From: Neglectibacter sp. X58
Lineage (GTDB): Bacteria; Bacillota; Clostridia; Oscillospirales; Acutalibacteraceae
Reading direction: 5' to 3'
Length of the DNA: 64,000 nt
Assembly: GCF_009936035.1 (NCBI RefSeq)
Contig: NZ_QWEO01000001.1
Coordinates: 62,001-126,000, forward strand
The notes beneath the pieces are model-generated. The model was not told where the DNA came from. It saw only the letters and a list, made by a program, of their open reading frames with translations, and did not search any database. The translations under genes were made by a program, and so were the position numbers. How positions within the stretch are numbered: the first letter of the stretch is position 1; every line of letters begins with the position of its first letter. Below, one piece after another: positions 1 through 64,000 of the stretch.

Positions 1-1
1 G

Positions 2-364
2 ACCATCCAGCCCTGGGACGCTTCTGTGCTGCGGGGGATTGAGAAGGCCATCCAGACCTCCGACCTGGGCGTGAACCCCCAGAACGACGGCAAAATCATC
101 CGGCTGGTGTTCCCGCCCCTTAATGAGGAGCGCCGCCGGGAGCTGGTGAAGGATATCAGCAAGCTTAGCGAAGAAGCCAAGGTGGCAGTGCGGGCCATCC
201 GCCGGGACGCCATTGAAAAGCTGAAGGAAATGAAAAAGCAGAGCGACATTACAGAGGACGATCAGAAGCAGGGGGAGAAGAAAATCCAGGAGCTGACAGA
301 TAAATACGTGAAAAACTGCGATACCTGCTTCTCCGCAAAGGAGAAGGAAATCCTGGAGATCTAA
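2..364 (+). CDS. frr: Ribosome recycling factor, C-terminal part (5' end outside window)
   Basis: Splits the post-termination ribosome together with EF-G in the cytoplasm. The frame is open from base 2, so the N-terminus lies upstream of the window; about 120 residues are visible. They carry the family's DLGVNPQNDG and RLVFPPLNEERR segments and the long charged helix that ends the protein (KKIQELTDKYV, ending KEKEILEI). An internal ATG at 26 is not the start, because conserved RRF sequence (IQPWDAS) precedes it. It is followed after 28 bases by uppS, the usual frr-uppS-cdsA order in Firmicutes. Confidence 0.95.
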   Translation, partial: TIQPWDASVLRGIEKAIQTSDLGVNPQNDGKIIRLVFPPLNEERRRELVKDISKLSEEAKVAVRAIRRDAIEKLKEMKKQSDITEDDQKQGEKKIQELTDKYVKNCDTCFSAKEKEILEI

Positions 365-392
365 ACCCATTCTTTTGCCGGGAGGTTGGGCC

Positions 393-1133
393 ATGGCGCT
401 TTTTAAAATGAAAGAAGAGAAGGGGGAGGCTCCCCGGATACTGCCTGCCCATGTGGGCATTATTATGGACGGCAACGGGCGCTGGGCCAAAAAGCGGCAT
501 CAGCCCCGAAGCGTCGGGCACCGGGCCGGCGCCCAGAACTTCCGGGGCATCACCCGGTACTGCGCAGGGCTGGGCATCCAATACCTGACCATCTATGCGT
601 TCTCCACAGAGAACTGGGCCAGGCCTGCCGAGGAGGTGGGAGGGCTGATGCGCCTTTTCAAGGATTATCTGGAGGAGGCCCTGCGGGACTTTATGGATGA
701 AAACATCCGGGTGCGCTTTATCGGGGATCCCTCCGCCTTCCCGCCGGAGCTGCAGGCGCTGATGCGCCGGGTGGAGGAGGAGTCCTCTGTGAAAACCGGC
801 ATGGTTTTAAACCTTGCTATGAATTACGGAGGCCGGGCAGAGCTTGTCCGGGCGGCCCGGGCTTTTGCGGAGGATGTGCGGGCAGGCAGGCGCGGCCCGG
901 CGGACATGGAGGAATCCCTCTTTTCCGATTATCTCTACACAGCGGGCCAGCCGGATCTGGATTTGCTCATCCGCCCCAGCGGGGAGCAGCGGCTTTCAAA
1001 CTTCCTCTTATGGCAGTGCGCCTATGCGGAGTTTGTGTTTTTTGACATCCTCTGGCCTGATTTCACGCGGGCGGATATGGACAGGGCCTTGCAGATCTAC
1101 GCTTCCCGGCAGCGGCGCTTTGGCGGCGTGTAG
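393..1133 (+). CDS. uppS: Isoprenyl transferase (undecaprenyl diphosphate synthase)
   Basis: cis-Prenyltransferase that extends farnesyl diphosphate to the C55 carrier lipid for peptidoglycan and other envelope polymers. The protein has HVGIIMDGNGRWAKK with the catalytic Asp near the N-terminus, FSTENWARP, and DLLIRPSGEQRLSNFLLWQ near the C-terminus, where most homologues read RTSGEQR. I chose ATG 393 because GGAGGT lies six bases upstream; the frame stays open to a TTG at 375. About 246 residues, normal for the family. It sits between frr and cdsA. Confidence 0.95.
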   Translation: MALFKMKEEKGEAPRILPAHVGIIMDGNGRWAKKRHQPRSVGHRAGAQNFRGITRYCAGLGIQYLTIYAFSTENWARPAEEVGGLMRLFKDYLEEALRDFMDENIRVRFIGDPSAFPPELQALMRRVEEESSVKTGMVLNLAMNYGGRAELVRAARAFAEDVRAGRRGPADMEESLFSDYLYTAGQPDLDLLIRPSGEQRLSNFLLWQCAYAEFVFFDILWPDFTRADMDRALQIYASRQRRFGGV

Positions 1134-1172
1134 GCCGAGAGGGAATCACACAAGAAAAAGGGGGCATGCGCT

Positions 1173-1991
1173 ATGAGGCGGCGTGTTCTTTCCGGGGCGG
1201 TGCTGGCGGTATTTTTGGCGGCGATTATCCTGTTTGACCAGACCTTCCCTCTGGCGCTGAATATCGCCGTGGCGATTATTGCGGCGGCAGCGGTATTTGA
1301 ATTGGGGAAGGCTTTGGGGCTTGAAAAGAAGGGGGTTGTTTTCTGGCCCTCTCTGGCAGCGGCGGCGGCAGTGCCCTTTTGCGGCGGCAGGCTTCTCTTT
1401 TTAACCTATGCCCTTTACACCCTGATTATCTGCTGCGCCATGCTGGCTTACCATGAGGAAGTCAGCTTTAAAGATATTTTTGTGCAGTACAGCATGGTGG
1501 TGCTTATTCCCTGCGCCCTGCACAGCCTGGTGCTCCTGCGGGAGCTGAACCGCGCCCATGGCATGTTTTATGTGCTTCTCGCGGTGTTCGCCGCCTGGGC
1601 CGCAGACATGGGTGCTTTTTTTGCCGGCACCTTTTTTGGAAAACACAAGCTCTGCCCTAAAATCAGCCCGAAAAAAACGGTGGAAGGCGCTGTGGGAGGC
1701 CTTGTGGCAAACGTGGCGGCAGCCCTGCTGTGCGGCCTGTTTTTCAGCCGGGTTTACCACCTGGGACAGGTGGAGGTGCAGTATCTGCCCCTGTTTTTAA
1801 TCGGGTTTTTCGGTGCCTTTGTGTCCATGCTGGGGGATTTAAGCTTTTCCCTTATTAAGCGAAGCTGCCATATCAAGGACTTCGGACAGGTGATCCCGGG
1901 CCATGGCGGCATTCTGGATCGGTTTGACAGCGTGATTTTTACAGCGCCCTTTGTTTACCTGCTCATAAGCTTCCTGCCCGTCGCGGGATAG
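1173..1991 (+). CDS. cdsA: Phosphatidate cytidylyltransferase
   Basis: Membrane enzyme making CDP-diacylglycerol from phosphatidic acid and CTP, the branch point of phospholipid synthesis. The 272-residue protein is mostly hydrophobic with about seven or eight predicted membrane segments. It ends with the CdsA signature region (SMLGDLSFSLIKR, then KDFGQVIPGHGGILDRFDS), including the acidic metal-binding residues; SPKKTVEGAVGG is also present. It lies 39 bases after uppS and before dxr, as in many Gram-positives. Confidence 0.95.
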   Translation: MRRRVLSGAVLAVFLAAIILFDQTFPLALNIAVAIIAAAAVFELGKALGLEKKGVVFWPSLAAAAAVPFCGGRLLFLTYALYTLIICCAMLAYHEEVSFKDIFVQYSMVVLIPCALHSLVLLRELNRAHGMFYVLLAVFAAWAADMGAFFAGTFFGKHKLCPKISPKKTVEGAVGGLVANVAAALLCGLFFSRVYHLGQVEVQYLPLFLIGFFGAFVSMLGDLSFSLIKRSCHIKDFGQVIPGHGGILDRFDSVIFTAPFVYLLISFLPVAG

Positions 1992-2003
1992 CAAAAGCGG
2001 GAA

Positions 2004-2081
2004 TATGCGCAAAGCCTGCCTGGAGCAGTTCTTTTTAAACATTTCAAAGACCCTGGCTGTAAAACCGGGCTTTGGCGCATA
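2004..2081 (+). promoter_or_regulatory. Structured leader before dxr (long-range stem)
   Basis: The 113-base gap between cdsA and dxr holds a long-range inverted repeat. Bases 2004-2016 pair with 2068-2081 over 13 base pairs with one bulged G. Inside are possible small hairpins (CTGC/GCAG near 2017-2028, TCTTT/AAAGA near 2030-2049, and a CCC/GGG stem near 2051-2069). This would give a multi-branched RNA ending about 23 bases before the dxr start. I do not recognise a known riboswitch class. Confidence 0.5.
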
Positions 2082-2104
2082 CACTATGGAAAGGAAGGAT
2101 TCCT

Positions 2105-3271
2105 TTGAGGCTTTCCCTGTTAGGATCCACAGGCTCTATCGGCATCCAGGCTTTGGAGGTTGCGGAGCAGTTAAACAGGACGGGGACGTTCCCTGTTGAG
2201 ATTGCGGTGCTTGCCGCCCGATCCAATGTACAGCTTTTAGAGCAGCAGGCCCGCCGCTTTTCCCCCCAGGCAGTAGCCCTTTTTGATCCTGCCGCCGCCA
2301 GGGACTTCCGGCAGCGCACCCGGGACTTGGACATCACAGTGCTGGAAGGGCCGGAAGGCCTGTGCGAAGCCGCCGCCTGGGAGGGCGCCGACACCACCCT
2401 GAACGCTGTGGTGGGCATGGTGGGGCTTCGTCCCACTATGGCAGCCATAAAAGCGAAGAAAACCCTGGCCCTTGCCAACAAGGAAACCCTGGTGGCAGGG
2501 GGCAGCCTTGTAATAGAAGCTGCCCGGCAGAACGGGGTGAAAATCCTGCCGGTGGACAGCGAGCACTCCGCCATCTTCCAGTGCCTCCAGGGAAGCCCTG
2601 GGGAAAGGGCTGTAAAGCGCCTTATCCTGACGGCCTCCGGCGGGCCGTTTTTCGGCTGGGAAAAGGAACGGCTTCAGGCCGTCACCCCGGAGCAGGCCCT
2701 TTGCCATCCCAACTGGGACATGGGGGCAAAAATTACCATCGACTGCGCCACCATGATGAACAAGGGCCTGGAGGTTATTGAGGCCGCCTGGCTGTTCCAA
2801 ATGCCTGTGGAGCGCATAGGGGTGGTGGTACACCGGGAGAGCATTGTCCACTCCATGGTGGAGTTTGCAGATAACGCCGTCATTGCCCAGATGGGCACCC
2901 CGGATATGCGCCTGCCCATCCAATATGCCCTCACCTATCCCCAGCGGCTGGAAAGCCCCTCGGGGGCGCTGGATCTGCCTGCCCTCGGGAAGCTGACCTT
3001 CTTTGAGCCGGACAGGGAGCGCTTTCCCTGCCTGAACCTGTGCATAAAGGCCATGGAGCGGGGGGGGCTTGTGCCTGCGGCGGCAAACGGCGCAAACGAG
3101 GCGGCAGTGCAGCTTTTCCTGGAGAAGAAAATCGGGTTTATGGATATCCCCCGGCTGGTGCAGGCAGCGGCGGACAGCCAGCCTGCCGTTCAGGCCGCCA
3201 AGGTGGAGGATGTGCTGGAGGCTGACCGCATGGCCCGCAGCCGGGTGCTGGAACTGGCAGGAAGCCTGTAA
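2105..3271 (+). CDS. dxr: 1-deoxy-D-xylulose 5-phosphate reductoisomerase
   Basis: Second step of the MEP isoprenoid pathway, converting DXP to MEP with NADPH. Visible motifs are GSTGSIGIQAL (NADPH binding, N-terminus), VDSEHSAIFQC, LTASGGPFFG, HPNWDMGAKIT and MNKGLEVIEA, all typical of Dxr. I place the start at TTG 2105, because AAGGAAGGA lies just upstream and the protein then begins right before the Rossmann motif as in homologues. The frame is open back to a TTG at 2072. About 388 residues. Together with ispG it puts two MEP genes in this operon. Confidence 0.93.
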   Translation: MRLSLLGSTGSIGIQALEVAEQLNRTGTFPVEIAVLAARSNVQLLEQQARRFSPQAVALFDPAAARDFRQRTRDLDITVLEGPEGLCEAAAWEGADTTLNAVVGMVGLRPTMAAIKAKKTLALANKETLVAGGSLVIEAARQNGVKILPVDSEHSAIFQCLQGSPGERAVKRLILTASGGPFFGWEKERLQAVTPEQALCHPNWDMGAKITIDCATMMNKGLEVIEAAWLFQMPVERIGVVVHRESIVHSMVEFADNAVIAQMGTPDMRLPIQYALTYPQRLESPSGALDLPALGKLTFFEPDRERFPCLNLCIKAMERGGLVPAAANGANEAAVQLFLEKKIGFMDIPRLVQAAADSQPAVQAAKVEDVLEADRMARSRVLELAGSL

Positions 3272-3317
3272 GAAGCCGGACCAATCGGGCATAGCACAAA
3301 TCTTTCCGGCAGCTTTT

Positions 3318-3362
3318 ACTGTGCGTGTTTCCCCACCTCTTGGGCGTGGAAACATGCACAGT
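3318..3362 (+). promoter_or_regulatory. Long perfect hairpin between dxr and rseP
   Basis: Arms 3318-3332 and 3348-3362 pair over 15 bases with one G-U wobble (ACTGTGCGTGTTTCC against GGAAACATGCACAGT). A run of six T follows about seven bases later. It could be an attenuator or a partial terminator that lowers rseP and ispG expression relative to dxr. Confidence 0.5.
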
Positions 3363-3425
3363 ACCTTACTTTTTTGCCCTTAGCTCGGGGGACGCTTTAC
3401 AAAACCGGATCAAGGAGCTGATATT

Positions 3426-4490
3426 TTGCAGATTCTCATGATTGCGCTGTTAATTGTCATTGGCATACTGCTTTTCGGGTTCGTGATATTTTTTCACGAG
3501 CTGGGCCATTTCCTGCTGGCAAAGGCGGCGAAAATTCGTGTCAACGAGTTTTCCATTGGCATGGGCCCCAAACTGTGGGCTTTCCAAAAAGGGGAAACTC
3601 TGTATTCCCTGCGGCTGCTTCCCATTGGCGGCTTCTGCGCCATGGAGGGGGAGGATGAGGACAGCGACGACCCGGCGGCCTTTGGCAGCAAGCCTGTATG
3701 GCGGCGGATTCTGGTGGTAATAGCCGGAGGCGTGTTCAATGTGGTGCTGGGCTTTGTGCTCATGGGCCTCACCCTTATCCCCCAGGAAGTTTTTGCCACC
3801 ACGAAAATCAGCAAATTTGCGGAAAATTCCGCCCTGGAAGCTGCCGGCGCCCAGGTAGGGGATGTGATAACCGCCATTGACGGCTATGCCGTTTACAGCG
3901 ACAGGGATATGTCCTTCGGCATGGCCCTGGCAAACCCGGACGCTGTTTCCATCACCGTTTCCCGGGAGGGGCAGCGTATAGACCTTGGCCCCTTCCCCAT
4001 GGCCTATCAGACTGTGTCAGGCCGCCGGGTGGTCACCCCGGACTTTTATGTTCAGCCGGAGCGGCGCAGCTTTTTTGGGGTGGTGAAGCGCTCCTTCACC
4101 TACACGGTGTCCATGACCCGCATGGCGCTGGAAAGCTTGAAGGGCATTGTGTCCGGGCGCTTTGGCCTTAACGAAATTGCAGGGCCGGTGGGCACAGTGC
4201 AGGCTATCTCTGTAGCGGCGGAAGCCGGGCTTTCAGAAAGCTTCGGGAAGGCTGTGGGGAATATCCTGCAAATGATTATTATGATAACGGTAAACCTGGG
4301 TGTGGTAAACCTGCTGCCCCTGCCCGCCCTGGACGGGGGACGGCTGCTGTTCCTCATCTGGGAGGGCGTCAGCCGCAGGCCTGTGCCGCAGAAGTATGAG
4401 GGGTATGTCCATGCCGCCGGGTTTATCCTGCTTTTAGGGCTGATGGCAGTTATCACTTTTCACGATATCGTCCGAATATTTACAGGCTGA
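3426..4490 (+). CDS. rseP: RIP zinc metalloprotease (site-2 protease)
   Basis: Intramembrane protease that cuts anti-sigma factors and leftover signal peptides in the membrane. The first membrane segment carries HELGH at about residues 24-28, the zinc site. A PDZ domain covers about residues 110-185, and the second catalytic motif NLLPLPALDGGRL lies in a late membrane helix. The TTG start at 3426 is supported by AAGGAGCT nine bases upstream. 354 residues, normal length. The position between dxr and ispG matches the rasP/rseP neighbourhood of Firmicutes. Confidence 0.94.
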   Translation: MQILMIALLIVIGILLFGFVIFFHELGHFLLAKAAKIRVNEFSIGMGPKLWAFQKGETLYSLRLLPIGGFCAMEGEDEDSDDPAAFGSKPVWRRILVVIAGGVFNVVLGFVLMGLTLIPQEVFATTKISKFAENSALEAAGAQVGDVITAIDGYAVYSDRDMSFGMALANPDAVSITVSREGQRIDLGPFPMAYQTVSGRRVVTPDFYVQPERRSFFGVVKRSFTYTVSMTRMALESLKGIVSGRFGLNEIAGPVGTVQAISVAAEAGLSESFGKAVGNILQMIIMITVNLGVVNLLPLPALDGGRLLFLIWEGVSRRPVPQKYEGYVHAAGFILLLGLMAVITFHDIVRIFTG

Positions 4491-4518
4491 CATTGCATGA
4501 CAGGGGAATGAGTATAGT

Positions 4519-5565
4519 ATGGCAAAAAGAAAATCTACACAAGTGCAGGTGGGGAATATCCTGCTGGGGGGCGGCGCGCCTGTAACGGTGCAGTCCATGC
4601 TCAGCACCCCTTCCACAGATATCCCGGGCAGCGTGGCCCAGGCAAAGGCACTGGAACAGGCCGAGTGTGAAATACTCCGGGCGGCGGTGCCGGACATGGC
4701 GGCGGTAAAGCTCATCTCCGCCCTGAAAGAGGCGGTATCCATGCCCATTGTGGCGGATATCCATTTCGATTACCGCCTGGCCCTGGCGTGCTGCGACGCC
4801 GGGGTGGATAAAATCCGCATCAACCCCGGCAACATCGGGGAGGACAGCCGGGTGAAAGCCGTAGCCCAGGCCTGCCGGGCCAAAAACATCCCCATCCGCA
4901 TTGGGGTAAACGACGGATCCCTGGAAAAGCATATCCTGGCAAAATACGGCCACCCCACTCCGGAGGCCCTGTGCGAAAGCGCTTTGTACCACGCTTCCCT
5001 GCTGGAGCGCTTTGATTTTACCGACATTGTGGTGTCCATGAAGGCCTCCTCTGTGGATGCCACCATCCGGGCCTACCAACTGGCGGCGGAAAAGTGCCCT
5101 TACCCCCTGCACTTGGGCATCACCCACGCAGGCACTGCCCGTATGGGGCTGGTGAAGTCTGCCATTGGCATCGGGAGCCTTTTGCAGCAGGGCATTGGGG
5201 ACACCCTGCGGGTTTCCCTGGCCGCCGACCCGGTGGAAGAGGTGTACGCAGGCAGGGACATTCTCAAGGCCCTGGACATGCGGGGAGGCGTGCGGCTTAT
5301 CGCCTGCCCCACCTGCGGGCGCACCCGCATCGACCTGATTTCCCTGGCAACCCAGGCGGAACAGGCATTATCGGATTGCAAAAAGGACATCACTGTGGCG
5401 GTGATGGGCTGCGCGGTCAACGGCCCCGGGGAGGCAAGGGAAGCGGACATCGGTATAGCTGGTGGCAAAGGGGAGGGCCTGATCTTTAAGAAAGGGCAGA
5501 TTCTCCGGAAGGTTCCTGAAAACAGGCTTTTAGAAGAGCTTTTAGCGGAAGTGGGCAAGTTATAA
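4519..5565 (+). CDS. ispG: 4-hydroxy-3-methylbut-2-enyl diphosphate synthase
   Basis: [4Fe-4S] enzyme converting MEcPP to HMBPP in the MEP pathway. The 348-residue protein is the short bacterial form: an N-terminal TIM-barrel part (VQSMLSTPSTD, ADIHFDYRLAL, KIRINPGN) and a C-terminal cluster domain with CPTCGRT and CAVNGPGEARE, which supply the cluster cysteines. It starts 28 bases after rseP and is followed 12 bases later by the next gene, so it belongs to the same operon. Confidence 0.95.
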   Translation: MAKRKSTQVQVGNILLGGGAPVTVQSMLSTPSTDIPGSVAQAKALEQAECEILRAAVPDMAAVKLISALKEAVSMPIVADIHFDYRLALACCDAGVDKIRINPGNIGEDSRVKAVAQACRAKNIPIRIGVNDGSLEKHILAKYGHPTPEALCESALYHASLLERFDFTDIVVSMKASSVDATIRAYQLAAEKCPYPLHLGITHAGTARMGLVKSAIGIGSLLQQGIGDTLRVSLAADPVEEVYAGRDILKALDMRGGVRLIACPTCGRTRIDLISLATQAEQALSDCKKDITVAVMGCAVNGPGEAREADIGIAGGKGEGLIFKKGQILRKVPENRLLEELLAEVGKL

Positions 5566-5577
5566 AAGGAGCGGGTC

Positions 5578-6192
5578 ATGAAACAGATTCTCACCATTCA
5601 GCATTGTGAGTCCATCCACCATACAAACGGCATGGTAGGCTCCTGGACAGACTGGGATTTAACGGAACGGGGATGCCGACAGGCCCAGAATATCGCGGAC
5701 AACCTGGCCCCGGAGCTTTTAGGCCAAAGCGTGAAAATCTATTCCTCCGATTTAAAGCGGGCAGCCCAGACCGCCGCGCCTTTAGCGGAAAAGCTGGGGC
5801 TGGAGATAGAATTCCGCCAGGAACTGCGGGAGCGAAACCTGGGGGAAGCGGTGGGGAAATCCGCCCAATGGTACCGGGAGCACAGAGGCCCGGAACGCCC
5901 AGGAGACTACATAGATGTAAGGCCTTTCCCCAGCGCGGAGACGGAGCGGGAGGTCTATCAGCGGCTGGAGCCTTTGTGCCGGGAGGTGTTGGACAGGGAT
6001 GAAGACACCGTGGTGCTTGTGTCTCACGGCGGCACGCTGGGCGTGTGGAACCTCCTTTGGCTGGGCCTGCCGCCGGAAGCCATGAACCATTGCGGCATCC
6101 GGACAAAGGCCGGGGCTGTGGGGCGGTTTGAGTTTTACGGGGGCTGGTCGCGGCAAATCCGGCAGATAGGCGTGCTTTCCTACATGGAATAA
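5578..6192 (+). CDS. Histidine phosphatase family protein (variant catalytic motif)
   Basis: Phosphoglycerate-mutase-like fold, substrate unknown. The usual LxRHGET start motif reads LTIQHCES here: the phospho-accepting His is kept but Arg is replaced by Gln and Gly by Cys. Other family parts remain: DWDLTERGCRQA, SSDLKRAAQTA, RERNLGEAVGK and the second catalytic His in VLVSHGGTLGVW. 204 residues. An AGGAG lies just upstream of the ATG. It follows ispG by 12 bases and may be co-transcribed. Confidence 0.8.
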   Translation: MKQILTIQHCESIHHTNGMVGSWTDWDLTERGCRQAQNIADNLAPELLGQSVKIYSSDLKRAAQTAAPLAEKLGLEIEFRQELRERNLGEAVGKSAQWYREHRGPERPGDYIDVRPFPSAETEREVYQRLEPLCREVLDRDEDTVVLVSHGGTLGVWNLLWLGLPPEAMNHCGIRTKAGAVGRFEFYGGWSRQIRQIGVLSYME

Positions 6193-6206
6193 AGAGGCAC
6201 AGCGGC

Positions 6207-6289
6207 CCGCCGGAGCCGGGAAAGGGCTTTGCCCTTTCCCGCGCCGCTTCGCGGCGGGTTCGGCCCTTAGGGCCGAACCGCCCCGGCGG
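6207..6289. repeat. Four-way-junction palindromic element, copy A
   Basis: The closing stem 6207-6216 pairs with 6280-6289 (9 of 10 pairs). It encloses three hairpins packed end to end: 6217-6241 (11-bp arms, loop TTT), 6242-6256 (6 bp, loop TTC) and 6257-6279 (10 bp, loop TTA). No base is left unpaired at the junction. It sits just after the phosphatase-family gene in the gap before polC. Confidence 0.7.
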
Positions 6290-6316
6290 AGGGCTTTGCA
6301 GGGCGCGGGGGAAAGT

Positions 6317-6371
6317 AAAAGTTTTTGAAGGGTTCTTAGGGGGACTTTTTCTAAAAAGTCCCCCTAAGCAG
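6317..6371 (+). repeat. Long-hairpin intergenic repeat with T-rich flank, copy 1
   Basis: A flank reading TAAAAGTTTTTGAAGGGT runs into a perfect 16-bp inverted repeat, 6335-6350 against 6353-6368 (CTTAGGGGGACTTTTT and its complement) with two bases between. The same flank-plus-hairpin plan occurs inverted at 42866-42917. It lies upstream of polC and could act as a terminator in either direction. Confidence 0.6.
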
Positions 6372-6461
6372 GGTTTGGGGCGAGGGCCGCCAGTGGCGGC
6401 CGTTTCGAGCTGAACGAGTCGGCAGACGAGACGGAGTCCCAACAAAAGAGGAGGACGGGCA

Positions 6462-9400
6462 TTGAGCACACTGGGCGAATTTTTCCAAAAGGAGCTGGCG
6501 GGCAAAACCTTCCCGGAAGGGCTGCTGGAGGGGGAGATTGAAAACCTGCGGGTAAGCCGGGAGCCGAGGGGGATAGAAGTGGGGATACGCTTCCCCCAGT
6601 TTGTGGCATACGAGTCCTTTGCAAAGCTTGCGGAGGCTTTAGAGGGCTTTGGCGCTGTGCGGGTGCTGCCCCGGTTTCCCCGGGAAAGCTTTGCCCCAGA
6701 GTGCCTGCCCTCCTTGTGCGCCGCCTTAAAGCAGCAGGACGCCACCTTAAACGGCACCTTCCATCAGGCGGAGGCCCGGTGGGAGGAGGGGGTGCTCACC
6801 GTAGAACTGCGCCATGGGGGCCTTTCCCTTCTGGAGGCCCGGCACACAGACCAGCGTATGCAGGACTTGGTGCGGGAGTGGTTCTCCCTGGGCTGCAGGG
6901 TGGAATTTACGGGGAAAACCAGCACCAAAGCAGGCAGCGCCTCTCTGTTAGAACGCATCCACACCCAGGAGGAGAAGCAGCGGCGGGAACAGGCCATCCA
7001 GGAGATGGAGGCCTATGAAGAGGCCATGAAGGAGCAGGCCAGCCGCCGGAAAATCAGCGTGCGGGGGGAGGAAAACCTGCTGCCCGCCATTGTGCCCGAA
7101 ACCGCCCGGCCCTTAATCGGCGCGGTGCCCAAAGGGCACATCACGCCCCTGGCGGAAGCCGCCATCGACCTGGGCAGCATCATCGTGTGGGGAGAGATTT
7201 TCTCCCTGGAAAGCAAGGAAACCCGGGATAAGTCCCGGAAAATATACAGCATCGACATCACAGACTACACCAGTTCCATCACCCTGAAAATCATCCAGGA
7301 CGCAGGCCAGTGCAAGGAGCTGGACAGCCTGAAGGCAGGGAAATCCCTGCTGGTGCGGGGCAGCCTGGAATACGATAAATATGACAGGGAAAACGTGCTG
7401 CGGCCCCGGGCCATCGCCACAGTGGAGCAGGTGGAGGTTGTGGACGACGCCCTGGAAAAGCGGGTGGAGCTGCACCTGCACACCAACATGTCCGACATGG
7501 ACGGCATGACTCCCGCAGGGGATCTCATCAAGCAGGCCCACAAATGGGGCCAGAAGGCTGTGGCTATCACCGATCATGGGGTGGCCCAGGCCTTCCCGGA
7601 AGCCATGAATGCCGAGGCCGCCATCCGCAAGGAGGATCCGGAATTCAAAGTGCTGTATGGCACAGAGGCCTATTTTGTAAACGACCTGGTGCCTGCGGTC
7701 ACAGGGGAGACATCCCAGCCTTTAGAGGGGGATTTCATCTGCTTCGACCTGGAAACCACCGGCCTTTCCCCGAAAAAAGACCGCATGACGGAAATCGGCG
7801 CGGTGCGCATCCATAACGGGGAGGTCACCGACCATTTCGATACCTTTGTGGATCCGGAAATGCCCATCCCCCCAAAAATTACAGAGCTGACAGGCATTAC
7901 AAACGAAATGGTGCAGGGCGCTCCCAAGGAGGCGGAGGCCCTCAAGGCTTTCTATGAGTTCTGCGGGGAATCCCCTGTGCTGGTGGCCCACAACGCGGGC
8001 TTTGACACAGGCTTCCTCCGGGCCGCCGGAGAGCGGGCCGGCATCCCCTTCCAGCATGTGTACATAGATTCTGTGCCCATCTGCCGGGCGCTTTTAACGG
8101 ACATTAAAAACTGCAAGCTGGATACAGTGGCTTCCTACCTGAAGCTGAAGCCCTTTAACCACCACCGGGCCGACGATGACGCCGCCACCCTGGGAGAGAT
8201 TTTCCTGCGGCTTTTGCAGCGGCTGCGGGAGGGCCAGGGGGCAAAGCTTGTCTCAGACATCAACACCGCCCTGGCAGGAGGGGATGCCAAAAAGCTGCGG
8301 CCCTACCATATGATTCTCCTGGTGAAAAACCACACAGGCCTGAAAAACCTCTACCGCTTGATTTCCAAAGGCCATCTGGAGTATTTCTACCGCAGTCCCC
8401 GCACACCCAAAAGCGAACTGAACAAATACAGGGAGGGGCTGCTGGTGGGCAGCGCCTGCGAGGCCGGGGAACTGTTCCAGGCCATGGTGCGGGGAGATTC
8501 CTTTGAGAACCTGTGCAAAATCGCGGAATATTATGATTACCTGGAAATCCAGCCTTTAGGCAACAATATGTTTATGGTGCGAAATGGGGATACGGACATT
8601 GAGGGCCTGAAAGAATATAACCGCACCATCGTGCGCATCGGGGAGAAGCTGCACAAAATGGTAGTGGCCACCTGCGACGTGCATTTTAAAGATCCCAAAG
8701 ACGCCACCTTCCGGAAAATCCTCATGGCGGGCAAGGGCTTCTCCGACGCTGACCAGCAGGCCCCCCTGTACATGCGCACCACGCCGGAAATGCTGGAGGA
8801 GTTCAGCTATTTAGGCAAGGAAAAGGCTTTTGAAGTGGTGGTGACGAATCCGGGCAAAATTGCGGACATGATAGACCACCTCCGCCCTGTGCCCATGGGC
8901 AACTTCCCGCCCTTTATCGAGGGCGCCCAAGAGCAGCTTATCGACATTACCTGGCAGCGGGCCAAGGCGAAATATGGGGATCCGGTGCCGGAAATCGTGG
9001 AGAAGCGGCTGAACAAGGAGCTGGGATCCATTGTCAAGCATGGCTTCTCTGTGCTGTATATGACAGCCCAGAAGCTGGTGGCAGACAGCGAGGCCCATGG
9101 CTATCTGGTGGGATCCCGGGGTTCCGTTGGATCCTCCTTTGTGGCCAGCATGTCGGGCATCTCAGAGGTAAACCCTTTAGAGCCTCACTATGTGTGCCCT
9201 AAGTGCCAGTACAGTGAGTTTATCACCGACGGCAGCGTGGATTCCGGCTTTGACCTGCCTCCCAAAACGTGCCCCCACTGCGGCGCGGAACTGGACAGGG
9301 ACGGCCACACCATCCCCTTTGAAACCTTCCTGGGCTTTGACGGGGACAAGGTGCCGGATATTGACCTGAACTTTTCCGGGGAATACCAGTCCGGCGCACA

Positions 9401-10796
9401 CCGGTACACAGAAGTGCTTTTCGGCAGGGACAACGTGTTCAAGGCCGGCACCATTGCCACAGTGGCGGACAAGACGGCCTTTGGCTATGTGAAAAAATAT
9501 GCCGAAGAGCGGCAGACCACCTTCCACAAGGCAGAGGAAAAGCGGCTCTCCATTGGCTGTACAGGGGTGAAGCGCACCACAGGCCAGCACCCCGGCGGCA
9601 TGATCGTGGTGCCCAGAGGCATGGAGGTGTACGACTTCTGCCCCGTCCAGCACCCGGCAAACGACCAGAAGTCTGACAACATCACCACCCATTTCGACTT
9701 CCACTCCATCCACGACAACGTGTGCAAGCTGGACGAGCTGGGACACGACGTGCCCACCATCTACCGGTATCTGGAGGACTACACAGGCATCCCTGTCATG
9801 CAGGTTTCCATGAGCGATCCGGAGGTGATGAGCCTGTTCCATTCCCCCAAAGCCCTGGGCGTCACCCCGGAGGATTTGGGCGGAGTAAAAACAGGGACGC
9901 TGTCCCTGCCGGAGCTGGGCACAAACTTTGTGCGGGGGATGCTGGAGGAATCGAACCCCACGAAATTCTCCGACCTCCTGCAGGTTTCCGGCCTTTCCCA
10001 TGGCACAGACGTGTGGCTGGGCAACGCCCAGGAGTTGATTAAAAACAAAACCTGCACCATCTCTGAGGTTATCGGCACCCGGGACAGCATCATGGTGTAC
10101 CTGATGAACAAGGGCCTGGATCCGAAAATGGCTTTTAAAATTATGGAGATTGTGCGCAAGGGCAAGGCCACAAAGCTTTTAACCCAAGAGCACATTGCCG
10201 CCATGAAGGAGCACAACGTGCCCCAATGGTATATTGACTCCTGCTTTAAAATCAAGTACATGTTCCCCAAGGCCCATGCGGCGGCCTATATGATTGCCGC
10301 TTTGCGGCTGGGCTGGTATAAGGTGCATAAGCCCACAGAGTTTTACGCGGCGTATTTCACTGTGCGCAGCGACGACTTCGACGGGGCCACCGCCGCTTTG
10401 GGCCGGGAAGCCGTCTCCCGGAAAATGCGGGAGCTGGACACGAAAATCAAGAACCGGGAGGCCAGCGCCAAAGAAGAGGGCGAGTTTGGCACCCTGCAGA
10501 TTATCAACGAAATGCTGGCCCGGGATATTAAGCTGCGGCCTGTGGACATCTATAAATCCCATGCCAACAAGTTCCTGGTGGAGGAGGGGGAAATCCGCCT
10601 GCCCTTCTCAAGCCTGAGCGGCGTAGGCGGCGCCGCGGCGGAAGGCCTGTTGGAAGCAAGGCAAAGCGGCGGGGAATATATCTCCATTGACGATTTGCAG
10701 GCTAGGGCCAAGGTTTCCAGCGCCGTCATTGAGGCCCTCCGGAACACCGGGGCCTTAAAGGATCTGCCGGAAAGCAGCCAGACCACCCTGTTTTAA
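6462..10796 (+). CDS. polC: DNA polymerase III alpha subunit, PolC type
   Basis: Replicative polymerase of low-GC-type Gram-positives with built-in 3'-5' proofreading. 1444 residues, normal length. In order: an N-terminal region, an OB-fold (about 240-325), a PHP domain beginning HLHTNMSDMDG (about 338) and interrupted by a DnaQ-type exonuclease (FDLETTGLS, about 427), a zinc site (CPKCQ at about 911 with CPHCG downstream), and the polymerase core with PDIDLNFSGEYQ (about 965) holding catalytic aspartates. TTG start with AGAGGAGGA eight bases upstream. It follows a 270-base palindrome-rich gap. Confidence 0.97.
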   Translation: MSTLGEFFQKELAGKTFPEGLLEGEIENLRVSREPRGIEVGIRFPQFVAYESFAKLAEALEGFGAVRVLPRFPRESFAPECLPSLCAALKQQDATLNGTFHQAEARWEEGVLTVELRHGGLSLLEARHTDQRMQDLVREWFSLGCRVEFTGKTSTKAGSASLLERIHTQEEKQRREQAIQEMEAYEEAMKEQASRRKISVRGEENLLPAIVPETARPLIGAVPKGHITPLAEAAIDLGSIIVWGEIFSLESKETRDKSRKIYSIDITDYTSSITLKIIQDAGQCKELDSLKAGKSLLVRGSLEYDKYDRENVLRPRAIATVEQVEVVDDALEKRVELHLHTNMSDMDGMTPAGDLIKQAHKWGQKAVAITDHGVAQAFPEAMNAEAAIRKEDPEFKVLYGTEAYFVNDLVPAVTGETSQPLEGDFICFDLETTGLSPKKDRMTEIGAVRIHNGEVTDHFDTFVDPEMPIPPKITELTGITNEMVQGAPKEAEALKAFYEFCGESPVLVAHNAGFDTGFLRAAGERAGIPFQHVYIDSVPICRALLTDIKNCKLDTVASYLKLKPFNHHRADDDAATLGEIFLRLLQRLREGQGAKLVSDINTALAGGDAKKLRPYHMILLVKNHTGLKNLYRLISKGHLEYFYRSPRTPKSELNKYREGLLVGSACEAGELFQAMVRGDSFENLCKIAEYYDYLEIQPLGNNMFMVRNGDTDIEGLKEYNRTIVRIGEKLHKMVVATCDVHFKDPKDATFRKILMAGKGFSDADQQAPLYMRTTPEMLEEFSYLGKEKAFEVVVTNPGKIADMIDHLRPVPMGNFPPFIEGAQEQLIDITWQRAKAKYGDPVPEIVEKRLNKELGSIVKHGFSVLYMTAQKLVADSEAHGYLVGSRGSVGSSFVASMSGISEVNPLEPHYVCPKCQYSEFITDGSVDSGFDLPPKTCPHCGAELDRDGHTIPFETFLGFDGDKVPDIDLNFSGEYQSGAHRYTEVLFGRDNVFKAGTIATVADKTAFGYVKKYAEERQTTFHKAEEKRLSIGCTGVKRTTGQHPGGMIVVPRGMEVYDFCPVQHPANDQKSDNITTHFDFHSIHDNVCKLDELGHDVPTIYRYLEDYTGIPVMQVSMSDPEVMSLFHSPKALGVTPEDLGGVKTGTLSLPELGTNFVRGMLEESNPTKFSDLLQVSGLSHGTDVWLGNAQELIKNKTCTISEVIGTRDSIMVYLMNKGLDPKMAFKIMEIVRKGKATKLLTQEHIAAMKEHNVPQWYIDSCFKIKYMFPKAHAAAYMIAALRLGWYKVHKPTEFYAAYFTVRSDDFDGATAALGREAVSRKMRELDTKIKNREASAKEEGEFGTLQIINEMLARDIKLRPVDIYKSHANKFLVEEGEIRLPFSSLSGVGGAAAEGLLEARQSGGEYISIDDLQARAKVSSAVIEALRNTGALKDLPESSQTTLF

Positions 10797-10981
10797 GGCA
10801 GCGTAACGAAACGCATTGCCCTGCAAAGCGTTTTGCACCTAAGACGCGGGTGAGGCCTGCGCAGACTTTTCGCTGCGCTTTGCGCGCTTACCGGGGCGCC
10901 GCGCCCGCCAGGGGTGCTCCCGAAGCATCCCTTTGGCAAGTGGCAGAAACAATGTCGCGGAGTTTCCCGGGAAATACGGGC
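10797..10981. other. Palindrome-rich gap after polC
   Basis: No coding frame is credible here. Several hairpins are visible: AAACGC/GCGTTT at about 10811-10836, GCGCAG/CTGCGC at about 10860-10879, GGGCG/CGCCC near 10893, and a longer imperfect one at about 10908-10940 built on GGGTGCT/AGCATCCC. They may end polC transcription, but no clear U-tract follows. They do not form the neat closed junction seen in the other elements. Confidence 0.35.
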
Positions 10982-11010
10982 TTGACAAAAAGCCGCCGAT
11001 GCTTTATTAT
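10982..11010 (+). promoter_or_regulatory. Promoter of the his operon
   Basis: A perfect -35 box TTGACA (10982-10987) and a -10 box TATTAT (11005-11010) are separated by 17 bases. They lie 35 bases before the hisZ start, where a GAGAGGAAAG ribosome site follows. Confidence 0.8.
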
Positions 11011-11027
11011 AGTAGCACAATAAAGCA
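11000..11027. promoter_or_regulatory. Candidate operator over the his -10 box
   Basis: TGCTTTATT (11000-11008) and AATAAAGCA (11019-11027) form a perfect 9-bp inverted repeat with a 10-base centre. It covers the -10 box and the expected transcription start. Its position suits a dimeric repressor site; no regulator gene adjoins it. Confidence 0.5.
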
Positions 11028-11044
11028 CAGAGAGGAAAGAGAAA

Positions 11045-12253
11045 ATGCGCACATACAGCAGAGTGACCCCGGAAGGGGCGCGGGATATCCTGTTTGAGGA
11101 GTGCCGGGGCCGCAGGGAGGTGCAGCGCAGGCTCACCTGGGCTTTTACCCTCCGGGGATACCGGGAGGTGATGACCCCGGGAATAGAATATTACGACGTG
11201 TTCAACCTGCCCGGCGCGGCGCTGCCCCAGCGGGAAATGTACAAGACTACGGACAACCGGGGGCGGCTTATCGTGTTCCGCCCCGATTCCACCCTGCCCA
11301 TCGCCCGCATGGCGGCCTCCCGGCTTCAGGGCCAGCAGAAGCCCCTGCGGCTTTATTACAACCAGAGCATTTACCGCAACCGCCCCGACCTTTCCGGCCG
11401 CAGCGATGAAAGCGCCCAGATGGGGGTGGAGCTGATGGGCGCCGGGGGCCTTGGGGCAGACTTGGAGGTGGTGTCCTTAGCGGCCCAGGCCCTGGAGGGC
11501 TGCGCGCCGGACTTCCGCATGGAATTGGGCCACGCCGGGATCTTCCGGGTGCTGGCAGACCAGCTTCCCGTATCCCCGGAGCAGAAGGAGGAACTGCGGG
11601 CCACCATTGAGGCGAAGAATTACGCGGCCCTGGAAGAACTTTTGGAGCCTTTAGGCGAAAACCCGGCGGCAGAGGCCATCCGCCGCCTGCCCCGGCTTTT
11701 CGGCGGGGAGGAGGCCCTGGAGGAAGCGGCCCGGTATTGTTCCGGCGGCGGGGCCGGGGAGATGCTCTGTTACCTGCGCACTGTCTACACCGCTTTGCAG
11801 AAGCTGGGGCTGGGAGACAGGCTGATGGTGGATTTAGGCTTAGTCCAGCGCAACGACTACTACACAGGCATTGTGTTCAGTGCCTATGTGCCCCACCATG
11901 GGGCGGCGGTGCTGATGGGCGGGCGGTATGACGGGCTGTGCGAAAAGTTTGGGGAGCCTATGCCTGCCGTAGGCTTTGCAGTGGATGTGGACGCCTGCGC
12001 CCTGCTGCTGGAAAATGGCATGGAGGAAGAGCCAGCCCCGGCTGTGCTGGTGTACGGGGAGCTGGGCTTTGAGGCAGAGGCGGAAAGCGCGGTGTCCCTT
12101 TTAACCCGCCAGGGCAGGCTGTGCGAACTGTCCCTGTTTGAAACGCTGGAGCAGGCGGAGGGGTATGCCCGGGACAGGGGCATCCCCCGGCTGGTGCTGG
12201 TGGGGCGCCAGGTGACGGAGATGGAAATAAAGCGGAAGGGGGCGAACCCATGA
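11045..12253 (+). CDS. hisZ: ATP phosphoribosyltransferase regulatory subunit
   Basis: Class II aminoacyl-tRNA-synthetase-like protein that forms the active HisZ-HisG complex and senses histidine. The 402-residue protein has the HisRS-like core (TPEGARDILFEE, RPDSTLPIARMAA, YNQSIYRNRPDLSG, ELGHAGIFRVL, GLVQRNDYYTGIVF, MGGRYDGLCEKF) but lacks tRNA-charging function in this family. ATG start after GAGAGGAAAG. The short HisG encoded next needs HisZ. The stop overlaps the hisG start as ATGA. Confidence 0.93.
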   Translation: MRTYSRVTPEGARDILFEECRGRREVQRRLTWAFTLRGYREVMTPGIEYYDVFNLPGAALPQREMYKTTDNRGRLIVFRPDSTLPIARMAASRLQGQQKPLRLYYNQSIYRNRPDLSGRSDESAQMGVELMGAGGLGADLEVVSLAAQALEGCAPDFRMELGHAGIFRVLADQLPVSPEQKEELRATIEAKNYAALEELLEPLGENPAAEAIRRLPRLFGGEEALEEAARYCSGGGAGEMLCYLRTVYTALQKLGLGDRLMVDLGLVQRNDYYTGIVFSAYVPHHGAAVLMGGRYDGLCEKFGEPMPAVGFAVDVDACALLLENGMEEEPAPAVLVYGELGFEAEAESAVSLLTRQGRLCELSLFETLEQAEGYARDRGIPRLVLVGRQVTEMEIKRKGANP

Positions 12254-12882
12254 AGCCCTTGCGGATAGCCCTGACAAAGGGCCGTTTGGAGAAAAAAACT
12301 GCTGCCCTTTTTGAGAAGGCCGGGCTTGACTGCCAAAGCCTTACGGACAAGGGCCGCAGGCTGATCCTGCCCATTGGGGGTGGGGAGATGGAGGCTGTGC
12401 TGGCAAAGGCGGCGGATGTTATCACCTATGTGGAGCAAGGCGTGTGCGACCTGGGGGTGGTGGGAAAAGACACCATCATGGAGCAGGGGCACCAGCTCTT
12501 TGAAATTTTAGATTTAGGCTTTGGGCGCTGCGGCTTTGCCCTGGCGGCCCCCAGGGGAGCGGATTTTTACGGAGGCTACCGGGTGAAAACCATTGCCTCC
12601 AAATACCCCAGCGTGGCAAGGCGTTTTTTCGAGAGCAAGCACATGGACGTGCGCATTATCAAGATAGAAGGCTCGGTGGAACTGGCCCCCCTGCTGGGCC
12701 TTTCCGACGGCATTGTGGATATTGTGGAAACCGGGGCCACCCTAAAGGAAAATGGCCTGGAGGTGATAGAACCCATTGCCCAGGTGTCTGCCCGGCTGGT
12801 GGTAAACCCTGCCAGCATGAAGCTGCGCAAGGGGGAGATTGAGGCCCTGGCGGCAAAGCTGGAGGAGAAGCTGGAAAGATGA
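12250..12882 (+). CDS. hisG: ATP phosphoribosyltransferase, short catalytic form
   Basis: First committed step of histidine synthesis: ATP + PRPP to phosphoribosyl-ATP. 210 residues, the short form without the C-terminal regulatory domain, consistent with hisZ just upstream. Typical segments are RIALTKGRLEKK, DLGVVGKDTIME, KYPSVARRFFESK, KIEGSVELAPLLGLSDGIVDIVET and ATLKENGLEVIE. Translationally coupled to hisZ through a 4-base overlap. A 93-base gap separates it from hisD. Confidence 0.95.
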   Translation: MKPLRIALTKGRLEKKTAALFEKAGLDCQSLTDKGRRLILPIGGGEMEAVLAKAADVITYVEQGVCDLGVVGKDTIMEQGHQLFEILDLGFGRCGFALAAPRGADFYGGYRVKTIASKYPSVARRFFESKHMDVRIIKIEGSVELAPLLGLSDGIVDIVETGATLKENGLEVIEPIAQVSARLVVNPASMKLRKGEIEALAAKLEEKLER

Positions 12883-12975
12883 CAAAAGGGTTACAAAACC
12901 TGCGGGTTTTCCCCGAAAACAGCGCTTTTACCCATTATTAACAATTTGTTCATATTTTAAAAGAGGTGGATGTTG

Positions 12976-14265
12976 ATGATACGCACGGTGAAAGGCGAGC
13001 GGCAGGCCCGCCTTGCCTTTATAGACGAGCTGAAGGCCCGGGTGGGCCAGGCGGACAGGGCTGTGGAAGAGTCTGTGGCGGAGATTATCCGAAACGTGAA
13101 GGAGGGCGGGGATGAGGCCGTTCAGAATTATTCCCGCCAGTTTGACGGCTGGGCGCCGGAAAGGCTGGAGCTTACCCGCCAGGAGATGGAGGAAATTGCC
13201 CAGGCGTGCGCCCCGGAATTTTTAGAGGCCCTTAGGAGGGCAGCGGAAAACATCCGGATATTCCATGCCCGGCAGAAGCAGCAGAGCCGCATCGACCCTA
13301 TGGGCGGCATCATCACGGGCCAGCGGGTGCGGGGCCTGCACCGGGCGGGGGTTTACGTGCCTGGCGGTACGGCGGGATACCCTTCCTCTGTGCTGATGAA
13401 CGTGATACCCGCCCAGGTGGCGGAGGTGGGGGAAATTGTAATGGCTACGCCCCCGGGCCGCACAGGCCGGCCCGACCCCAACATCATCGCTGCGGCCCTT
13501 GCCGCCGGGGTGGACAGGGTGTTCCTCATGGGCGGCGCCCAGGCGGTCGCGGCCATGGCCTACGGCACGGAGACGGTGCCCAAGGTGGACAAAATCGTGG
13601 GGCCGGGGAACATTTTCGTGGCTACCGCCAAGAAGCAGCTTTACGGCGTGGTGGACATCGACATGATAGCCGGGCCAAGCGAAATCCTCATCATAGCCGA
13701 TTCCTCCGCAAATCCGGAGTATCTGGCAGCGGATTTGATGAGCCAGGCGGAGCATGACAAAATGGCTTCTGCCATCCTCATCACCCCGGACGAGAAGCTG
13801 GCGGCCCAGACAGTGGAGGCCCTGTACAAGCAGCTTGAAAGCCTTTCCCGCAGGGAGATTATCGAGGAATCCTTGGACACCTACGGGGCGGTGCTCCTTA
13901 CGGAAAACATGGACGAGGCGGTGGAATTTGCAAACCTTCTGGCCCCGGAGCACCTGGAGGTCTGCTGCGACAACCCCTTTGCCTATCTGGGCAGGCTGGA
14001 CAACGCGGGTTCCCTGTTTTTGGGCCACTATTCCCCAGAGCCTTTAGGGGACTATTTTGCCGGGCCGAACCATGTGCTGCCCACCGGGGGCACAGCCAGG
14101 TTTTTCTCGCCCCTTTCTGTGGATGACTTCGTGAAGAAATCCGGCTTTGTATATTATCCCAAAGAAGCGCTTTTAGACGCTGCCGATGATATTATCCTTT
14201 TGGCGGAAACAGAAGAGCTTACCGCCCACGCCAACTCCGTCCGGGTGCGCAAGGATGGGAAATAG
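12976..14265 (+). CDS. hisD: Histidinol dehydrogenase
   Basis: Zinc, NAD-dependent enzyme for the last two oxidations to L-histidine. The signature is present: DMIAGPSEILIIADSS then AADLMSQAEHD, with PGGTAGYPSSV and VDKIVGPGNIFVATAK upstream. I prefer ATG 12976 over the in-frame ATG at 12970, because the GAGGTGG ribosome site abuts 12970 but is correctly spaced from 12976. About 429 residues. Third enzyme gene of the operon. Confidence 0.95.
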   Translation: MIRTVKGERQARLAFIDELKARVGQADRAVEESVAEIIRNVKEGGDEAVQNYSRQFDGWAPERLELTRQEMEEIAQACAPEFLEALRRAAENIRIFHARQKQQSRIDPMGGIITGQRVRGLHRAGVYVPGGTAGYPSSVLMNVIPAQVAEVGEIVMATPPGRTGRPDPNIIAAALAAGVDRVFLMGGAQAVAAMAYGTETVPKVDKIVGPGNIFVATAKKQLYGVVDIDMIAGPSEILIIADSSANPEYLAADLMSQAEHDKMASAILITPDEKLAAQTVEALYKQLESLSRREIIEESLDTYGAVLLTENMDEAVEFANLLAPEHLEVCCDNPFAYLGRLDNAGSLFLGHYSPEPLGDYFAGPNHVLPTGGTARFFSPLSVDDFVKKSGFVYYPKEALLDAADDIILLAETEELTAHANSVRVRKDGK

Positions 14266-14269
14266 GCCC

Positions 14270-14584
14270 ATGGAAACAGTGGAGGATGTGTATAAGGCCC
14301 TGGAGGCCCGGGGCTTTGTGCCGGAATGGCTGACAAAGGGGAAGGAAGCGGCTGTGCTGTATTTTACAGGGGGCCGCAAACAGTATAAGCTTTATTTTGA
14401 CGAGAGCTTTGTGGAGGTTTCCCAGAAAAAGCGTTTGTTCCGGGAGGAATACTGGCACAGCATAGGCGTGCGCCGCTATGAAAACCCAGAGGACACCGTG
14501 GCGGACGTGTACGACACAGTGGCGTGGTGCCTGGAGGAATATGGCGGGAAAAAGGAGGACAAGGCACATGTACAGCCTGAATGA
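14270..14584 (+). CDS. Unknown small protein inside the his operon
   Basis: About 104 residues starting METVEDVYKALEARGF, mixed alpha/beta in appearance, with aromatic and charged residues and no signal peptide, membrane segment or cysteine pair. I do not recognise the family. An in-frame ATG at 14255 overlapping the hisD stop is an alternative start. Its end overlaps the hisC start by 17 bases, so it is almost certainly co-transcribed and co-translated with the histidine genes. It shows no similarity that I can see to HisH or HisF. Confidence 0.75.
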   Translation: METVEDVYKALEARGFVPEWLTKGKEAAVLYFTGGRKQYKLYFDESFVEVSQKKRLFREEYWHSIGVRRYENPEDTVADVYDTVAWCLEEYGGKKEDKAHVQPE

Positions 14585-15641
14585 AAAAGCGAAAGGCCTT
14601 AAAGCGTATGACCCCATTGGAGGGGACTTCCAGGTGCGCCTGGACGCAAACGAGTCTTTCCTGCCTTTGCCGGAGGAGGTACTCCTGGATGCCCAGACGG
14701 CCCTTCCGGAACTGGCCTTCAACCGCTATCCAGACCCTGCCGCTAAGGAGCTTTGCGCCGCCTTTGCCCGGCATTATGGGGTGCCGGAAGGGCAGGTGGT
14801 GGTGGGAAATGGTTCTGACGAGCTGATAACCGTAATTTTCAGCACCTTCCTGGAAAAAGGGGATGCTTTTGCCACCCTGGAGCCGGACTTTTCCATGTAT
14901 GCCTTTAACGGCTTTTTGCAGGAGGCCCGGCATGTGCCCATTCAGAAGGGAGAGGGCCTTCGCGTAGACATAGACGAAACCATCCGGGTTTGTGAGGAGG
15001 AAGGGGTAAGACTGCTGATTTTCAGCAACCCCTGCAATCCCACTTCCCTGGTGTGCCCCAAAGAAGAAGTGGCCCGGCTTATCCGCTCGGTCAGCGCTTT
15101 GGTGGTGCTGGACGAGGCTTATATGGACTTTTCCGACCAGAGCCTTCTGGGGGAAGCGGACAGCTTTGATAACCTCATCATCCTGCGCACCTGCTCCAAG
15201 GCCTTTGGTATGGCGGCCCTGCGGCTGGGATTTGCGGTGGCCCGGCCTTTGCTGGCAGACACCCTGCGGGCGGCAAAATCTCCCTATAATGTAAACGCCT
15301 TGTCTCAGAAGATGGGGGCATTGGCACTGGGGCAGGATGCAGCCATCAAGGCCGCCCTGGAGGAAATCCTTCTGTCCCGGGACGAGCTGGCGGCTGGGCT
15401 GGAAGAATTGGGGCGGAAATATCCCGGGCGCTTTACCCTGCTGCCAAGCGACACCAATTTCTGCGCCCTCTTCATGGAGGACAGGCAGGCCCTGTTCGAT
15501 TTCCTGTGCGCCCGGGGCATTGCCGTCCGCCTTACCGGGGGCCTTGTCCGCATTACCTGCGGCACGCCGGAGGAAAACAGGATTTTCCTCCGGGCGGCGG
15601 AAGAGTATTTCAAGGCTTCAGGAAAGGGGGGGCAGGCATGA
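14568..15641 (+). CDS. hisC: Histidinol-phosphate aminotransferase
   Basis: PLP enzyme converting imidazole acetol phosphate to histidinol phosphate. About 357 residues beginning MYSLNEKAKGLKAYDP. Motifs: LDANESFLPLP, FNRYPDPAAKEL, VGNGSDELI, FSNPCNPTS, VLDEAYMDF and the PLP lysine in LRTCSKAFGMAALRLG. The start at 14568 has AGGAGG ten bases upstream; the frame is open further back but that part overlaps the previous gene out of frame. The stop overlaps hisB as ATGA. Confidence 0.95.
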   Translation: MYSLNEKAKGLKAYDPIGGDFQVRLDANESFLPLPEEVLLDAQTALPELAFNRYPDPAAKELCAAFARHYGVPEGQVVVGNGSDELITVIFSTFLEKGDAFATLEPDFSMYAFNGFLQEARHVPIQKGEGLRVDIDETIRVCEEEGVRLLIFSNPCNPTSLVCPKEEVARLIRSVSALVVLDEAYMDFSDQSLLGEADSFDNLIILRTCSKAFGMAALRLGFAVARPLLADTLRAAKSPYNVNALSQKMGALALGQDAAIKAALEEILLSRDELAAGLEELGRKYPGRFTLLPSDTNFCALFMEDRQALFDFLCARGIAVRLTGGLVRITCGTPEENRIFLRAAEEYFKASGKGGQA

Positions 15642-16216
15642 AGCGTCAGGCTTCTGTAACAAGGAAAACAAGGGAAACAGATATCAAGCTGGCCCTCTCC
15701 CTGGACGGCGGCCCAGTGGAGGTTGCCACAGGCGTCGGCTTTTTCGACCACATGCTGACAGCCTTCGGGGTACACAGCGGCTTTGGCCTGGAGGTTTGGG
15801 CCAAGGGGGACTTGGAGGTGGACTGCCACCACACAGTGGAGGACGTGGGCATTGTGCTGGGCCAGGCCATGGCCCAGGCTTTAGGGGACAAAAGCGGCAT
15901 TAAGCGTTATGGCCACGCCTACATCCCTATGGACGAGGCCCTGGGTTCCTGCGTGGTGGATATCAGCGGCAGGCCCTTCCTGGTGTTCCAGGCGGCGTTT
16001 CCCCAGGAGGCTCTGGGGGCATATGACGCCTGCATGACAGAGGAGTTTTTCCGGGCCTTTGCCATGCACAGCGGCCTGACTCTCCACCTTGCCTGCCCCT
16101 ATGGGAAAAATTCCCATCACATGATTGAAGCTCTCTTTAAGGCCTGCGCCCACGCGTTGCGGGACGCCTGCGCCCTGGGGCAGGAAGGGGTGCTTTCCTC
16201 CAAAGGGATGCTGTAG
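15638..16216 (+). CDS. hisB: Imidazoleglycerol-phosphate dehydratase
   Basis: Mn-dependent dehydratase giving imidazole acetol phosphate. 192 residues, the monofunctional form. Metal-binding motifs are CHHTVEDVGIVLG and SHHMIEALFKACAHALRDA, plus FFDHMLTAFGVHSGF. The ATG sits in a 4-base overlap with hisC. In the usual gene order hisH would come next; here a 222-base gap without a gene follows. Confidence 0.96.
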   Translation: MKRQASVTRKTRETDIKLALSLDGGPVEVATGVGFFDHMLTAFGVHSGFGLEVWAKGDLEVDCHHTVEDVGIVLGQAMAQALGDKSGIKRYGHAYIPMDEALGSCVVDISGRPFLVFQAAFPQEALGAYDACMTEEFFRAFAMHSGLTLHLACPYGKNSHHMIEALFKACAHALRDACALGQEGVLSSKGML

Positions 16217-16218
16217 GA

Positions 16219-16272
16219 GACGCTTTCGGTGCTTTTTGCCTCCGGCGGCTCAAAAGCATTTCAGGAAGCGTC
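16219..16272. promoter_or_regulatory. Nested hairpin after hisB
   Basis: GACGCTT (16219-16225) pairs with AAGCGTC (16266-16272), and inside it TGCTTTT (16230-16236) pairs with AAAAGCA (16252-16258) around a CC/GG tip. It starts right after the hisB stop in the gap before hisAI. No U-run follows directly, so it may be an RNA processing or stability element rather than a terminator. Confidence 0.45.
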
Positions 16273-16438
16273 AGAATTGTGCTGGAAAAGAATGATGAAC
16301 AAAGTGTGAATTCTTAGAAAAAACTGCGGTTTTTTGCAAAAAAGTTGGGTTTTGTAAACAATTTGTAATCTTTTTCGCCCGCTGGATAAGGGCTTTTTCA
16401 TACAGGTTTGACATCGTTATGGAAAGGAGAGTTTGCCT

Positions 16439-17542
16439 ATGATTATACTGCCAGCCATTGACCTGCACCAGGGCCAGTGCGTGCGCCTGCTGCAGGGGGA
16501 CTATGCCACAGCCCATGTGGTGGCGGACAGCGCCCTGGACACTGCCAGAAGCTTTCAGGAGCAGGGCGCCCGCTGGATGCACATGGTGGATTTGGACGGG
16601 GCCAAGGGAGGCGCGCCCCAAAATGCCCAGTTGATTTTTGACGTGCTCCAGAATGTGGACATGCACATTGAGGTGGGGGGCGGCATACGGGATATGGCTT
16701 CTGTAGAGCTGTATCTGGAGAAGGGCGTGAGCCGGGTGATTTTAGGCTCTGCCGCTTTGGAAAATCCCGCTTTTGTGAAAGAAGCTGTGGGCCGGTACGG
16801 CAAAAAAATTGCTGTGGGCATTGACGCTTTGGGGGGCAAGGCCGCCGCCCAGGGCTGGACGGAAAAAAGCGGGAAGGATTATCTGGAACTTGCCAAGGAG
16901 ATGGAGGCCCTGGGGGTGGAGTTTATCATCTGCACAGACATCCAGCAAGACGGCATGATGAGCGGGCCGAACCTGGAAATGCTGGATAAGCTGAACCGGG
17001 CTGTGTCCTGCAATATCATTGCCAGCGGCGGGGTCAGCAGCCTTTTGGATATTGTGAACCTGTATGATTTGGGGCTTTATGGCGCCATTGCCGGGAAGTC
17101 TATCTATACGGGGGCGCTGGATCTGCGCCGGGCCATTACCGCCTGCCAGCGGGTTTCCGGCAAGGCCCCCAAAACGCGGCAGGCGGCAGAGGACGAGCTG
17201 GAGCGGTATTTCCAGAAGTCTGAGCTGCTGCCCGCTGTTATCCAGGAGGAGGAAACCGGGGAGGTGCTGATGCTGGCCTATATGAACCGGGAGTCTTTGG
17301 TGAAAACCTTGCAAACCGGCACCACTTGGTTTTACAGCCGCAGCCGCAAGGCCCTTTGGAACAAGGGGGAGACTTCGGGCCACACCCAGCAGGTGTGCAG
17401 CGTCTATGCGGACTGCGACGATGACACCCTGCTCATTAAAGTGAAGCAGAAGGGTCCGGCCTGCCATACGGGCAGCCATAGCTGTTTTTTTAAAACCCTG
17501 TGGCCGGAAAAGGACGGGGCGGGACAGAAGAGCGTAGTGTGA
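16439..17542 (+). CDS. hisAI: HisA-HisI fusion: ProFAR isomerase + phosphoribosyl-AMP cyclohydrolase
   Basis: One open frame of 367 residues. Residues 1-about 240 are HisA, a beta/alpha barrel: [61 protein letters not shown]. After a short linker (about 241-255) follows His[39 protein letters not shown] and [11 protein letters not shown] with zinc and magnesium ligands. ATG 16439 has AAAGGAGA upstream. HisI acts two steps after HisG and HisA next but one, so the fusion joins nearby steps. In standard operons hisF lies between these genes; it is missing here. Confidence 0.93.
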
Positions 17543-17629
17543 AAAATACGAAGAAAGGAACGGTACCGGGCACGAAAGGTTATTTTTACATAGCTTTTTG
17601 TGCGAATTCTGTATCGCATGGCGATTGAA
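17543..17629 (+). repeat. Conserved leader element before hisE, copy 1
   Basis: About 87 bases between hisAI and hisE closely match bases 49030-49119 before iorA, including a shared block GCGAATTCTGTATCGC, then GGCGATTGAA and the start codon. ATCGC/GCGAT form a small stem just before the start. A second possible stem (TTAT/ATAG here, CTGTG/CACAG in the iorA copy) differs in sequence but keeps pairing. No ordinary Shine-Dalgarno lies close to the ATG. Confidence 0.6.
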
Positions 17630-17953
17630 ATGAATCCTTTACAGAAACTATATGAGACAGTTTCAGCCAGAAAAGACGCGCAGACAGAAGGCTCTTACAC
17701 CTGCTATCTTTTCGGGCAGGGGCTGGACAAGATTTTGAAAAAGTGCGGGGAGGAGTGCAGCGAGGTGATTATCGCCGCAAAAAACGGGGATAACAGCGAA
17801 ACTGTGCTGGAGATAAGCGACCTTTTATACCACCTCACTGTGCTGATGGTGCAGCAGGGCATCACTCTGGAGCAGGTGGAGGCTGAGCTGAAAAAGCGCA
17901 GTGGAAAGCAGGGCAACCTGAAAACCTTCCATCAGGTGGACAAAAATACATGA
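17630..17953 (+). CDS. hisE: Phosphoribosyl-ATP pyrophosphatase
   Basis: Hydrolyses phosphoribosyl-ATP to phosphoribosyl-AMP, the second step of histidine synthesis. All-alpha MazG-like fold of about 107 residues, with SYTCYLFGQGLDKILKK, ECSEVIIAAKN and ISDLLYHLTVLM carrying the metal-binding acidic residues. I start at ATG 17630 because the conserved leader element ends there as it does at iorA; ATG 17618 is an alternative. It is separate from hisI, which is fused to hisA instead of the more usual hisIE. The stop overlaps the next start as ATGA. Confidence 0.9.
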   Translation: MNPLQKLYETVSARKDAQTEGSYTCYLFGQGLDKILKKCGEECSEVIIAAKNGDNSETVLEISDLLYHLTVLMVQQGITLEQVEAELKKRSGKQGNLKTFHQVDKNT

Positions 17954-18471
17954 GGTGGGATTTCTGGCAGCGGGCCAGGGCTTTCCTACGCCCGGAAACA
18001 CGGGTGCTTCTGGTGGGCAGGGAAGGGCTGGAGGATTTGCTGGCCTTGGGGCATCCCCTCTGCCTGCTGGCTTTGGCCCTGCCTGCCGGGGACTGCCTCC
18101 GGGAGGAAAGGCGGCTGGGGCCTTTAGGCGTGCAGGCGCGGCTCTGGAATGGGGGAGAGCCTTTGCCCTTTGACGGGCAGTCTTTGGATCTGGTGCTGCA
18201 ATACCGCCAGCCTTACAGCTTGGAGGAAATACGCCGGGTGCTAAAGCCCGGCGGTTTTTTCCTGACGGAACAGGCGGGGGGCGCTGACAGCAGGGCCGGG
18301 GAGCTGGGCCTGCCGGGCAATTATAACCTGGAGAACCAGAAGCCCCTGTTTTATGAGGCAGGGTTCCGGGTGGTATATGGCGATCAGGGCTATGAAGCTG
18401 CTGGAAAGGGCCGAGAGAGAGAGCTGCGCCACCGGTTTATGATTGTGGCGGGTAAGACTGGAAAAAAATAG
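17950..18471 (+). CDS. Methyltransferase-like protein, degenerate SAM site
   Basis: 173 residues coupled to hisE by a 4-base overlap. The second half resembles class I SAM-dependent methyltransferases: LPFDGQSLDLVLQ, then EIRRVLKPGGFFLTEQ. The first half lacks the glycine-rich SAM-binding loop; VLLVGREGLEDLL stands in its place. It may have lost catalysis or bind another ligand. Last gene of the his transcription unit, followed by a strong terminator. Confidence 0.6.
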   Translation: MRWDFWQRARAFLRPETRVLLVGREGLEDLLALGHPLCLLALALPAGDCLREERRLGPLGVQARLWNGGEPLPFDGQSLDLVLQYRQPYSLEEIRRVLKPGGFFLTEQAGGADSRAGELGLPGNYNLENQKPLFYEAGFRVVYGDQGYEAAGKGRERELRHRFMIVAGKTGKK

Positions 18472-18481
18472 AAGGAACCAT

Positions 18482-18520
18482 AAAACCCCCGTTCCGGCAG
18501 TGCCGGGGCGGGGGTTTTAT
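18482..18520. terminator. Terminator of the his operon (bidirectional)
   Basis: AAAACCCCC pairs with GGGGGTTTT around an inner GCCGG-type stem, with T-rich ends on both strands. It lies between the convergent methyltransferase-like gene (+) and the TM2 gene (-) and can serve both. Confidence 0.85.
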
Positions 18521-18534
18521 GCGTTGGGAAGGAT

Positions 18535-19236
18535 TTAATCTCGGAGTATGACACCATTGCCGTCATACATGCGGGAGGGCTGGGCAGAGAGGAGCATAAC
18601 GCCCTCGATAAAGGCCCAGATGACAACGGCTATAGTGGCCACGCCGCAGGTCAGCAGGCCCCCTGCCAGGGAGAGGACAAGCTGGATGGTGCCCCGGGTG
18701 TTAAAGCCCAGGTAGAAATTATGCACGCCGAACACGCCCAGCATAATGGCCAGCAGGCCCGCTGCCAGGCGGCTCTTTTGGGCATAGCCTGCCGGCGGGG
18801 TATTGTACTGCTGGGGCGGGTAAGGATAATAGGGCTGCTGGGGCGCCTGGCTGTATTGGGGAGGCTGGTATTGCGGGGCAGCCTGCTGCTCCTGCTGGGT
18901 ATACTGGGGCGCGCCATAGGAAGGCTGGGCTTGATAACCGGAATAGGGAGAGGCAGGCTCTGGCGCCCGGGGCGGCTCTGGCATATGGAAAGGCTCTGCG
19001 GAGGATCCGGGGAAGTGGGGGCCGGTGTGGTCTGGGGCGGGGGGATCGGGCGGGAGATCCGGCTCCAGGGTCAAGTGGGGCACAGGCTTTTCTGTATAGG
19101 CAGGCTCCTGCTGGGGGGCGGAGGGCTGGGCGCTCTCCTGGACGGGCTGGGTTTCCCCGGGCTGCCCTTCTGCCGGCTGGGAGGCGGGGGGATTGTTCTG
19201 CTGTTCTAAGGGGTTATTATTTTCAAAATCAGACAT
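18535..19236 (-). CDS. TM2-domain membrane protein with long Pro/Gln-rich N-terminus
   Basis: 233 residues. Residues 1 to about 155 are low-complexity, rich in Pro, Gln, Glu and Tyr (many PQY, PPQ and QQ repeats), probably disordered. The C-terminal about 75 residues form a TM2 domain: KSRLAAGLLAIMLG, GVHNFYLG, TRGTIQLVLSL, then a second membrane helix with WAFIEGVMLL. Function of the domain is unknown. A GAAAGGAG site precedes the ATG. A shorter paralogue is encoded directly upstream, so this is a tandem pair. Confidence 0.85.
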   Translation of the reverse strand: MSDFENNNPLEQQNNPPASQPAEGQPGETQPVQESAQPSAPQQEPAYTEKPVPHLTLEPDLPPDPPAPDHTGPHFPGSSAEPFHMPEPPRAPEPASPYSGYQAQPSYGAPQYTQQEQQAAPQYQPPQYSQAPQQPYYPYPPQQYNTPPAGYAQKSRLAAGLLAIMLGVFGVHNFYLGFNTRGTIQLVLSLAGGLLTCGVATIAVVIWAFIEGVMLLSAQPSRMYDGNGVILRD

Positions 19237-19266
19237 ATAAGATGCTCCTTTCTGAAATGGAATGTG

Positions 19267-19635
19267 TCAGTCTTTTAAGAATACGCCGTTTGCGTCGGTG
19301 TTAATGCGCCCGTCTAAAAGCTTGATGCCGTCCAGGATGCCCCAGATCTGCATGACAATGGCGCCGAAGCCGCAGGTGAGGAAAGACACCAGAAGCTGCA
19401 CCAGCCCCCGGGAGGTGTTGCCCAGGTAGAAGCTGTGGACGCCATAGGCTCCCAGCAGCATGGCAAGGACGCCTGCCGCCACCCGGCTTTTCTGCACATA
19501 GCCGGGAGGAGGCTCCATGCCGGCCTGGGGCTGGTATTGGGGCGGGTTGTACATGGGAGGCTGCTCCTCCTGGAAGTTTGCCTGGGTGTAATAGGTCTGG
19601 TTATACTGGTTGTTATACTGATTATTGTCTGCCAT
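19267..19635 (-). CDS. TM2-domain membrane protein
   Basis: 122 residues: a Gln/Asn/Tyr-rich N-terminus of about 45 residues, then a TM2 domain (YVQKSRVAAGVLAMLLG, YGVHSFYLG, GLVQLLVSFLTCGFGAI, IWGILDGIKLLDG). The C-terminal ending DANGVFLKD matches the paralogue's DGNGVILRD. First gene of the pair, 58 bases from its promoter; AAGGAAG lies upstream of the ATG. Confidence 0.87.
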   Translation of the reverse strand: MADNNQYNNQYNQTYYTQANFQEEQPPMYNPPQYQPQAGMEPPPGYVQKSRVAAGVLAMLLGAYGVHSFYLGNTSRGLVQLLVSFLTCGFGAIVMQIWGILDGIKLLDGRINTDANGVFLKD

Positions 19636-19692
19636 GTGGGTTCATCTTCCTTTCTGTGTAGGGGGCAGTCCGTTTCCTTGTGTTCTGGTACT

Positions 19693-19721
19693 ATCTTAGC
19701 ACCACCTGTGGGGGAAAGCAA
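19693..19721 (-). promoter_or_regulatory. Promoter of the TM2 gene pair
   Basis: On the minus strand TTGCTT (-35, 19716-19721) and TAAGAT (-10, 19693-19698) are 17 bases apart, about 60 bases upstream of the first TM2 start codon. Confidence 0.6.
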
Positions 19722-19930
19722 GGGACTGGAAGGTTTAGTAAGATAAAATTAAAAAAGGAAAGAATTTGGTCGGGGTTTACCAGCAAACAAGACGGAGATG
19801 TAAATTTTTTGTAAGGATTGGAGAAATGGGGATTGGATATATTTTACAAAAATTCGCGGGCCTATTGTGCTCTTTAACGGCTTTGGCCTGGAGAACGCAG
19901 GGCAGAAAAAATTTTTTTGCAATTTTTAGG

Positions 19931-19960
19931 AAAAGTTGTCCTCTGGAGGACAACTTTTTT
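19931..19960 (+). terminator. Strong terminator without an obvious upstream gene
   Basis: AAAAGTTGTCCTC pairs perfectly with GAGGACAACTTTT (13 bp, TG between) and is followed by TTTTTT overlapping the arm. No plus-strand gene lies upstream within 1.4 kb. It may end a small RNA made from about 19740-19930 or insulate the phage-like genes from read-through. Confidence 0.75.
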
Positions 19961-20088
19961 GCGTTTTCAGGGTGTAAGTGAAAGGAGCTTTTCGGTTCCT
20001 TGAAAAAAGGGGACAGCCCAGAAAGGAGAGGGGCGCGGTGTGAAGAAGGAGAAAGGAAAGGGGCAGAGGACGATGATATGGAAAGGAT

Positions 20089-21198
20089 GTGGCGCCATTG
20101 CTGGGATTTAGGAAGCGGGAGGGCAGGCCTGCTGTGGCAGTGCAGACAGCCCCGGCGCCGGGGCCTGGGGCCTTCCCCCAGGGAGGCGGGGAGCGGGCGC
20201 TGTACCGCGCTTTGCGGGAATCGGTGCCGATAATTGACGCGGCGGTTTACAAGCTGCGCAGGCTTATCGGGGAGTTCCAGGCAGTGTGTCCGGACGGGGA
20301 GGCCCAGAAGGGCCTCCGGGAGTTTTTGGAGACAGTGCAGGTGAACGCCGCCGGGGTGGGCATCCATGAGTTTCTGGGCATTTACCTGGAGGAACTGGTG
20401 ACCTATGGCAACGCTGTGGGGGAGATGGTGCTTTCCGGCGGGCAGGTTGGGGCGCTGTACAACGCGGGGCTTGACCAGGTGGAGCTGGAGGCGGACGGGC
20501 CTTTAGGGGTGAAGGTGTGGGCTTTAGGGCCTCATGGGAAGGAGCCTTGCCCCTATCCAGAGATGCTGCTGGTGTCGGCTTTGAACCCGGCGGCGGGAAG
20601 CCCCTGGGGCACCTCCCTTTTGCGGGGGCTTCCCTTTGTCAGCGAGGTGCTGCTGAAAATTTACCACACTCTGGGGGTGAACTGGGACAGGCTGGGGAAC
20701 GTCCGGTTTGCGGTGACCTGCAAGCCCGAGGGCATGGGGGCCATGGCAGGAGACAGGGCCGGGCTGATAGCCAGGGAATGGCAGGACGCCATGAAGAGCC
20801 GGGAGCCGCGGGACTTTGTGGCAGTGGGGGATGTATCCATCAAGGCCATTGGGGCGGACAACCAGGTGCTGGAGAGCGAGGTGCCAGTGCGGCAGATGCT
20901 GGAGCAGATTGTGGCGAAACTAGGGTTGCCCCCCTTTCTGCTGGGGCTTTCCTGGTCGTCTACAGAGCGGATGTCCAGCCAGCAGGCAGATGTGCTGACC
21001 AGCGAGCTGGACGCTTACAGGCGGGCGCTGACCCCGGTGGCCATGAAGATCTGCAAGACCTGGCTGGCTTTGGCAGGGTTTGATCCGGTGTGCAGCATTG
21101 TGTGGGAGGAGATTACCATGCAGGACGAGGTGGATCATGCCAGGGCCAGATATCTGACAGCCCAAGCACGGAAGTTGGAACGGGAACTGGGAGAGTGA
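20089..21198 (+). CDS. Phage portal protein
   Basis: Portal ring subunit that connects a phage capsid to its tail and passes DNA. 369 residues with family-like sections: YKLRRLIGEF, the central wing (LGVNWDRLGNVRFAVTCKP), EVPVRQMLEQIVAKLGLPPFLLG and the C-terminal crown/clip with helix SSQQADVLTSELDAY. The start is uncertain: GTG 20089 is very close to GAAAGGA, and TTG 20098 is better spaced. First gene of the phage-like locus; no terminase gene precedes it. Confidence 0.8.
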   Translation: MAPLLGFRKREGRPAVAVQTAPAPGPGAFPQGGGERALYRALRESVPIIDAAVYKLRRLIGEFQAVCPDGEAQKGLREFLETVQVNAAGVGIHEFLGIYLEELVTYGNAVGEMVLSGGQVGALYNAGLDQVELEADGPLGVKVWALGPHGKEPCPYPEMLLVSALNPAAGSPWGTSLLRGLPFVSEVLLKIYHTLGVNWDRLGNVRFAVTCKPEGMGAMAGDRAGLIAREWQDAMKSREPRDFVAVGDVSIKAIGADNQVLESEVPVRQMLEQIVAKLGLPPFLLGLSWSSTERMSSQQADVLTSELDAYRRALTPVAMKICKTWLALAGFDPVCSIVWEEITMQDEVDHARARYLTAQARKLERELGE

Positions 21199-21205
21199 GG
21201 GAAGG

Positions 21206-21287
21206 CCCGCCCCGGCCGGCGCCGGACAGGCGGCGCCGCGCCGCGAAGCGGCGTGCGGGTTTTGCAAAAACCCGCAGCCGGGGCGGG
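21206..21287. repeat. Four-way-junction palindromic element, copy B (inside phage-like locus)
   Basis: The closing stem 21206-21216 pairs perfectly with 21277-21287 (11 bp). Three abutting hairpins lie inside: 21217-21238 (8 bp, 6-base loop), 21239-21253 (6 bp, loop GAA) and 21254-21276 (10 bp, loop GCA). No junction base is unpaired. It fills the gap between the portal and protease genes. Confidence 0.7.
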
Positions 21288-21313
21288 GGGAAGAGGCAGA
21301 AGGCAGAGGGGAG

Positions 21314-22219
21314 ATGCGTATGCAGGAAGGGTATGTGGCAGAAGGAATAAGAGAGGCCTGGGAGCAGGGGCTGACAGCGGCGGACATGGAGAAAATCAAC
21401 CGCTACACCCGGCGGGCCTTTGGGCCGGAGGAGGTTTTCGCCTTTTCCATGGTGCTGTGCGACAACCGGGTGGACAGGGACGGGGAGCGGTTCCCGGTGG
21501 AATCCCTCCAAAAGCTGCGGGAGCTGTTTTTGGGGAAAACCTGTATTTTCGGCCACCAGCAGGTGGGCGCCAACCAGGCGGCGCGGATTTTCGATACGGC
21601 TTTGGAGGAGGAGCCGGGGCAGGAGGCAGAAGGGGGAGAAACCCTCACCCGGCTGATTGCCAGGGCCTACCTGCCCAGGACAAAGGGCACAGAGGAGATG
21701 ATTGCCCTGATTGACAGCGGGATGCTCAAGGAGGTGAGCGTAAGCTGCGCGGTGGCCCGGCGGGTGTGCAGCGTCTGCGAGCAGGAGCAGTGCGGGCATG
21801 TGCCTGGAGAGGAACTGAACGGGCAGGCAATACACAGGCTGCTGCTGGAGCCTACCGACGCTTACGAGTGCTCCTTTGTGGCGGTGCCTGCCCAGAAAGG
21901 GGCTGGCGTGGTGAAGCGGTATGCCCGGCAGGGGGAAGGCCTTAAAAAGGCCTGGCAGGCTTTGGAGCAGGAGGCCCAGTGGGGGCGGAAATACCGGGAA
22001 AGCCTGACGGAAAAGGTGCTGAAGTACAGCGCGCTTGTACAGCCGGAGCTGCCCAGGGAGGTGATGAAATCGGCGGTGCGGGGGCTTTCCATGGAGGAAC
22101 TGGACATGATGGGCCGCACCTATGAAAAGCTGGCCCAGAAGGCGCTGCCTTTAAGGCCCCAGCTTGCGCCGGAAAGGGCGCGGGTCAGGGAAGATGAGAA
22201 CAAAGCGTTTCAGATTTAG
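21314..22219 (+). CDS. Capsid maturation protease with C-terminal scaffold region
   Basis: 301 residues. The first 190 resemble HK97-type prohead proteases: FAFSMVLCDNRVDRDGERF, a likely catalytic His in CIFGHQQVG (about residue 78) and a catalytic Ser in LKEVSVSCAVA (about 141). A CSVCEQEQCGH cluster follows. The remaining 90 residues are charged and helical, as in scaffold extensions. ATG 21314 follows a purine-rich stretch. Its place between portal and capsid genes matches standard phage head order. Confidence 0.75.
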   Translation: MRMQEGYVAEGIREAWEQGLTAADMEKINRYTRRAFGPEEVFAFSMVLCDNRVDRDGERFPVESLQKLRELFLGKTCIFGHQQVGANQAARIFDTALEEEPGQEAEGGETLTRLIARAYLPRTKGTEEMIALIDSGMLKEVSVSCAVARRVCSVCEQEQCGHVPGEELNGQAIHRLLLEPTDAYECSFVAVPAQKGAGVVKRYARQGEGLKKAWQALEQEAQWGRKYRESLTEKVLKYSALVQPELPREVMKSAVRGLSMEELDMMGRTYEKLAQKALPLRPQLAPERARVREDENKAFQI

Positions 22220-22285
22220 CCGCTATTGCGCCTGCATACAATGGCGTGAAAAGATGACAGAATTTATAAATGGGAGGGTTTTGCT

Positions 22286-22627
22286 GTGAAGGTTTCTTTT
22301 GACGGGATGGGAGAGAAAATGTTTACCTTTGAGGCGCAGACTGGCGTGGAGGATGGCATGATGGTGAAGCTGGCGGCTGCCGGGACTGTGGCGGCCTGCT
22401 CTGCTGCCGGGGACGTGCCGCTGGGGATGGCCCGGCAGGTGCGGAGCGGCATTTGCGGGGTGCAGACAGAGGGCTATATGAAGCTGCCCTGCGCTGCTGG
22501 CATGGCGGTAGGCTTTGGGCTGTTTTCCAGCGGCGCGGATGGAAAGCTTATGAAGGGAGAAAGCGGCAGGCCCGGCTTTGTGGTGGATGTGGACGCTGTT
22601 ACAGGGGCCTGCGGGGTGATTTTTTAG
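22286..22627 (+). CDS. Probable capsid decoration protein
   Basis: 113 residues, rich in Gly, Ala and Val, beta-rich, e.g. VEDGMMVKLAAAGTVAACSAAGDVPLG. Small proteins of this style encoded between protease and major capsid genes usually decorate or stabilise capsids. GTG start with GGGAGGG seven bases upstream. Assignment is by position and composition, not by a diagnostic motif. Confidence 0.55.
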   Translation: MKVSFDGMGEKMFTFEAQTGVEDGMMVKLAAAGTVAACSAAGDVPLGMARQVRSGICGVQTEGYMKLPCAAGMAVGFGLFSSGADGKLMKGESGRPGFVVDVDAVTGACGVIF

Positions 22628-22676
22628 GATCTGCGGAAAAAGGAAAACCAGCAAATAGTATTTTGGAGGGGAAAAT

Positions 22677-23681
22677 ATGGCTGCATATAAAAACATTGTA
22701 CTGGAGAAGGGCATGTATGGCATGCCGGGGAAAAGCTTTACCCAGGTGCTGGAGGAGATGGACAATTCGGAAAACTACAGGGGCACGCCTTTGGAGGGCA
22801 TGGACGCTTACCAGCGCCAGCTTATGCGCTTCGGCATCCGGGTGAGCGGGCCGGGTTCCAGCACAGTGGAAAGCTTTTTTGGCAGCTCTGCCAGCGCGGC
22901 GCTGTTCCCGGAATATGTGGCCCGGGCGGTGCGGCAGGGCATGGAGTCCGCCACAAAGGCGGCTGACATTGCGGCTACCGTTACCACCATTGACGGGCTG
23001 GACTACCGCACCATTTCCACTGGGACAGGCCATGACAGCAAGTCCTTAAAGCCTGTGGCAGAGGGAGCCGAGCTGCCCCAGACCTCTATCCGCACCAGCA
23101 AAGGGCTGGTGCACCTGCACAAGCGGGGACGGATGCTGGTGACCTCCTATGAGGCGCTGCGGTTCCAGAAGCTTGACCTGTTCACCGTTACCCTGCGGCA
23201 GATTGGGGCGTATATCTGCGGGGCGCAGATGCAGGACGCGGTGGACGCGCTGATAAATGGGGATGGGGCAAAGCCCGGGGTGGGCTTTATGGAGGGCACT
23301 CCCAGCTACAGTGACTTTATCGCGCTGTGGGGGAAGCTGGCCCCCTACACCCTGAACACAGTGCTGGCAGGCACTGACGCCATGCAGAAGCTTTTGAACA
23401 TCGGGGAGTTTAAGGACGCCCAGGCCGGGATGAACTTCCAAGGCACAGGCAGGCTCTGCACGCCCCTGGGGGCCAAGCTTATCCATGTGCCCACCATGGA
23501 GGCGGGGAAGATTCTGGCTATGGATAGGACATGCGCTTTGGAGCTGGTGCAGGCCGGGGACGTGTGTACGGAATATGACAAGCTGATAGACCGCCAGCTT
23601 GAGCGGGCCGCCATCAGCGTGACAGCGGGCTTTGCCCGGATTTATGAGGACGCGGCCCAGGGCCTTTCCTATACCGTTTAA
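22677..23681 (+). CDS. Phage major capsid protein
   Basis: 334 residues with HK97-fold-like organisation: a helical, charged N-terminus, then an assembled body (AADIAATVTTIDGLDYRTI, LVHLHKRGRMLVTSYEAL, YICGAQMQDAVDALINGDG) and a C-terminal beta part (CALELVQAGDVCTEYDKLIDRQLERAAIS) where capsid proteins bind the fold's A-domain. AGGGG-type ribosome site before ATG 22677. It follows protease and decoration genes and precedes connector genes. Confidence 0.8.
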   Translation: MAAYKNIVLEKGMYGMPGKSFTQVLEEMDNSENYRGTPLEGMDAYQRQLMRFGIRVSGPGSSTVESFFGSSASAALFPEYVARAVRQGMESATKAADIAATVTTIDGLDYRTISTGTGHDSKSLKPVAEGAELPQTSIRTSKGLVHLHKRGRMLVTSYEALRFQKLDLFTVTLRQIGAYICGAQMQDAVDALINGDGAKPGVGFMEGTPSYSDFIALWGKLAPYTLNTVLAGTDAMQKLLNIGEFKDAQAGMNFQGTGRLCTPLGAKLIHVPTMEAGKILAMDRTCALELVQAGDVCTEYDKLIDRQLERAAISVTAGFARIYEDAAQGLSYTV

Positions 23682-23778
23682 TTTGGAAAAGGGCCGGGGC
23701 AAGCTGTGAGCACGTAAGGAAAAAGCAGGGAGAGGGCGGGCGGAAGGCTGTCCGCCTTATCTGTTTTGAGGAGGGCAT

Positions 23779-24150
23779 ATGAAAAGATTGCGGGAAGATG
23801 AGGTTTTAAAAAAGTTTTCCCTTTACAGCGGGGAGGAGGAAGATGAGGGGCCCCGGTGGGATCTGTGCAGGGCGCTGTGCGGGGAATGCGGGGAGTGGAT
23901 AGGGAACAAGGCGGCGGGAGAGGGGGAAAAGGGCCTGGGGCTTTTGGAAAGCCTGGCGGCGGCAGAGGCCTTTTACCAGCTTGTCCTGCTGGACGGGGCC
24001 TTGACCCCGGAAAGCCTTTCATCCCCGGAAGTGAAGCTGGAAATAGGGAAGCGGGAGGAAAAGGCCTTAAAGCTGGCGCGGGAAAAGCGCCTGGCCTGCA
24101 GGGGATTTTTACAGGAAGAGGAGTTCTATTTTGGCAGCGTGAAGGCATAA
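23779..24150 (+). CDS. Probable head-tail connector protein
   Basis: 123 residues, mostly helical and acidic (GEEEDEGPRWDLCRAL, LLESLAAAEAFYQLVLL, EEKALKLAREKRLAC). Size, helical content and position directly after the capsid gene fit a gp6/gp15-type adaptor that binds under the portal. GAGGAGGG precedes the ATG. No diagnostic motif, so the role is inferred from context. Confidence 0.55.
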   Translation: MKRLREDEVLKKFSLYSGEEEDEGPRWDLCRALCGECGEWIGNKAAGEGEKGLGLLESLAAAEAFYQLVLLDGALTPESLSSPEVKLEIGKREEKALKLAREKRLACRGFLQEEEFYFGSVKA

Positions 24151-24188
24151 GAATAGGGATGTTACACTTTTAGAGAGGAGCGGGCCAG

Positions 24189-24521
24189 ATGGAGGATTTG
24201 GCGGGCCGGGTGTTCCGGCACATGGCAGGGGTAAGGGTTACGGGGGCTGACGGGAAGGCGGGAGAGGGCCGGGGGATTATATCCCGGCAGAGGGGCCAGC
24301 AGGGCCAGGCGCTGGGGGGCCTGAACCATCCGCTGGGAGAACTGACAAAGCCCCTCTATGTTTTTACCGGGAGCCTGCCCCGGGCAGAGCCAGGGGATCT
24401 GCTGGAGCAGGGAGGAGAGCAGTACAGGGTACTTTACGGGGACAGGGTGACGCTGGGAGGCGCGGTGGTGTGTACCCGGGCGGTTTTGGAGAAAAGGGAG
24501 GCAGAGGATGACAGCCTATGA
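24189..24521 (+). CDS. Probable head completion/stopper protein
   Basis: 110 residues with beta character. KPLYVFTGSLPRAEPGDLLEQGGEQYRVLYGD is typical of small beta-barrel joining proteins that cap the connector. GAGAGGAG lies before ATG 24189. The end overlaps the next gene by 14 bases. Role inferred from order and fold-like pattern. Confidence 0.5.
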   Translation: MEDLAGRVFRHMAGVRVTGADGKAGEGRGIISRQRGQQGQALGGLNHPLGELTKPLYVFTGSLPRAEPGDLLEQGGEQYRVLYGDRVTLGGAVVCTRAVLEKREAEDDSL

Positions 24522-25188
24522 GATTTTAAGAAAGCTGCTGGGGCTTTTGCGGGAGGCGGGCCTGGAGGCGGACTTCCGGGAAAGCTACAGCCCTGGAAAC
24601 GGGCGGCTGCCCCAAAGGCCGGTGGCTGTGGGGCAGGTGGGCAGCGAGGGGGCGGCAGAGGGGAAATGGAGCGCCCGGCTGGATTTCCAGGTATACCTGC
24701 CGAGGAAAGAGCCGCTGGAAACAGGGGAAGCCCTTCTTGCCGCCATTGGGGAGACGGCGGAGGCACATTTTTCTTCCCTCTCCGGCATAAAGCGGGAAGG
24801 CTTCGGGCCGGACAAGGAGGCAGGGCTGCTGTGCGCCAGATGCTTTCTGGAATTTGCCGGGGAAAGGGAAGGGGGCGGCGCCTGCCAGGTTTTGATTGGA
24901 GGCGTGGCGCGGCCTGTTTCCGGCTGGGAGATTTCCGTAAGCTTTGGGAAGCCCCTGACGGCGGTGGGGGAAAACGAGCCTTTTGCCCTGCTGGGCGGGG
25001 CTGTTTACCGGGTAAAGCTTCTGGGGCTTGACACAAAAGGGCTGGAGCGCCTTGCGGGCTTTACGGCAGAGCTTCCGGAGGACATCTTTACCCGGTGCCG
25101 CTGGGAAAGCCTGGAGGAAACAGGGCGGCAAGGGGTGTTCCTGTCTGGCCAGCGGGAAGAAAGGGGGCGGGCCGGTGGAGGCGCTTGA
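24508..25188 (+). CDS. Phage tail-completion protein with an extra C-terminal domain
   Basis: 226 residues. The first about 125 look like tail terminator proteins: a helical start, then ARLDFQVYLPRKEPLETGEALLAAIGE and a strand pair ending CFLEFAGERE. The second part (VLIGGVARPVSGWEISVSFG, FALLGGAVYRVKLLGL) is reminiscent of tail-tube or tube-related beta sheets. If so, one protein combines two usually separate parts. AGGGAGGCAGAGG precedes the ATG. Domain calls are tentative. Confidence 0.45.
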   Translation: MTAYEILRKLLGLLREAGLEADFRESYSPGNGRLPQRPVAVGQVGSEGAAEGKWSARLDFQVYLPRKEPLETGEALLAAIGETAEAHFSSLSGIKREGFGPDKEAGLLCARCFLEFAGEREGGGACQVLIGGVARPVSGWEISVSFGKPLTAVGENEPFALLGGAVYRVKLLGLDTKGLERLAGFTAELPEDIFTRCRWESLEETGRQGVFLSGQREERGRAGGGA

Positions 25189-25252
25189 GCGGGCGGAGGA
25201 ACTTTCCCGGGAACTGGAGCGGGACAGCAGGCGGTATCCCGGCTCCCTGTAA
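25175..25252 (+). CDS. Possible 25-residue helical ORF
   Basis: A GTG-started frame with AAAGGGGG eight bases upstream. It encodes a charged, amphipathic peptide beginning VEALERAEELSRELERDSRR and overlaps the end of the previous gene. It is either a tiny phage gene or a chance frame; there is no independent support. Confidence 0.3.
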   Translation: MEALERAEELSRELERDSRRYPGSL

Positions 25253-25287
25253 AGGGGCGCGGGGACGTGTAAAGGGGGAGTGTGGGA

Positions 25288-25803
25288 ATGCATTTGATGA
25301 CCATGGGCTTTAAGGGGATCACCTGGGGGGTGAACCCCACAGCCCTGCGGCTGGAATGGGCGCGGAGCCTGCGGGAGACGGTGCTGCCCTTTGCAGGCAG
25401 CAGGCTGGAGGATTTGGGCAGGAAAAAGCGAAGGGTGCTGGGGGAAGGGTATTTTACAGGGGATGACAGCATGGCCCGGTGGCAGGCCCTGGGCGCGGCC
25501 TTTGCGGAGGGAGGGCCGGGGTATTTGCAGCTTCCCGGGCAGGATCCCTTCCTGGCAGTGCTGGAGGAGCTGAAGCTTTTAGGAGAGCCGGGAGAGGGCG
25601 CGGTGCATTACAGCTTTGTGTTCGTGGAGGCAAAGGGCCATCAGGACGGCGGAAGCGGGCAGGTATACCGGGCCGGGGCGGGAGAGAGCCTGTGGGACTA
25701 TGCCTGGCGCTGGCAAAGGCCTGTGGAGGAGGTGCGCTGGGCTAACCCTCATATCCGGGACATTGCCTGTTTGGAGCAGGGGGAAAGGGTGGTGCGGCCA
25801 TGA
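25288..25803 (+). CDS. gpN/DNA-circularisation-like tail protein fused to a LysM domain
   Basis: 171 residues. The first about 115 match the N-terminal pattern of Mu gpN/DNA-circularisation tail proteins: GFKGITWGVNP, GRKKRRVLGEGYFTGDDSM, GGPGYLQLPGQDPF and HYSFVFVEAKG. The end (QVYRAGAGESLWDYAWRWQ, EEVRWANPHIRD, LEQGERVVRP) is a LysM-like glycan-binding module. ATG 25288 has GGGGGAG about ten bases upstream. The stop overlaps the next start. In tailed phages a tape-measure gene would precede it; none is here. Confidence 0.7.
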   Translation: MHLMTMGFKGITWGVNPTALRLEWARSLRETVLPFAGSRLEDLGRKKRRVLGEGYFTGDDSMARWQALGAAFAEGGPGYLQLPGQDPFLAVLEELKLLGEPGEGAVHYSFVFVEAKGHQDGGSGQVYRAGAGESLWDYAWRWQRPVEEVRWANPHIRDIACLEQGERVVRP

Positions 25804-26699
25804 TTTGCTGGGGCACAGGCAAAGACGGCTCTCAAATGCTTTTGGGGAAGCCCAGGGAGATGGTGCTTTCCTTTGACCGGGAGGCCCCGGCAGACGGCCT
25901 GAAAGCGGTTTTTCCGGCAGAGGAGATGTGGGAGGCCCTTTCCCGGGTGGAAGTGATTGCAGGAGGGCATGTAGTGTTCAGGGGCGTTGTGGACGAGCAG
26001 AACACAAAAATTGGCCCGGAGGGCCTTTGGGTGGAACTGGTGTGCCGCAGCATGGAGGCCCTGCTGCTGGATAACGAAGCCTGTCCCCAAACAGTGCAAA
26101 GCCCTTCCCTGCAGCTTTTAGAGACAAAGCTTCTGGGGCCTTTAGGCTTTCAGAAGGTGGATGGCCCCCAGGGGGCCGTGCCCGGCGGACTGGAGATTGA
26201 GAAGGGGGCAAGCTGCTGGCAGGTGCTGGCGGATTTTTGCGGCAGGCATTTCGGCGCCGTTCCCTATGTGGACGGGGAGGGGGTGCTCCGCTGCGGTGGC
26301 GGGGAGAAGGAGGAGGTATCCATAGAGGAGGTGCTGCGGGCGGAAATTTCCCAAAAGCCCTGCAAGGAGGTTTCGGAAATTTGGCAGCAGAGCTTCCGGG
26401 GCACCTATGACACCCCCTACCGGGACAGGGAGGCGGTTTCCCTGCGCCGGCGGTATGTAAGCAGCCAGAGCGGCGGGGATCCGAAGAAAATGCTGAAAGA
26501 GGCAAAGAAGGAGAGTTGGAGCGCCGCTGTGGAATGCGGGGGCGCGGTGTGGCCCCTGCGGGGGAAAACCGTTTCTGTTTCCCTGCCGGGGCTTGGAAGG
26601 CTTTCAGGCTGCGGCATTAAAAGCGGCAGGTGCTTTTTGGACAGCCAGGGGCTGCGCACCCGGCTGGTGCTGGAAAAGGGGGAGAGCACATGTGGCTGA
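25800..26699 (+). CDS. Baseplate hub protein (gp27/gpD/XkdQ-like)
   Basis: 299 residues resembling phage late-control/hub proteins: a beta-rich N-terminal barrel (REMVLSFDREAPADGLKAVF, GGHVVFRGVVDEQ, VELVCRSMEALLLDNEA), a middle helical insertion (SCWQVLADFCGRHFGAVPYVD) and a second barrel ending SGCGIKSGRCFLDSQGL. A hub forms the core of contractile-tail baseplates and carries the spike. ATGA overlaps with genes on both sides. Confidence 0.7.
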   Translation: MICWGTGKDGSQMLLGKPREMVLSFDREAPADGLKAVFPAEEMWEALSRVEVIAGGHVVFRGVVDEQNTKIGPEGLWVELVCRSMEALLLDNEACPQTVQSPSLQLLETKLLGPLGFQKVDGPQGAVPGGLEIEKGASCWQVLADFCGRHFGAVPYVDGEGVLRCGGGEKEEVSIEEVLRAEISQKPCKEVSEIWQQSFRGTYDTPYRDREAVSLRRRYVSSQSGGDPKKMLKEAKKESWSAAVECGGAVWPLRGKTVSVSLPGLGRLSGCGIKSGRCFLDSQGLRTRLVLEKGESTCG

Positions 26700-27019
26700 C
26701 GGCACAACTGAAGAAGGCCGGGGGCCTGCGGCTGGGACGGGGCCTGGTGCAGGCCGGGGAGGGCTTCCGGGTGCAGGGGGAAAGGGAGTTTTCCGCCCCG
26801 GAGCAGGTGGCCCCTTACGGGGTGTCCAGCCGGGCCGCCGGGGGGAAGGAGGCTGTGATGGTAGATGGGCTTTGCGCCGGGGTGCTGTCTGGCAGCGACA
26901 GCCGCCTGCAGGCCGGGGAGGTGCGGCTGTATTCTGCCGGAGGTGCGGAGATCCTTTTGAAAAACAACGGGGACGTGGTGATAAACGGACAGGTTTTCCC
27001 GAAGTACCTGGAGGGCTGA
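26690..27019 (+). CDS. Baseplate spike protein (gp45/gpV-like)
   Basis: 109 residues. VRLYSAGGAEILLKNNGDVVING is typical of the short beta-repeat of Mu gp45/P2 gpV spikes, whose trimer forms the membrane-piercing tip. Starts at ATG 26690, overlapping the hub gene by ten bases; GGGGGAG precedes it. No histidine-iron tip motif (HxH) is visible. Confidence 0.65.
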   Translation: MWLTAQLKKAGGLRLGRGLVQAGEGFRVQGEREFSAPEQVAPYGVSSRAAGGKEAVMVDGLCAGVLSGSDSRLQAGEVRLYSAGGAEILLKNNGDVVINGQVFPKYLEG

Positions 27020-27030
27020 AAGAGGCGTTT

Positions 27031-27378
27031 ATGGCGGATTTATGTGTGAAGGAGGGCGTCCACCTGCTGGGGCCTACGGGCCTGCCCCGGCGTGCGGAGG
27101 GCCTGGAGGAGCTTTTGCAGAACGCGGGAATGCGCATTGCCCTGCGCCGGGGGGAATTCCCCTATGGGCGGGAGCTGGGCAGCGGCTTCTGGCAGTGGGA
27201 TTCCTCAGAGGAACATGCCCTGGAGCGGGCGGCGGCCCTGGCAAACGAGGGGCTTTTGGACATGCCGGGCGTGCGGGCAGTGGGCGCTAGGGAAGTGGAA
27301 GCAGGCGTGGCTTTTCAGATTGACACGCCGCTGGGAAAGGGGGAAGTGGTAGTTTGGAGAGCTTCGCGGGAATCCTGA
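27031..27378 (+). CDS. Baseplate wedge protein, gp25/XkdS-like
   Basis: 115 residues with features of the GPW/gp25 family: GLEELLQNAGMRIALRRGEFPYGRELG, LERAAALANEGLLDMPGVRAVGAREV and a final strand LGKGEVVVW. In contractile tails this protein joins wedge to hub and starts sheath assembly. ATG 27031 follows AAGAGGCG. The end overlaps the next gene's start. No sheath gene is present here. Confidence 0.65.
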   Translation: MADLCVKEGVHLLGPTGLPRRAEGLEELLQNAGMRIALRRGEFPYGRELGSGFWQWDSSEEHALERAAALANEGLLDMPGVRAVGAREVEAGVAFQIDTPLGKGEVVVWRASRES

Positions 27379-28418
27379 AGCGGATGGAGGAAGCATACCG
27401 GGAGGAAAGCGGCTGCCCGGTGGAGGCAGTTTCAGATATCGGCCTGCGGCTGCGGGTGCTGGCAGGGGAGCTTTACAGGATACAGGAAACGGCACAGTGG
27501 CTGAAGCGCCAGATTTTTCCCCAGACGGCAGAGGGAGATGAACTGGAACTGCATGGCAGCCAGCGGGGCATTGCCCGGAAGGAGGCTGTCCGGGCTGTGG
27601 GGGAGATTACCTTTACCCGGTATATCCCCATTTCCTTTGATTTGCCGGTGCCCAAGGGCACTGTGTGCGCGGCCCCTGGGGAGGAGGCTGTGGAGTATGA
27701 AACCACGGCGGACGTTGTGCTTCTGGCAGGGGAGGTTTCGGTGACGGCCCCGGCCCGGGCGGTGGAGCCGGGAGAAAAGGGCAACGCGGCGGAAAGCGCT
27801 GTGAACACCCTGGTGACCCCGGTGGAAGGGATTCAGTATGCCTCCAACCGGGTTCCCTTTACAGGGGGCGCGGACCGGGAGGGGGACGAAGCCTACCGGG
27901 AGCGGGTGGCAAAAGCCTACGAGCGGCCGGTGATTTTGGGCAATGCAGCCTACTATGAGGAGATTGCCAGAAGCGTGCCAGGGATTACCTCCGCCCAGGC
28001 AGTGGCGGACGGGGAGAACCCGGGCACAGTGAAAATCTATCTGTGGGGGGAGGGGGCGGCCCCAGGGGAGGAAACCCTGGCGGCAGCCTTGGAAATCCTC
28101 AACAGCAAAAAGGCCCTGGGCGCCGCCTTGGCAGTGCAGGCGGCTGTGGAAAAGAAAATTAACCTCTTTTTAAAGGTAGCCCTGCCGGAGGGGGTGGAGT
28201 TTCCCCCTGCAAAGGCGGCCATTGAAAAGGCGCTGCGGGCGTGGATGGCAAAGCGGCAGGTGGGGGATCCGGTGCAGCCCGCGGACGTGGTGCGCCTGGG
28301 GCTGGAGGCTGTGCCCTGTGCGGTGCGCATGGAAATGACCGCCAGCATGATGGGCTGCGCCGCCACGCCGGGGGTGATTCCCGTTCCCGGCACCATGACA
28401 GCGGGGCAGATAACATGA
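27354..28418 (+). CDS. Baseplate J-like protein (gp47/XkdT)
   Basis: 354 residues. The family pattern is clear: an N-terminal helix, QRGIARKEAVRAVGEITF, a beta-rich middle (VPKGTVCAAPGEEAVEYET, SVTAPARAVEPGEKGNAAE), TGGADREGDEAYRERV, YYEEIARSVPGITSAQAV and a C-terminal assembly domain ending in a proline-rich strand. The wedge component for a contractile-type baseplate. TTG start at 27354 with GGGGGAAG upstream; 25-base overlap with the previous gene. Confidence 0.8.
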   Translation: MESFAGILKRMEEAYREESGCPVEAVSDIGLRLRVLAGELYRIQETAQWLKRQIFPQTAEGDELELHGSQRGIARKEAVRAVGEITFTRYIPISFDLPVPKGTVCAAPGEEAVEYETTADVVLLAGEVSVTAPARAVEPGEKGNAAESAVNTLVTPVEGIQYASNRVPFTGGADREGDEAYRERVAKAYERPVILGNAAYYEEIARSVPGITSAQAVADGENPGTVKIYLWGEGAAPGEETLAAALEILNSKKALGAALAVQAAVEKKINLFLKVALPEGVEFPPAKAAIEKALRAWMAKRQVGDPVQPADVVRLGLEAVPCAVRMEMTASMMGCAATPGVIPVPGTMTAGQIT

Positions 28419-28524
28419 AAAACAGGAGAGAAAGGAGGGGCGCCGGGCGCGGGGCGGGGAGGCTTTATCCCGCCCTATGGGCCTGCTGCGCCCTATGGCG
28501 GCGGATATGAAGGCTGGGGAGAAC

Positions 28525-28968
28525 ATGAAAAAGCTGTTGGCTCGAAGCGGGGTGTATAAGCTTACCGGAGACACGCCCCTGGAGTGGGAGCTGGCGGCAT
28601 ATGACGCGGGGTTTTCCCTGCTGGAGGAGGCGCTGTCCCGGACAGAAGCGGGCATCTTTGCCGATACGGCCCCGCAGGAGTGGCTGGACGAATGGGAAAC
28701 CCGGTATTTCCCTCAGCCGGTGCAGGCGGATCTTACAACCCGCCGGGAGATGCTGAAGGAACGGCTCCTTCCCCGGAAAGGCCCTGTTACCCTTTCGGAC
28801 ATGCCCGGCTTGCTGCTGGCGGCGGGCATCCGGGGCACAGCGGCAGAGGAAGAGGGCAGGGTGGTGATAACCCCCATAGAATACCTGGCGCCAAAGGCCC
28901 AGGCGGAAAGGGTGCTGGGGCAGCTTATGCCCCTGCATGTGGCCTGGAGCATAGCGGGGGCCCAATAG
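28525..28968 (+). CDS. Phage tail protein, DUF2313/gp48 (YmfQ)-like
   Basis: 147 residues containing LEWELAAYDAGFSLLEEAL, EEWETRYFPQPV-like sequence and RREMLKERLLPRKGPVTLSDMPGLLLAAG, as in YmfQ/gp48 baseplate proteins encoded after gpJ. I prefer ATG 28525, which has GGGGAG five bases upstream; ATGs at 28477 and 28507 are in frame. Last phage-like gene; no tail fibre, holin, endolysin or integrase follows. Confidence 0.65.
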   Translation: MKKLLARSGVYKLTGDTPLEWELAAYDAGFSLLEEALSRTEAGIFADTAPQEWLDEWETRYFPQPVQADLTTRREMLKERLLPRKGPVTLSDMPGLLLAAGIRGTAAEEEGRVVITPIEYLAPKAQAERVLGQLMPLHVAWSIAGAQ

Positions 28969-29026
28969 CATACCTGCCGGTAAAGGGGCATATAATCGCT
29001 ATAGCCCCAAAAAGGGAGGGATGGCT

Positions 29027-29323
29027 GTGAACTGTAGGATAGGCGAACTGCGCAACAAAGAGGTGGTGAACGTGAAGGACGGCGGCAGGCTGGGCTTTGT
29101 AAGCGATGTGGAGCTGGATACGGCTGCCGCCACCCTGACCGCTGTGGTGGTGTATGGCAGGCTGCGGCTGTTCGGGCTTCTGGGGAGGGAGCCGGATTTT
29201 GTCATTCCCTGGAAGGACATTGAACTGATAGGGGACGATACCGTACTGGTAAACTGGAAGCAGCCGGAGGGGCCTAAGCAGTCGGGAACCCTGCAGCGCA
29301 TATGGGAAAAGCTGGGGATGTAG
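29027..29323 (+). CDS. YlmC/YmxH family PRC-barrel sporulation protein
   Basis: 98 residues: CRIGELRNKEVVNVKDGGRLGFVSD at the N-terminus and a second PRC-like half with DFVIPWKDIELIGDDTVLV. The family occurs in spore formers and is linked to sporulation; its molecular role is unclear. GGGAGGG abuts ATG 29021, so GTG 29027 is the better-spaced start. It lies 58 bases after the phage-like genes on the same strand and ends at a strong terminator. Confidence 0.8.
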   Translation: MNCRIGELRNKEVVNVKDGGRLGFVSDVELDTAAATLTAVVVYGRLRLFGLLGREPDFVIPWKDIELIGDDTVLVNWKQPEGPKQSGTLQRIWEKLGM

Positions 29324-29346
29324 GGCAGGCCGCGAAAATGCGAAAA

Positions 29347-29391
29347 GGGGGAAGCTTCCGGCACAGCCGGGGGCTTCCCCCTGCGTTTTTT
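29347..29391. terminator. Terminator after ylmC, shared with cimA
   Basis: GGGGGAAGC pairs with GCTTCCCCC around a CCGG-containing tip, followed by TGCGTTTTTT on the plus strand and CCCCCTTTT on the minus strand. It lies between convergent genes. Confidence 0.85.
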
Positions 29392-29400
29392 CAGAGCTGT

Positions 29401-30987
29401 TTATGTTCCGGCAGGCGCCCGCTGCCCTGCCTTTAAAAGCAGGTATTCCATAGAATCCTCCAAAGCCTTCCAGCTTGCGGCCACCACGTCCCCGGAAACC
29501 CCTACGGTGGTAAAGCTTTCCCCGCTGTGGACAGAGGAGGTGATGAGCACGCGCACCCCGGCGGCAGTGGCGCTGTTGCTGTCCAATACGCGCACCTTAT
29601 AGTCGGTAAGCTTCACATCTGCCAGCACAGGGTAAAAGACCTCCAACGCCTTGCGCAAGGCCCTGTCCAAGGCGTTTACAGGGCCGTTGCCCTCTGCCGC
29701 CATCAGTTGGATTTCCTCCCCTACGCGCACCTTCACTGTGGCGCTGGCCCCGGCCTTGCCGGAGCCGTAATCGCTGTAAATGTGGTAATATAAAAGCTCG
29801 AAGAAGGGAGGGAAGGGCTTTAGGCGCTTGCGCACCAGCAGTTCGAAGGAGGCGTCGGCCCCTTCAAACTGGTATCCCCCAGCCTCCAGATCCTTCAAAT
29901 CTGCCAGCACCTGCCGGGCCGACTGGGCGTCCAGGGATATATCCGGGAAAGCCCGGCGGATTTTTTCCAGCATAACAGCCCTGCCGCTGATTTCTGAGGC
30001 GGGAAACCGCCGGGCGTTTCCCACCAGGTAAGGGTCGATGTGCTCGAAGGAGCGGGGGGTTTTCAAAACCCCATCGGCGTGCATTCCAGCCTTGTGGGAG
30101 AAGGCGTCCGCCCCCACATAGGGCAGGCCATGGGGCAGCTCCCAGTTGGCAATGGCGGCCAGCGCCCGGGCGGTGGAGGAGAGAAGCTTGATTTTTTCCT
30201 GGGGAATGCAGGTGAAGCCCAGCTTGCACTGCAAGTCGCCAATAACCGCGGAGAGATTCGCGTTGCCGCAGCGCTCCCCAAAGCCCAGGAGGGTGCCCTG
30301 CACCTGGCTGGCCCCAGAGCGCACAGCGGCAACGCTGTTGGCGGTGGCCATGCCGCAGTCCTCGTGGAAGTGCACGCCGATGGGCAGGGAAAACCGGGCG
30401 CGCACCTGCTCCATGGCGGCCTTCACTTCCTCCGGGAAAGCGCCGCCGTTTGTGTCGCACAGGCATAGAAGATCCGCGCCGCCCCGGGCCGCCGCTTCCA
30501 GCGCCTCCAGGGCAAAGGCGGGGTCGTCCTTCCAGCCGTCAAAAAAGTGCTCCGCGTCAAAGATAACTTCCCGGCCCTGGGACTTTAAAAAGCGGCAGCT
30601 TTCCTCTATCATGGCAAAGTTTTCCTCTGGCGTGGTTTCCAGCACCCAGTCCACATGGAACCTCCAGGCCTTGCCGAACAGGGTGCAGCAGGGGGTTTGG
30701 GCCTTTAAGAGGGCCTTGAGGTTTTCGTCCTCCTCCGGCCGCAGGCCCTTGCGGCGGGTGCTGCCAAAGGCGGAAAGCCGGGCGTGCTCCAGCTTCATGG
30801 CCCCGGCCCGCTTGAAAAATTCCTCGTCCTTAGGGTTGGAGCCGGGGTTCCCCGCCTCAATGTAGGCCACCCCCAGGGCGTCCAGCAGCCGGGCGGCCCC
30901 CAGCTTGTCTTCTACGGAAAAGGCTATGCCATGGCCCTGGGCGCCGTCCCGCAGGGTGGAATCAAATATAGAAACTGTGCTTTTCAT
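29401..30987 (-). CDS. cimA: Citramalate synthase
   Basis: Condenses pyruvate and acetyl-CoA to (R)-citramalate, the threonine-independent route to 2-oxobutyrate and isoleucine. 528 residues: an HMGL-like TIM barrel (IFDSTLRDGAQGHGI, IEAGNPGSNPKD, CDTNGGAFPEEV, HFHEDCGMATANSVA, GFGERCGNANLS, SHKAGMHADGV) and a C-terminal LeuA-type allosteric domain (after about 390). The IEAGNPG and GAQGHG variants and length fit CimA rather than isopropylmalate synthase. GGAAAGGAAGG precedes the ATG. Single gene, convergent with ylmC. Confidence 0.92.
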   Translation of the reverse strand: MKSTVSIFDSTLRDGAQGHGIAFSVEDKLGAARLLDALGVAYIEAGNPGSNPKDEEFFKRAGAMKLEHARLSAFGSTRRKGLRPEEDENLKALLKAQTPCCTLFGKAWRFHVDWVLETTPEENFAMIEESCRFLKSQGREVIFDAEHFFDGWKDDPAFALEALEAAARGGADLLCLCDTNGGAFPEEVKAAMEQVRARFSLPIGVHFHEDCGMATANSVAAVRSGASQVQGTLLGFGERCGNANLSAVIGDLQCKLGFTCIPQEKIKLLSSTARALAAIANWELPHGLPYVGADAFSHKAGMHADGVLKTPRSFEHIDPYLVGNARRFPASEISGRAVMLEKIRRAFPDISLDAQSARQVLADLKDLEAGGYQFEGADASFELLVRKRLKPFPPFFELLYYHIYSDYGSGKAGASATVKVRVGEEIQLMAAEGNGPVNALDRALRKALEVFYPVLADVKLTDYKVRVLDSNSATAAGVRVLITSSVHSGESFTTVGVSGDVVAASWKALEDSMEYLLLKAGQRAPAGT

Positions 30988-31053
30988 GTGCCCGCCTTCC
31001 TTTCCGGCCTGCGTCCGGGTGAAAAAAAATCATCCTGCAAAAGGGCGAATGTC

Positions 31054-31081
31054 TTGCATAAGCAGGTTTTTCTGTTATAAT
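31054..31081 (+). promoter_or_regulatory. Promoter of the small Cys-rich protein gene
   Basis: TTGCAT (31054-31059) and TATAAT (31076-31081) are 16 bases apart, about 60 bases before the ATG at 31144. Confidence 0.6.
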
Positions 31082-31143
31082 ATTATAGTAAATATGGGGG
31101 AATACCTATAATGCGGCTAACGGTAGCTTGGGGGGATGGGAGC

Positions 31144-31374
31144 ATGCTGTTTCATAAAAAACGGAAAAACACCCTGTTTGGCGGGGACATCCCGCCGGAC
31201 TGCGCCTACTGCCGCCACAACAGCGGCAGGCAGGGCCAGGTGCTGTGCGCCCTGCGCTGCACCATGACAGACGGCAAATGCAGGCAGTATGCCTACGATC
31301 CTCTTCTCCGGGAGCCGCGCCCGGCCCCCAGCCTGCAGACGGAACAGTTTTCCGAGGAGGACTTTAAGCTTTAA
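31144..31374 (+). CDS. Small cysteine-rich conserved Clostridia protein
   Basis: 76 residues: a basic start (MLFHKKRKNTLFGGDIPPDC), cysteines in CAYCRHN and CALRC, another Cys in GKCRQYAYDPLLREPRP, and the ending FSEEDFKL. The spacing suggests a small metal-binding knuckle. I recognise it as a common uncharacterised Clostridia family ending YDPLKR...FSxEDFxL. GGGAG lies before the ATG. Its stop codon bases overlap those of trmB (TTAA shared). Confidence 0.75.
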   Translation: MLFHKKRKNTLFGGDIPPDCAYCRHNSGRQGQVLCALRCTMTDGKCRQYAYDPLLREPRPAPSLQTEQFSEEDFKL

Positions 31375-32024
31375 CCCACCAGCCGCGCCCGCAGGGCTTT
31401 TGTGGGAATGCCCTGGGCTGTGAACATGATTTCATGCTCGGTTATAACGTTTTCCACGCCCTCAGCGGCGTGGAGATCCTTTGTGTCGAAAAACACCTGA
31501 AAGCCCGCCTCGGCAAAATACCGTTTGGTGGCAAGGTATAAGTCGTCGTTGTCGGTTTTAAACCAGATTTCCCCTCCTGGCGCCAGCAGCTCTTTGTAGG
31601 ATGCAAGCTGGCGGGTGTGGGTAAGCCGGCGCTTATGGTGCCGGGCGGCGGGCCAGGGGTTGCAGAAATTGATATAGAGCCTGTCTGCCTTTTCCTCCGG
31701 GGAGAAAAGCTCCGGCAGGCGCTCAATGTTATAGCTGCAAAGGAGGATGTTATCAGGCTGTTCCTCCCCATAAATGCTTTGGATGTTCCGCCTGCCCACG
31801 CCCAGGATGTCCAGGCTGATGTCGATGCCGATGAAGTTTATGTCCCGGCTTCTATGGGCGATGTCCCCCAGGAAAACGCACTTGCCGCAGCCCAAATCCA
31901 GGTGCAGGGGCCGGGCTTCTGAGAAGGCCCGCTGCCAGCCGCCTCTTTGGGCCTTGGGATCCGGAAGGAAATACGGGCAGGCCGTAAGCTCCGGGCGTGC
32001 CCAGTCTTTTTTTCTGATACGCAT
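31371..32024 (-). CDS. trmB: tRNA (guanine-N7-)-methyltransferase
   Basis: SAM-dependent enzyme making m7G46 in tRNA. 217 residues with LDLGCGKCVFLGDIA (SAM loop), FIGIDISLDI, INFCNPWPAARHHKRRL (the family's NFxDPWPKxRHxKRR motif) and GGEIWFKTDNDDLY. The Asp of the usual DPWP reads Asn here, a common variant. The ribosome site is weak (AAGGGGG about 14 bases upstream). Convergent with the Cys-rich protein gene. Confidence 0.93.
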   Translation of the reverse strand: MRIRKKDWARPELTACPYFLPDPKAQRGGWQRAFSEARPLHLDLGCGKCVFLGDIAHRSRDINFIGIDISLDILGVGRRNIQSIYGEEQPDNILLCSYNIERLPELFSPEEKADRLYINFCNPWPAARHHKRRLTHTRQLASYKELLAPGGEIWFKTDNDDLYLATKRYFAEAGFQVFFDTKDLHAAEGVENVITEHEIMFTAQGIPTKALRARLVG

Positions 32025-32180
32025 CTTTTAAGAAATCCCCCTTACTCATTTTACAGGACGCAGCCCGCGGATATGACTGCCTTTTGGAGTATTATAGCCT
32101 GAAGGCCCGGGAAAAGCAAGCCCCGGGAAGGGGCGGGCGCTTTTGAAGAACAACATGCCGGTTTTGGCGGAAAGGAATTT

Positions 32181-33035
32181 ATGAGCAAGAAAGCGATTGT
32201 ATTGGAAGGCGGCTCCCTGCGGTGCATGTTCTCCGCCGGGGCCGTGGATGTGATGATGGAACAGGGCATTTCCTATGACGGGCTGTTCGGCGTGTCTGCC
32301 GGGGCCTTGACCGGGGCAAACTATGTCTCCGGCCAGCCGGGCCGCACAGCAGAGGTGAACCTGAACTTTGTAAATGACAAGCGCTACCTGGGCGTGCGCA
32401 ACCTGCTGCTGCACAGGAGCCTTTTTAATTTTGACTTCCTGTTTGGAGAAATCTGCGACACCCTGGTGCCCATGGACAGGGAAACCTTTGAAAATTCTGC
32501 CTGCCGGTTCACAGCGGTTTCCACCAACTGCCTGACAGGGGAGCCTGTTTTCAGCGAAAAAGGCGCCTGTACGGATATTTACGCCGCCATCCGCGCCAGC
32601 GCCAGCCTCCCCCTCCTTGCCCCCATGGTGCAGGTGGAAGGGGTGCCCTGCCTGGACGGCGGGGTGTCCCTTTCCATCCCCTATATGCGGGCGCTGGAGG
32701 AGGGGTATGACAAGGTGGTAGTGGTTACCACCCGGGAGCATGGCTTCCGGAAGGAGAGGGTTTCCCGGCCTGTGGCCCGGATGTATGCCCGGGCATACCG
32801 GAAGTATCCCCGGCTGGTGGAAGCCCTGCTGGAGGCCCCCAGGCGCTATGGGCGGGAGCTGGACATGCTGGACAGGCTGGAAGCCCAGGGGAGGCTTTTT
32901 GTGCTGCGCCCGCCCCAGCCCGTCACCATTTCCCGGGCCGAGAAGGATACGAAGAAGCTGCGGGCGCTGTACCAGCAGGGCCTGGACACCTGCCGCAGCC
33001 GCCTGCCCGCCTTGCTGGAGTATCTGGGGGAGTAG
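32181..33035 (+). CDS. Patatin-like phospholipase family protein
   Basis: 284 residues. Contains the oxyanion stretch LEGGSLRCMFSAGAVDV, the nucleophile elbow GVSAGAL (about residue 38-44) and the catalytic aspartate in CLDGGVS (about 157), so a Ser-Asp dyad lipid acyl hydrolase is expected. No signal peptide, so probably cytoplasmic or membrane-peripheral. GGAAAGGAA precedes the ATG. Single gene; closely related to the YjjU-type group. Confidence 0.88.
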   Translation: MSKKAIVLEGGSLRCMFSAGAVDVMMEQGISYDGLFGVSAGALTGANYVSGQPGRTAEVNLNFVNDKRYLGVRNLLLHRSLFNFDFLFGEICDTLVPMDRETFENSACRFTAVSTNCLTGEPVFSEKGACTDIYAAIRASASLPLLAPMVQVEGVPCLDGGVSLSIPYMRALEEGYDKVVVVTTREHGFRKERVSRPVARMYARAYRKYPRLVEALLEAPRRYGRELDMLDRLEAQGRLFVLRPPQPVTISRAEKDTKKLRALYQQGLDTCRSRLPALLEYLGE

Positions 33036-33054
33036 AATTTTCCCGCGGCCCATG

Positions 33055-33083
33055 TTGCATAGGCAGCGGGAATGTGATATAAT
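33055..33083 (+). promoter_or_regulatory. Promoter of the CNNM/CorC gene
   Basis: TTGCAT (33055-33060) and a perfect TATAAT (33078-33083) with a 17-base spacer, about 30 bases before the coding start. Confidence 0.75.
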
Positions 33084-33112
33084 GACAGTCAAATTATTTG
33101 CAAAAGGATGTG

Positions 33113-34390
33113 GTGTTCCCTTTTATGGACAGTCACAGTACAACCATGATTCTCGTTTTAGTCTGCCTTGTGTTTCTTTCCGCCTATTTTTCCGCCACAG
33201 AGACGGCCTTCTCTTCCTTAAACCGCATACGCCTGAAAAACATGGCGTCCGGCGGCAACAGGCGGGCGCAGACAGCCCTTTCCCTTTCGGAAAATTACGA
33301 CGAGCTGCTTTCCACCATTCTGGTGGGGAACAATATCGTCAACATTGCCTCCGCCTCCATTGCCACCACCCTTTTTGTGGCGGCCCTTGGCGGCAGCGCG
33401 GGGCCGACCGTTTCCACGGTTGTGATGACGGTGGTGGTGCTCATCTTTGGCGAGGTCAGCCCCAAGAGCCTGGCAAAGGAAAACGCGGAAAGCTTTGCCA
33501 TGTTCTCGGCCCCCCTGCTGCGGGTGCTGGTGGTGGTGCTTAAGCCTGTAAACTTCCTGTTCACCCAGTTGAAGAAGGGCCTGCACAAAATTTTCCGGGT
33601 GAAGGCCGACTATTCCATGACGGACAGCGAGCTGTTGACCATTGTAGAGGAAGCGGAGCAGGGAGGCGGCATTGACGAGGACGAGGGGGCCATGCTCCGC
33701 AACGTTATCGAGTTTGACGACATAGAAGCCATCGACATTATGACGCCCCGGGTGGACGTGGAGGCTGTGTCTTTTGACGCCAAAAAGAACGATGTGGCGG
33801 CGCTGTTCCGGTCAACAGGCTTTTCCCGGCTGCCGGTGTATAAGGAGACGATTGACAGCATCATCGGCGTGATACATGAAAAGGATTTTTACAGCTTTGT
33901 GTGGGACACCCAGCAGGAAATTGACAGCATTATAAAGCCGGCGGAGTTTATCCCGCCTTCCATGAAGGTTTCCGCCCTGCTGAAATCCCTGCAGCAGAGC
34001 AAATCCCACATTGCTGTGATTATAGACGAGTTTGGCGGTACGGAAGGCATCGTCACGCTGGAGGACGTGCTGGAGGAGCTGGTGGGGGAAATCTGGGACG
34101 AGCACGACCGGGTGGTGCAGCAGGGCTTCCAGAAGGTGAAGGAAGGGGAGTACCGGGTGTTCTGCTCTGCCGACTTGGACGATCTCTTCGAGTTTTTCCA
34201 CATTTCCTGCGAGACAGAGGCTTCCACCATCAACGGCTGGATTTTGGAGAACCTGGACCGCATTCCCGCCGAAGGGGATGTGTTCGCCTATCAGGGCCTT
34301 ACCTTTACGGTGGCCCGGGTGGAGAACAACCGCACCGAGGAGGTGCTGGTGCGCTGCCCTGCTGACGCTGAAAAGCAGGCGGAGGGCTAG
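33113..34390 (+). CDS. CNNM/CorC-type transporter-associated CBS protein (hemolysin C family)
   Basis: Membrane protein of the CNNM family, linked to Mg2+/Co2+ export. About 425 residues: an N-terminal DUF21 domain with three to four membrane segments and SATETAFSSLNRIRL, a CBS pair beginning DIMTPRVDVEAVSFD and SKSHIAVIIDEFGGTEGIVTLEDVLEELVGEI, and a C-terminal CorC/HlyC domain. GTG 33113 is chosen since AAAGGA lies five bases before it; ATG 33125 and TTG 33098 are in frame. Confidence 0.88.
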   Translation: MFPFMDSHSTTMILVLVCLVFLSAYFSATETAFSSLNRIRLKNMASGGNRRAQTALSLSENYDELLSTILVGNNIVNIASASIATTLFVAALGGSAGPTVSTVVMTVVVLIFGEVSPKSLAKENAESFAMFSAPLLRVLVVVLKPVNFLFTQLKKGLHKIFRVKADYSMTDSELLTIVEEAEQGGGIDEDEGAMLRNVIEFDDIEAIDIMTPRVDVEAVSFDAKKNDVAALFRSTGFSRLPVYKETIDSIIGVIHEKDFYSFVWDTQQEIDSIIKPAEFIPPSMKVSALLKSLQQSKSHIAVIIDEFGGTEGIVTLEDVLEELVGEIWDEHDRVVQQGFQKVKEGEYRVFCSADLDDLFEFFHISCETEASTINGWILENLDRIPAEGDVFAYQGLTFTVARVENNRTEEVLVRCPADAEKQAEG

Positions 34391-34458
34391 GTTCTGTTTA
34401 CAGTTTCCTTAGGTATGGAAGGGATTTTTTGATTTGCTATATAGTGCGCATCTTGCAA

Positions 34459-34488
34459 GGGGCGGGCCGTTTTTGGCGCGCCCTTTCT
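34459..34488 (+). terminator. Terminator after the CNNM/CorC gene
   Basis: GGGCGGGCC (34460-34468) pairs with GGCGCGCCC (34475-34483), eight of nine positions, followed by TTTCTGTTT. Confidence 0.7.
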
Positions 34489-34535
34489 GTTTGGTGAAAT
34501 TTTTTGGCAAAACAGGGAAAGGGGCAGGGAAGGGG

Positions 34536-34564
34536 TTGAGTTTTTTACCATATAGTGGTAAGAT
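34536..34564 (+). promoter_or_regulatory. Promoter with inverted repeat in the spacer (deacetylase genes)
   Basis: TTGAGT (34536-34541) and TAAGAT (34559-34564) are 17 bases apart. The spacer contains a perfect inverted repeat TTACCA-TATAG-TGGTAA (34545-34561), well placed for a repressor. The first deacetylase starts 57 bases downstream. Confidence 0.6.
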
Positions 34565-34620
34565 TAGTTAAAGCTAAGAAGGAATGCGCGTAAATTAAAG
34601 AACGAAGGAGATTGTATGGG

Positions 34621-36354
34621 ATGAAACGGGTTTTGTCTTTTATGCTGGCGCTGTGTGCAGCTTTGGGAATGGTGTGCCTTGGAGAGCCTGCCCAGGCGGC
34701 AGGGAAGAAGCTGATTGCCGTTACTTACGACGACGGCCCAGGGCCTTATACGGAACGGCTGCTGGACGGCCTGAAAAAGAGGGGCGTAAAAGCCACTTTT
34801 TTTATGCAGGGGATGAACGCCGCCCGGTATGAAAAGACGGTGGCCCGGATGTACCGGGAAGGGCACCAGCTTGCAAACCACACCTATAACCACCCGGATT
34901 TAACCCGGCTTTCTGCCGGGGAGATACAAAGCCAGGTGAACCGCACCAACAGTATTTTAGACAAAGCGGCGGGAAAGGGCGCGGACTACCTGCTGCGCCC
35001 GCCCTATGGTTCCTACAACAGCGCTGTGGGCAGGGCTGTCGGCGCGCCCATGATTTTGTGGTCTATTGACCCCCAGGACTGGCTGTACCGCAACGCTGCC
35101 ACTGTGAAGAACAATGTGCTGCGAAATGCCCACGACGGGGCTGTGCTGCTGCTCCATGACATCCACTCCACCACAGTGGACGGCAGCCTTTCCGCCATTG
35201 ACAGCCTGAAGGCCCAGGGCTATGAATTTGTCACCGTGCGGGAGCTTTTCCGCCGCCGGGGCCGCACCCTTTCGGCAGGCAGCAGCTACAGCCAGGCAAA
35301 CCCCAACGGCAAAGACCTGGGGCCTGTTCAGCAGCCGGAGATAACCTCCCAGCCAAAGGGCGGGCAGTTGGAAATCACCATTACAGCCCAGAAGGGGACG
35401 GCTGTCTATTATTCTCTGGACGGCTCTGATCTGAACCAGCAGAGCCGCCGCTATACAGGGCCTTTTACAGTGCAAACGCCCTGCACTGTGAAAGCCTGCG
35501 CCGCTTACAATATGAACGGCAGCCGCAGCGACACCCTGGAAAAGAAGTTTGACAGGCCAGCGGCCCCTGCGCCGGTGCTGCATATTGAAAATGGATTTCT
35601 CATTATTGAAGGCACAACGCCGGAGGTGGCGGTATATTATTCCGTCAGCGGCGCCCAGGACAGCAATGGAAACCAGCTTTACACAAGGCCGGTGGCCCTT
35701 GTGCCAGGGGTGCGGGTGTCTGCCTACGGGGCAGGGGAGGGCTATTACAACAGCGCTTCGGTGCGCATAGCTTATTCCCCTTTGGGCAACGTGTTCCGGG
35801 ATGTGTTCCCTGAAGCCTGGTATTTTGACGCTGTGGACAAGGCGGCGGCGGAGGGGATTATCCAGGGCCAGGGAGATGGCGTGTTTGCGCCGAAGGATTC
35901 TGTAACCCGGGGGCAGCTTGTCACCTTCCTGCACCGCATTTCCCAGGAAACAGGCGCTGCCCCCGCTGGGGAGGGCAATCCCTTTACGGATGTACCGGAA
36001 GGGAAGTATTACACAGAGGCTGTAGCCTGGGCGGTGGAAAACGATGTGGCCTCCGGATATGAGGACTATACCTTCCGCCCGGATCGGAAGGTGACCCGCC
36101 AGGAAATGGCCTGTATCCTGTACCGGTATATGACAGGCTGCTGTGGCGCCGCCCTTTCTGCCGGGGGGCTGGAAAGCTTCCGGGACAGGAATGCTGTGGC
36201 GGATTGGGCAAAAGAGGCCGCGGACGCACTGAGCGCTTCCGGGATTTTACAGGGAGACACCGAGGGAAATTTCCGCCCAGCAGACGGCTGTACCCGGGCA
36301 GAGGCTGCCGCTGTGCTGCTGCGGGTGCAGGGGTATGCCCCGCCAGTAATATGA
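34621..36354 (+). CDS. Secreted polysaccharide deacetylase with S-layer-homology anchor, copy 1
   Basis: 577 residues. Signal peptide of about 26 residues ending AQAA. A NodB deacetylase domain (about 30-225) keeps all five motifs: TYDDGP, HTYNH metal site, RPPYG, LWSIDPQDW and LLHDIH. Two chitobiase-C-like beta repeats follow (YYSLDGSDLNQQSRRYTGPF; YYSVSGAQD), then three SLH repeats (FRDVFPEAWYFDAV; FTDVPEGKYYTEAV; third degenerate) that bind cell-wall polymer. Likely removes acetyl groups from peptidoglycan or another wall glycan at the cell surface. GAAGGAG lies ten bases before ATG 34621. Confidence 0.92.
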   Translation: MKRVLSFMLALCAALGMVCLGEPAQAAGKKLIAVTYDDGPGPYTERLLDGLKKRGVKATFFMQGMNAARYEKTVARMYREGHQLANHTYNHPDLTRLSAGEIQSQVNRTNSILDKAAGKGADYLLRPPYGSYNSAVGRAVGAPMILWSIDPQDWLYRNAATVKNNVLRNAHDGAVLLLHDIHSTTVDGSLSAIDSLKAQGYEFVTVRELFRRRGRTLSAGSSYSQANPNGKDLGPVQQPEITSQPKGGQLEITITAQKGTAVYYSLDGSDLNQQSRRYTGPFTVQTPCTVKACAAYNMNGSRSDTLEKKFDRPAAPAPVLHIENGFLIIEGTTPEVAVYYSVSGAQDSNGNQLYTRPVALVPGVRVSAYGAGEGYYNSASVRIAYSPLGNVFRDVFPEAWYFDAVDKAAAEGIIQGQGDGVFAPKDSVTRGQLVTFLHRISQETGAAPAGEGNPFTDVPEGKYYTEAVAWAVENDVASGYEDYTFRPDRKVTRQEMACILYRYMTGCCGAALSAGGLESFRDRNAVADWAKEAADALSASGILQGDTEGNFRPADGCTRAEAAAVLLRVQGYAPPVI

Positions 36355-36405
36355 GATATATGCTGGCGGGCATGTGAAAAATTTGCACAAAGGAGGGGCT
36401 TTGGA

Positions 36406-38136
36406 GTGAAAAAGGTATGTTCGCTCTTGCTCTTTATTTTGCTGCTGGCAGGGACGGCCTGCCTGCCACAGCCTGCCCAGGCAGCGGAGAAGAAGCTTAT
36501 TGCCATCACCTATGACGATGGCCCTTATGAAAATACAGAACGTCTGCTGGACGGGCTGAAGGAAAGAGGCGTACACGCCACCTTTTTCCTGGTAGGGAAA
36601 AAGATCCCCTCCTTTGAAAAAACGGTGGCCCGGATGTATGAGGAAGGGCACCAGGTGGCAAACCACAGCTACAGCCATGAAAACCTGACAGCTATCCCCT
36701 TGGAAGAGGTAAAGAAGCAGGTGCAGGACACAAACGCCCTGCTGGACAAAATCTGCGGCCCGGGTACAGACTATATGGTACGCCCGCCCTATGGCCATAT
36801 CAATGAGGGCGCGGCCCAGGCTGTGGGTTTGCCCTGCATCCTTTGGTCTTTTACGCCGAAAGACTGGGTGTATACGGACGCGGACGCCATAAAGCAGCAG
36901 ATAGTGGACGGTGTACATGAGGGCGATATCATTTTGCTGCATGATAAAAAGATGGGAACAGTGGAAGGCAGCCTTGCGGCTATTGACGAACTGCAGGCCC
37001 AGGGCTATGAGTTTGTCACAGTGCGGGAGCTTTTCCGCAGGCAGGGGCGCACAGCGGAAAATGCCAAGTGGTATACAGGAGGAAGCCTTGTGAAGGATTT
37101 TCAGGATCCCGGCCCTGTCCAAAGCCCCCAAATCTCCTATACAGTGGGGCAGGGCAGCCTGGAGGTGTCCATTTCCGGCCCTGCCGGGGTGCCCTTGTAT
37201 TATTCCGCAGACGGCTCTCCCTTAAACCAGCAGAGCCGCCTCTATACCGGGCCTTTCACGGTTACTGGGCCTTGTACCATCAGGGCCTGCTCCGCCTATA
37301 ACATGAACGGCAGCCGCAGTGAGACTGTGGAAGAGCAGATTGCCCAGGCCACAGCCTTCACCCCGGTGCTGCGCCTGGAAAACGGCCTGCTCGCTATGGA
37401 AGGGGTGCAGGAGGGCGCCCAGATCCACTATACCCTGATCGGGGCGCAGGACAGCGGCGGGGAAAAGCTTTATACCGGGCCTGTGGCGGTAAAGCCTGGG
37501 ACAGTGGCCGCGGCCTACGCGGCGGGAGAGGGTTTCTTTCCCAGCGGGACGGCCAAACTTGCCTATTCCCCTTTGGGAAATGTGTTCCGCGATGTTTTTC
37601 CCGCAGACTGGTATTTCGACTCTGTGGACAAGGTGGCGGCAGAGGGCATTATGCTGGGAACAGGCGAGGGCCGTTTTTTCCCTGCGGATCAGGTGACCAG
37701 GGGCCAGCTTGCCACTTTCCTGCACCGGGCCTCCCGGGAGGCCTCGGCTGTCTCCATCGGAGACAGCCATCCCTTTACTGATGTGCCGGAAGGGGAGTAT
37801 TACGCAGAAGCTGTGGCATGGGCCTATGAAAACGGCATTGTAACAGGGTATGGGGACGGCACCTTCCAGCCGGACAGGAAGGTGAGCCGGCAGGAGCTGG
37901 CGGCTGTTTTTGTCCGGTACCTTCGGCATAAAGGCGTGGTATCCGCCCAGCCAGAAGATGTAAGCGGCTACACAGACGCCGCCTTCATTGAAGAATGGGC
38001 TGTGGAGGCTGTGGGCGCCATGACGGCCCTGGAGCTTCTCAAGGGAGACGCAAACGGCGCTTTCCGGCCCAAGGCAGGGGCCTCCCGGGGGGAAACCGCC
38101 GCTGTGCTTGTGCGCATGGAAAAATATCTGGCATGA
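36406..38136 (+). CDS. Secreted polysaccharide deacetylase with S-layer-homology anchor, copy 2
   Basis: 576 residues with the same layout as the gene before it: signal peptide ending AQAA, NodB domain (TYDDGP, HSYSH, RPPYG, LLHD), two chitobiase-C-like repeats (YYSADGSPLNQQSRLYTGPF), three SLH repeats. The two proteins are clearly tandem duplicates but have diverged throughout, notably around the catalytic pocket (IPSFEKT for AARYEKT, FTPKDW for IDPQDW, HDKK for HDIH). GTG start with AAAGGAGG upstream; 51 bases separate the genes. Confidence 0.92.
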   Translation: MKKVCSLLLFILLLAGTACLPQPAQAAEKKLIAITYDDGPYENTERLLDGLKERGVHATFFLVGKKIPSFEKTVARMYEEGHQVANHSYSHENLTAIPLEEVKKQVQDTNALLDKICGPGTDYMVRPPYGHINEGAAQAVGLPCILWSFTPKDWVYTDADAIKQQIVDGVHEGDIILLHDKKMGTVEGSLAAIDELQAQGYEFVTVRELFRRQGRTAENAKWYTGGSLVKDFQDPGPVQSPQISYTVGQGSLEVSISGPAGVPLYYSADGSPLNQQSRLYTGPFTVTGPCTIRACSAYNMNGSRSETVEEQIAQATAFTPVLRLENGLLAMEGVQEGAQIHYTLIGAQDSGGEKLYTGPVAVKPGTVAAAYAAGEGFFPSGTAKLAYSPLGNVFRDVFPADWYFDSVDKVAAEGIMLGTGEGRFFPADQVTRGQLATFLHRASREASAVSIGDSHPFTDVPEGEYYAEAVAWAYENGIVTGYGDGTFQPDRKVSRQELAAVFVRYLRHKGVVSAQPEDVSGYTDAAFIEEWAVEAVGAMTALELLKGDANGAFRPKAGASRGETAAVLVRMEKYLA

Positions 38137-38164
38137 CGTTTAATTGCCTGGCAGTAAAAAAGAA

Positions 38165-38205
38165 CCCCCCTGTGTACCCGTTGTACATGGGGGGCCTTTT
38201 TATTT
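38165..38205. terminator. Terminator between deacetylase 2 and the oxidoreductase
   Basis: CCCCCC and GGGGGG arms with an inner GTAC/GTAC stem, flanked by AAAAAAG on one side and CCTTTTTATTTT on the other; it serves both convergent genes. Confidence 0.85.
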
Positions 38206-38216
38206 TGCGGAGGTTT

Positions 38217-39185
38217 TTAGAAGGTGTACTTTTTGCCGGTCTTGTAGGACTCATAAGCGCCCACCATGAACTTGGTGAGGGCCACAGCGTCTTCTATGCC
38301 GTTAGGGGCTTCGCCAATGCCGTTTACCGCGTCAATCCAGGCGTCGATGGGCATGGTGGACTTCTCGGGCAGATCTGTTTTCTGCACTAGCTTGTTGTCG
38401 GTTTCCTCGCAGCTATACTCCAGGATGTCATTATGTACCATCAGGGAGCCTTTGGTGCCGCTCATTTCCATTACATAGGGAATGCCGGTGGTGACAAAGC
38501 CAGTTTCAGAAACGCCGATGGTGCCGTTTGCAAACTCGATAACGGAAACCGCGTTTTCCTCTACAGGCTTGCCTGTAACCTCGGTGAACATGGAAACAAC
38601 AGACTTAGGCTCGCCCAAGAACCAGTTCAGGGTGTACATGGGATGTGCGCCCAGATCCATCATGGCGCCGCCGCCGGTCTGGGAAGCGTCATAGAAATGG
38701 GGCGGCAGCCAGCCGGCAGTGCTGCCGTTGTGATAGTTATGCACGCGGGCATAGGTGATTTGCCCCAGCTTGCCGCTGTCCACCAGCTCTTTGGCGGCTT
38801 TCAGGGTGGGCCAGGTTTTGTGGGGATAGGAGATAGTGAACTTCACGCCGCTTTCCTTGATAGCCTTGGCGATCTGCTCTGCTTCCTCGTTGGTAAAGGC
38901 CAGCACCTTTTCGGTGAAGATGTGCTTTTTGGCTTTGGCCGCAGCCATGAGCACCTCTGTGTGCTGGCAGGTGGCGGTGGTGATGGACACAGCGTCGATG
39001 GTTTCGTCATCCCAGATGGCCTGGAGATCCGGCTGGAAGGGAATGCCGAATTTCTCCGCCATGGCCTTGCCGCGCTCCTGGTCGTCATCCCACAGGCAGC
39101 AAAGTTCTGCCTTGGGATTCTCCTGGATAGCGGTGGTGTACTCCCGGGTGTGTACGTGCCATGCGCCGATAACTGCTACTTTCAT
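38217..39185 (-). CDS. Gfo/Idh/MocA family oxidoreductase
   Basis: 322 residues. N-terminal Rossmann domain (VAVIGAWHVHTREYTTAI; the dinucleotide loop reads GAWHVH rather than GxGxxG), the conserved EK motif in IFTEKVLAFTNEEAE (about residue 95) and a C-terminal alpha/beta domain with GGGAMMDLGAHPMYTLNWFLGEP. Likely a sugar or inositol dehydrogenase; substrate unknown. ATG 39185 is set by AAAGGATG upstream; the frame extends further without support. Divergent from the XRE-cupin gene. Confidence 0.87.
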   Translation of the reverse strand: MKVAVIGAWHVHTREYTTAIQENPKAELCCLWDDDQERGKAMAEKFGIPFQPDLQAIWDDETIDAVSITTATCQHTEVLMAAAKAKKHIFTEKVLAFTNEEAEQIAKAIKESGVKFTISYPHKTWPTLKAAKELVDSGKLGQITYARVHNYHNGSTAGWLPPHFYDASQTGGGAMMDLGAHPMYTLNWFLGEPKSVVSMFTEVTGKPVEENAVSVIEFANGTIGVSETGFVTTGIPYVMEMSGTKGSLMVHNDILEYSCEETDNKLVQKTDLPEKSTMPIDAWIDAVNGIGEAPNGIEDAVALTKFMVGAYESYKTGKKYTF

Positions 39186-39475
39186 GCGTAATACATCCTT
39201 TCTTTGACTGTAAATGGACAATGAGAGGGAGGCGGGAACATATCCATGCCCTTTCCCGTCTCTGGCAGAGAGACGGCTTTCCCATGTCCTGTACGTCAAC
39301 AGTGTACACTACCTGGAGGAAAAGTGCAAGGGGGTTTGGGAAGATTATTTTTTGAACAGGGAAAAGGGGAGGCGAAATCTTTGGGCAGGCTTCCCTCTGG
39401 CGCGGACGGTATTGACGGGCGGCGCTTCCAAGTGGTATAATTTTTCAAAATCCACATGAAAAGGAGCGTGGCGAC
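39186..39475. other. Divergent intergenic region, oxidoreductase / XRE-cupin
   Basis: 290 bases without a credible gene. It contains a 10-bp palindrome AGTGTACACT near 39299-39308, a possible operator for the oxidoreductase gene, and the forward promoter at 39412-39441. Confidence 0.5.
39412..39441 (+). promoter_or_regulatory. Promoter of the XRE-cupin gene
   Basis: TTGACG (39412-39417) and a perfect TATAAT (39436-39441) with an 18-base spacer, about 35 bases before the GTG start. Confidence 0.75.
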
Positions 39476-40024
39476 GTGAGCGGCATCAATGAGATAGGCC
39501 CCCGGCTGCGGGAGCTGCGGGAAGCGAGCGACTACACAGCAGAGCAGCTTGCCCGGGAGCTGCACCTGGATCCGGCAGTGTATCAGGGCTATGAAGAGGA
39601 CGGGCGGGATATCCCCATCAGCGTGATATATGAGATAGCAAACAAATTTAAGGTGGACTTTACAGAGATTGCCACAGGCGTGCCGGCCCGCCTGGATACA
39701 TACCATATTGTGCGCCGGGGCCAGGGCCGGGTGGTGAACCGCAACCCGGAGTACCATTTTGAGGACTTGGCCTTCCGGTACGCGGATAAAATCATGCAGC
39801 CGCTGCTGGTAACGCTGGAGCCTACCGACGAGGCGGCAAAGCTTATCACCCACCCGGGCCAGGAGTTTAACCTGGTGCTGGAGGGCGTTGTGGTGGTGTG
39901 CATAGGGGAGAAGGAGTTTGAGCTGAAGGCTGGGGATTCCATTTATTTTAATCCCACCCTGCCCCATGGGCAGCGCTGCGGCGGCAGCGGGAAGGCCAGG
40001 TTTGTCACAGTTATTACAGAGTGA
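39476..40024 (+). CDS. XRE-family regulator with C-terminal cupin domain
   Basis: 182 residues. Helix-turn-helix at about 8-62 (LRELREASDYTAEQLARELHL, ISVIYEIANKFKVD) and a cupin sensor at about 105-178 (HPGQEFNLVLEGVVVVCIGEKEFEL, GDSIYFNPTLPHGQR). GTG start preceded by AAAAGGAG. The pairing with a downstream acyl-CoA synthetase is common in gut Clostridia and suggests that it controls that gene in response to a small acid or its CoA ester. Confidence 0.9.
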   Translation: MSGINEIGPRLRELREASDYTAEQLARELHLDPAVYQGYEEDGRDIPISVIYEIANKFKVDFTEIATGVPARLDTYHIVRRGQGRVVNRNPEYHFEDLAFRYADKIMQPLLVTLEPTDEAAKLITHPGQEFNLVLEGVVVVCIGEKEFELKAGDSIYFNPTLPHGQRCGGSGKARFVTVITE

Positions 40025-40035
40025 GCACGCCCCCG

Positions 40036-40110
40036 GCCCGCAAACCGGGAGGCGGAGCCTCCCGCGCCCGGCTTTGCCGGGCGGCCTGTCCTGGACAGGC
40101 GTTTGCGGGC
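40036..40110. repeat. Four-way-junction palindromic element, copy C
   Basis: The closing stem 40036-40045 pairs perfectly with 40101-40110 (10 bp). It encloses hairpins 40046-40064 (8 bp, loop GGA), 40065-40083 (8 bp, loop TTT) and 40084-40100 (7 bp, loop CTG). Every base from 40036 to 40110 is either paired or in a 3-base loop. It lies between the regulator and synthetase genes. Confidence 0.75.
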
Positions 40111-40153
40111 TGGGGCTGCCGGCTCAATGCCCCTACAGGAAAGGATGAAGAAA

Positions 40154-41833
40154 ATGGACTATCTCTTGCAAAAATATATGCCCCGCATAGACTTTGACAG
40201 CTATGAGGACTTCCGGGCAAACTATAAAATCAATGTGCCGGAGGACTTTAACTTCGGCTTTGACGTGGTGGACGCCTGGGCGCAGGCAGAGCCGGAGAAA
40301 AGGGCGCTGGTGTGGTGCGACGAGTCCGGGGAAGAGAAGGTGTTTACCTTTACGGACATCATGAAGCTTTCTGCCCGGGCGGCAAACTTTTTCCGCGCCC
40401 AGGGGGTGAAAAAAGGCTCTGTGGTCATGCTCATCCTCCGCCGCCGGTGGGAATACTGGATATGTGCCGCGGCCCTCCACAAGCTGGGCGCTGTGCTGAT
40501 TCCCGGCACCCTGCAGCTTACGAAAAAGGATATCGTATACCGGGGCAACGCCGCGAAAATACATGGCATTGTCTGCGTAAACGATCCCTTTGTCATTTCC
40601 CAGGTGGAAGCGGCTCAGGGGGAGATTCCCAGCCTGCAAATGAAAGCCCTGGCGGCGGAGAGCCGGGAAGGGTGGCTGAACCTGGACGAGAAAATCATGG
40701 GGTATCCGGATGAATTTCCCCGGCCTTCAGGGGAAGAGGCCACCCGCTGGGACGATATCATGCTGGTATATTTCACCTCCGGCACCACGGGAATGCCCAA
40801 AATGGTGCAGCACAACTTTGCCCACCCCTTGGGCCACGTGACCACCGCCCGTTACTGGCAGTGCGTGGAGGAAAACAAGCTCCACATGAGCGTGTCCGAC
40901 TCCGGCTGGGCCAAGTTCGGCTGGGGGAAAATTTACGGCCAGTGGCTGTGCGGGGCTACGGTTTTCTGTTATGACATGCTGGGAAAATTCGAGCCTGCCC
41001 GCCTGCTCTCGCACCTGGAAAAATACAAGGTGACTACCTTCTGCGCGCCGCCCACTATGTTCCGGTTTATGCTTCAGGAGGATGTGTCCCGGTATGACCT
41101 GTCCTCCATCCACCACTGCGCCACTGCCGGGGAGCCTTTAAACCCGGAAGTGGTGAAAAAGTGGAAGGAGCTTACGGGCCTGCAAATTTACGAGGGCTTC
41201 GGCCAGAGCGAAGGCCCTGTGCTGCTGGCAAACTTCAAGTGGATACCCCCCATCCCCGGCTCTACCGGAAAGCCCAATCCCCTGTATGACATGCAGCTAG
41301 TGGACAGGGAGGGGAATCTCTGCGAGGACGGCGAGGAGGGCACCATCGCCATTATGGACGTAAAAAGCAGGCCTCCGGTGGGCCTCTTTACAGGCTATTT
41401 CCAGAATCCTGCCATGACAGAGGAAAAGCTGGGCGGCGATTACTACGATACCGGAGACGTGGCCTGGCGGGACAGCGACGGCTATTTCTGGTTTGTGGGG
41501 CGCAATGACGATGTTATCAAGTGCTCGGGATACCGCATCGGGCCTTTCGAGGTGGAGTCTGCCCTGGTGGAGCACCCGGCTGTGGTGGAATGCGCCATTA
41601 CAGGCGCGCCGGATCCTATCCGGGGCCAAGTGGTGAAGGCTACCATTGTGCTGGCAAGGGGCTATGAAGGTACGCCGGAACTGACAAAGGAGCTGCAAGC
41701 TTATGTGAAAAAGGCCACAGCCCCTTATAAGTATCCCCGGATCATTGAATATGTGGCAGAGCTGCCCAAGACCCTGGGGGGGAAAATCAAGCGTGCCCAA
41801 ATCCGGCAGATGGATACCGCCGGGAAGCCCTAG
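40154..41833 (+). CDS. Acyl-CoA synthetase (medium-chain/aryl type, AMP-forming)
   Basis: 559 residues of the adenylate-forming family. P-loop-like VYFTSGTTGMPKMVQH (A3), YEGFGQSEG (A5), YYDTGDVAWRDSDGYFWFVGRNDDVIKCSGYRIGPFEVE (A7-A8, given in part: GDVAWRDSDGYF, GRNDDVIK) and the catalytic lysine in LPKTLGGKIKRAQIR (A10). Closest in style to medium-chain acyl-CoA synthetases. ATG 40154 has AGGAAAGG ten bases upstream. Convergent with a small lipoprotein gene; stop codons overlap. Confidence 0.88.
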   Translation: MDYLLQKYMPRIDFDSYEDFRANYKINVPEDFNFGFDVVDAWAQAEPEKRALVWCDESGEEKVFTFTDIMKLSARAANFFRAQGVKKGSVVMLILRRRWEYWICAAALHKLGAVLIPGTLQLTKKDIVYRGNAAKIHGIVCVNDPFVISQVEAAQGEIPSLQMKALAAESREGWLNLDEKIMGYPDEFPRPSGEEATRWDDIMLVYFTSGTTGMPKMVQHNFAHPLGHVTTARYWQCVEENKLHMSVSDSGWAKFGWGKIYGQWLCGATVFCYDMLGKFEPARLLSHLEKYKVTTFCAPPTMFRFMLQEDVSRYDLSSIHHCATAGEPLNPEVVKKWKELTGLQIYEGFGQSEGPVLLANFKWIPPIPGSTGKPNPLYDMQLVDREGNLCEDGEEGTIAIMDVKSRPPVGLFTGYFQNPAMTEEKLGGDYYDTGDVAWRDSDGYFWFVGRNDDVIKCSGYRIGPFEVESALVEHPAVVECAITGAPDPIRGQVVKATIVLARGYEGTPELTKELQAYVKKATAPYKYPRIIEYVAELPKTLGGKIKRAQIRQMDTAGKP

Positions 41834-41973
41834 ATACAGCCGTCGGGCCTGTGGGACACCGCTGACACCCTTCTCAGGCCTGGATCCACAGGCCCTGTGG
41901 TGGTCACGGCGGCGCAGCCGGTGAGATAAAGGGCCAGCAGGCAGAGGAGAAGCCAGTATACAGTTTTTTTCAT
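41830..41973 (-). CDS. Small lipoprotein (47 residues)
   Basis: MKKTVYWLLLCLLALYLTGC is a type II signal peptide with lipobox LTGC; the mature part is only about 27 residues (AAVTTTGPVDPGLRRV...). I chose ATG 41973 because the coding potential and the signal begin there. It is preceded by a sequence resembling the conserved leader seen before hisE and iorA. Function unknown; the overlap with the synthetase stop is 4 bases. Confidence 0.6.
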   Translation of the reverse strand: MKKTVYWLLLCLLALYLTGCAAVTTTGPVDPGLRRVSAVSHRPDGCI

Positions 41974-42047
41974 GGGAATCGCCATGGGGGTACAAAAGCC
42001 ATGAAAAAGCGGCGTTTTGCGCCCCGCATCTTTCCTTTCCTTCGTGT
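41974..42047 (-). repeat. Divergent copy of the conserved leader element (before lipoprotein)
   Basis: Read on the minus strand: ACGAAGGAAAGGAAAG, then GGGGCGCAAAACG, TTTTTCATGGCTTTTG and CATGGCGATT just before the ATG. The same blocks occur in the same order before hisE (ACGAAGAAAGGAA, GGGCACGAAAGG, TTTTTACATAGCTTTTTG, CATGGCGATT). A GCCG/TGGC stem replaces the second stem of the other copies. Confidence 0.45.
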
Positions 42048-42092
42048 TTTTTTGCTTTAACAGCCCATTTTTCACAGATTTTGGGAAACAAA

Positions 42093-42130
42093 AGCCCCAC
42101 CCTCAAAAAGCAGAGAGGGCGGGGCTTTCT
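42093..42130. terminator. Terminator after the radical SAM gene
   Basis: AGCCCC-A-CCCTC pairs with GAGGG-C-GGGGCT (one mismatch); the minus strand continues GGGGCTTTTGTTT. It lies 40 bases past the radical SAM stop codon. Confidence 0.75.
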
Positions 42131-42168
42131 CCTGTTTTCCCAATACCTGCTGGGAATAGGGTTTGCCA

Positions 42169-42819
42169 TTATTCTTGGATATATTCCCGGACGTGGAAAT
42201 CCGCCCCCACGTTTTCACAAAGGCGGCGGCACTCGTCCATTTCCTCCTGGGCCATGGTGCTCACCACCGTCATGCGCACGTGGGGGACGTTGAGAACCGC
42301 GTCAGCGGTAAAGCGCAGGATGGCGGGAAGGGCCTCCAGGCCAAACCGACTGTGACACAAGTCGTCATACCTTTTGGGTGTGCTGGCGTTCAGGCTGACA
42401 GACACCGCGTCCACCCGCCCGTCCAGCTCCAGGGAGGCCTTTTTCCCGGTAATCAGGTTGGCTAAGCCGTTGGTGTTAATGCGGATAAAGTGGGAGCCAT
42501 GCTCTTTCAGGCGGTCGCACAGCCACATCATATCGTCCCAGCGGCAGGCAGGCTCGCCATAGCCGCAAAAGACGATCTCATGGTAGGCGTTCAGATCCCG
42601 CCGCTGCAAATTCTCCCAAACCTCCTCCTTAGACGGCTCGCCGTTCCGGTACCAGAGGTTTGTGGCATAGAGGCTGCCGTCGCTGTTATTGCGCAGGCAG
42701 AAATCACAGCGGTTGGGGCAATGGTTTGTCATGTTTACGTAGAGGTTTTTCCCGTATTCGTATGTAACGCTGGCGCCGAACTTGGGATCGATCTCATCTG
42801 GCTTGCTTCCGTACAGCAT
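42169..42819 (-). CDS. TatD-associated radical SAM protein
   Basis: 216 residues. The CX3CX2C cluster motif reads CPNRCDFC near residue 34, within LYVNMTNHCPNRCDFC, followed by GYGEPACRWDD and INTNGLANLITGK as in radical SAM barrels. The family is found next to tatD in many Firmicutes, and tatD is indeed the upstream gene here; the reaction is unknown. GGAG precedes the ATG. A 213-base repeat-bearing gap separates it from tatD. Confidence 0.85.
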   Translation of the reverse strand: MLYGSKPDEIDPKFGASVTYEYGKNLYVNMTNHCPNRCDFCLRNNSDGSLYATNLWYRNGEPSKEEVWENLQRRDLNAYHEIVFCGYGEPACRWDDMMWLCDRLKEHGSHFIRINTNGLANLITGKKASLELDGRVDAVSVSLNASTPKRYDDLCHSRFGLEALPAILRFTADAVLNVPHVRMTVVSTMAQEEMDECRRLCENVGADFHVREYIQE

Positions 42820-42865
42820 GGTTTTCGCTCCGTTTCTTTGGAATCTTTCAGTATGTTTATAACTG

Positions 42866-42917
42866 CCTCTAAGAAACTTTTTGAAAAAAGTTTCTTAGGA
42901 ATCTTCAAAAATTTTAA
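42866..42917 (-). repeat. Long-hairpin intergenic repeat, copy 2 (inverted)
   Basis: CTAAGAAACTTTTT (42869-42882) pairs with AAAAAGTTTCTTAG (42885-42898), followed by a flank that on the minus strand reads TAAAATTTTTGAAGATTC. Copy 1 at 6317 has TAAAAGTTTTTGAAGGGTTC at the same place; the stem bases differ but pairing is kept. Confidence 0.55.
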
Positions 42918-43030
42918 GACGCGCCAAGTGAGAGAATGGCGCCGCCTTTTTGGCCCGGCAGCCAAATGCCTGCTAAGCCTAATCCTTTTAGAGACGCGCC
43001 AAGAGAGAAAATAGCGCAACCCTTTTAGCC
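42918..43030. repeat. Direct repeat pair in the tatD-radical SAM gap
   Basis: Two copies of about 38 bases begin GACGCGCCAAG at 42918 and 42993, 75 bases apart, with the shared pattern GAGAxAATxGCGC then TTTTxGCC. A TTGGC/GCCAA hairpin lies between. Purpose unknown. Confidence 0.5.
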
Positions 43031-43032
43031 TG

Positions 43033-43839
43033 TCAGTTTATGCCGAACAGCTTTTTTGTGTTTTCGATGGCGGCATTTGCAATGGTTTGAGGTTCTTCCC
43101 CCCGTATTTCCGCAATTTTCTCAATGACATAGGCGATAAGGGAGGAGTCGTTGCGCTTGCCGCGATAGGGCACAGGCGCCATGTAAGGGGCGTCCGTCTC
43201 CAGCAGCAGGCGGTCCAGCGGGATTTCCCGGGCCACATCTACGGCGTGGCGGGCGTTTTTAAAGGTCACCACACCTCCAAGGCCGATATACAGCCCCAGG
43301 CCCAGTACCTGCCGGGCTGTTTCCAGGCTGCCGGAAAAGCAGTGTACCACGCCCCGGGGACGATATTTTTCCAGGAAAGAAAGGGTGTCTGCATGGGCTT
43401 CCCGGTCGTGTACCACTACAGGCAGGCCCAGACGGTTTGCCAGTTCCAGTTGGGCGGCAAACACCTCCTGCTGGCGCTCCTTGGGGCAAGCGTCCAGCCA
43501 GTGGTAGTCCAGGCCAATTTCTCCCACCGCCACCATTTTTTCCTCTGAAAGCCACCTTTCCACCTGGGAAAGCCAGTCCTCCGGCAGAACCTTGGCGCAC
43601 TCCGGGTGGATGCCCGCCGCGCCGTACACGTATGCATAGCGCCTGCAAAGCTTGACTGTGGCTTCGCAGCCGGGGATGTCGCTGCCCATGTTCAGAATGC
43701 CTATTACGCCTTTCTGAGGCAGGGTTTCCCCTAAAAGCTTTTCCCGGTCGCTGTCAAACTGCTGGCTGTCATAATGGGCATGGGAATCGAAAATTCGAAT
43801 CCCAGGGGAATCAGAAATGGGTAAAATGTTTTCACTCAT
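43033..43839 (-). CDS. tatD: TatD family deoxyribonuclease
   Basis: Metal-dependent hydrolase, 268 residues. FDSHAHYDSQQF at about 17-28 is the metal site HxH; GIHPECAKV, VAVGEIGLDYHW, LPVVVHDREAHADTL, VVHCFSGSLETARQ and LLLETDAPYMAPVPYRG are all typical. The ATG overlaps the end of the upstream DUF3784 gene by 8 bases, so they are co-transcribed with metG upstream, the common metG-tatD pairing. Confidence 0.94.
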   Translation of the reverse strand: MSENILPISDSPGIRIFDSHAHYDSQQFDSDREKLLGETLPQKGVIGILNMGSDIPGCEATVKLCRRYAYVYGAAGIHPECAKVLPEDWLSQVERWLSEEKMVAVGEIGLDYHWLDACPKERQQEVFAAQLELANRLGLPVVVHDREAHADTLSFLEKYRPRGVVHCFSGSLETARQVLGLGLYIGLGGVVTFKNARHAVDVAREIPLDRLLLETDAPYMAPVPYRGKRNDSSLIAYVIEKIAEIRGEEPQTIANAAIENTKKLFGIN

Positions 43840-44182
43840 AGTCGCTTGCTTTATATCTGTTTAAAATTTTATTATAGCCTATGATAAGCGCGGGTATGCC
43901 GCCAATGCAGGATACCACCAGCAGAATCCCCGACGCCATGGGGAGCCAGAAGCCCAGCAGCCCGGAAATCCAGAAAGGCAAAGAGAAAATTGTCCACATG
44001 CGGGAGTTTGCCCGGTTGTAGGCAGGAATGTCTGCGATGCTTTCCCGGTCAACAGTGCTGCCCGACCAGAACCAGACAGGCTTTTTATAGCGCCGGGCAA
44101 ATATAGCCCAGCCCAGGAAAGCGGCGGCGCAAATCCAGCAGGACGCAACTAAAACAGCCGTACCAAACCAACTAATGTTCAT
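43832..44182 (-). CDS. DUF3784-like membrane protein
   Basis: 116 residues with three predicted membrane segments (TAVLVASCWICAAAFLGWAI; FSLPFWISGLLGFWL; GILLVVSCIGGIPALII) and a soluble loop (STVDRESIADIPAYNRANSRM) similar to DUF3784 proteins. ATG 44182 is about ten bases after AAAGGAG; GTG 44191 is too close. Function unknown. Between metG and tatD. Confidence 0.75.
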   Translation of the reverse strand: MNISWFGTAVLVASCWICAAAFLGWAIFARRYKKPVWFWSGSTVDRESIADIPAYNRANSRMWTIFSLPFWISGLLGFWLPMASGILLVVSCIGGIPALIIGYNKILNRYKASDYE

Positions 44183-44218
44183 AAAAGACACACTCCTTTG
44201 AATTTTGTTTTTCTTGCA

Positions 44219-44239
44219 GTTTTTGGAAGGTTCTTAGGA
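44219..44239 (-). repeat. Fragment of the long-hairpin repeat
   Basis: GTTTTTGGAAGGTTCTTAGG matches the flank and first arm bases of the repeat at 6317 (GTTTTTGAAGGGTTCTTAGG); the second arm is missing. Confidence 0.35.
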
Positions 44240-44259
44240 AAGCTGCCCGCGGCATGGGT

Positions 44260-44274
44260 GCAGCGCCACGCTGC
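44260..44274 (-). terminator. Small hairpin at the metG 3' end
   Basis: GCAGCG/CGCTGC with loop CCA directly after the metG stop codon. Without a U-run it is at most a weak terminator, or an RNA-stability hairpin. Confidence 0.35.
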
Positions 44275-46236
44275 TTAGCACAGCTTGGCCCCGGCGGGAA
44301 TGGAGTCGTCCACTATCAGCAGGTGCAAAGCCTCCTCGCCCTTTTCCTTGTGGACGGCGGAGATAAGCATGCCGCAGCTTTCCAGGCCCATCATTTTCCG
44401 AGGGGGCAGGTTTACAATGGCAATGAGGGTTTTGCCGATAAGGGCTTCCGGCTCATACCATTTGTGGATGCCGGAGAGAATCTGCCTGTCTGTGCCGGTG
44501 CCGTCATCCAGGGTAAAGCGCAAAAGCTTGTCGCTCTTTTTCACAGCCTCGCAGGCCTTCACCTTTACAGCCCGGAAGTCAGACTTGCAGAAGGTGCCAA
44601 AGTCCACCTGCTCTGTAAGCTGCGGCTCCACCTCGATTTCCGGCACAGGCATGTTGGCAAGCCTTTTTTCCTCAGCCTTTTCAAGCACCTCGTTTTCGTC
44701 CAGGCGGGCAAAGAGAATCTCCGGCTTGTCGGTAACCTTGTTTCCGCTGGGATACAGCCCGGTTTTGTCCAGATCTGCCCACACGCGGGGCTGTGCGTTT
44801 AACTGCCAGAAAATATTCTCGCAGGTGCCCGGCAGGAAGGGCTGCAAGAGGGAAGCCCCTGTGCAGATGCAGTCCACCAGGTTATACAGCACAGTTTGCA
44901 GCCGGGGCAGCTTTGCCTCGTCCTTGGCCAAGGCCCAGGGCATGGTTTCGTCAATATATTTATTGCAGCGCTTAAACAGGCTCATAATCTCTGTGATGGC
45001 GTCTGCGGCCCGCAGGCTCTCCATCTTTGCCGCCGCCTTGTCCCGGCAGGCGCTGACAAAGCCTTTTAGATCATCGTCCACAGGCTCCGTTACCCCGGCG
45101 TCTGTTACCACGCCGCCGAAATACTTATTGCTCATGGAAATGGTGCGGTTTACAAGGTTCCCCAGCACGTTTGCCAAATCGGAATTGTTCCGCTCGCACA
45201 CCAGCTCCCAGGTGAGGTTGCCGTCGTTGTCATAAGGCATCTCATGCAGCACAAAGTAACGGATGGGATCCACGCCGAACACATCCACCAGATCGTCCGC
45301 GTAAATGGTGTTACCCTTACTTTTGCTCATCTTCCCGCCGTTCATCAGAAGCCAGGGGTGCCCGAACACCTGCTTGGGCAGGGGCAAATCCAGGGCCATG
45401 AGGAAGATGGGCCAGTAGAGGGTGTGGAAACGGATGATATCTTTGCCGATAAGGTGCAGATCGGCGGGCCAAAGCTTGTGGAATTTCTCCTCAGATTCCC
45501 CGCCGCAGTGGTAGCCAATGCCGGTGATATAATTTGTCAGGGCGTCCAGCCACACATATACTACATGCTTGGGGTCAAAATCCACAGGAATGCCCCAGGT
45601 GAAGGAGGTGCGGGACACGCACAGATCCTGGAGGCCCGGCAGCAGGAAGTTGTTCATCATCTCGTTTTTCCGGGACACAGGCTGGATAAACTCCGGGTGG
45701 CTGTTGATGTGGTCGATAAGCCGCTGGGCATACTTGCTCATCTTAAAAAAATAGGCTTCCTCCTGGGCCGGGTGGACTTCCCGCCCGCAGTCCGGGCATT
45801 TGCCGTCCACAAGCTGGCTTTCGGTGAAGAAGGATTCGCAGTCTGTGCAGTAAAGCCCCTCATAGGAGCTTTTGTAAATGTCTCCCTGATCATAAAGCTT
45901 TTTAAAGACCTTCTGGATTTCCTTCTCGTGATACTCGTCTGTGGTGCGGATAAAATAATCGTAGGACACGTTCATCAAGTCAAACTGCCCCTTGATAATG
46001 CCGGCGATTTTGTCCACATATTCCTTGGGGCTGACCCCCGCGGCAGCGGCCTTCAGCTCGTTTTTCTGGCCGTGCTCGTCGGTGCCTGTCTGGAACCACA
46101 CGTCATAGCCCTCCAGGCGCTTGAAGCGGGCGATTGCGTCTGCCAGCACGATTTCATACACGTTGCCGATATGGGGCTTGCCAGAGGTGTAGGCAATTGC
46201 TGTGGTTAAATAATACTTTCCTTTGTTTTCTGCCAT
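44275..46236 (-). CDS. metG: Methionyl-tRNA synthetase
   Basis: 653 residues. HIGH-type motif in AYTSGKPHIGNVYE, zinc knuckle cysteines in YCTDCESFF and CPDCGREV, KMSKSKGNTI (KMSKS loop at about 298-302), an anticodon-binding helical domain and a C-terminal tRNA-binding OB domain (DFRAVKVKACEAV, GLESCGMLIS). The ATG follows AAAGGATG. Two-domain zinc form typical of Clostridia. Leader region contains a hairpin-rich segment but no T-box sequence that I can see. Confidence 0.97.
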   Translation of the reverse strand: MAENKGKYYLTTAIAYTSGKPHIGNVYEIVLADAIARFKRLEGYDVWFQTGTDEHGQKNELKAAAAGVSPKEYVDKIAGIIKGQFDLMNVSYDYFIRTTDEYHEKEIQKVFKKLYDQGDIYKSSYEGLYCTDCESFFTESQLVDGKCPDCGREVHPAQEEAYFFKMSKYAQRLIDHINSHPEFIQPVSRKNEMMNNFLLPGLQDLCVSRTSFTWGIPVDFDPKHVVYVWLDALTNYITGIGYHCGGESEEKFHKLWPADLHLIGKDIIRFHTLYWPIFLMALDLPLPKQVFGHPWLLMNGGKMSKSKGNTIYADDLVDVFGVDPIRYFVLHEMPYDNDGNLTWELVCERNNSDLANVLGNLVNRTISMSNKYFGGVVTDAGVTEPVDDDLKGFVSACRDKAAAKMESLRAADAITEIMSLFKRCNKYIDETMPWALAKDEAKLPRLQTVLYNLVDCICTGASLLQPFLPGTCENIFWQLNAQPRVWADLDKTGLYPSGNKVTDKPEILFARLDENEVLEKAEEKRLANMPVPEIEVEPQLTEQVDFGTFCKSDFRAVKVKACEAVKKSDKLLRFTLDDGTGTDRQILSGIHKWYEPEALIGKTLIAIVNLPPRKMMGLESCGMLISAVHKEKGEEALHLLIVDDSIPAGAKLC

Positions 46237-46300
46237 GGTTTTCTTTCATCCTTTCTGCGGCAAACCGCAGGATATTATATCTTCATTCTTATAGTATGGC

Positions 46301-46371
46301 TGCCCTTGGGCCGCAGGCCCCGGCGCTGGGAACAAAAATCCCCAGCGCCCCCTACATTCGCCGGCAGGGCA
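46301..46371. other. Hairpin-rich segment in the metG leader
   Basis: TGCCCT (46301-46306) and AGGGCA (46366-46371) can close a loop that contains GGGCC-GCA-GGCCC (46308-46320) and GGCGCTGGG/CCCAGCGCC (46322-46349). It may be a relaxed relative of the four-way elements. The side facing metG has an additional CTGCGG/CCGCAG hairpin near 46256-46271. Confidence 0.4.
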
Positions 46372-46409
46372 TAAACAGCGTGGTATGATGAAAAGGCATG
46401 AAATCCCTC

Positions 46410-46517
46410 CTACCTGAAAATCAGGGCTGAAAGCACAGAGCCTGCCATCAACAGGGCCAGCATGGCGGCGGTGACGCGGATAAACAGCTTGCGGCGCTTG
46501 TCATTATAGCCTTTCAT
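46410..46517 (-). CDS. 35-residue membrane peptide upstream of metG
   Basis: MKGYNDKRRKLFIRVTAAM, then a hydrophobic helix LALLMAGSVLSALIF. A basic start plus one membrane helix is a familiar small-protein design in Firmicutes. A good promoter (46564-46592) lies 47 bases upstream. The ribosome site is weak. Too short for a function call. Confidence 0.5.
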   Translation of the reverse strand: MKGYNDKRRKLFIRVTAAMLALLMAGSVLSALIFR

Positions 46518-46563
46518 AGGGGAAAACCTGCCCTTCTGTTCTGAAATCTGGATATACCATGCT

Positions 46564-46592
46564 ATTTTAGCATTTTTTTTCACATTTGTAAA
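46564..46592 (-). promoter_or_regulatory. Minus-strand promoter for the small peptide (and perhaps metG)
   Basis: On the minus strand TTTACA (46587-46592) and TAAAAT (46564-46569) are 17 bases apart. TGCTA-TTT-TAGCA (46560-46572) overlaps the -10 box as a short inverted repeat. Confidence 0.6.
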
Positions 46593-46594
46593 GT

Positions 46595-46623
46595 TTGACT
46601 TTCTCTCCCGGAAGGTTTACACT
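46595..46623 (+). promoter_or_regulatory. Promoter of the pyridoxal kinase-like gene
   Basis: TTGACT (46595-46600), 17 bases, TACACT (46618-46623). It sits back to back with the minus-strand promoter at 46564-46592. Confidence 0.5.
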
Positions 46624-46677
46624 TTATACTTGAATAGGTTTTTGAATAAAACCGCAAGGAAAGGATGGAAGTGAACA

Positions 46678-47547
46678 ATGCAGCAGAGGGAATTGACCTG
46701 CGCCGCCATACACGATCTTTCAGGCTTTGGGAAGTGCTCGCTGACAGTGGCCCTGCCGGTGCTGTCCGCCTGCGGGGTGGAGGTTTCAGCCCTGCCCACG
46801 GCAGTGCTGTCCACCCATACAGGAGGCTTTGCAGGATATATCTACCGGGATTTGACCCCGGAGCTTCTGCCCATGGCAAAGCACTGGGAAAGCGTGGGGG
46901 CGCGCTTTAAAGCGCTGTACAGCGGCTTTCTGGGCAGCGGGGGGCAGATTGGCATGGTGGAGGAGATTTTTGAAATGTTCCGGGAGCCAGAAAGCCTTGT
47001 ACTGGTGGATCCGGTGATGGGGGACGGGGGGAAGCTCTACAGCACCTACACCCAGGAGATGGCGGACGGCATGGTGCGCCTGTGCCGCCGGGCAGACGTG
47101 GTGGCCCCCAACATGACGGAGGCCTGCCACATCCTGGGCCTGCCCTATGACCCAGGCCCCTACACCCGGGAGGGGCTGGAAAGCCTTTTGCGGGCGCTTT
47201 GCGGTTTAGGCCCCCGGCAGGCGGTACTTACAGGGGCATGGCTGCAAAAGGGAGAGCTGGGCGCGGCCTGCTTTGACCGGGAGACAGGGGAAATGCGCCT
47301 TTCCCTGCGCCCGGAAATCCCCGGCTATTTCCATGGCACAGGGGATCTCTTTTCCTCCACCCTCCTGGGCGGGCTTCTAAACGGAATGACCCTTTATGAA
47401 GCCTGCGATACGGCTGTGGAATTTACCCACCGCACCATTGTCACCACAGCCCAAAGCGGCGGGGACACCCGCTTCGGGCCGAAATTTGAAACCCACCTGC
47501 CCTGGCTTGCCCGGCTGATGGAGGAAAAGCGGAAAAGCCGCAAGTGA
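46678..47547 (+). CDS. Pyridoxamine/pyridoxal kinase-like protein
   Basis: 289 residues of the ribokinase-like PdxK/PdxY group: AIHDLSGFGKCSLTVALPVL at the N-terminus, LPTAVLSTHTGGF, VLVDPVMGDGGKLY, VVAPNMTEACHILG, and the anion hole/catalytic Asp in FHGTGDLFSSTLLGGLL (the Asp of GTGD). Likely phosphorylates B6 vitamers using ATP. AAGGATGG precedes the ATG. Single gene divergent from the metG side. Confidence 0.87.
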   Translation: MQQRELTCAAIHDLSGFGKCSLTVALPVLSACGVEVSALPTAVLSTHTGGFAGYIYRDLTPELLPMAKHWESVGARFKALYSGFLGSGGQIGMVEEIFEMFREPESLVLVDPVMGDGGKLYSTYTQEMADGMVRLCRRADVVAPNMTEACHILGLPYDPGPYTREGLESLLRALCGLGPRQAVLTGAWLQKGELGAACFDRETGEMRLSLRPEIPGYFHGTGDLFSSTLLGGLLNGMTLYEACDTAVEFTHRTIVTTAQSGGDTRFGPKFETHLPWLARLMEEKRKSRK

Positions 47548-47578
47548 CAGAAAAAGAAGGAGGGAGGCACACTTTTTG

Positions 47579-47607
47579 TTGCAATTTGCCGGGAAATCCG
47601 CTACAAT
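47579..47607 (+). promoter_or_regulatory. Promoter of the aryl-acid cluster
   Basis: TTGCAA (47579-47584), 17 bases, TACAAT (47602-47607), about 45 bases before the first paaK. Confidence 0.65.
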
Positions 47608-47653
47608 AGGGGTGAGCGGTTTTTTGCTGGTTTAAAGCGGCAAAACCACCGGC

Positions 47654-49003
47654 ATGCCCAAAGAAAGGAAAGTGGTTAGAAGAGTGGGGGAAAGATTTTT
47701 TCAAAAAGACGTGGAAACCATGGGCCGCAAAGAGCTGGACGCACTGCAGCTCCAGCGGCTGCGGCGCATGGTAGACTATTGCTACAACCATGTGCCCTTT
47801 TATCATAAGCGCCTGGGGGAGGCGGGGATTACAGGCGGGGATAAAATCAAGGCCCTGTCGGATATCCAGTACATACCCTTTACCACAAAGGACGATATCC
47901 GGGATAACTACCCTTTCGGAATGCTGGCTGTGCCCATGAAAGACATTGTGCGCATCCACGCCTCCTCCGGCACCACAGGCAAGCCCACTGTGGGGGCCTA
48001 TACAAAGGGCGACATTGAACAGTGGTCCGACTTTATGGCCCGGGTGGTCACGGCCGCCGGGGTGACGGAGGAGGACGTTATCCAGATATCCTTTGGATAC
48101 GGGCTGTTCACCGGGGCCTTGGGCCTGCATTTCGGGCTGGAGAAAATTGGGGCAACGGTAATCCCGGCCTCCTCCGGGAACTCGGAAAAGCAGTTGATGA
48201 TGCTCCGGGACTTCGGGGTGACGGGCCTTGTGGCCACTCCCTCCTATGCCCTGTACCTGGGGGAGCTGGTGCGGGAAAGCGGCTATCCCAGGGAGGCCTA
48301 CGGGAAGCTGCGCCACGGCATCCTGGGCAGCGAGGGCTGCACCCCGGAAATGCGCGCCCGCATTGAGGAAACCCTGGGCGTAAGGGTTACGGACAATTAC
48401 GGCATGACAGAGCTGCAAGGCCCTGGCGTTTCAGGGGAGTGCCTGTGCCGCTGCGGCCTGCACTTTAACGAGGACGGCTTTTTGCCGGAGATTATCGACC
48501 CGGACACCCTGCGGCCCAAGGCCCGGGGGGAAGCGGGGGAACTGGTGGTAACCACCTTGCTGCGGGAGGGCATGCCTGTGTTGCGCTACCGCACCAAGGA
48601 CATCACCCGGCTGCACTACGAGCCTTGCGCCTGCGGCCGCACCCACGCGCGTATGGAAAAGGTGATGGGCCGCACAGATGACATGCTGATTATCAAGGGC
48701 GTGAACGTGTTCCCCTCCCAGATCGAAAGCGTGCTGGTGGGCATGGAGAACGTGGGGCCGCACTATCAGCTTGTGGTCACCCGGAAAAACTTCCTGGACA
48801 GGCTGGAGGTCAAGGTGGAGCTGACCGACGGCAGCCTCCTGGAAAGCTTTGGGGAACTGCAGGCCCTGCAGGGGAAGATACACGACAGGCTCAAGAGCGT
48901 GCTGGGGCTGGAGACAAAGGTTTCCCTGGTGTCGCCGAAGTCCCTGGAGCGCTTCCAGGGTAAGGCAAAGCGGGTGCTGGACTTGCGAAATGAAAAAGAG
49001 TAA
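47654..49003 (+). CDS. paaK: Phenylacetate-CoA ligase family protein, copy 1
   Basis: 449 residues, AMP-forming. RIHASSGTTGKPTVGAYT (P-loop), GYGLFTGALGLHFGLEKIGA, ATPSYALYLGEL, NYGMTELQGPGV, LRYRTKDITRL, GRTDDMLIIKGVNVFPSQIE and a C-terminal lysine in KAKRVLDL. Activates aryl acids such as phenylacetate or indoleacetate to CoA thioesters. CACGRTHAR-type cysteines are present. The start is uncertain: no clear ribosome site precedes ATG 47654; GTG 47672 is in frame behind AAAGGAAA. iorAB follows. Confidence 0.9.
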   Translation: MPKERKVVRRVGERFFQKDVETMGRKELDALQLQRLRRMVDYCYNHVPFYHKRLGEAGITGGDKIKALSDIQYIPFTTKDDIRDNYPFGMLAVPMKDIVRIHASSGTTGKPTVGAYTKGDIEQWSDFMARVVTAAGVTEEDVIQISFGYGLFTGALGLHFGLEKIGATVIPASSGNSEKQLMMLRDFGVTGLVATPSYALYLGELVRESGYPREAYGKLRHGILGSEGCTPEMRARIEETLGVRVTDNYGMTELQGPGVSGECLCRCGLHFNEDGFLPEIIDPDTLRPKARGEAGELVVTTLLREGMPVLRYRTKDITRLHYEPCACGRTHARMEKVMGRTDDMLIIKGVNVFPSQIESVLVGMENVGPHYQLVVTRKNFLDRLEVKVELTDGSLLESFGELQALQGKIHDRLKSVLGLETKVSLVSPKSLERFQGKAKRVLDLRNEKE

Positions 49004-49029
49004 GCTGTTATCCAGGAAGGATGGAACGG

Positions 49030-49119
49030 CGTGGAATACAAAGAAAGGAGCGGTACAGGGCATAAAGGGCTGTGCTTTCACAGGCTTTTGCGCGAATTCT
49101 GTATCGCGGGGCGATTGAA
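49030..49119 (+). repeat. Conserved leader element before iorA, copy 2
   Basis: Shares with the hisE leader the blocks AATAC-AAGAAAGGA, CGGTAC-GGGCA-AAAGG, GCTTTT-G-GCGAATTCTG, TATCGC-GGCGATTGAA and ATGAA, in order and spacing. Here CTGTG-CTTT-CACAG forms a clear hairpin where the hisE copy has a weaker one, and ATCGC-GGG-GCGAT forms the last stem before the start codon. Confidence 0.6.
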
Positions 49120-50844
49120 ATGAAACAACTGTTACTTGGCAACGAGGCTGTGGCCCGGGGCCTGTATGAAGCGGGGGTGCGGGTGGTGTCCAGCTACCCG
49201 GGAACCCCCAGCACGGAAATAACGGAAGCGGCGGCAAAGTTCCCGGAGCTTGCCTGCGAGTGGGCGCCCAACGAAAAGGTGGCGGCGGAGGCCGCCGCCG
49301 GGGCCGCTGTCGGCGGGGCCAGATCCTTCTGCGCCATGAAGCACGTGGGGCTGAACGTGGCGGCGGATCCGGTTTTCACTATGAGCTACATAGGAGTAAA
49401 CGGCGGCATGGTGCTGGCTGTGGCGGACGACCCGGGCATGCATTCCTCCCAGAACGAGCAGGACTCCCGCAACTATGCGAAAGCCGCCAAACTTCCCATG
49501 CTGGAGCCAGCAGACTCCCAGGAGTGCAAGGAATTCGCGAAGCTGGGCTATGCCCTTTCCGAGGAATTTGACACCCCGGTGCTTTTGCGGCTGACCACCC
49601 GGGTGTCCCATGCCCGCAGCGTGGTGGAGTGCGGGGAGCGGCGGGAAATCCCCTTAAAGGAATATAAAAAGGATCCGGCGAAAAACGTGATGCTGCCTGC
49701 CTTTGCCCGGCCTAAGCACGAGAAGGTGGAGGCCCGCACCCAGGCCCTTGCAGAGTGGGCGGAGCGGTGCGAAATCAACAGGATTGAGAACAACGGGGCG
49801 AAAATTGGCATTATCTGCGCCGGGGCAGTGTACCAGTATGCCAGGGAGGCCATGGGGGATTCCGCCAACTACCTGAAGCTGGGCATGGTATACCCCCTGC
49901 CCCAGAAGCTGCTGCGGGACTTTGCCGCACAGTGCGAAACCCTGTATGTGGCGGAGGAGCTGGACGATTTTATTGAGTCCCACTGCAAGGCCCTGGGCCT
50001 GGAGGTTGTGGGCAAGGAGCTGTTCCCCCGCTGCGGGGAGCTTTCCCAGCGGCTTATAAAAAAGCTGCTTACCGGGGAGGAAGCCCCCAGCGCGGCCCTG
50101 GAAGGCCCTCTGCCTGTGCGCCCGCCTGTCATGTGCTGCGGGTGCCCCCACAGGGGCCTGTTCTATGCCTTGAAGCAGGAGAAGGTGTATGTCAGCGGGG
50201 ACATTGGCTGTTATACCCTGGGGGCCTCCGCACCCCTTTCCGCTATGGACGCCTGCATCTGCATGGGAGCCTCTGTCTCGGCCCTCCATGGCTATAACAA
50301 GGCCCGGGGAGAGGGAGCTGCTAAGAAGGCTGTGGCGGTTATCGGTGACTCCACCTTTATCCATTCCGGCATCACCAGCCTCATTGACATTGCGTATAAC
50401 CGCACCAATTCCACTGTCATTATCCTGGATAACTCAATCACCGGCATGACAGGCCACCAGCAGAACCCCTCCACAGGCTTTAACATCTACAACGAGCCTG
50501 CCCAGGCGGTAGATCTGGAGGCCCTGTGCTGCGCAGTGGGTATCCGCCGGGTGCGGGTGGTAGATCCTTATGACCTGAAGCTGACCCGGCAGGTTCTCAA
50601 GGAGGAGCTTGAGGCAAAGGAGCCTTCGGTGATTATCAGCCGCAGGCCCTGCGCCCTGTTAAAGACGGTGAAGCACAGCGCCCCCTTAGAGGTAAGCGGG
50701 GAAAAATGCATAGGCTGCAAGGCCTGCATGGGGATAGGATGCCCTGCCATCAGCATGCGGGACGGCAAGGCGCTTATCGACCCCACCCAGTGCGTGGGCT
50801 GCGGGGTGTGTACGGCGCTCTGCGGGAAAGGAGCGATAGCATGA
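49120..50844 (+). CDS. iorA: Indolepyruvate:ferredoxin oxidoreductase, alpha subunit
   Basis: Thiamine-diphosphate, Fe-S enzyme turning aryl pyruvates into aryl acetyl-CoA with reduction of ferredoxin. 574 residues: a pyrimidine-binding domain (SSYPGTPSTEITEAA, ACEWAPNEKVAAEAA), CCGCPHRGLFYAL, the TPP motif VIGDSTFIHSGITSLIDIAYN...TVIILDN (shortened) and two C-terminal [4Fe-4S] motifs CIGCKACMGIGCP and CVGCGVCTALC. ATG 49120 closes the conserved leader. ATGA overlap with iorB. Flanked by two paaK genes. Confidence 0.95.
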   Translation: MKQLLLGNEAVARGLYEAGVRVVSSYPGTPSTEITEAAAKFPELACEWAPNEKVAAEAAAGAAVGGARSFCAMKHVGLNVAADPVFTMSYIGVNGGMVLAVADDPGMHSSQNEQDSRNYAKAAKLPMLEPADSQECKEFAKLGYALSEEFDTPVLLRLTTRVSHARSVVECGERREIPLKEYKKDPAKNVMLPAFARPKHEKVEARTQALAEWAERCEINRIENNGAKIGIICAGAVYQYAREAMGDSANYLKLGMVYPLPQKLLRDFAAQCETLYVAEELDDFIESHCKALGLEVVGKELFPRCGELSQRLIKKLLTGEEAPSAALEGPLPVRPPVMCCGCPHRGLFYALKQEKVYVSGDIGCYTLGASAPLSAMDACICMGASVSALHGYNKARGEGAAKKAVAVIGDSTFIHSGITSLIDIAYNRTNSTVIILDNSITGMTGHQQNPSTGFNIYNEPAQAVDLEALCCAVGIRRVRVVDPYDLKLTRQVLKEELEAKEPSVIISRRPCALLKTVKHSAPLEVSGEKCIGCKACMGIGCPAISMRDGKALIDPTQCVGCGVCTALCGKGAIA

Positions 50845-51416
50845 GCCAGACAAAAAGCGTGATGATTGTAGGCGTGGGCGGGCAGGGCACCCTGCTTGCC
50901 AGCCGGATTTTAGGCAGCGCCATGCTGCAAAAAGGCTATGACGTGAAGGTAGGGGAGGTTCATGGCATGAGCCAGCGGGGCGGCTCTGTGGTCACCTATG
51001 TGCGCTTCGGGGAAAAGGTGTTTTCCCCGGTTATCGAGCGGGGGGAAGCGGATGTGCTTCTGGCCTTTGAGCAGTTGGAGGCGGCAAGGGCCTTGCCTTA
51101 CATGAAAAGCGGCGGCACAGCGGTGGTGAACACCCAGAAAATAGACCCCATGCCTGTGGTGACCGGGCAGGCGGCTTACCCCCAGGGCCTGCTTGCGGCC
51201 ATGGAGGAAAAGGGCGCAAAGGTTTTGGCGGTTGACGCTCTAAAGCTTTCTGAGGAGGCAGGCTCCCAGAAGGCGGTGAACGTGGTGCTTATCGGTGCCA
51301 TGGCCCGGCACCTGGATCCGGATGAAGATCTGTGGCTGGAGGCGGTGCGGGCCTGCGTGCCGGAAAAGTTCTATGCGCTGAACGAAAAGGCCTTCCGGCT
51401 GGGGTTCGGGGCATAA
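50841..51416 (+). CDS. iorB: Indolepyruvate:ferredoxin oxidoreductase, beta subunit
   Basis: 191 residues, the gamma-domain subunit of 2-oxoacid oxidoreductases: MIVGVGGQGTLLASRILGSAM, GEVHGMSQRGGSVVTYVRFG, ADVLLAFEQLEAARALPYM and VVNTQKIDP. It pairs with IorA to form the active heterodimer. Coupled to iorA by a 4-base overlap and followed 32 bases later by paaK copy 2. Confidence 0.95.
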   Translation: MSQTKSVMIVGVGGQGTLLASRILGSAMLQKGYDVKVGEVHGMSQRGGSVVTYVRFGEKVFSPVIERGEADVLLAFEQLEAARALPYMKSGGTAVVNTQKIDPMPVVTGQAAYPQGLLAAMEEKGAKVLAVDALKLSEEAGSQKAVNVVLIGAMARHLDPDEDLWLEAVRACVPEKFYALNEKAFRLGFGA

Positions 51417-51448
51417 GGCCACAATAAACTGTAAAGGAATGATGTGGT

Positions 51449-52750
51449 ATGCCAAATTATTTTCAGCCCGAAATTGAATGCGCTTCCCGGGAAACCCTGC
51501 GGGAAATACAGTCCAAGCGGCTGGCGGACATGGTGAAGCGCTGCTATGAAAATGTCCCCTTCTATAAAAAGAAGTTTGACGCCATTGGCCTCAAGCCAGA
51601 AGATGTGAAATCTATTGACGACATCGTGAAGCTGCCCTTCACAGAGAAGCAGGATCTCCGGGATACCTACCCCTTCGGCCTGGTGGCAGTGCCCCGGGGG
51701 GAGCTGGCCCGTATCCACGCCTCCTCCGGCACCACAGGCAAGCAGACGGTGGTGGCCTATACAGCCAGGGATTTGGACACCTGGGCCACCGGGGCCGCCA
51801 GGGCCATTGTGGCAGTGGGCGGCAAGAAGGAGGATCTGGTACACGTGTCCTATGGCTACGGGCTTTTTACAGGGGGCCTGGGGCTGCACGACGGCGCGGA
51901 AAAGCTGGGGGCGGCAGTTATCCCTGTGTCCAGCGGCAACACCAACCGGCAGGTGCAAATTTTGCAGGACTATGGCAGCGACATCCTCTGCTGCACCCCC
52001 AGCTATGCCATGTATATCGGGGAAACCGTCCGGGACAAGGGCATAGACCCTGAAAGCCTGCGGGTGCGCATCGGCATTTTCGGGGCAGAGCCTTGGACAG
52101 AGGAAATGCGCCGGGAGATTGAAAAGGCCCTGGCCATAAAGGCCTATGACATTTACGGCCTTTCGGAAATTGCCGGGCCTGGGGTTTCCTGCGAGTGCCA
52201 GGAGCAGGCGGGCATGCATGTGCAGGAGGATTATTTCTATCCGGAAATTATCGATCCCGTAACCGGGGAGCAGCTTCCCGACGGCGTGGAAGGAGAGCTG
52301 GTGTTCACCTGCATCGGCAAGGAAGCCCTGCCATTGGTGCGCTACCGCACCAGGGACATTGCCTCTCTGACCCATGAGGTGTGCAAATGCGGGCGCACCA
52401 CTGTGCGCATGACAAAGCCCAAGGGCCGCACGGACGACATGCTCATTATCCGGGGCATCAACGTGTTCCCCTCCCAGATTGAAAGCGTGCTGCTTGATTT
52501 GGGCATGGATCCCAACTACCGCATGGTGGTGGACAGAAAGAATAATCTGGACACGCTGGAAGTGCAGGTGGAGATGAACAGCGGCATGTTCTCCGACACC
52601 GTGCGCAATCTGGAAAAAGTGGAAAAGCGCATTGCCGGCGCGCTCCAGTCCACCCTGAACATTGCGGCGAAAATCACCCTTCTGGAACCTAAGTCCCTCC
52701 AGCGCTCTGAAGGCAAGGCCAAACGGGTGGAGGACAGGAGAAAGTTTTAA
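51449..52750 (+). CDS. paaK: Phenylacetate-CoA ligase family protein, copy 2
   Basis: 433 residues with full family motifs: RIHASSGTTGKQTVVAYT, YGYGLFTGGLGLHDGAEKLGA, TPSYAMYIGETV, YGLSEIAGPGVSCEC, LVRYRTRDIASL, GRTDDMLIIRGINVFPSQIE and KAKRVEDRRKF. Ribosome site AAAGGAATG. Begins YFQPEIECASRETL, the standard PaaK N-terminus, unlike copy 1 which has an extra basic leader. Two ligases around one oxidoreductase suggest two aryl acids or two directions of flux. Confidence 0.94.
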   Translation: MPNYFQPEIECASRETLREIQSKRLADMVKRCYENVPFYKKKFDAIGLKPEDVKSIDDIVKLPFTEKQDLRDTYPFGLVAVPRGELARIHASSGTTGKQTVVAYTARDLDTWATGAARAIVAVGGKKEDLVHVSYGYGLFTGGLGLHDGAEKLGAAVIPVSSGNTNRQVQILQDYGSDILCCTPSYAMYIGETVRDKGIDPESLRVRIGIFGAEPWTEEMRREIEKALAIKAYDIYGLSEIAGPGVSCECQEQAGMHVQEDYFYPEIIDPVTGEQLPDGVEGELVFTCIGKEALPLVRYRTRDIASLTHEVCKCGRTTVRMTKPKGRTDDMLIIRGINVFPSQIESVLLDLGMDPNYRMVVDRKNNLDTLEVQVEMNSGMFSDTVRNLEKVEKRIAGALQSTLNIAAKITLLEPKSLQRSEGKAKRVEDRRKF

Positions 52751-52783
52751 AGGCAATGCGAACCGGAAGAAAGGAGAGTTTGT

Positions 52784-53233
52784 ATGTATGTAAGGCAGGC
52801 GGAAACAGGGGACGTTTCCCGTATCGCGGAGATTTTTGTTTTCGTGCGCCGGGAGAAATTCTTCCCCATTTTCCAGTATGAGCCATATTCCTTTGGGGAG
52901 CTGCAGGTGCTGCCTGTTGCCCGGGAATACCTGGACAGCCCCAGCCGCCTGCAGGACGTGCTGGTGTATGACGACGGCATTGTGCGGGGCTTCCTGGAGA
53001 TGGATGGCGGCGAAATAAAGCACCTGTATGTGGAATCCTTCTTCCGGGGCCAGGGCATTGGCGGGGCGCTGCTGGAACAGGCGGTGCAGGCCCGGGGGGC
53101 TTCCTGGCTGTGGGCCTTGGAAAAGAACCCGGACGCCATCCGCTTTTATGAGCGCCATGGCTTTGCCCTCACCGGGGAGCGGGTGCTGGAGGAAGATACA
53201 GAGGAATATCTGCTGCGGATGGAAAGAAAATAA
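52784..53233 (+). CDS. GNAT family N-acetyltransferase
   Basis: 149 residues: YVRQAETGDVSRIAEIF, GFLEMDGGEIKHLYVESFFRG (then QGIGGALLEQAV, the acetyl-CoA loop), FYERHGFALTGERVLEEDTEEYLLRM. Substrate unknown. GAAAGGAG precedes the ATG. It sits in the aryl-acid cluster between paaK and the ACT gene, 34 bases after paaK. Confidence 0.88.
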   Translation: MYVRQAETGDVSRIAEIFVFVRREKFFPIFQYEPYSFGELQVLPVAREYLDSPSRLQDVLVYDDGIVRGFLEMDGGEIKHLYVESFFRGQGIGGALLEQAVQARGASWLWALEKNPDAIRFYERHGFALTGERVLEEDTEEYLLRMERK

Positions 53234-53277
53234 ACTTTATCTATATATATTTGTATTCTTTTAAAGGAGGAGCGATT

Positions 53278-53709
53278 ATGCAAATTCAACAGTTGTCCGT
53301 CTTTATTGAGAACAAGCCGGGCCGTCTGGCGGAAATTACCGAGGTGCTGGCTGGAGCGGAAATCGACATCCGGGCCATTTCTGTGGCGGATACCAGCGAT
53401 TTCGGCATCCTGCGGGTGATTGTAGACCGGCCCCAGGACGCTGTGGATGCCTTGAAGGCCCATGGCATGACTGTGTCCCTGACAAACGTGATAGCAGTGG
53501 GCATTCCGGATGTTTCCGGATCCTTTGCCAAGGTGGTGCGGCTGCTGTCCGACAAGGGCTTTGACCTGGAGTACATGTATGCCTTTATCAGCCGGGACAA
53601 GGGCAAGGCCTTTGTCATTATCCGGGTGGATCAGGGCCAGCAGGCCGCGGAGGCCCTAAAGGCCGACGGCTGGGAAATCCTCACCCAGGATGTTTTAAGC
53701 CATATGTAA
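53278..53709 (+). CDS. Tandem ACT-domain protein
   Basis: 143 residues made of two ACT domains: QLSVFIENKPGRLAEITEVL...DIRAISVAD (about 3-45) and VTVS-to-SGSFAKVVRLLSDKGFDLEYMYAF (about 70-110). ACT domains bind amino acids. Genes of this type commonly follow paaK/iorAB in Clostridia, suggesting aromatic amino acid sensing for this pathway. AGGAGG site seven bases upstream. Confidence 0.85.
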   Translation: MQIQQLSVFIENKPGRLAEITEVLAGAEIDIRAISVADTSDFGILRVIVDRPQDAVDALKAHGMTVSLTNVIAVGIPDVSGSFAKVVRLLSDKGFDLEYMYAFISRDKGKAFVIIRVDQGQQAAEALKADGWEILTQDVLSHM

Positions 53710-53804
53710 ACCCGCCATGGGAGAACAGGGAGGAAGCACCAGCCCTTTTGTGCCCGGTTCTGTTTCCTTCTCTGTGTGTTTCACACTACCCCCATATAAA
53801 GCGA

Positions 53805-53838
53805 GGGAGCGCCTTCCCGCAGGAGGGCGCTCCTTTTG
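53805..53838 (+). terminator. Terminator of the aryl-acid cluster
   Basis: GGAGCGCC (53806-53813) pairs with GGGCGCTCC (53825-53833) followed by TTTT. Confidence 0.75.
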
Positions 53839-53913
53839 CCTGCGAAAGGCCCCTTTCCCTGGGACAAATATTGCGCCTTCCTCCGGCATATGATGCAGGG
53901 AGGCATACTGTAA

Positions 53914-54003
53914 AAAACCGGAAGAGAGAAGCGCCATGGGCAGAAAGCCAGGCGGTTACTATACGATATATCTGTGCAGATGGCTGTATCGCATGGCGGT
54001 TTT
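53914..54003 (+). repeat. Divergent copy of the conserved leader element (before the flippase)
   Basis: Shares GAAGAGAGAAGCG, GGGCAGAAAG and, most strikingly, CTGTATCGCATGGCGGTT with the hisE leader (CTGTATCGCATGGCGATT). The ATCGC/GCGGT stem is kept with a G-U pair. The coding start lies about 20 bases downstream rather than directly after. This 313-base gap otherwise holds only the terminator at 53805. Confidence 0.4.
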
Positions 54004-54022
54004 TTGGAAAGGCGGGGTGCGG

Positions 54023-55780
54023 ATGCAAAACCAGGGAGAGAAGCGGGGCGGGCAGAGCTTTTTATGGGGGGCCTTGATCCTCACAGCCGGGATGGCAGTG
54101 GTGAAGGTGGTGGGGGCGCTGTTTAAAATTCCCCTCCAGCGGATTATCGGAGAATATGGCATGGGGCTTTTCAACGTGGCCTATAATTTTTACGGGCCGG
54201 TTTTCAGCCTGGCAACAGCGGGCTTCCCAGTGGCGGTATCCCGCCTTGTGTCGGAAAGCAGCTCCCAGGGGCGCTGGCAGGATGTGGACGAGGTGCGAAA
54301 AGCCGCCCTGCCCCTGTTTCTGGGGATAGGGGCCATAGGAACTATAGGGGTCACCCTGGCGGCCCCCTTTTACTGCGAGTTTGCCGTAGGCAGCCCCCAG
54401 GCCCTTTTCCCCATGCTGGCCTTGGCCCCGGCGGTGCTGTTCGCCTGCTGCGGCTCCGTTTACAGAGGGTATTTTGCCGGGCTGGGAGATATGCGGCCCA
54501 CAGCGGTTTCGGAGATTATAGAAGCCCTGATCAAGCTGGTGCTGGGCCTCTGGTGCGCCGGGGCCATTGCCCAGGCGGGCCAGCGGGAACTGGCCCAGAG
54601 CGGGACGGTGTTCGGCTTTGCCCCGCCTACAGCGGACGCGGGGGAATTCCTGGTGCTGGCCCTGTCCGCGGCTGGGGCTGTGCTGGGGGTGACGGCAGGC
54701 TCTTTGGGCGCGCTTTTGTACCTGTGGATCCGTTTCCGCCTGGGGGGCAGGGCAGGGGAGGGGGCTTTGGGGAAATCCTCCCCCGCAGCCAGGCGGCGGG
54801 AAACTGTCCGGCGGCTTTTAAAAATTACCGCGCCAGTGGCGGCAGGCTCCATTGCCATGAATGCCGGGGGGCTGATTGACGCCACTTTTCTGCAGAACCG
54901 GCTGGGCGACATTATGAAAAGCGATCCGGCAGGGTTATTGCGGGCATATCCGGGCATGATACCCACTGTATACCTGGATAACCCGGAAAGCATCCCCACT
55001 TTTTTATACGGGTGCTATACCCTGGCCCTCACCTTGTATCTGCTGGTGCCGGCCATCACCCAGGCCTTTGGGGTCAGCGCCCTGCCTGCTGTCACCCGGG
55101 CCTGGGCCAGAGGGGAAAAAAGGGCCTTGCAGGGGAGCATGGCTTCTATCCTGCGCCTGACAGCCCTGTTCTGCTTTCCTGCCGGGCTGGGGCTTACCGC
55201 CCTGGCAGAACCCGTTACCAGGGCCTTGTACGGGGCCGGGCCTTCCACGCCCCTGGTGGCAGGGGTGCTGGGCATTCTGGGGCCTGCGTCCCTGCTCACA
55301 GCTTTAAGCACGCCCCTTTCCAGCATGCTGCAGGCAGTGGGGCGGGCGGACTTGCCTGTGAAGCTGCTGGGGATAGCCATGGCTTTAAAAATCGGGGTAA
55401 ACTGGGTGTTGTGCGGGATTCCGGAAATAAACCTCCTGGGTGCCGGGGTAGGCACCCTGCTGTGCTACCTGTTTTTAACCGTTTCCCAGCTATACTGCCT
55501 GCAAAAGGTGACCGGTACCCGCTTCTCCGCAAAGCGGGTGCTGGGCAGGCCCTTCCTCTGCGCGCTGGTATGCGGGGCCGCAGCCTTTGGAGGGCATGGC
55601 TTTCTCATCCGCCTGCTGCCGGATCAGGCGCTTTTCTGCTTGGGGGCCGCCATCCTCTTGGGCGCCTGTGTATATGGGACAGGGGCGCTGCTGCTGGGCG
55701 CGGTGAGAAAAAGTGACCTGCTGATGCTGCCTGGCGGGCAAAAAATTGCAAAAACCCTTGAAAAAAGGGGATGGATATGA
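54023..55780 (+). CDS. SpoVB/MurJ-like polysaccharide flippase
   Basis: 585 residues, MOP-superfamily exporter with about fourteen predicted membrane segments. The opening FLWGALILTAGMAVVKVVGALFKIPLQ and IIGEYGMGLFNVAYNFYGPVF are typical of the SpoVB/YtgP group that flips lipid-linked peptidoglycan or other precursors. The frame is open back to 53936, but that part lies in the leader repeat; ATG 54023 has GGAAAGG upstream. The following HU and rqcP-yabP-yabQ genes agree with the spoVB-like/yabM neighbourhood. Confidence 0.87.
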   Translation: MQNQGEKRGGQSFLWGALILTAGMAVVKVVGALFKIPLQRIIGEYGMGLFNVAYNFYGPVFSLATAGFPVAVSRLVSESSSQGRWQDVDEVRKAALPLFLGIGAIGTIGVTLAAPFYCEFAVGSPQALFPMLALAPAVLFACCGSVYRGYFAGLGDMRPTAVSEIIEALIKLVLGLWCAGAIAQAGQRELAQSGTVFGFAPPTADAGEFLVLALSAAGAVLGVTAGSLGALLYLWIRFRLGGRAGEGALGKSSPAARRRETVRRLLKITAPVAAGSIAMNAGGLIDATFLQNRLGDIMKSDPAGLLRAYPGMIPTVYLDNPESIPTFLYGCYTLALTLYLLVPAITQAFGVSALPAVTRAWARGEKRALQGSMASILRLTALFCFPAGLGLTALAEPVTRALYGAGPSTPLVAGVLGILGPASLLTALSTPLSSMLQAVGRADLPVKLLGIAMALKIGVNWVLCGIPEINLLGAGVGTLLCYLFLTVSQLYCLQKVTGTRFSAKRVLGRPFLCALVCGAAAFGGHGFLIRLLPDQALFCLGAAILLGACVYGTGALLLGAVRKSDLLMLPGGQKIAKTLEKRGWI

Positions 55781-55928
55781 TATTATTGCAAATGCTACAG
55801 CTTTTTAACCCTTTCAGGCCCTGCGGATTCCTTCCGCCAAAGCCTGTTGTACTGGCATAGCAGCCACAAGACGCGGCCTGCGTTTTTCCATCAGCAGGCC
55901 AGATCAATATTTTTGGAGGTACTCATAA

Positions 55929-56204
55929 ATGAACAAGTCTGAACTGATCGCGGATGTCGCCCTGCGGGCAGACATCACCAAGAAAGATGCTGACGCCGCT
56001 GTAAACGCTGTGATTGACTCCATTACCAATGCTCTGGAAAAGGGTGACAAGGTGCAGTTGGTGGGCTTTGGCACCTTTGAGGTGCGTACCCGCGGCGCCC
56101 GTACCGGGCGCAACCCCCGTAACAACGAGGAGATCAATATTCCTGAATCCAAGGCCCCTGCCTTTAAGGCTGGCAAGGCTTTGAAGGATGTTGTGAATAA
56201 GTAG
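55929..56204 (+). CDS. hup: HU family DNA-binding protein
   Basis: 91 residues: [35 protein letters not shown] and the DNA-gripping arm [30 protein letters not shown]. Chromosome-compacting dimer. TTGGAGG precedes the ATG; its 148-base leader includes a GGCCTGC/GCAGGCC hairpin at about 55874-55899. Confidence 0.96.
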
Positions 56205-56280
56205 CTTTGTGAGTATCCAGCGGGCCCGGGGCGTATCCGGGCCTGTTTTTGTTTCCGGACAGGGAGAAAGCGGCAGCGCT

Positions 56281-56365
56281 CCCGCCCGCAAACGCCCGGC
56301 TTCGCCGGGCCGGCAAGGCAAAGCCCTGCCGCCCGGGGCTTTTGGCCCCGGGGGTTGCGGGCGGG
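56281..56365. repeat. Four-way-junction palindromic element, copy D
   Basis: The closing stem 56281-56293 pairs with 56353-56365 (12 of 13). Abutting hairpins: 56294-56310 (7 bp, loop TTC), 56311-56331 (9 positions with one mismatch, loop AAA), 56332-56352 (9 bp including one G-U, loop TTT). No unpaired junction base. It lies between hup and rqcP. Confidence 0.7.
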
Positions 56366-56407
56366 GCAGGCTGCTTCTTAAAACGCGCAGAGAAGGAGGA
56401 AAAACGT

Positions 56408-56653
56408 ATGCGACTTGACAAATATCTAAAAATATCCCGGCTGATAAAGCGCCGCACCGTGGCAAACGAGGCCTGCGATGCGGGCCGGGTGCTGGTAAAC
56501 GGCAGGCAGGCCCGGGCTTCTTACGACGTGAAGGCCGGGGATGTGCTGGAAATCACCATGGGGGAGCGGGTGCTGAAGGCCGAAGTGCTCTCTGTGGCGG
56601 AATATGTGAAGAAGGAAGAGGCTGCGGGGCTGTACCGGATGATGGAGGAATAA
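56408..56653 (+). CDS. rqcP: S4-domain ribosome quality control protein RqcP (YabO)
   Basis: 81 residues: MRLDKYLKISRLIKRRTVANEACDAG is an S4 RNA-binding domain; VLVNGRQARASYDVKAGDVLEI follows. Works with RqcH on stalled 50S subunits. AGAAGGAGG eight bases before ATG 56408. First of rqcP-yabP-yabQ-divIC-S1, the standard Firmicutes order. Confidence 0.93.
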   Translation: MRLDKYLKISRLIKRRTVANEACDAGRVLVNGRQARASYDVKAGDVLEITMGERVLKAEVLSVAEYVKKEEAAGLYRMMEE

Positions 56654-56706
56654 CAGGGACGGCTTTTGCATATCCATTTCTTGACCGGGGCTATAGTAAA
56701 CGCCTT

Positions 56707-56784
56707 TGAAAGCCGGGAAAGCCCGGCTTTCAGGCAGACGGCTCTGCCGCTGGTTCAAAAGGGATTTTTACCCGCTTTTGAACC
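56707..56784. repeat. Three-hairpin element with degenerate closing stem
   Basis: Hairpins 56707-56732 (11 bp), 56733-56748 (6 bp) and 56752-56784 (10 bp plus) follow each other almost without gaps, as in the four-way elements. An outer stem is weak (CCGGGG at 56685 with CCCCGG at 56799 only). The flank CTATAGTAAAC resembles the end of the 60155 element inverted. Confidence 0.4.
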
Positions 56785-56821
56785 GCGCTGGCTGCAATCC
56801 CCGGCAGAAGGGATGGAACAT

Positions 56822-57097
56822 ATGGCAGACCTCCAGCAGTCCATGAAAAAGCATACGCTGCATATAGACGCCAGGGAGCACATGACCGCCACAGGCATAC
56901 GGCGGGTGGATTTTTTCAGCGACGAGCTGATAACGGCCCAGACAGACATGGGCCAGCTTAACATAAAGGGCCAGGCCTTGCATATAGACAGCCTGAACGC
57001 GGACACAGGGGATATGCGGGTTGTGGGCAAGGTGGCGGCAGTGTCCTACACAGAGAGCAGCCCGGCCCTGTCCTTTTTTGGCAGGCTGTTTAAATGA
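56822..57097 (+). CDS. yabP: Sporulation protein YabP
   Basis: 91 residues, needed for spore coat/cortex morphogenesis. KKHTLHIDAREHMTATGIRRVDFFSDELI and IKGQALHIDSLNADTGDMRVVGKVAAVSY are the family pattern. ATG 56822 follows AAGGGATGGA. The frame extends back to 56666 through the hairpin repeat and is not coding there. ATGA overlap with yabQ. Confidence 0.9.
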   Translation: MADLQQSMKKHTLHIDAREHMTATGIRRVDFFSDELITAQTDMGQLNIKGQALHIDSLNADTGDMRVVGKVAAVSYTESSPALSFFGRLFK

Positions 57098-57585
57098 CCG
57101 GGAGCACATGGCCCATAGCGCTTTTCTGCCTGACAAGCGGCGCGGCACTGGGCGCGCTGTTTCTGCTGTGCAAGGCCCTGCGGCTGGCCCTGGGCGGGGG
57201 AAAGCTGCTTACGGCGGCGCTGGATACGGCCTTCGGGCTGGTTTGCGGCGCGGTGGTGTTCTTATGCGCTCTGGCGGTGGACAAAGGCAGGCTGCGCCTT
57301 TTGCAGGCAGCCCTGCAGGCCCTGGGGGCTTGGGGCGTTGTGGTTTCCCTGGATCCCCTGGCCACTGCCGGGGGAAAGCTTCTGCGCTTTTTGTGGAAGA
57401 AGATTTCCTGTTTTCTTTCAGCTCCCTTCCGCTGGGCAAAAGGAAAGCTGGCACGCTGGAAAAAAGCGCGGAAAAAGAAAAATCCTCCTAAAGGCAGGCG
57501 CGGGAGCAAGAAAAAACCCCGCAGAAAAGGGGCAGGATTTGAAAAAAATCCGCCATACGCCAAAAAACCGGAAAAAAGCACTTGA
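57094..57585 (+). CDS. yabQ: Spore cortex biosynthesis protein YabQ
   Basis: 163 residues: four to five hydrophobic segments (WPIALFCLTSGAALGALFLL, TAFGLVCGAVVFLCALAV, LQAALQALGAWGVVVSL) and a very basic C-terminal tail (KKARKKKNPPKGRRGSKKK). YabQ locates to the outer forespore membrane and is needed for cortex. Coupled to yabP. Identification rests on topology and gene order. Confidence 0.83.
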   Translation: MTGSTWPIALFCLTSGAALGALFLLCKALRLALGGGKLLTAALDTAFGLVCGAVVFLCALAVDKGRLRLLQAALQALGAWGVVVSLDPLATAGGKLLRFLWKKISCFLSAPFRWAKGKLARWKKARKKKNPPKGRRGSKKKPRRKGAGFEKNPPYAKKPEKST

Positions 57586-57611
57586 AAAACTTATGTAGAC
57601 TATTATATAAT
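57582..57611 (+). promoter_or_regulatory. Promoter of divIC
   Basis: TTGAAA (57582-57587) and a perfect TATAAT (57606-57611), 18 bases apart, overlapping the end of yabQ. Confidence 0.65.
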
Positions 57612-57671
57612 GGGTGCAGCGGGTTCTTTGCCCAGGATGCCAAAAAGAGCTTTTAAAAGGAGGGCGGCCTT

Positions 57672-57974
57672 TTGCAGGAAAAGAAAAAAGGAAAATACAA
57701 GGGCAGCCTCCTTTTGAAATTCGCACTGTTCTGCCTGGCGCTGTTTGTGGCCTTCACCCTTGTGAGCAGGCAGATCGAAATATCCCAGAAGCGCCGGACG
57801 CTGGAAGATCTGCAGCAGCGGCTGGATAAACAGACTATCCGCAATGAAGAGCTGGCGGATTCCCTGAAGGACAGCAGCGGGCTGGAGGAATATGCGGAGA
57901 AAAAAGCCCGGCGGGATCTGGACTACGCCAAGCCCAACGAACGCATTTTTGTGGACGTGGGCGGCGGGGACTGA
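57672..57974 (+). CDS. divIC: Septum formation initiator DivIC/FtsB-like
   Basis: 100 residues: a basic start, one membrane helix (LLLKFALFCLALFVAFTLV), a coiled coil (ISQKRRTLEDLQQRLDKQTIRNEEL) and EEYAEKKARRDLDYAKPNERIFV, typical of FtsB/DivIC. Divisome component with FtsL/FtsQ. TTG start with AGGAGG nine bases upstream. Own promoter in the gap after yabQ. Confidence 0.9.
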   Translation: MQEKKKGKYKGSLLLKFALFCLALFVAFTLVSRQIEISQKRRTLEDLQQRLDKQTIRNEELADSLKDSSGLEEYAEKKARRDLDYAKPNERIFVDVGGGD

Positions 57975-58029
57975 GGAAAGCATCTGCCATTTACAGATTC
58001 GAGTAAGCCAGGGAGGAAAAATCGAAACT

Positions 58030-58542
58030 ATGCAGCTTGAGGTTGGAGAGATCTATGAGGGTAAGGTGACGGGGATCACCAAGTTTGGGGCATTTGTAAG
58101 CTTTGAAGGGGGCCGTACAGGCATGGTCCACATTTCAGAGGTGGCCCCTGTATTCGTCAACGAGATAAAGGATTTCGTCACAGAAGGGCAAGTGGTCAAG
58201 GTAAAGGTGCTGTCTATCAGCGAGGAAGGGAAGGTAAGCCTTTCCATCAAGAAGGCCCTGCCGGAAGATCAGCAGCGCAAGCCAGCCTCCCGGCGCCCTG
58301 AAGGCGGGGAGAGGGGGAACGCCCGCCGCGGGCAGGGGCGCCCGCCCAGAAGCCCCCGTCCGGCGCCCCAGCCAAGCCCGGGAAGGCCTGGGGACTTTGA
58401 GTGGCAGAGCAGGCGCAACGACAGCGGCAGCTTTGAGGACATGATGTCCCGCTTCAAGCAGACCAGTGACGAAAAAATGTCCGACCTGAAGCGCAGCACA
58501 GACACCCGCCGGGGAGGCTATTCCCGCCGGGGGCCGAAATAA
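58030..58542 (+). CDS. S1 RNA-binding-domain protein (YabR-like)
   Basis: 170 residues. S1 domain at 1-75 (LEVGEIYEGKVTGITKFGAFV, GMVHISEVA, GQVVKVKVLSISEEGKVSLSIK) and a disordered tail rich in Arg, Pro, Gly and Ser ending YSRRGPK. YabR lies after divIC in B. subtilis too. GGAGG lies about 14 bases before ATG 58030. May associate with ribosomes or RNA. Confidence 0.88.
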   Translation: MQLEVGEIYEGKVTGITKFGAFVSFEGGRTGMVHISEVAPVFVNEIKDFVTEGQVVKVKVLSISEEGKVSLSIKKALPEDQQRKPASRRPEGGERGNARRGQGRPPRSPRPAPQPSPGRPGDFEWQSRRNDSGSFEDMMSRFKQTSDEKMSDLKRSTDTRRGGYSRRGPK

Positions 58543-58554
58543 GGAACATACATC

Positions 58555-58576
58555 CAGCCCCTTTCAAGAGGGGGCT
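58555..58576. terminator. Hairpin after the S1 gene
   Basis: AGCCCC and GGGGCT arms with a TTTCAAGAG centre. Without a clear U-run, a possible weak terminator. Confidence 0.4.
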
Positions 58577-58635
58577 AAACCAAGCGGCGGGCCATGGGTA
58601 AAAGCTTGCGCAGCGCTGCCGGATGTTTTATACCA

Positions 58636-58665
58636 GTAAGGGCCTTTCAGGCCCTTTTACTTTTT
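58636..58665 (+). terminator. Terminator in front of the fumarase gene
   Basis: AAGGGCCT-TTC-AGGCCCTT with TTTTACTTTTT after it. It lies 19 bases before the fumarase start, so fumarase must have a promoter that reads through it, or it acts as an attenuator. Confidence 0.7.
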
Positions 58666-58683
58666 AACAAAGAGGGAGAGAAT

Positions 58684-59523
58684 ATGCGGAAAATTACAGC
58701 GGGGGACATTGCGGAGGCAGTCCGGCGGCTTTGCGTGGAGGCCAACCGGGAGCTGCCTGCGGGATTGGAAAAACTGGTGCGGGAAAGCCCTGGCCGGGAG
58801 TCCAGCGGGACAGGCCGGGCTATTTTAGGAGACTTGGCGGAAAACCTGGACGCTGCCCGGCAGATGGCGGTGCCTATCTGCCAGGACACAGGCATGGCAG
58901 TGGTGTTTGCCCAGGTGGGCCAGGAGGTTTGCATAGAGGGGGATTTTGAGGCCGCTGTAAACGAAGGGGTGCGCCGGGGCTATGTGGAAGGGCTGCTGCG
59001 CTGCTCTGTGGTGGCAGATCCCCTGCGCCGTAAAAACACAGGGGACAACACCCCCGCCATCCTCCACACCCGCTTGGTGCCTGGGGACAAGCTGGAGCTT
59101 ACAGTGGCCCCCAAAGGCTTTGGCAGCGAGAACATGAGCCGCCTGCACATGTTCACCCCTGCCGCCAGCCCGGAGGACATTATCGGGTTTGTGGCGGAAA
59201 CCGTCTCCCAGGCAGGGGCAAACCCCTGCCCTCCCGTTGTGCTGGGCGTGGGCATTGGCGGGGATTTCGAGCTGTGCGCCTGCCTTGCCAAGAAGGCTCT
59301 GTGCCGGGATGTTTCCCAGCGCCACCCGGATCCTTACTATCAGGCGCTGGAGGCCAGGATGCTGGAAGCGGTGAACAAAACAGGGGTAGGCCCCCAGGGC
59401 TTTGGCGGGGACGTGACGGCTTTGGCGGTAAACATTGAAACGTATCCCACCCACATTGCCGGCCTGCCTGTGGCGGTGAATGTGGGGTGCCATGTGACCC
59501 GGCATAAAACTTTAATAATTTAG
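58684..59523 (+). CDS. Fumarate hydratase (class I), alpha subunit
   Basis: 279 residues of the [4Fe-4S] fumarase/tartrate dehydratase alpha family: VPICQDTGMAVVFAQVGQ, LRRKNTGDNTPAILHT, LTVAPKGFGSENMSRL, NPCPPVVLGVGIGGDFE and GPQGFGGDVTALAVNIE; cluster cysteines lie in ICQDTG, CPPVV and the late GCHVTRH. ATG 58684 with GAGGGAGAG. The beta subunit normally encoded next is absent here; hpf follows. Confidence 0.88.
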   Translation: MRKITAGDIAEAVRRLCVEANRELPAGLEKLVRESPGRESSGTGRAILGDLAENLDAARQMAVPICQDTGMAVVFAQVGQEVCIEGDFEAAVNEGVRRGYVEGLLRCSVVADPLRRKNTGDNTPAILHTRLVPGDKLELTVAPKGFGSENMSRLHMFTPAASPEDIIGFVAETVSQAGANPCPPVVLGVGIGGDFELCACLAKKALCRDVSQRHPDPYYQALEARMLEAVNKTGVGPQGFGGDVTALAVNIETYPTHIAGLPVAVNVGCHVTRHKTLII

Positions 59524-59533
59524 GCGGAAATGA

Positions 59534-59562
59534 TTGCATTTTTTTAGGTATTGTGCTACAAT
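59534..59562 (+). promoter_or_regulatory. Promoter of hpf
   Basis: TTGCAT (59534-59539), 17 bases, TACAAT (59557-59562), about 65 bases before the ATG. Confidence 0.75.
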
Positions 59563-59626
59563 AGAATTACAAAAAACCGGCTACGGTGCTTTTGGAAAAA
59601 TCAGGAGAAAGAAAGGTGGCCATTCC

Positions 59627-60154
59627 ATGAAGATCACGATTGTGGGGAGAAAAGTCAATCTGCGCAGCAATTTTAAAGAGCTGGTGGAAAAAAAGCTTTC
59701 CAAGTTTGACAGGATCTTTGACGATGACGCCGAAGCGGTGGTCACCGTGACGGTGGAGCGCAACCGCCAGACCGTGGAGATCACCATCAAACAGCGGGGC
59801 ATGATCTGCCGCGCCGAGGATACCGCCATAGAGATGAACGAGGCGCTGGATCACGTGGTTGCCGCTTTGGGCAAGCAGATCCGCCGCAACAAGACAAGGC
59901 TTGAGAAATCTAAAAAGATGAACCCCGGCATTGTCATTGCCGATGATTACTATGACGAGCCTGACGAGGAGATTAAAATTACCCGCAGCAAGTCCTTCTT
60001 CGTCAAGGTGATGTCCCCGGAGGAGGCGGTTATGCAGATGAACATGCTGGGCCACGAGTTCTTCATGTTCCGCAACGACGAGTCCGGCGAAATCAATGTG
60101 GTCTACCGCCGCAGGGATGGGGACTACGGCCTGCTGGTGCCGGAAGGGAAGTAA
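59627..60154 (+). CDS. hpf: Ribosome hibernation promoting factor, long form
   Basis: 175 residues: an N-terminal YfiA-type domain (MKITIVGRKVNLRSNFKELVEKKLSKF, AVVTVTVERNRQTVEITI) and the C-terminal dimerisation domain (VKVMSPEEAVMQMNMLGHEFFMFRNDESGEINVVYRRRDG, shortened here as MSPEEAVMQMNMLGH) that joins two ribosomes into 100S particles. AAAGGTGG lies before ATG 59627. Single gene with its own promoter. Confidence 0.95.
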   Translation: MKITIVGRKVNLRSNFKELVEKKLSKFDRIFDDDAEAVVTVTVERNRQTVEITIKQRGMICRAEDTAIEMNEALDHVVAALGKQIRRNKTRLEKSKKMNPGIVIADDYYDEPDEEIKITRSKSFFVKVMSPEEAVMQMNMLGHEFFMFRNDESGEINVVYRRRDGDYGLLVPEGK

Positions 60155-60253
60155 TAGTTAACACAGCTCAAAAGAGGTACGCCTCTTTTGAGCCAGGCGG
60201 CAAAGCCGCCCAGCTTTAAAATCGGATGTACCGATTTTAAAGTGTGTTTACTA
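60155..60253. repeat. Three hairpins with a closing stem, A/T-rich variant
   Basis: TAGTTAACAC (60155-60164) pairs with GTGTTTACTA (60244-60253) at 9 of 10 positions. Inside: 60166-60193 (12 bp, loop TACG), 60196-60210 (6 bp, loop AAA) and 60214-60242 (12 bp, loop ATGTA). One to three bases separate the stems. It starts directly after the hpf stop codon. Confidence 0.6.
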
Positions 60254-60303
60254 TAACCCCTTTTCCCGGCAGGCGGAAGCTTTTTCGCGCGTATACGTCC
60301 AGT

Positions 60304-60338
60304 AAAAAAAGGCCGCGGCACTTGTGCCGCGGCCTTTC
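60304..60338. terminator. Bidirectional terminator between hpf and the SHOCT gene
   Basis: AAAAAA, then GGCCGCGGCAC paired with GTGCCGCGGCC, then TTTCTG. It lies just past the SHOCT gene stop codon on the minus strand. Confidence 0.8.
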
Positions 60339-60346
60339 TGTGTTGC

Positions 60347-60886
60347 TTACAGGCCAAGAATTTCCTTTTTCTTCGCGTCAAATTCTGCTTGGGTGATAAC
60401 GCCACTATCCAGCAGGTTTTTATATTTTGCCAGTTCATCTGCAGCGCTGGCCGGAGCAGGCACCTGGGGCTGTACTACAGCGGTGTGCGTCTTTTGTCGG
60501 GCTACCAGCAGATCGCTGATGCATCGGTAAATTTCTTTTTTGTTGCCCAGTCCGGCAAATTTTATTCTCCCGGAGGAAGTGCCGATTATAATGCCGCCCA
60601 AAATGCTGGAGCTTATGGACGAAATTGTGTCAATGGGCAGGTCAACCTTTTTCCCCCAGGAGCCTGTGCCGTACACCCGCTCCGTTGTGACCGTCATTTC
60701 TACAGGTGCTGTAAGCAGAGCCAGCAGGCCTGTGGGGACAATGTAGGCGACAAGGACTGGAAGCAGGGCTTTTCCACCTGAAGTGATTGAGACAGAGATA
60801 CCCATAATCACAGATAAGATAAACAGGATCAGGCATATCCTTCCGAGAATTCCCCGTTTGCTTTCTGCCAGCACTTTTTCGTTCAT
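60347..60886 (-). CDS. Membrane protein with PH-like part and C-terminal SHOCT domain
   Basis: 179 residues. Two hydrophobic segments (about 15-35 and 45-62), then a PH/YdbT-like beta region (VEMTVTTERVYGTG, IDTISSISSSILGGIIIGTSSGRIKFAGLGNK) and a SHOCT domain at the end (DELAKYKNLLDSGVITQAEFDAKKKEILG). Start set at ATG 60886 because AGAGGA lies six bases before it; it abuts the ATG at 60892. Divergent from the small regulator gene. Confidence 0.8.
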   Translation of the reverse strand: MNEKVLAESKRGILGRICLILFILSVIMGISVSITSGGKALLPVLVAYIVPTGLLALLTAPVEMTVTTERVYGTGSWGKKVDLPIDTISSISSSILGGIIIGTSSGRIKFAGLGNKKEIYRCISDLLVARQKTHTAVVQPQVPAPASAADELAKYKNLLDSGVITQAEFDAKKKEILGL

Positions 60887-60933
60887 ATCCATTCCTCTTT
60901 TCTTTTTCCCTCACGGGAATTTTGATTACCTTC

Positions 60934-60962
60934 ATTATAGCCCGAATACGGGCTATTGTCAA
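60934..60962 (-). promoter_or_regulatory. Perfect-consensus promoter with operator-like repeat
   Basis: On the minus strand TTGACA (60957-60962) and TATAAT (60934-60939) are exactly 17 bases apart. The spacer is filled by the inverted repeat TAGCCCG-AATA-CGGGCTA (60938-60955). Such a strong promoter is probably held down by a repressor; a small HTH gene lies divergently 50 bases away. Confidence 0.8.
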
Positions 60963-61011
60963 GAAGAATACCAACTAATACGATGAAAGCAAAAACAAAG
61001 GAGGCATTCGC

Positions 61012-61221
61012 TTGATCGTATTTGACAGGCTCTGGAAAACTATGAGGGAGAAAGAGGTTTCTCAGTATAAACTGATAAAGGAATACAATTTCAGCAGCGG
61101 GCAGCTTGACAGGCTGCGCAAAAACGGGAACGTAAGCACCTACACGCTGAACCAGCTTTGCGGGATTTTAGACTGCGGGCTGGAGGATATAGCAGAGTAT
61201 GTGGAGGATATAGAAGCATGA
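61012..61221 (+). CDS. Small XRE-family HTH regulator
   Basis: 69 residues, essentially one helix-turn-helix domain: FDRLWKTMREKEVSQYKLIKEY, FSSGQLDRLRKNGNVSTYTLNQLCGILDCGLEDI, similar to YozG-type proteins. TTG start after AAAGGAGG. Divergent from the SHOCT gene and a candidate binder of the 60938-60955 repeat. Confidence 0.85.
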   Translation: MIVFDRLWKTMREKEVSQYKLIKEYNFSSGQLDRLRKNGNVSTYTLNQLCGILDCGLEDIAEYVEDIEA

Positions 61222-61255
61222 AAGAATATATGTAATAAGATTTCTAACAGAAAAA

Positions 61256-61292
61256 CAGCAGGGAAAAGCCATAGCCTTTCCCTGCTGTTTTT
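61256..61292. terminator. Bidirectional terminator
   Basis: CAGCAGGGAAA pairs with TTTCCCTGCTG (11 bp) around GCCATAGC, followed by TTTTT; the other strand also ends in T-rich sequence. It separates the small regulator and the convergent DUF2961 gene. Confidence 0.9.
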
Positions 61293-61304
61293 GCATACAT
61301 CCTG

Positions 61305-62333
61305 TTATTGCATAATTAACTCGCCGTCGGCAGGCAGTTCTGCCGGAAGGGCGGCTGGCCTGTCCAGATACCAGTATGCCACGGAGGTATAATCGTCATA
61401 CCGGGGGCCTGTCCAGCCCAGGTTGTCCATGGTCATGCGGAAGGATTTGCTGAAATACACCGGATCCTTTATATGGAACCGGTACAGCAGGAAGCGCTGC
61501 TGCCCGTTGTACATCTCGCTGCTGTCGTTGCCTGTAATGGCGTACAGACCGGCATACAGCCCGCTGAAGGTCTGGTACTGCTTTTGCAGGATGTCGTTGC
61601 CAAAGCCATAAGAGCCGCAGAAATAGTCCTCTGTGCCGGTATAGTTGATGGTGGGATAGTCCCCGCCGTCAATATACATTTTCGGCTCCCCTTCCACCCA
61701 GCAGGTGTTGTGGCCGTTCATCCCGGCGGCAAAGCACAGCCCCACAAACTGCCCCTTGCCCTCAAGGCCGTCTACAACCGTATAGGCCCGGCCCTTCTGC
61801 ACAGGGTGCTCCTGGCGGTAAAAGGCGTGGAAATATCCGGCGGCAGGGGAAATTTCCCCCTTCCAGCCCTCAATCATGTAATAGAGGGTCTGCTCCTTGT
61901 CTCCCCGGTTTTCCATGGTGACCCGGCAGTGCCGGCGGAAGGGCATCTCCCAATAACAGTTATAGCCCCGGCCCGGGGCCATCAGGATGGGCGCGGCGCT
62001 GAGCACCGGGTATTTGCCGTCCCTGTCCTTGAAATTCTCATCGTAGGCGCAGCCGAAAAAGGCGGAGATGGGAGCCTCTACAGAAGGGGCCTCCTGGCCC
62101 TCCCAGTATACCCGCAGGACAAAAGAATGGCCGATATACCCGGTAAACCACATGTGGGTGATCATTCCCGGGCCGTCTGTATCGCACAGGGTAACAGTCT
62201 CTCCCGGCGCAATCTGGATGCAGGGCCGCAGCTTTTCGCAGTCCCTGCCCCGGGTGCCGCCGGCGTGGGTTCCGGTGGGATTTTCAGCGGAAAAGCCAAA
62301 GCTTTCCCTTGCTTGGATTTCAAAGACAGACAT
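61305..62333 (-). CDS. DUF2961 (GH172-type) protein
   Basis: 342 residues. DUF2961 proteins are a glycoside hydrolase family (GH172) acting on fructo- or arabinofuranosides. Visible: NPTGTHAGGTRGRDCEKLRPCI, TDGPGMITHMWFTGY, YINYTGTEDYFCGSYGFG-like sequence (TINYTGTEDYFCGSYG) and FHIKDPVYFSKSFRMTMDNLG. No signal peptide, so cytoplasmic. ATG 62333 has AGGAGGAA upstream. Single gene. Confidence 0.88.
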   Translation of the reverse strand: MSVFEIQARESFGFSAENPTGTHAGGTRGRDCEKLRPCIQIAPGETVTLCDTDGPGMITHMWFTGYIGHSFVLRVYWEGQEAPSVEAPISAFFGCAYDENFKDRDGKYPVLSAAPILMAPGRGYNCYWEMPFRRHCRVTMENRGDKEQTLYYMIEGWKGEISPAAGYFHAFYRQEHPVQKGRAYTVVDGLEGKGQFVGLCFAAGMNGHNTCWVEGEPKMYIDGGDYPTINYTGTEDYFCGSYGFGNDILQKQYQTFSGLYAGLYAITGNDSSEMYNGQQRFLLYRFHIKDPVYFSKSFRMTMDNLGWTGPRYDDYTSVAYWYLDRPAALPAELPADGELIMQ

Positions 62334-62431
62334 ATGGGTTCCTCCTCGCGTTTTTTCCAGTATATCCCATCCGCTCCCAAAGTGCAACCCTGTCCCGCCA
62401 AAAGATTTCATAAAAGCTTTGCGCTTCCCTG

Positions 62432-62986
62432 TTAAAAGAATTTGGCCATGGCATACACGTCCCGGTAACTGCCGTCAGCCAGCTTACCCTCTTTGCACAG
62501 CTTCCCCTCCACCTGGAAGCCCAGGGACAGATACAGCCCCAGCGCGCGGGTGTTCAGGGTGTCCACTGTCAGCTTTAATTTTTCAATCTGGTGCTCCCGG
62601 CACCAGTCCAGTTGGATGGACATCATCCTGCGTCCCAGGCCCATGCGCCAGAAGTCCTGCCGGACGGAAACCGCGATTTCCCCTATGTGCCTGGCCCGCC
62701 TGCGCCCTTTGGAATAGAAGCAGCCGCAGGTGGCGGCAATTTCCCCAGCCTCCGTCTCGGCAATGAGGAACAGCTTTTCGTCCCCTTCGGCCCAGCGCCT
62801 CAGAAGCTCTTCCTCCTGCTCCAGGGTATAGCTTTCCGCAAATTCCCCCGGCTCCCTTGCCAGAAAGACTGTCTCCCGGTCTACATGATCCATGTACGTA
62901 AACAGCCTGGGGGCATCTGTGCTTTCCGCGCTGCGGATGATGAAGCGCCCACCCTTTCCCTCAAAAACTTCCCTATACCGTGACAT
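62432..62986 (-). CDS. GNAT family N-acetyltransferase
   Basis: 184 residues: FIIRSAESTDAPRLFTYMDHVDRET, AATCGCFYSKGRRRARHIGEIAVSV, QDFWRMGLGRRMMSIQLDWC (acetyl-CoA loop), LKLTVDTLNTRALGLYLSLGFQVEGK. Substrate unknown. ATG 62986 is chosen; AAGGGG lies about eleven bases upstream. The frame is open to 63019. Confidence 0.87.
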   Translation of the reverse strand: MSRYREVFEGKGGRFIIRSAESTDAPRLFTYMDHVDRETVFLAREPGEFAESYTLEQEEELLRRWAEGDEKLFLIAETEAGEIAATCGCFYSKGRRRARHIGEIAVSVRQDFWRMGLGRRMMSIQLDWCREHQIEKLKLTVDTLNTRALGLYLSLGFQVEGKLCKEGKLADGSYRDVYAMAKFF

Positions 62987-63117
62987 GCTTTCAGCGCCCC
63001 TTTCAAAAATAAATTGCAATATTATACCATGGGGCGGGAAAGCGTGTCAAGGCTGGAGCCTGGAAGGGAATGTCCAAAACGAGTATTTTAAAGAATGAAG
63101 AAACAATAAAGTTTCGT

Positions 63118-63162
63118 CCACCTTTTCAAAGGTGGTGGGGTATTTAGGGGCGAAGCCCCTAA
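63118..63162. repeat. Paired hairpins between GNAT and S1 genes
   Basis: CCACCTTT-TC-AAAGGTGG (63118-63135) and TTTAGGGGC-GAA-GCCCCTAAA (63142-63162). Two strong hairpins, the second with a 3-base loop as in the four-way elements, but without a closing stem. Confidence 0.45.
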
Positions 63163-63211
63163 ACCGCCGGAGGCATAAAACGCGTAGTTTAGACACTCCC
63201 GCCTGGAAAAA

Positions 63212-63249
63212 CAGGATATGCCCCTTCTGCGCGGAGGGGGCATATCCTG
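63212..63249. terminator. Terminator of the S1-domain gene
   Basis: CAGGATATGCCCC pairs with GGGGCATATCCTG (13 bp). It lies just past the stop codon of the minus-strand S1 gene. Confidence 0.75.
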
Positions 63250-63264
63250 CAAAGCTATGGCTTC

Positions 63265-64000
63265 TCAGTCGTGGAACCTTGTTACAATATGCTTTTCGCT
63301 GTTTTCCGGGGAATAGGCAAACTCCTCCATATGCGCGCCCTTGAAAAAGTAAACGGGCTTTGCGGGCTTTGCAGAGGGGCCTTCAAAAGTTTCGATGATA
63401 ATCAGCTTGATTTTCATGCGGCTGGGCAGGATGCTCTTAATAAACACGCTGGCCTGCTGCCCGGGGAAGATGTTTTCCTTCAGTTCCGCAAGGCCCGCCA
63501 GGTTAGGGGCAAGCTCCACGAACACGCCGTAATTTTCAATGCTGCGTATGACGCCTCCCACAGTTTCCCCAGCCCGGAAGGACTGGACGTTTTCCTCCCA
63601 GGTGCCTAAAAGCTCTTTATGGGTCAGGGTGATGCGCTGGTTTTCCCGGGATTTCACCACAGCCCGGATGTCCATCCCCGGCAGGAAGCGCTCCCTGGGG
63701 TGCTCAATGCGGGAAACAGAGATGGAGTCGATGGGCAGCAGGGACACAATGCCGCAGCCGATATCGGCAAACACCCCAAAAGGCTCAATATGGGTGACCC
63801 GGGCGTCTATCACGTCTCCAGGGACAAGGCCAGCTATGTATTCGTCCCGGCACTTCTCCTGGGCGGCCCGGCGGGAGAGCAGGGCTGTGACGCGGCCCTG
63901 GCTGTCCCGGATAAAGTCCTGCACCAGAAAGCACACAGGGCGGTTCACCCGGGATATTACGGCAATATCCCGCACTGTGCCCTCCCGTATGCCCAAGGCC
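63265..64000 (-). CDS. S1 RNA-binding-domain protein, 5' end outside window
   Basis: At least 244 residues. Two S1-like domains: VPGDVIDARVTHIEPFGVFADIGCGIVSLL and RAGETVGGVIRSIENYGVFVELAPNLAGLAEL, with IRAVVKSRENQRITLTHKELLGTWEEN between. Resembles the ribosomal-protein-S1-like proteins of Clostridia. The first bases of the gene probably lie beyond base 64000; the visible TTG at 63996 is not supported as a start. Confidence 0.8.
   Translation of the reverse strand, partial: ALGIREGTVRDIAVISRVNRPVCFLVQDFIRDSQGRVTALLSRRAAQEKCRDEYIAGLVPGDVIDARVTHIEPFGVFADIGCGIVSLLPIDSISVSRIEHPRERFLPGMDIRAVVKSRENQRITLTHKELLGTWEENVQSFRAGETVGGVIRSIENYGVFVELAPNLAGLAELKENIFPGQQASVFIKSILPSRMKIKLIIIETFEGPSAKPAKPVYFFKGAHMEEFAYSPENSEKHIVTRFHD

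Follow-up and report, generated by a model that had tools for sequence, protein, structure and literature searches.

Gut bacteria related to Acutalibacter carry dozens of inserts of roughly 100 bases, which comparative evidence indicates to be mobile and whose sequence changes while a closed four-armed fold, with almost every base paired, is kept. Shape therefore seems to matter more than sequence. The elements are best explained as non-autonomous, MITE-like mobile DNA (a probability of roughly 0.78). They were examined starting from a window of 64,000 nucleotides of Neglectibacter sp. X58 (contig NZ_QWEO01000001.1, positions 62,001 to 126,000). Genomes are designated here by G numbers (G000 is the genome of the window), their contigs by C numbers and individual loci by L numbers. 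Among the nearest related loci are ones from bacterium D16-76, Candidatus Acutalibacter and Neglectibacter.

Four-Way Folds in the Window and in Related Genomes

The original prediction described a fully packed four-way junction at 40036-40110 with three further copies, and this observation is confirmed. Folding of 40036-40110 gives exactly the described structure, with hairpins of 8, 8 and 7 bp, three-base loops and no unpaired base at the junction. As RNA the minimum free energy is -62 kcal/mol (z -7.8), and 0 of 200 dinucleotide shuffles were as good; as DNA z is -9.0. The closing stem is longer than the 10 bp first given. It comprises 15 bp (40031-40115), and a bulged extension with unpaired bases reaches 40025-40119. 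The other three copies, at 6207-6289, 21206-21287 and 56278-56367, fold on the same plan (DNA z -6.7 to -7.5) with a few imperfections, namely unpaired bases in the closing stems of the 6207 and 56278-56367 copies and a six-base loop in 21206. The original prediction also held that the copies share almost no sequence. This is true of 6207 and 21206, but the focal copy and that at 56278-56367 share GCCCGCAAAC in the closing stem. The latter copy lies between a small gene that, from inspection of its sequence only, looks like HU (55929-56204) and the next reading frame, just after a terminator-like stretch.

Because the unrelated arms were judged unlikely to be aligned by MAFFT, a purpose-built fold scanner was used in place of a covariance model. 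In a local-fold scan of the window (ViennaRNA, DNA parameters, span 130) the four copies rank first to fourth, at -47.9, -47.6, -45.2 and -43.7 kcal/mol. The next natural closed multi-branch fold is -16.9, and the best fold in three shuffled windows is -22.1. A fifth copy, absent from the original prediction, lies at 60153-60255 (G000:C89:122154-122254; DNA MFE -38.2, three hairpins). Its left end overlaps the stop codon of an S30AE-family gene (59534-60154).

In 831 kb of G000 (the window, most of contig C89, all of C102 and parts of other contigs) 18 folds reach -30, and all 18 have exactly three hairpins; some of these stretches were chosen because they held copies, and hence the density is not a genome average. 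The same is true of 7 of 7 folds in 400 kb of G027 and 2 of 2 in 60 kb of G004, where a third element was found by another scanner. In contrast, none reaches -30 in 400 kb of G022, 180 kb of G008, 80 kb of G007, 40 kb of G001 and 20 kb each of G005 and G010. The counts are lower bounds, since the strict scan misses both L237:10918-11026, found in another scan, and the fifth copy of the window. Outside that set, one strong two-hairpin fold (-37.1) exists in G004. Among 80 named loci, four (L009, L016, L019 and L048) hold three-hairpin folds at or below -30, so the plan is not confined to the genome of the window. That shuffled sequence might fold as tightly had been named beforehand as a way for the observation to fail. 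Shuffling the local sequence around each of five copies 200 times gave no three-hairpin fold at or below -30 (best -22.3), and 2.49 Mb of 500-base block shuffles gave none.

Element Families and Compensatory Change

The copies fall into a GC-rich family A, an AT-rich family B, and some assigned to neither. In 23 GC-rich elements picked for inspection, 855 pairs are Watson-Crick, 6 are G-T and 9 single mismatches occur; 49 of 69 hairpin loops have three bases.

Family A, which includes the focal element and 56278-56367, keeps GCCCGCAAAC/GTTTGCGGGC next to the junction, while the hairpins differ strongly between copies. Fifteen copies were compared, 11 from G000 and 4 from G027, each turned to the orientation of greatest similarity. 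The seven junction-nearest positions of each hairpin were examined, with copies with short arms dropped at outer positions (n 9 to 15). All 21 positions pair more often than the shuffled mean, and 17 of 21 pair more often than any of 500 shuffles. The exceptions are the two nearly invariant first positions of hairpins 2 and 3 and the two outer positions of hairpin 2. Pair changes include many G-C to C-G swaps. The A sequence pattern matches 7 of 29 genus genomes. In G000 9 of 10 hits and in G027 4 of 4 are four-way elements, while the single hits in G001, G013, G014, G026 and G008 look unstructured by eye; the reversed control pattern has 0 hits in G000 but 1-2 in five other genomes. The GC-rich copies at 6207 and 21206, and several in G027 and G004, follow the plan without the CGCAAAC core and share no common terminal sequence.

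Family B elements are about 100-117 bases long, with ends TATAGTNAACGCA, hairpin 1 beginning GTTCAAAAGAGG, a variable hairpin 2 and hairpin 3 beginning CTTGAAAATCGG. The copy at 60153-60255 belongs to this family. In 18 aligned copies from G000, G010 and G027, 96.2% of 738 cells pair and 11 of 41 pairs carry two-sided changes (23 cells). None of 500 shuffles reaches any of the five measures used, and slid structures have only 1-2 such pairs. The pattern ATAGTNAACRN{68,98}YGTTNACTAT hits 10 of 29 genus genomes (G020 33, G000 21, G014 13, G027 13, G005 8, G010 5, G026 3, G001 2, G017 2, G022 1), counts that include some degenerate copies without a full arm; the reversed pattern has no hit in any of the 29. 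In a draw of 150 genomes from the family, which included few of the genus, 3 matched a B copy by DNA similarity: G000, G010 and one short hit in G171. A one-hairpin derivative of B, apparently a fusion of the outer halves of hairpins 3 and 1, occurs at L350 (G000:C138:86887-86941).

B elements are also found in two IMG/VR viral contigs (L419 and L420), which are identical over the stretch compared. There, another palindromic repeat with ends like GGGCTTGTTTGAAAA is nested inside hairpin 2, and this repeat also lies beside a degenerate B copy in G005 (L381). Twenty viral hits of the A pattern fold weakly (-12 to -26) and look like chance.

The arms of B show runs of adjacent two-sided changes, for example in the third hairpin of L214. 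In 62 oriented B copies that fit a regular expression, hairpin centres occur together with their reverse complements: four word pairs in hairpin 1, one in hairpin 2 and four in hairpin 3, with none for reversed or complemented words. This control is generous, because paired word ends favour reverse complements, and two of the hairpin-3 pairs differ by only two bases. The clearest cases are the AGAAT/ATTCT and AGGAT/ATCCT centres of hairpin 1. Inverted centres are what template switching inside hairpins would leave, and hint at repair of the arms by this route; template switching has been argued to create and maintain hairpin stems (PMC8794818).

Presence and Absence at Orthologous Sites

The focal element lies between a cupin/HTH gene and an AMP-binding enzyme gene (Pfam). 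Of 100 loci compared, 64 gave distinct two-flank gaps, including that of the window, although some of these align only in part. Only the gap of the window holds an element. The other gaps run from about 10 to 331 nt, and those of the close relatives L001 and L002 are 25 and 31. The gap at 21206 was compared in 23 loci. Only 2 of the 23, the window and G026, hold four-way elements there, of unrelated sequence, and G005 has a degenerate B copy. For family A the evidence of movement consists of gap comparisons and copy number, with no precise empty site.

A precise empty site is available for a B-like element. In G020, two paralogous genes, RepA-like by our reading of their sequence alone and about 85% alike at the flanks, both carry an identical 98-nt B-like element at the same place (L305 2263-2360 and G020:C6:96020-96117). 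Homologues read out in G018, G010, G027 and G002 have one nucleotide there. Two identical inserts at one place may mean targeting or gene conversion; their shared right flank favours conversion. B copies have TA/TA borders in 32 of the 42 that fit a regular expression, which would fit a TA target duplication but may belong to the repeat, and the empty site shows no clean TA duplication. No duplication is discernible for A.

Family A flanks suggest a further possibility. Flanks of a copy pair with each other more than with flanks of other copies (15.6 against 12.9, permutation p 0.003, 15 copies). In L195, L140 and L187 a further palindrome (for example AAAAGGC..GCCTTTT) lies outside the closing stem, as if the element sat in the loop of an older hairpin. 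No empty hairpin site was found, so insertion into hairpin or terminator loops stays an idea.

Nature of the Elements

The terminal repeats pair as the closing stem and three hairpins fill everything between, so that the whole element is one fully paired four-way junction. The interpretation of the original prediction is partly supported. That structure is what is kept is supported by the covariation in both families, and a mobile palindrome is supported by the presence/absence and the interrupted gene. The choice between an extruded cruciform and a branched RNA is not decided by the pairs: rare G-T pairs and three-base loops in the GC-rich copies lean to DNA, while in 31 B copies fitting a regular expression G-T/T-G pairs slightly exceed A-C/C-A pairs (29 against 16, p 0.07), which leans weakly to RNA. 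The dispersed copies, their presence/absence between relatives, the interrupted gene and the strong compensatory covariation come directly from the analysis. The mechanism is inferred. In this view an enzyme supplied in trans would recognise the folded strand or extruded cross (or only its ends), so copies that keep the fold would keep moving, and template switching inside hairpins during replication would repair mismatches in one step and let the arms drift while pairing stays nearly perfect.

Bacterial MITEs (miniature inverted-repeat transposable elements) resemble these elements in size (about 70-117 bases here), terminal inverted repeats (found in A and in B), absence of a gene, dispersed and variable copies, and location, intergenic and in one case inside a gene. 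Here, however, the whole element is one closed four-way junction kept by compensatory change, sequence-unrelated families share the plan, and no autonomous partner was found; in 3-kb loci around 30 of the 37 exact B-end matches in G000 no longer version was seen. REP/BIME palindromes with RAYT transposases (PMC2817692, PMC3733652) are also short and extragenic, often after stop codons, but REPs are single hairpins of 20-40 bp that share sequence, in contrast to three hairpins plus a closing stem with divergent arms. Mitochondrial repetitive hairpin-forming elements of sponges (PMC2800124) are invading repeats, structurally and compositionally divergent and scattered in distribution. Double-hairpin elements of Allomyces are similar. 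The likeness is in kind only; these occur in organelle genomes and have one or two hairpins, not a closed four-way junction. The original prediction knew no named family with this plan. Rfam agrees: the window has 0 matches, the focal region only weak hits far below the gathering thresholds, and loci L256, L113, L116 and L200 only two tRNAs. No known RNA or tRNA was found, and plasmid records had no match to 36406-42000. Literature searches, including one combining miniature inverted repeats, four-way junctions and bacteria, showed no bacterial element with this plan, although with most subscription papers outside their coverage this is weak evidence of novelty.

Alternative Explanations

No mobilising enzyme was identified among the transposases examined. 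The best surviving alternative, still unlikely, is that family B is an ordinary MITE of an IS630/Tc1-type DDE transposase with TA target duplication, its inner hairpins being incidental. The TA/TA borders would fit, and DDE_3 was found in 6 of 10 B-positive against 1 of 19 B-negative genus genomes (p 0.003, uncorrected for kinship or for testing two enzymes). However, DDE_3 was not found in G000, G027, G014 or G026, which have 21, 13, 13 and 3 B hits, while G022, with only one B hit, has many near-identical IS630-type copies (16 DDE_3 hits on contig C1; L441, L442). The shared left boundary of two of these G022 copies does not look like the B end. No flanking pair of B ends was seen in the four short stretches scanned, which did not reach the right ends; one isolated TAGTCAAC occurs in L443. 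Incidental hairpins would not covary.

A functional RNA, for example a transcribed 3'-end or intercistronic stabiliser, processing or attenuation signal that spreads little and whose branched RNA would be what selection keeps, is also doubtful. In its favour are the strong covariation, the slight G-T excess in B, and the position of 10 of 19 GC-rich copies within 25 nt of a neighbouring stop codon, by our reading of greedy longest-ORF calls (the focal one corrected by hand). Against it are presence/absence at orthologous gaps, insertion inside a gene, B hits from 0 to 33 per genome within a genus, the rarity of G-T pairs in GC-rich copies, mostly three-base loops and the lack of an Rfam family.

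Equally doubtful are REP-like palindromes or hairpin DNA moved as single strands by a Y1 (IS200/RAYT-type) transposase. Y1_Tnp was found in 6 of 10 B-positive against 3 of 19 B-negative genus genomes (p 0.03, likewise uncorrected), and a B-like element lies about 360 nt downstream of a Y1 gene in L305. Of the 18 Y1 loci scanned, however, only L305 held a four-way element, and there it sits in the next gene. G004, given as 97% complete, has three elements in 60 kb but no Y1 hit. Chance folding of GC-rich spacers, suggested only by the composition of family A and the copies in neither family, is refuted by the shuffles, by the 400 kb of G022 and 180 kb of G008 without such folds, and by the same folding of AT-rich family B.

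Implications

A more far-reaching possibility, which we consider unlikely on present evidence, is a class of bacterial mobile element defined by shape. A junction-recognising enzyme would mobilise any segment that folds into a fully paired four-way junction, so that sequence-unrelated families would share one machinery and evolve fast by template switching inside their hairpins. Recognition of the junction itself is inferred from the plan being common to such families. Mobile elements are normally recognised by the sequence of their ends. Here families of unrelated sequence keep the same closed four-armed shape, with extreme compensatory change between copies in one genome. This makes it testable whether a DNA shape can be the recognised part of a mobile element, and gives many independent hairpins in which to measure replication template switching. 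It also warns that strong covariation need not mean a functional RNA.
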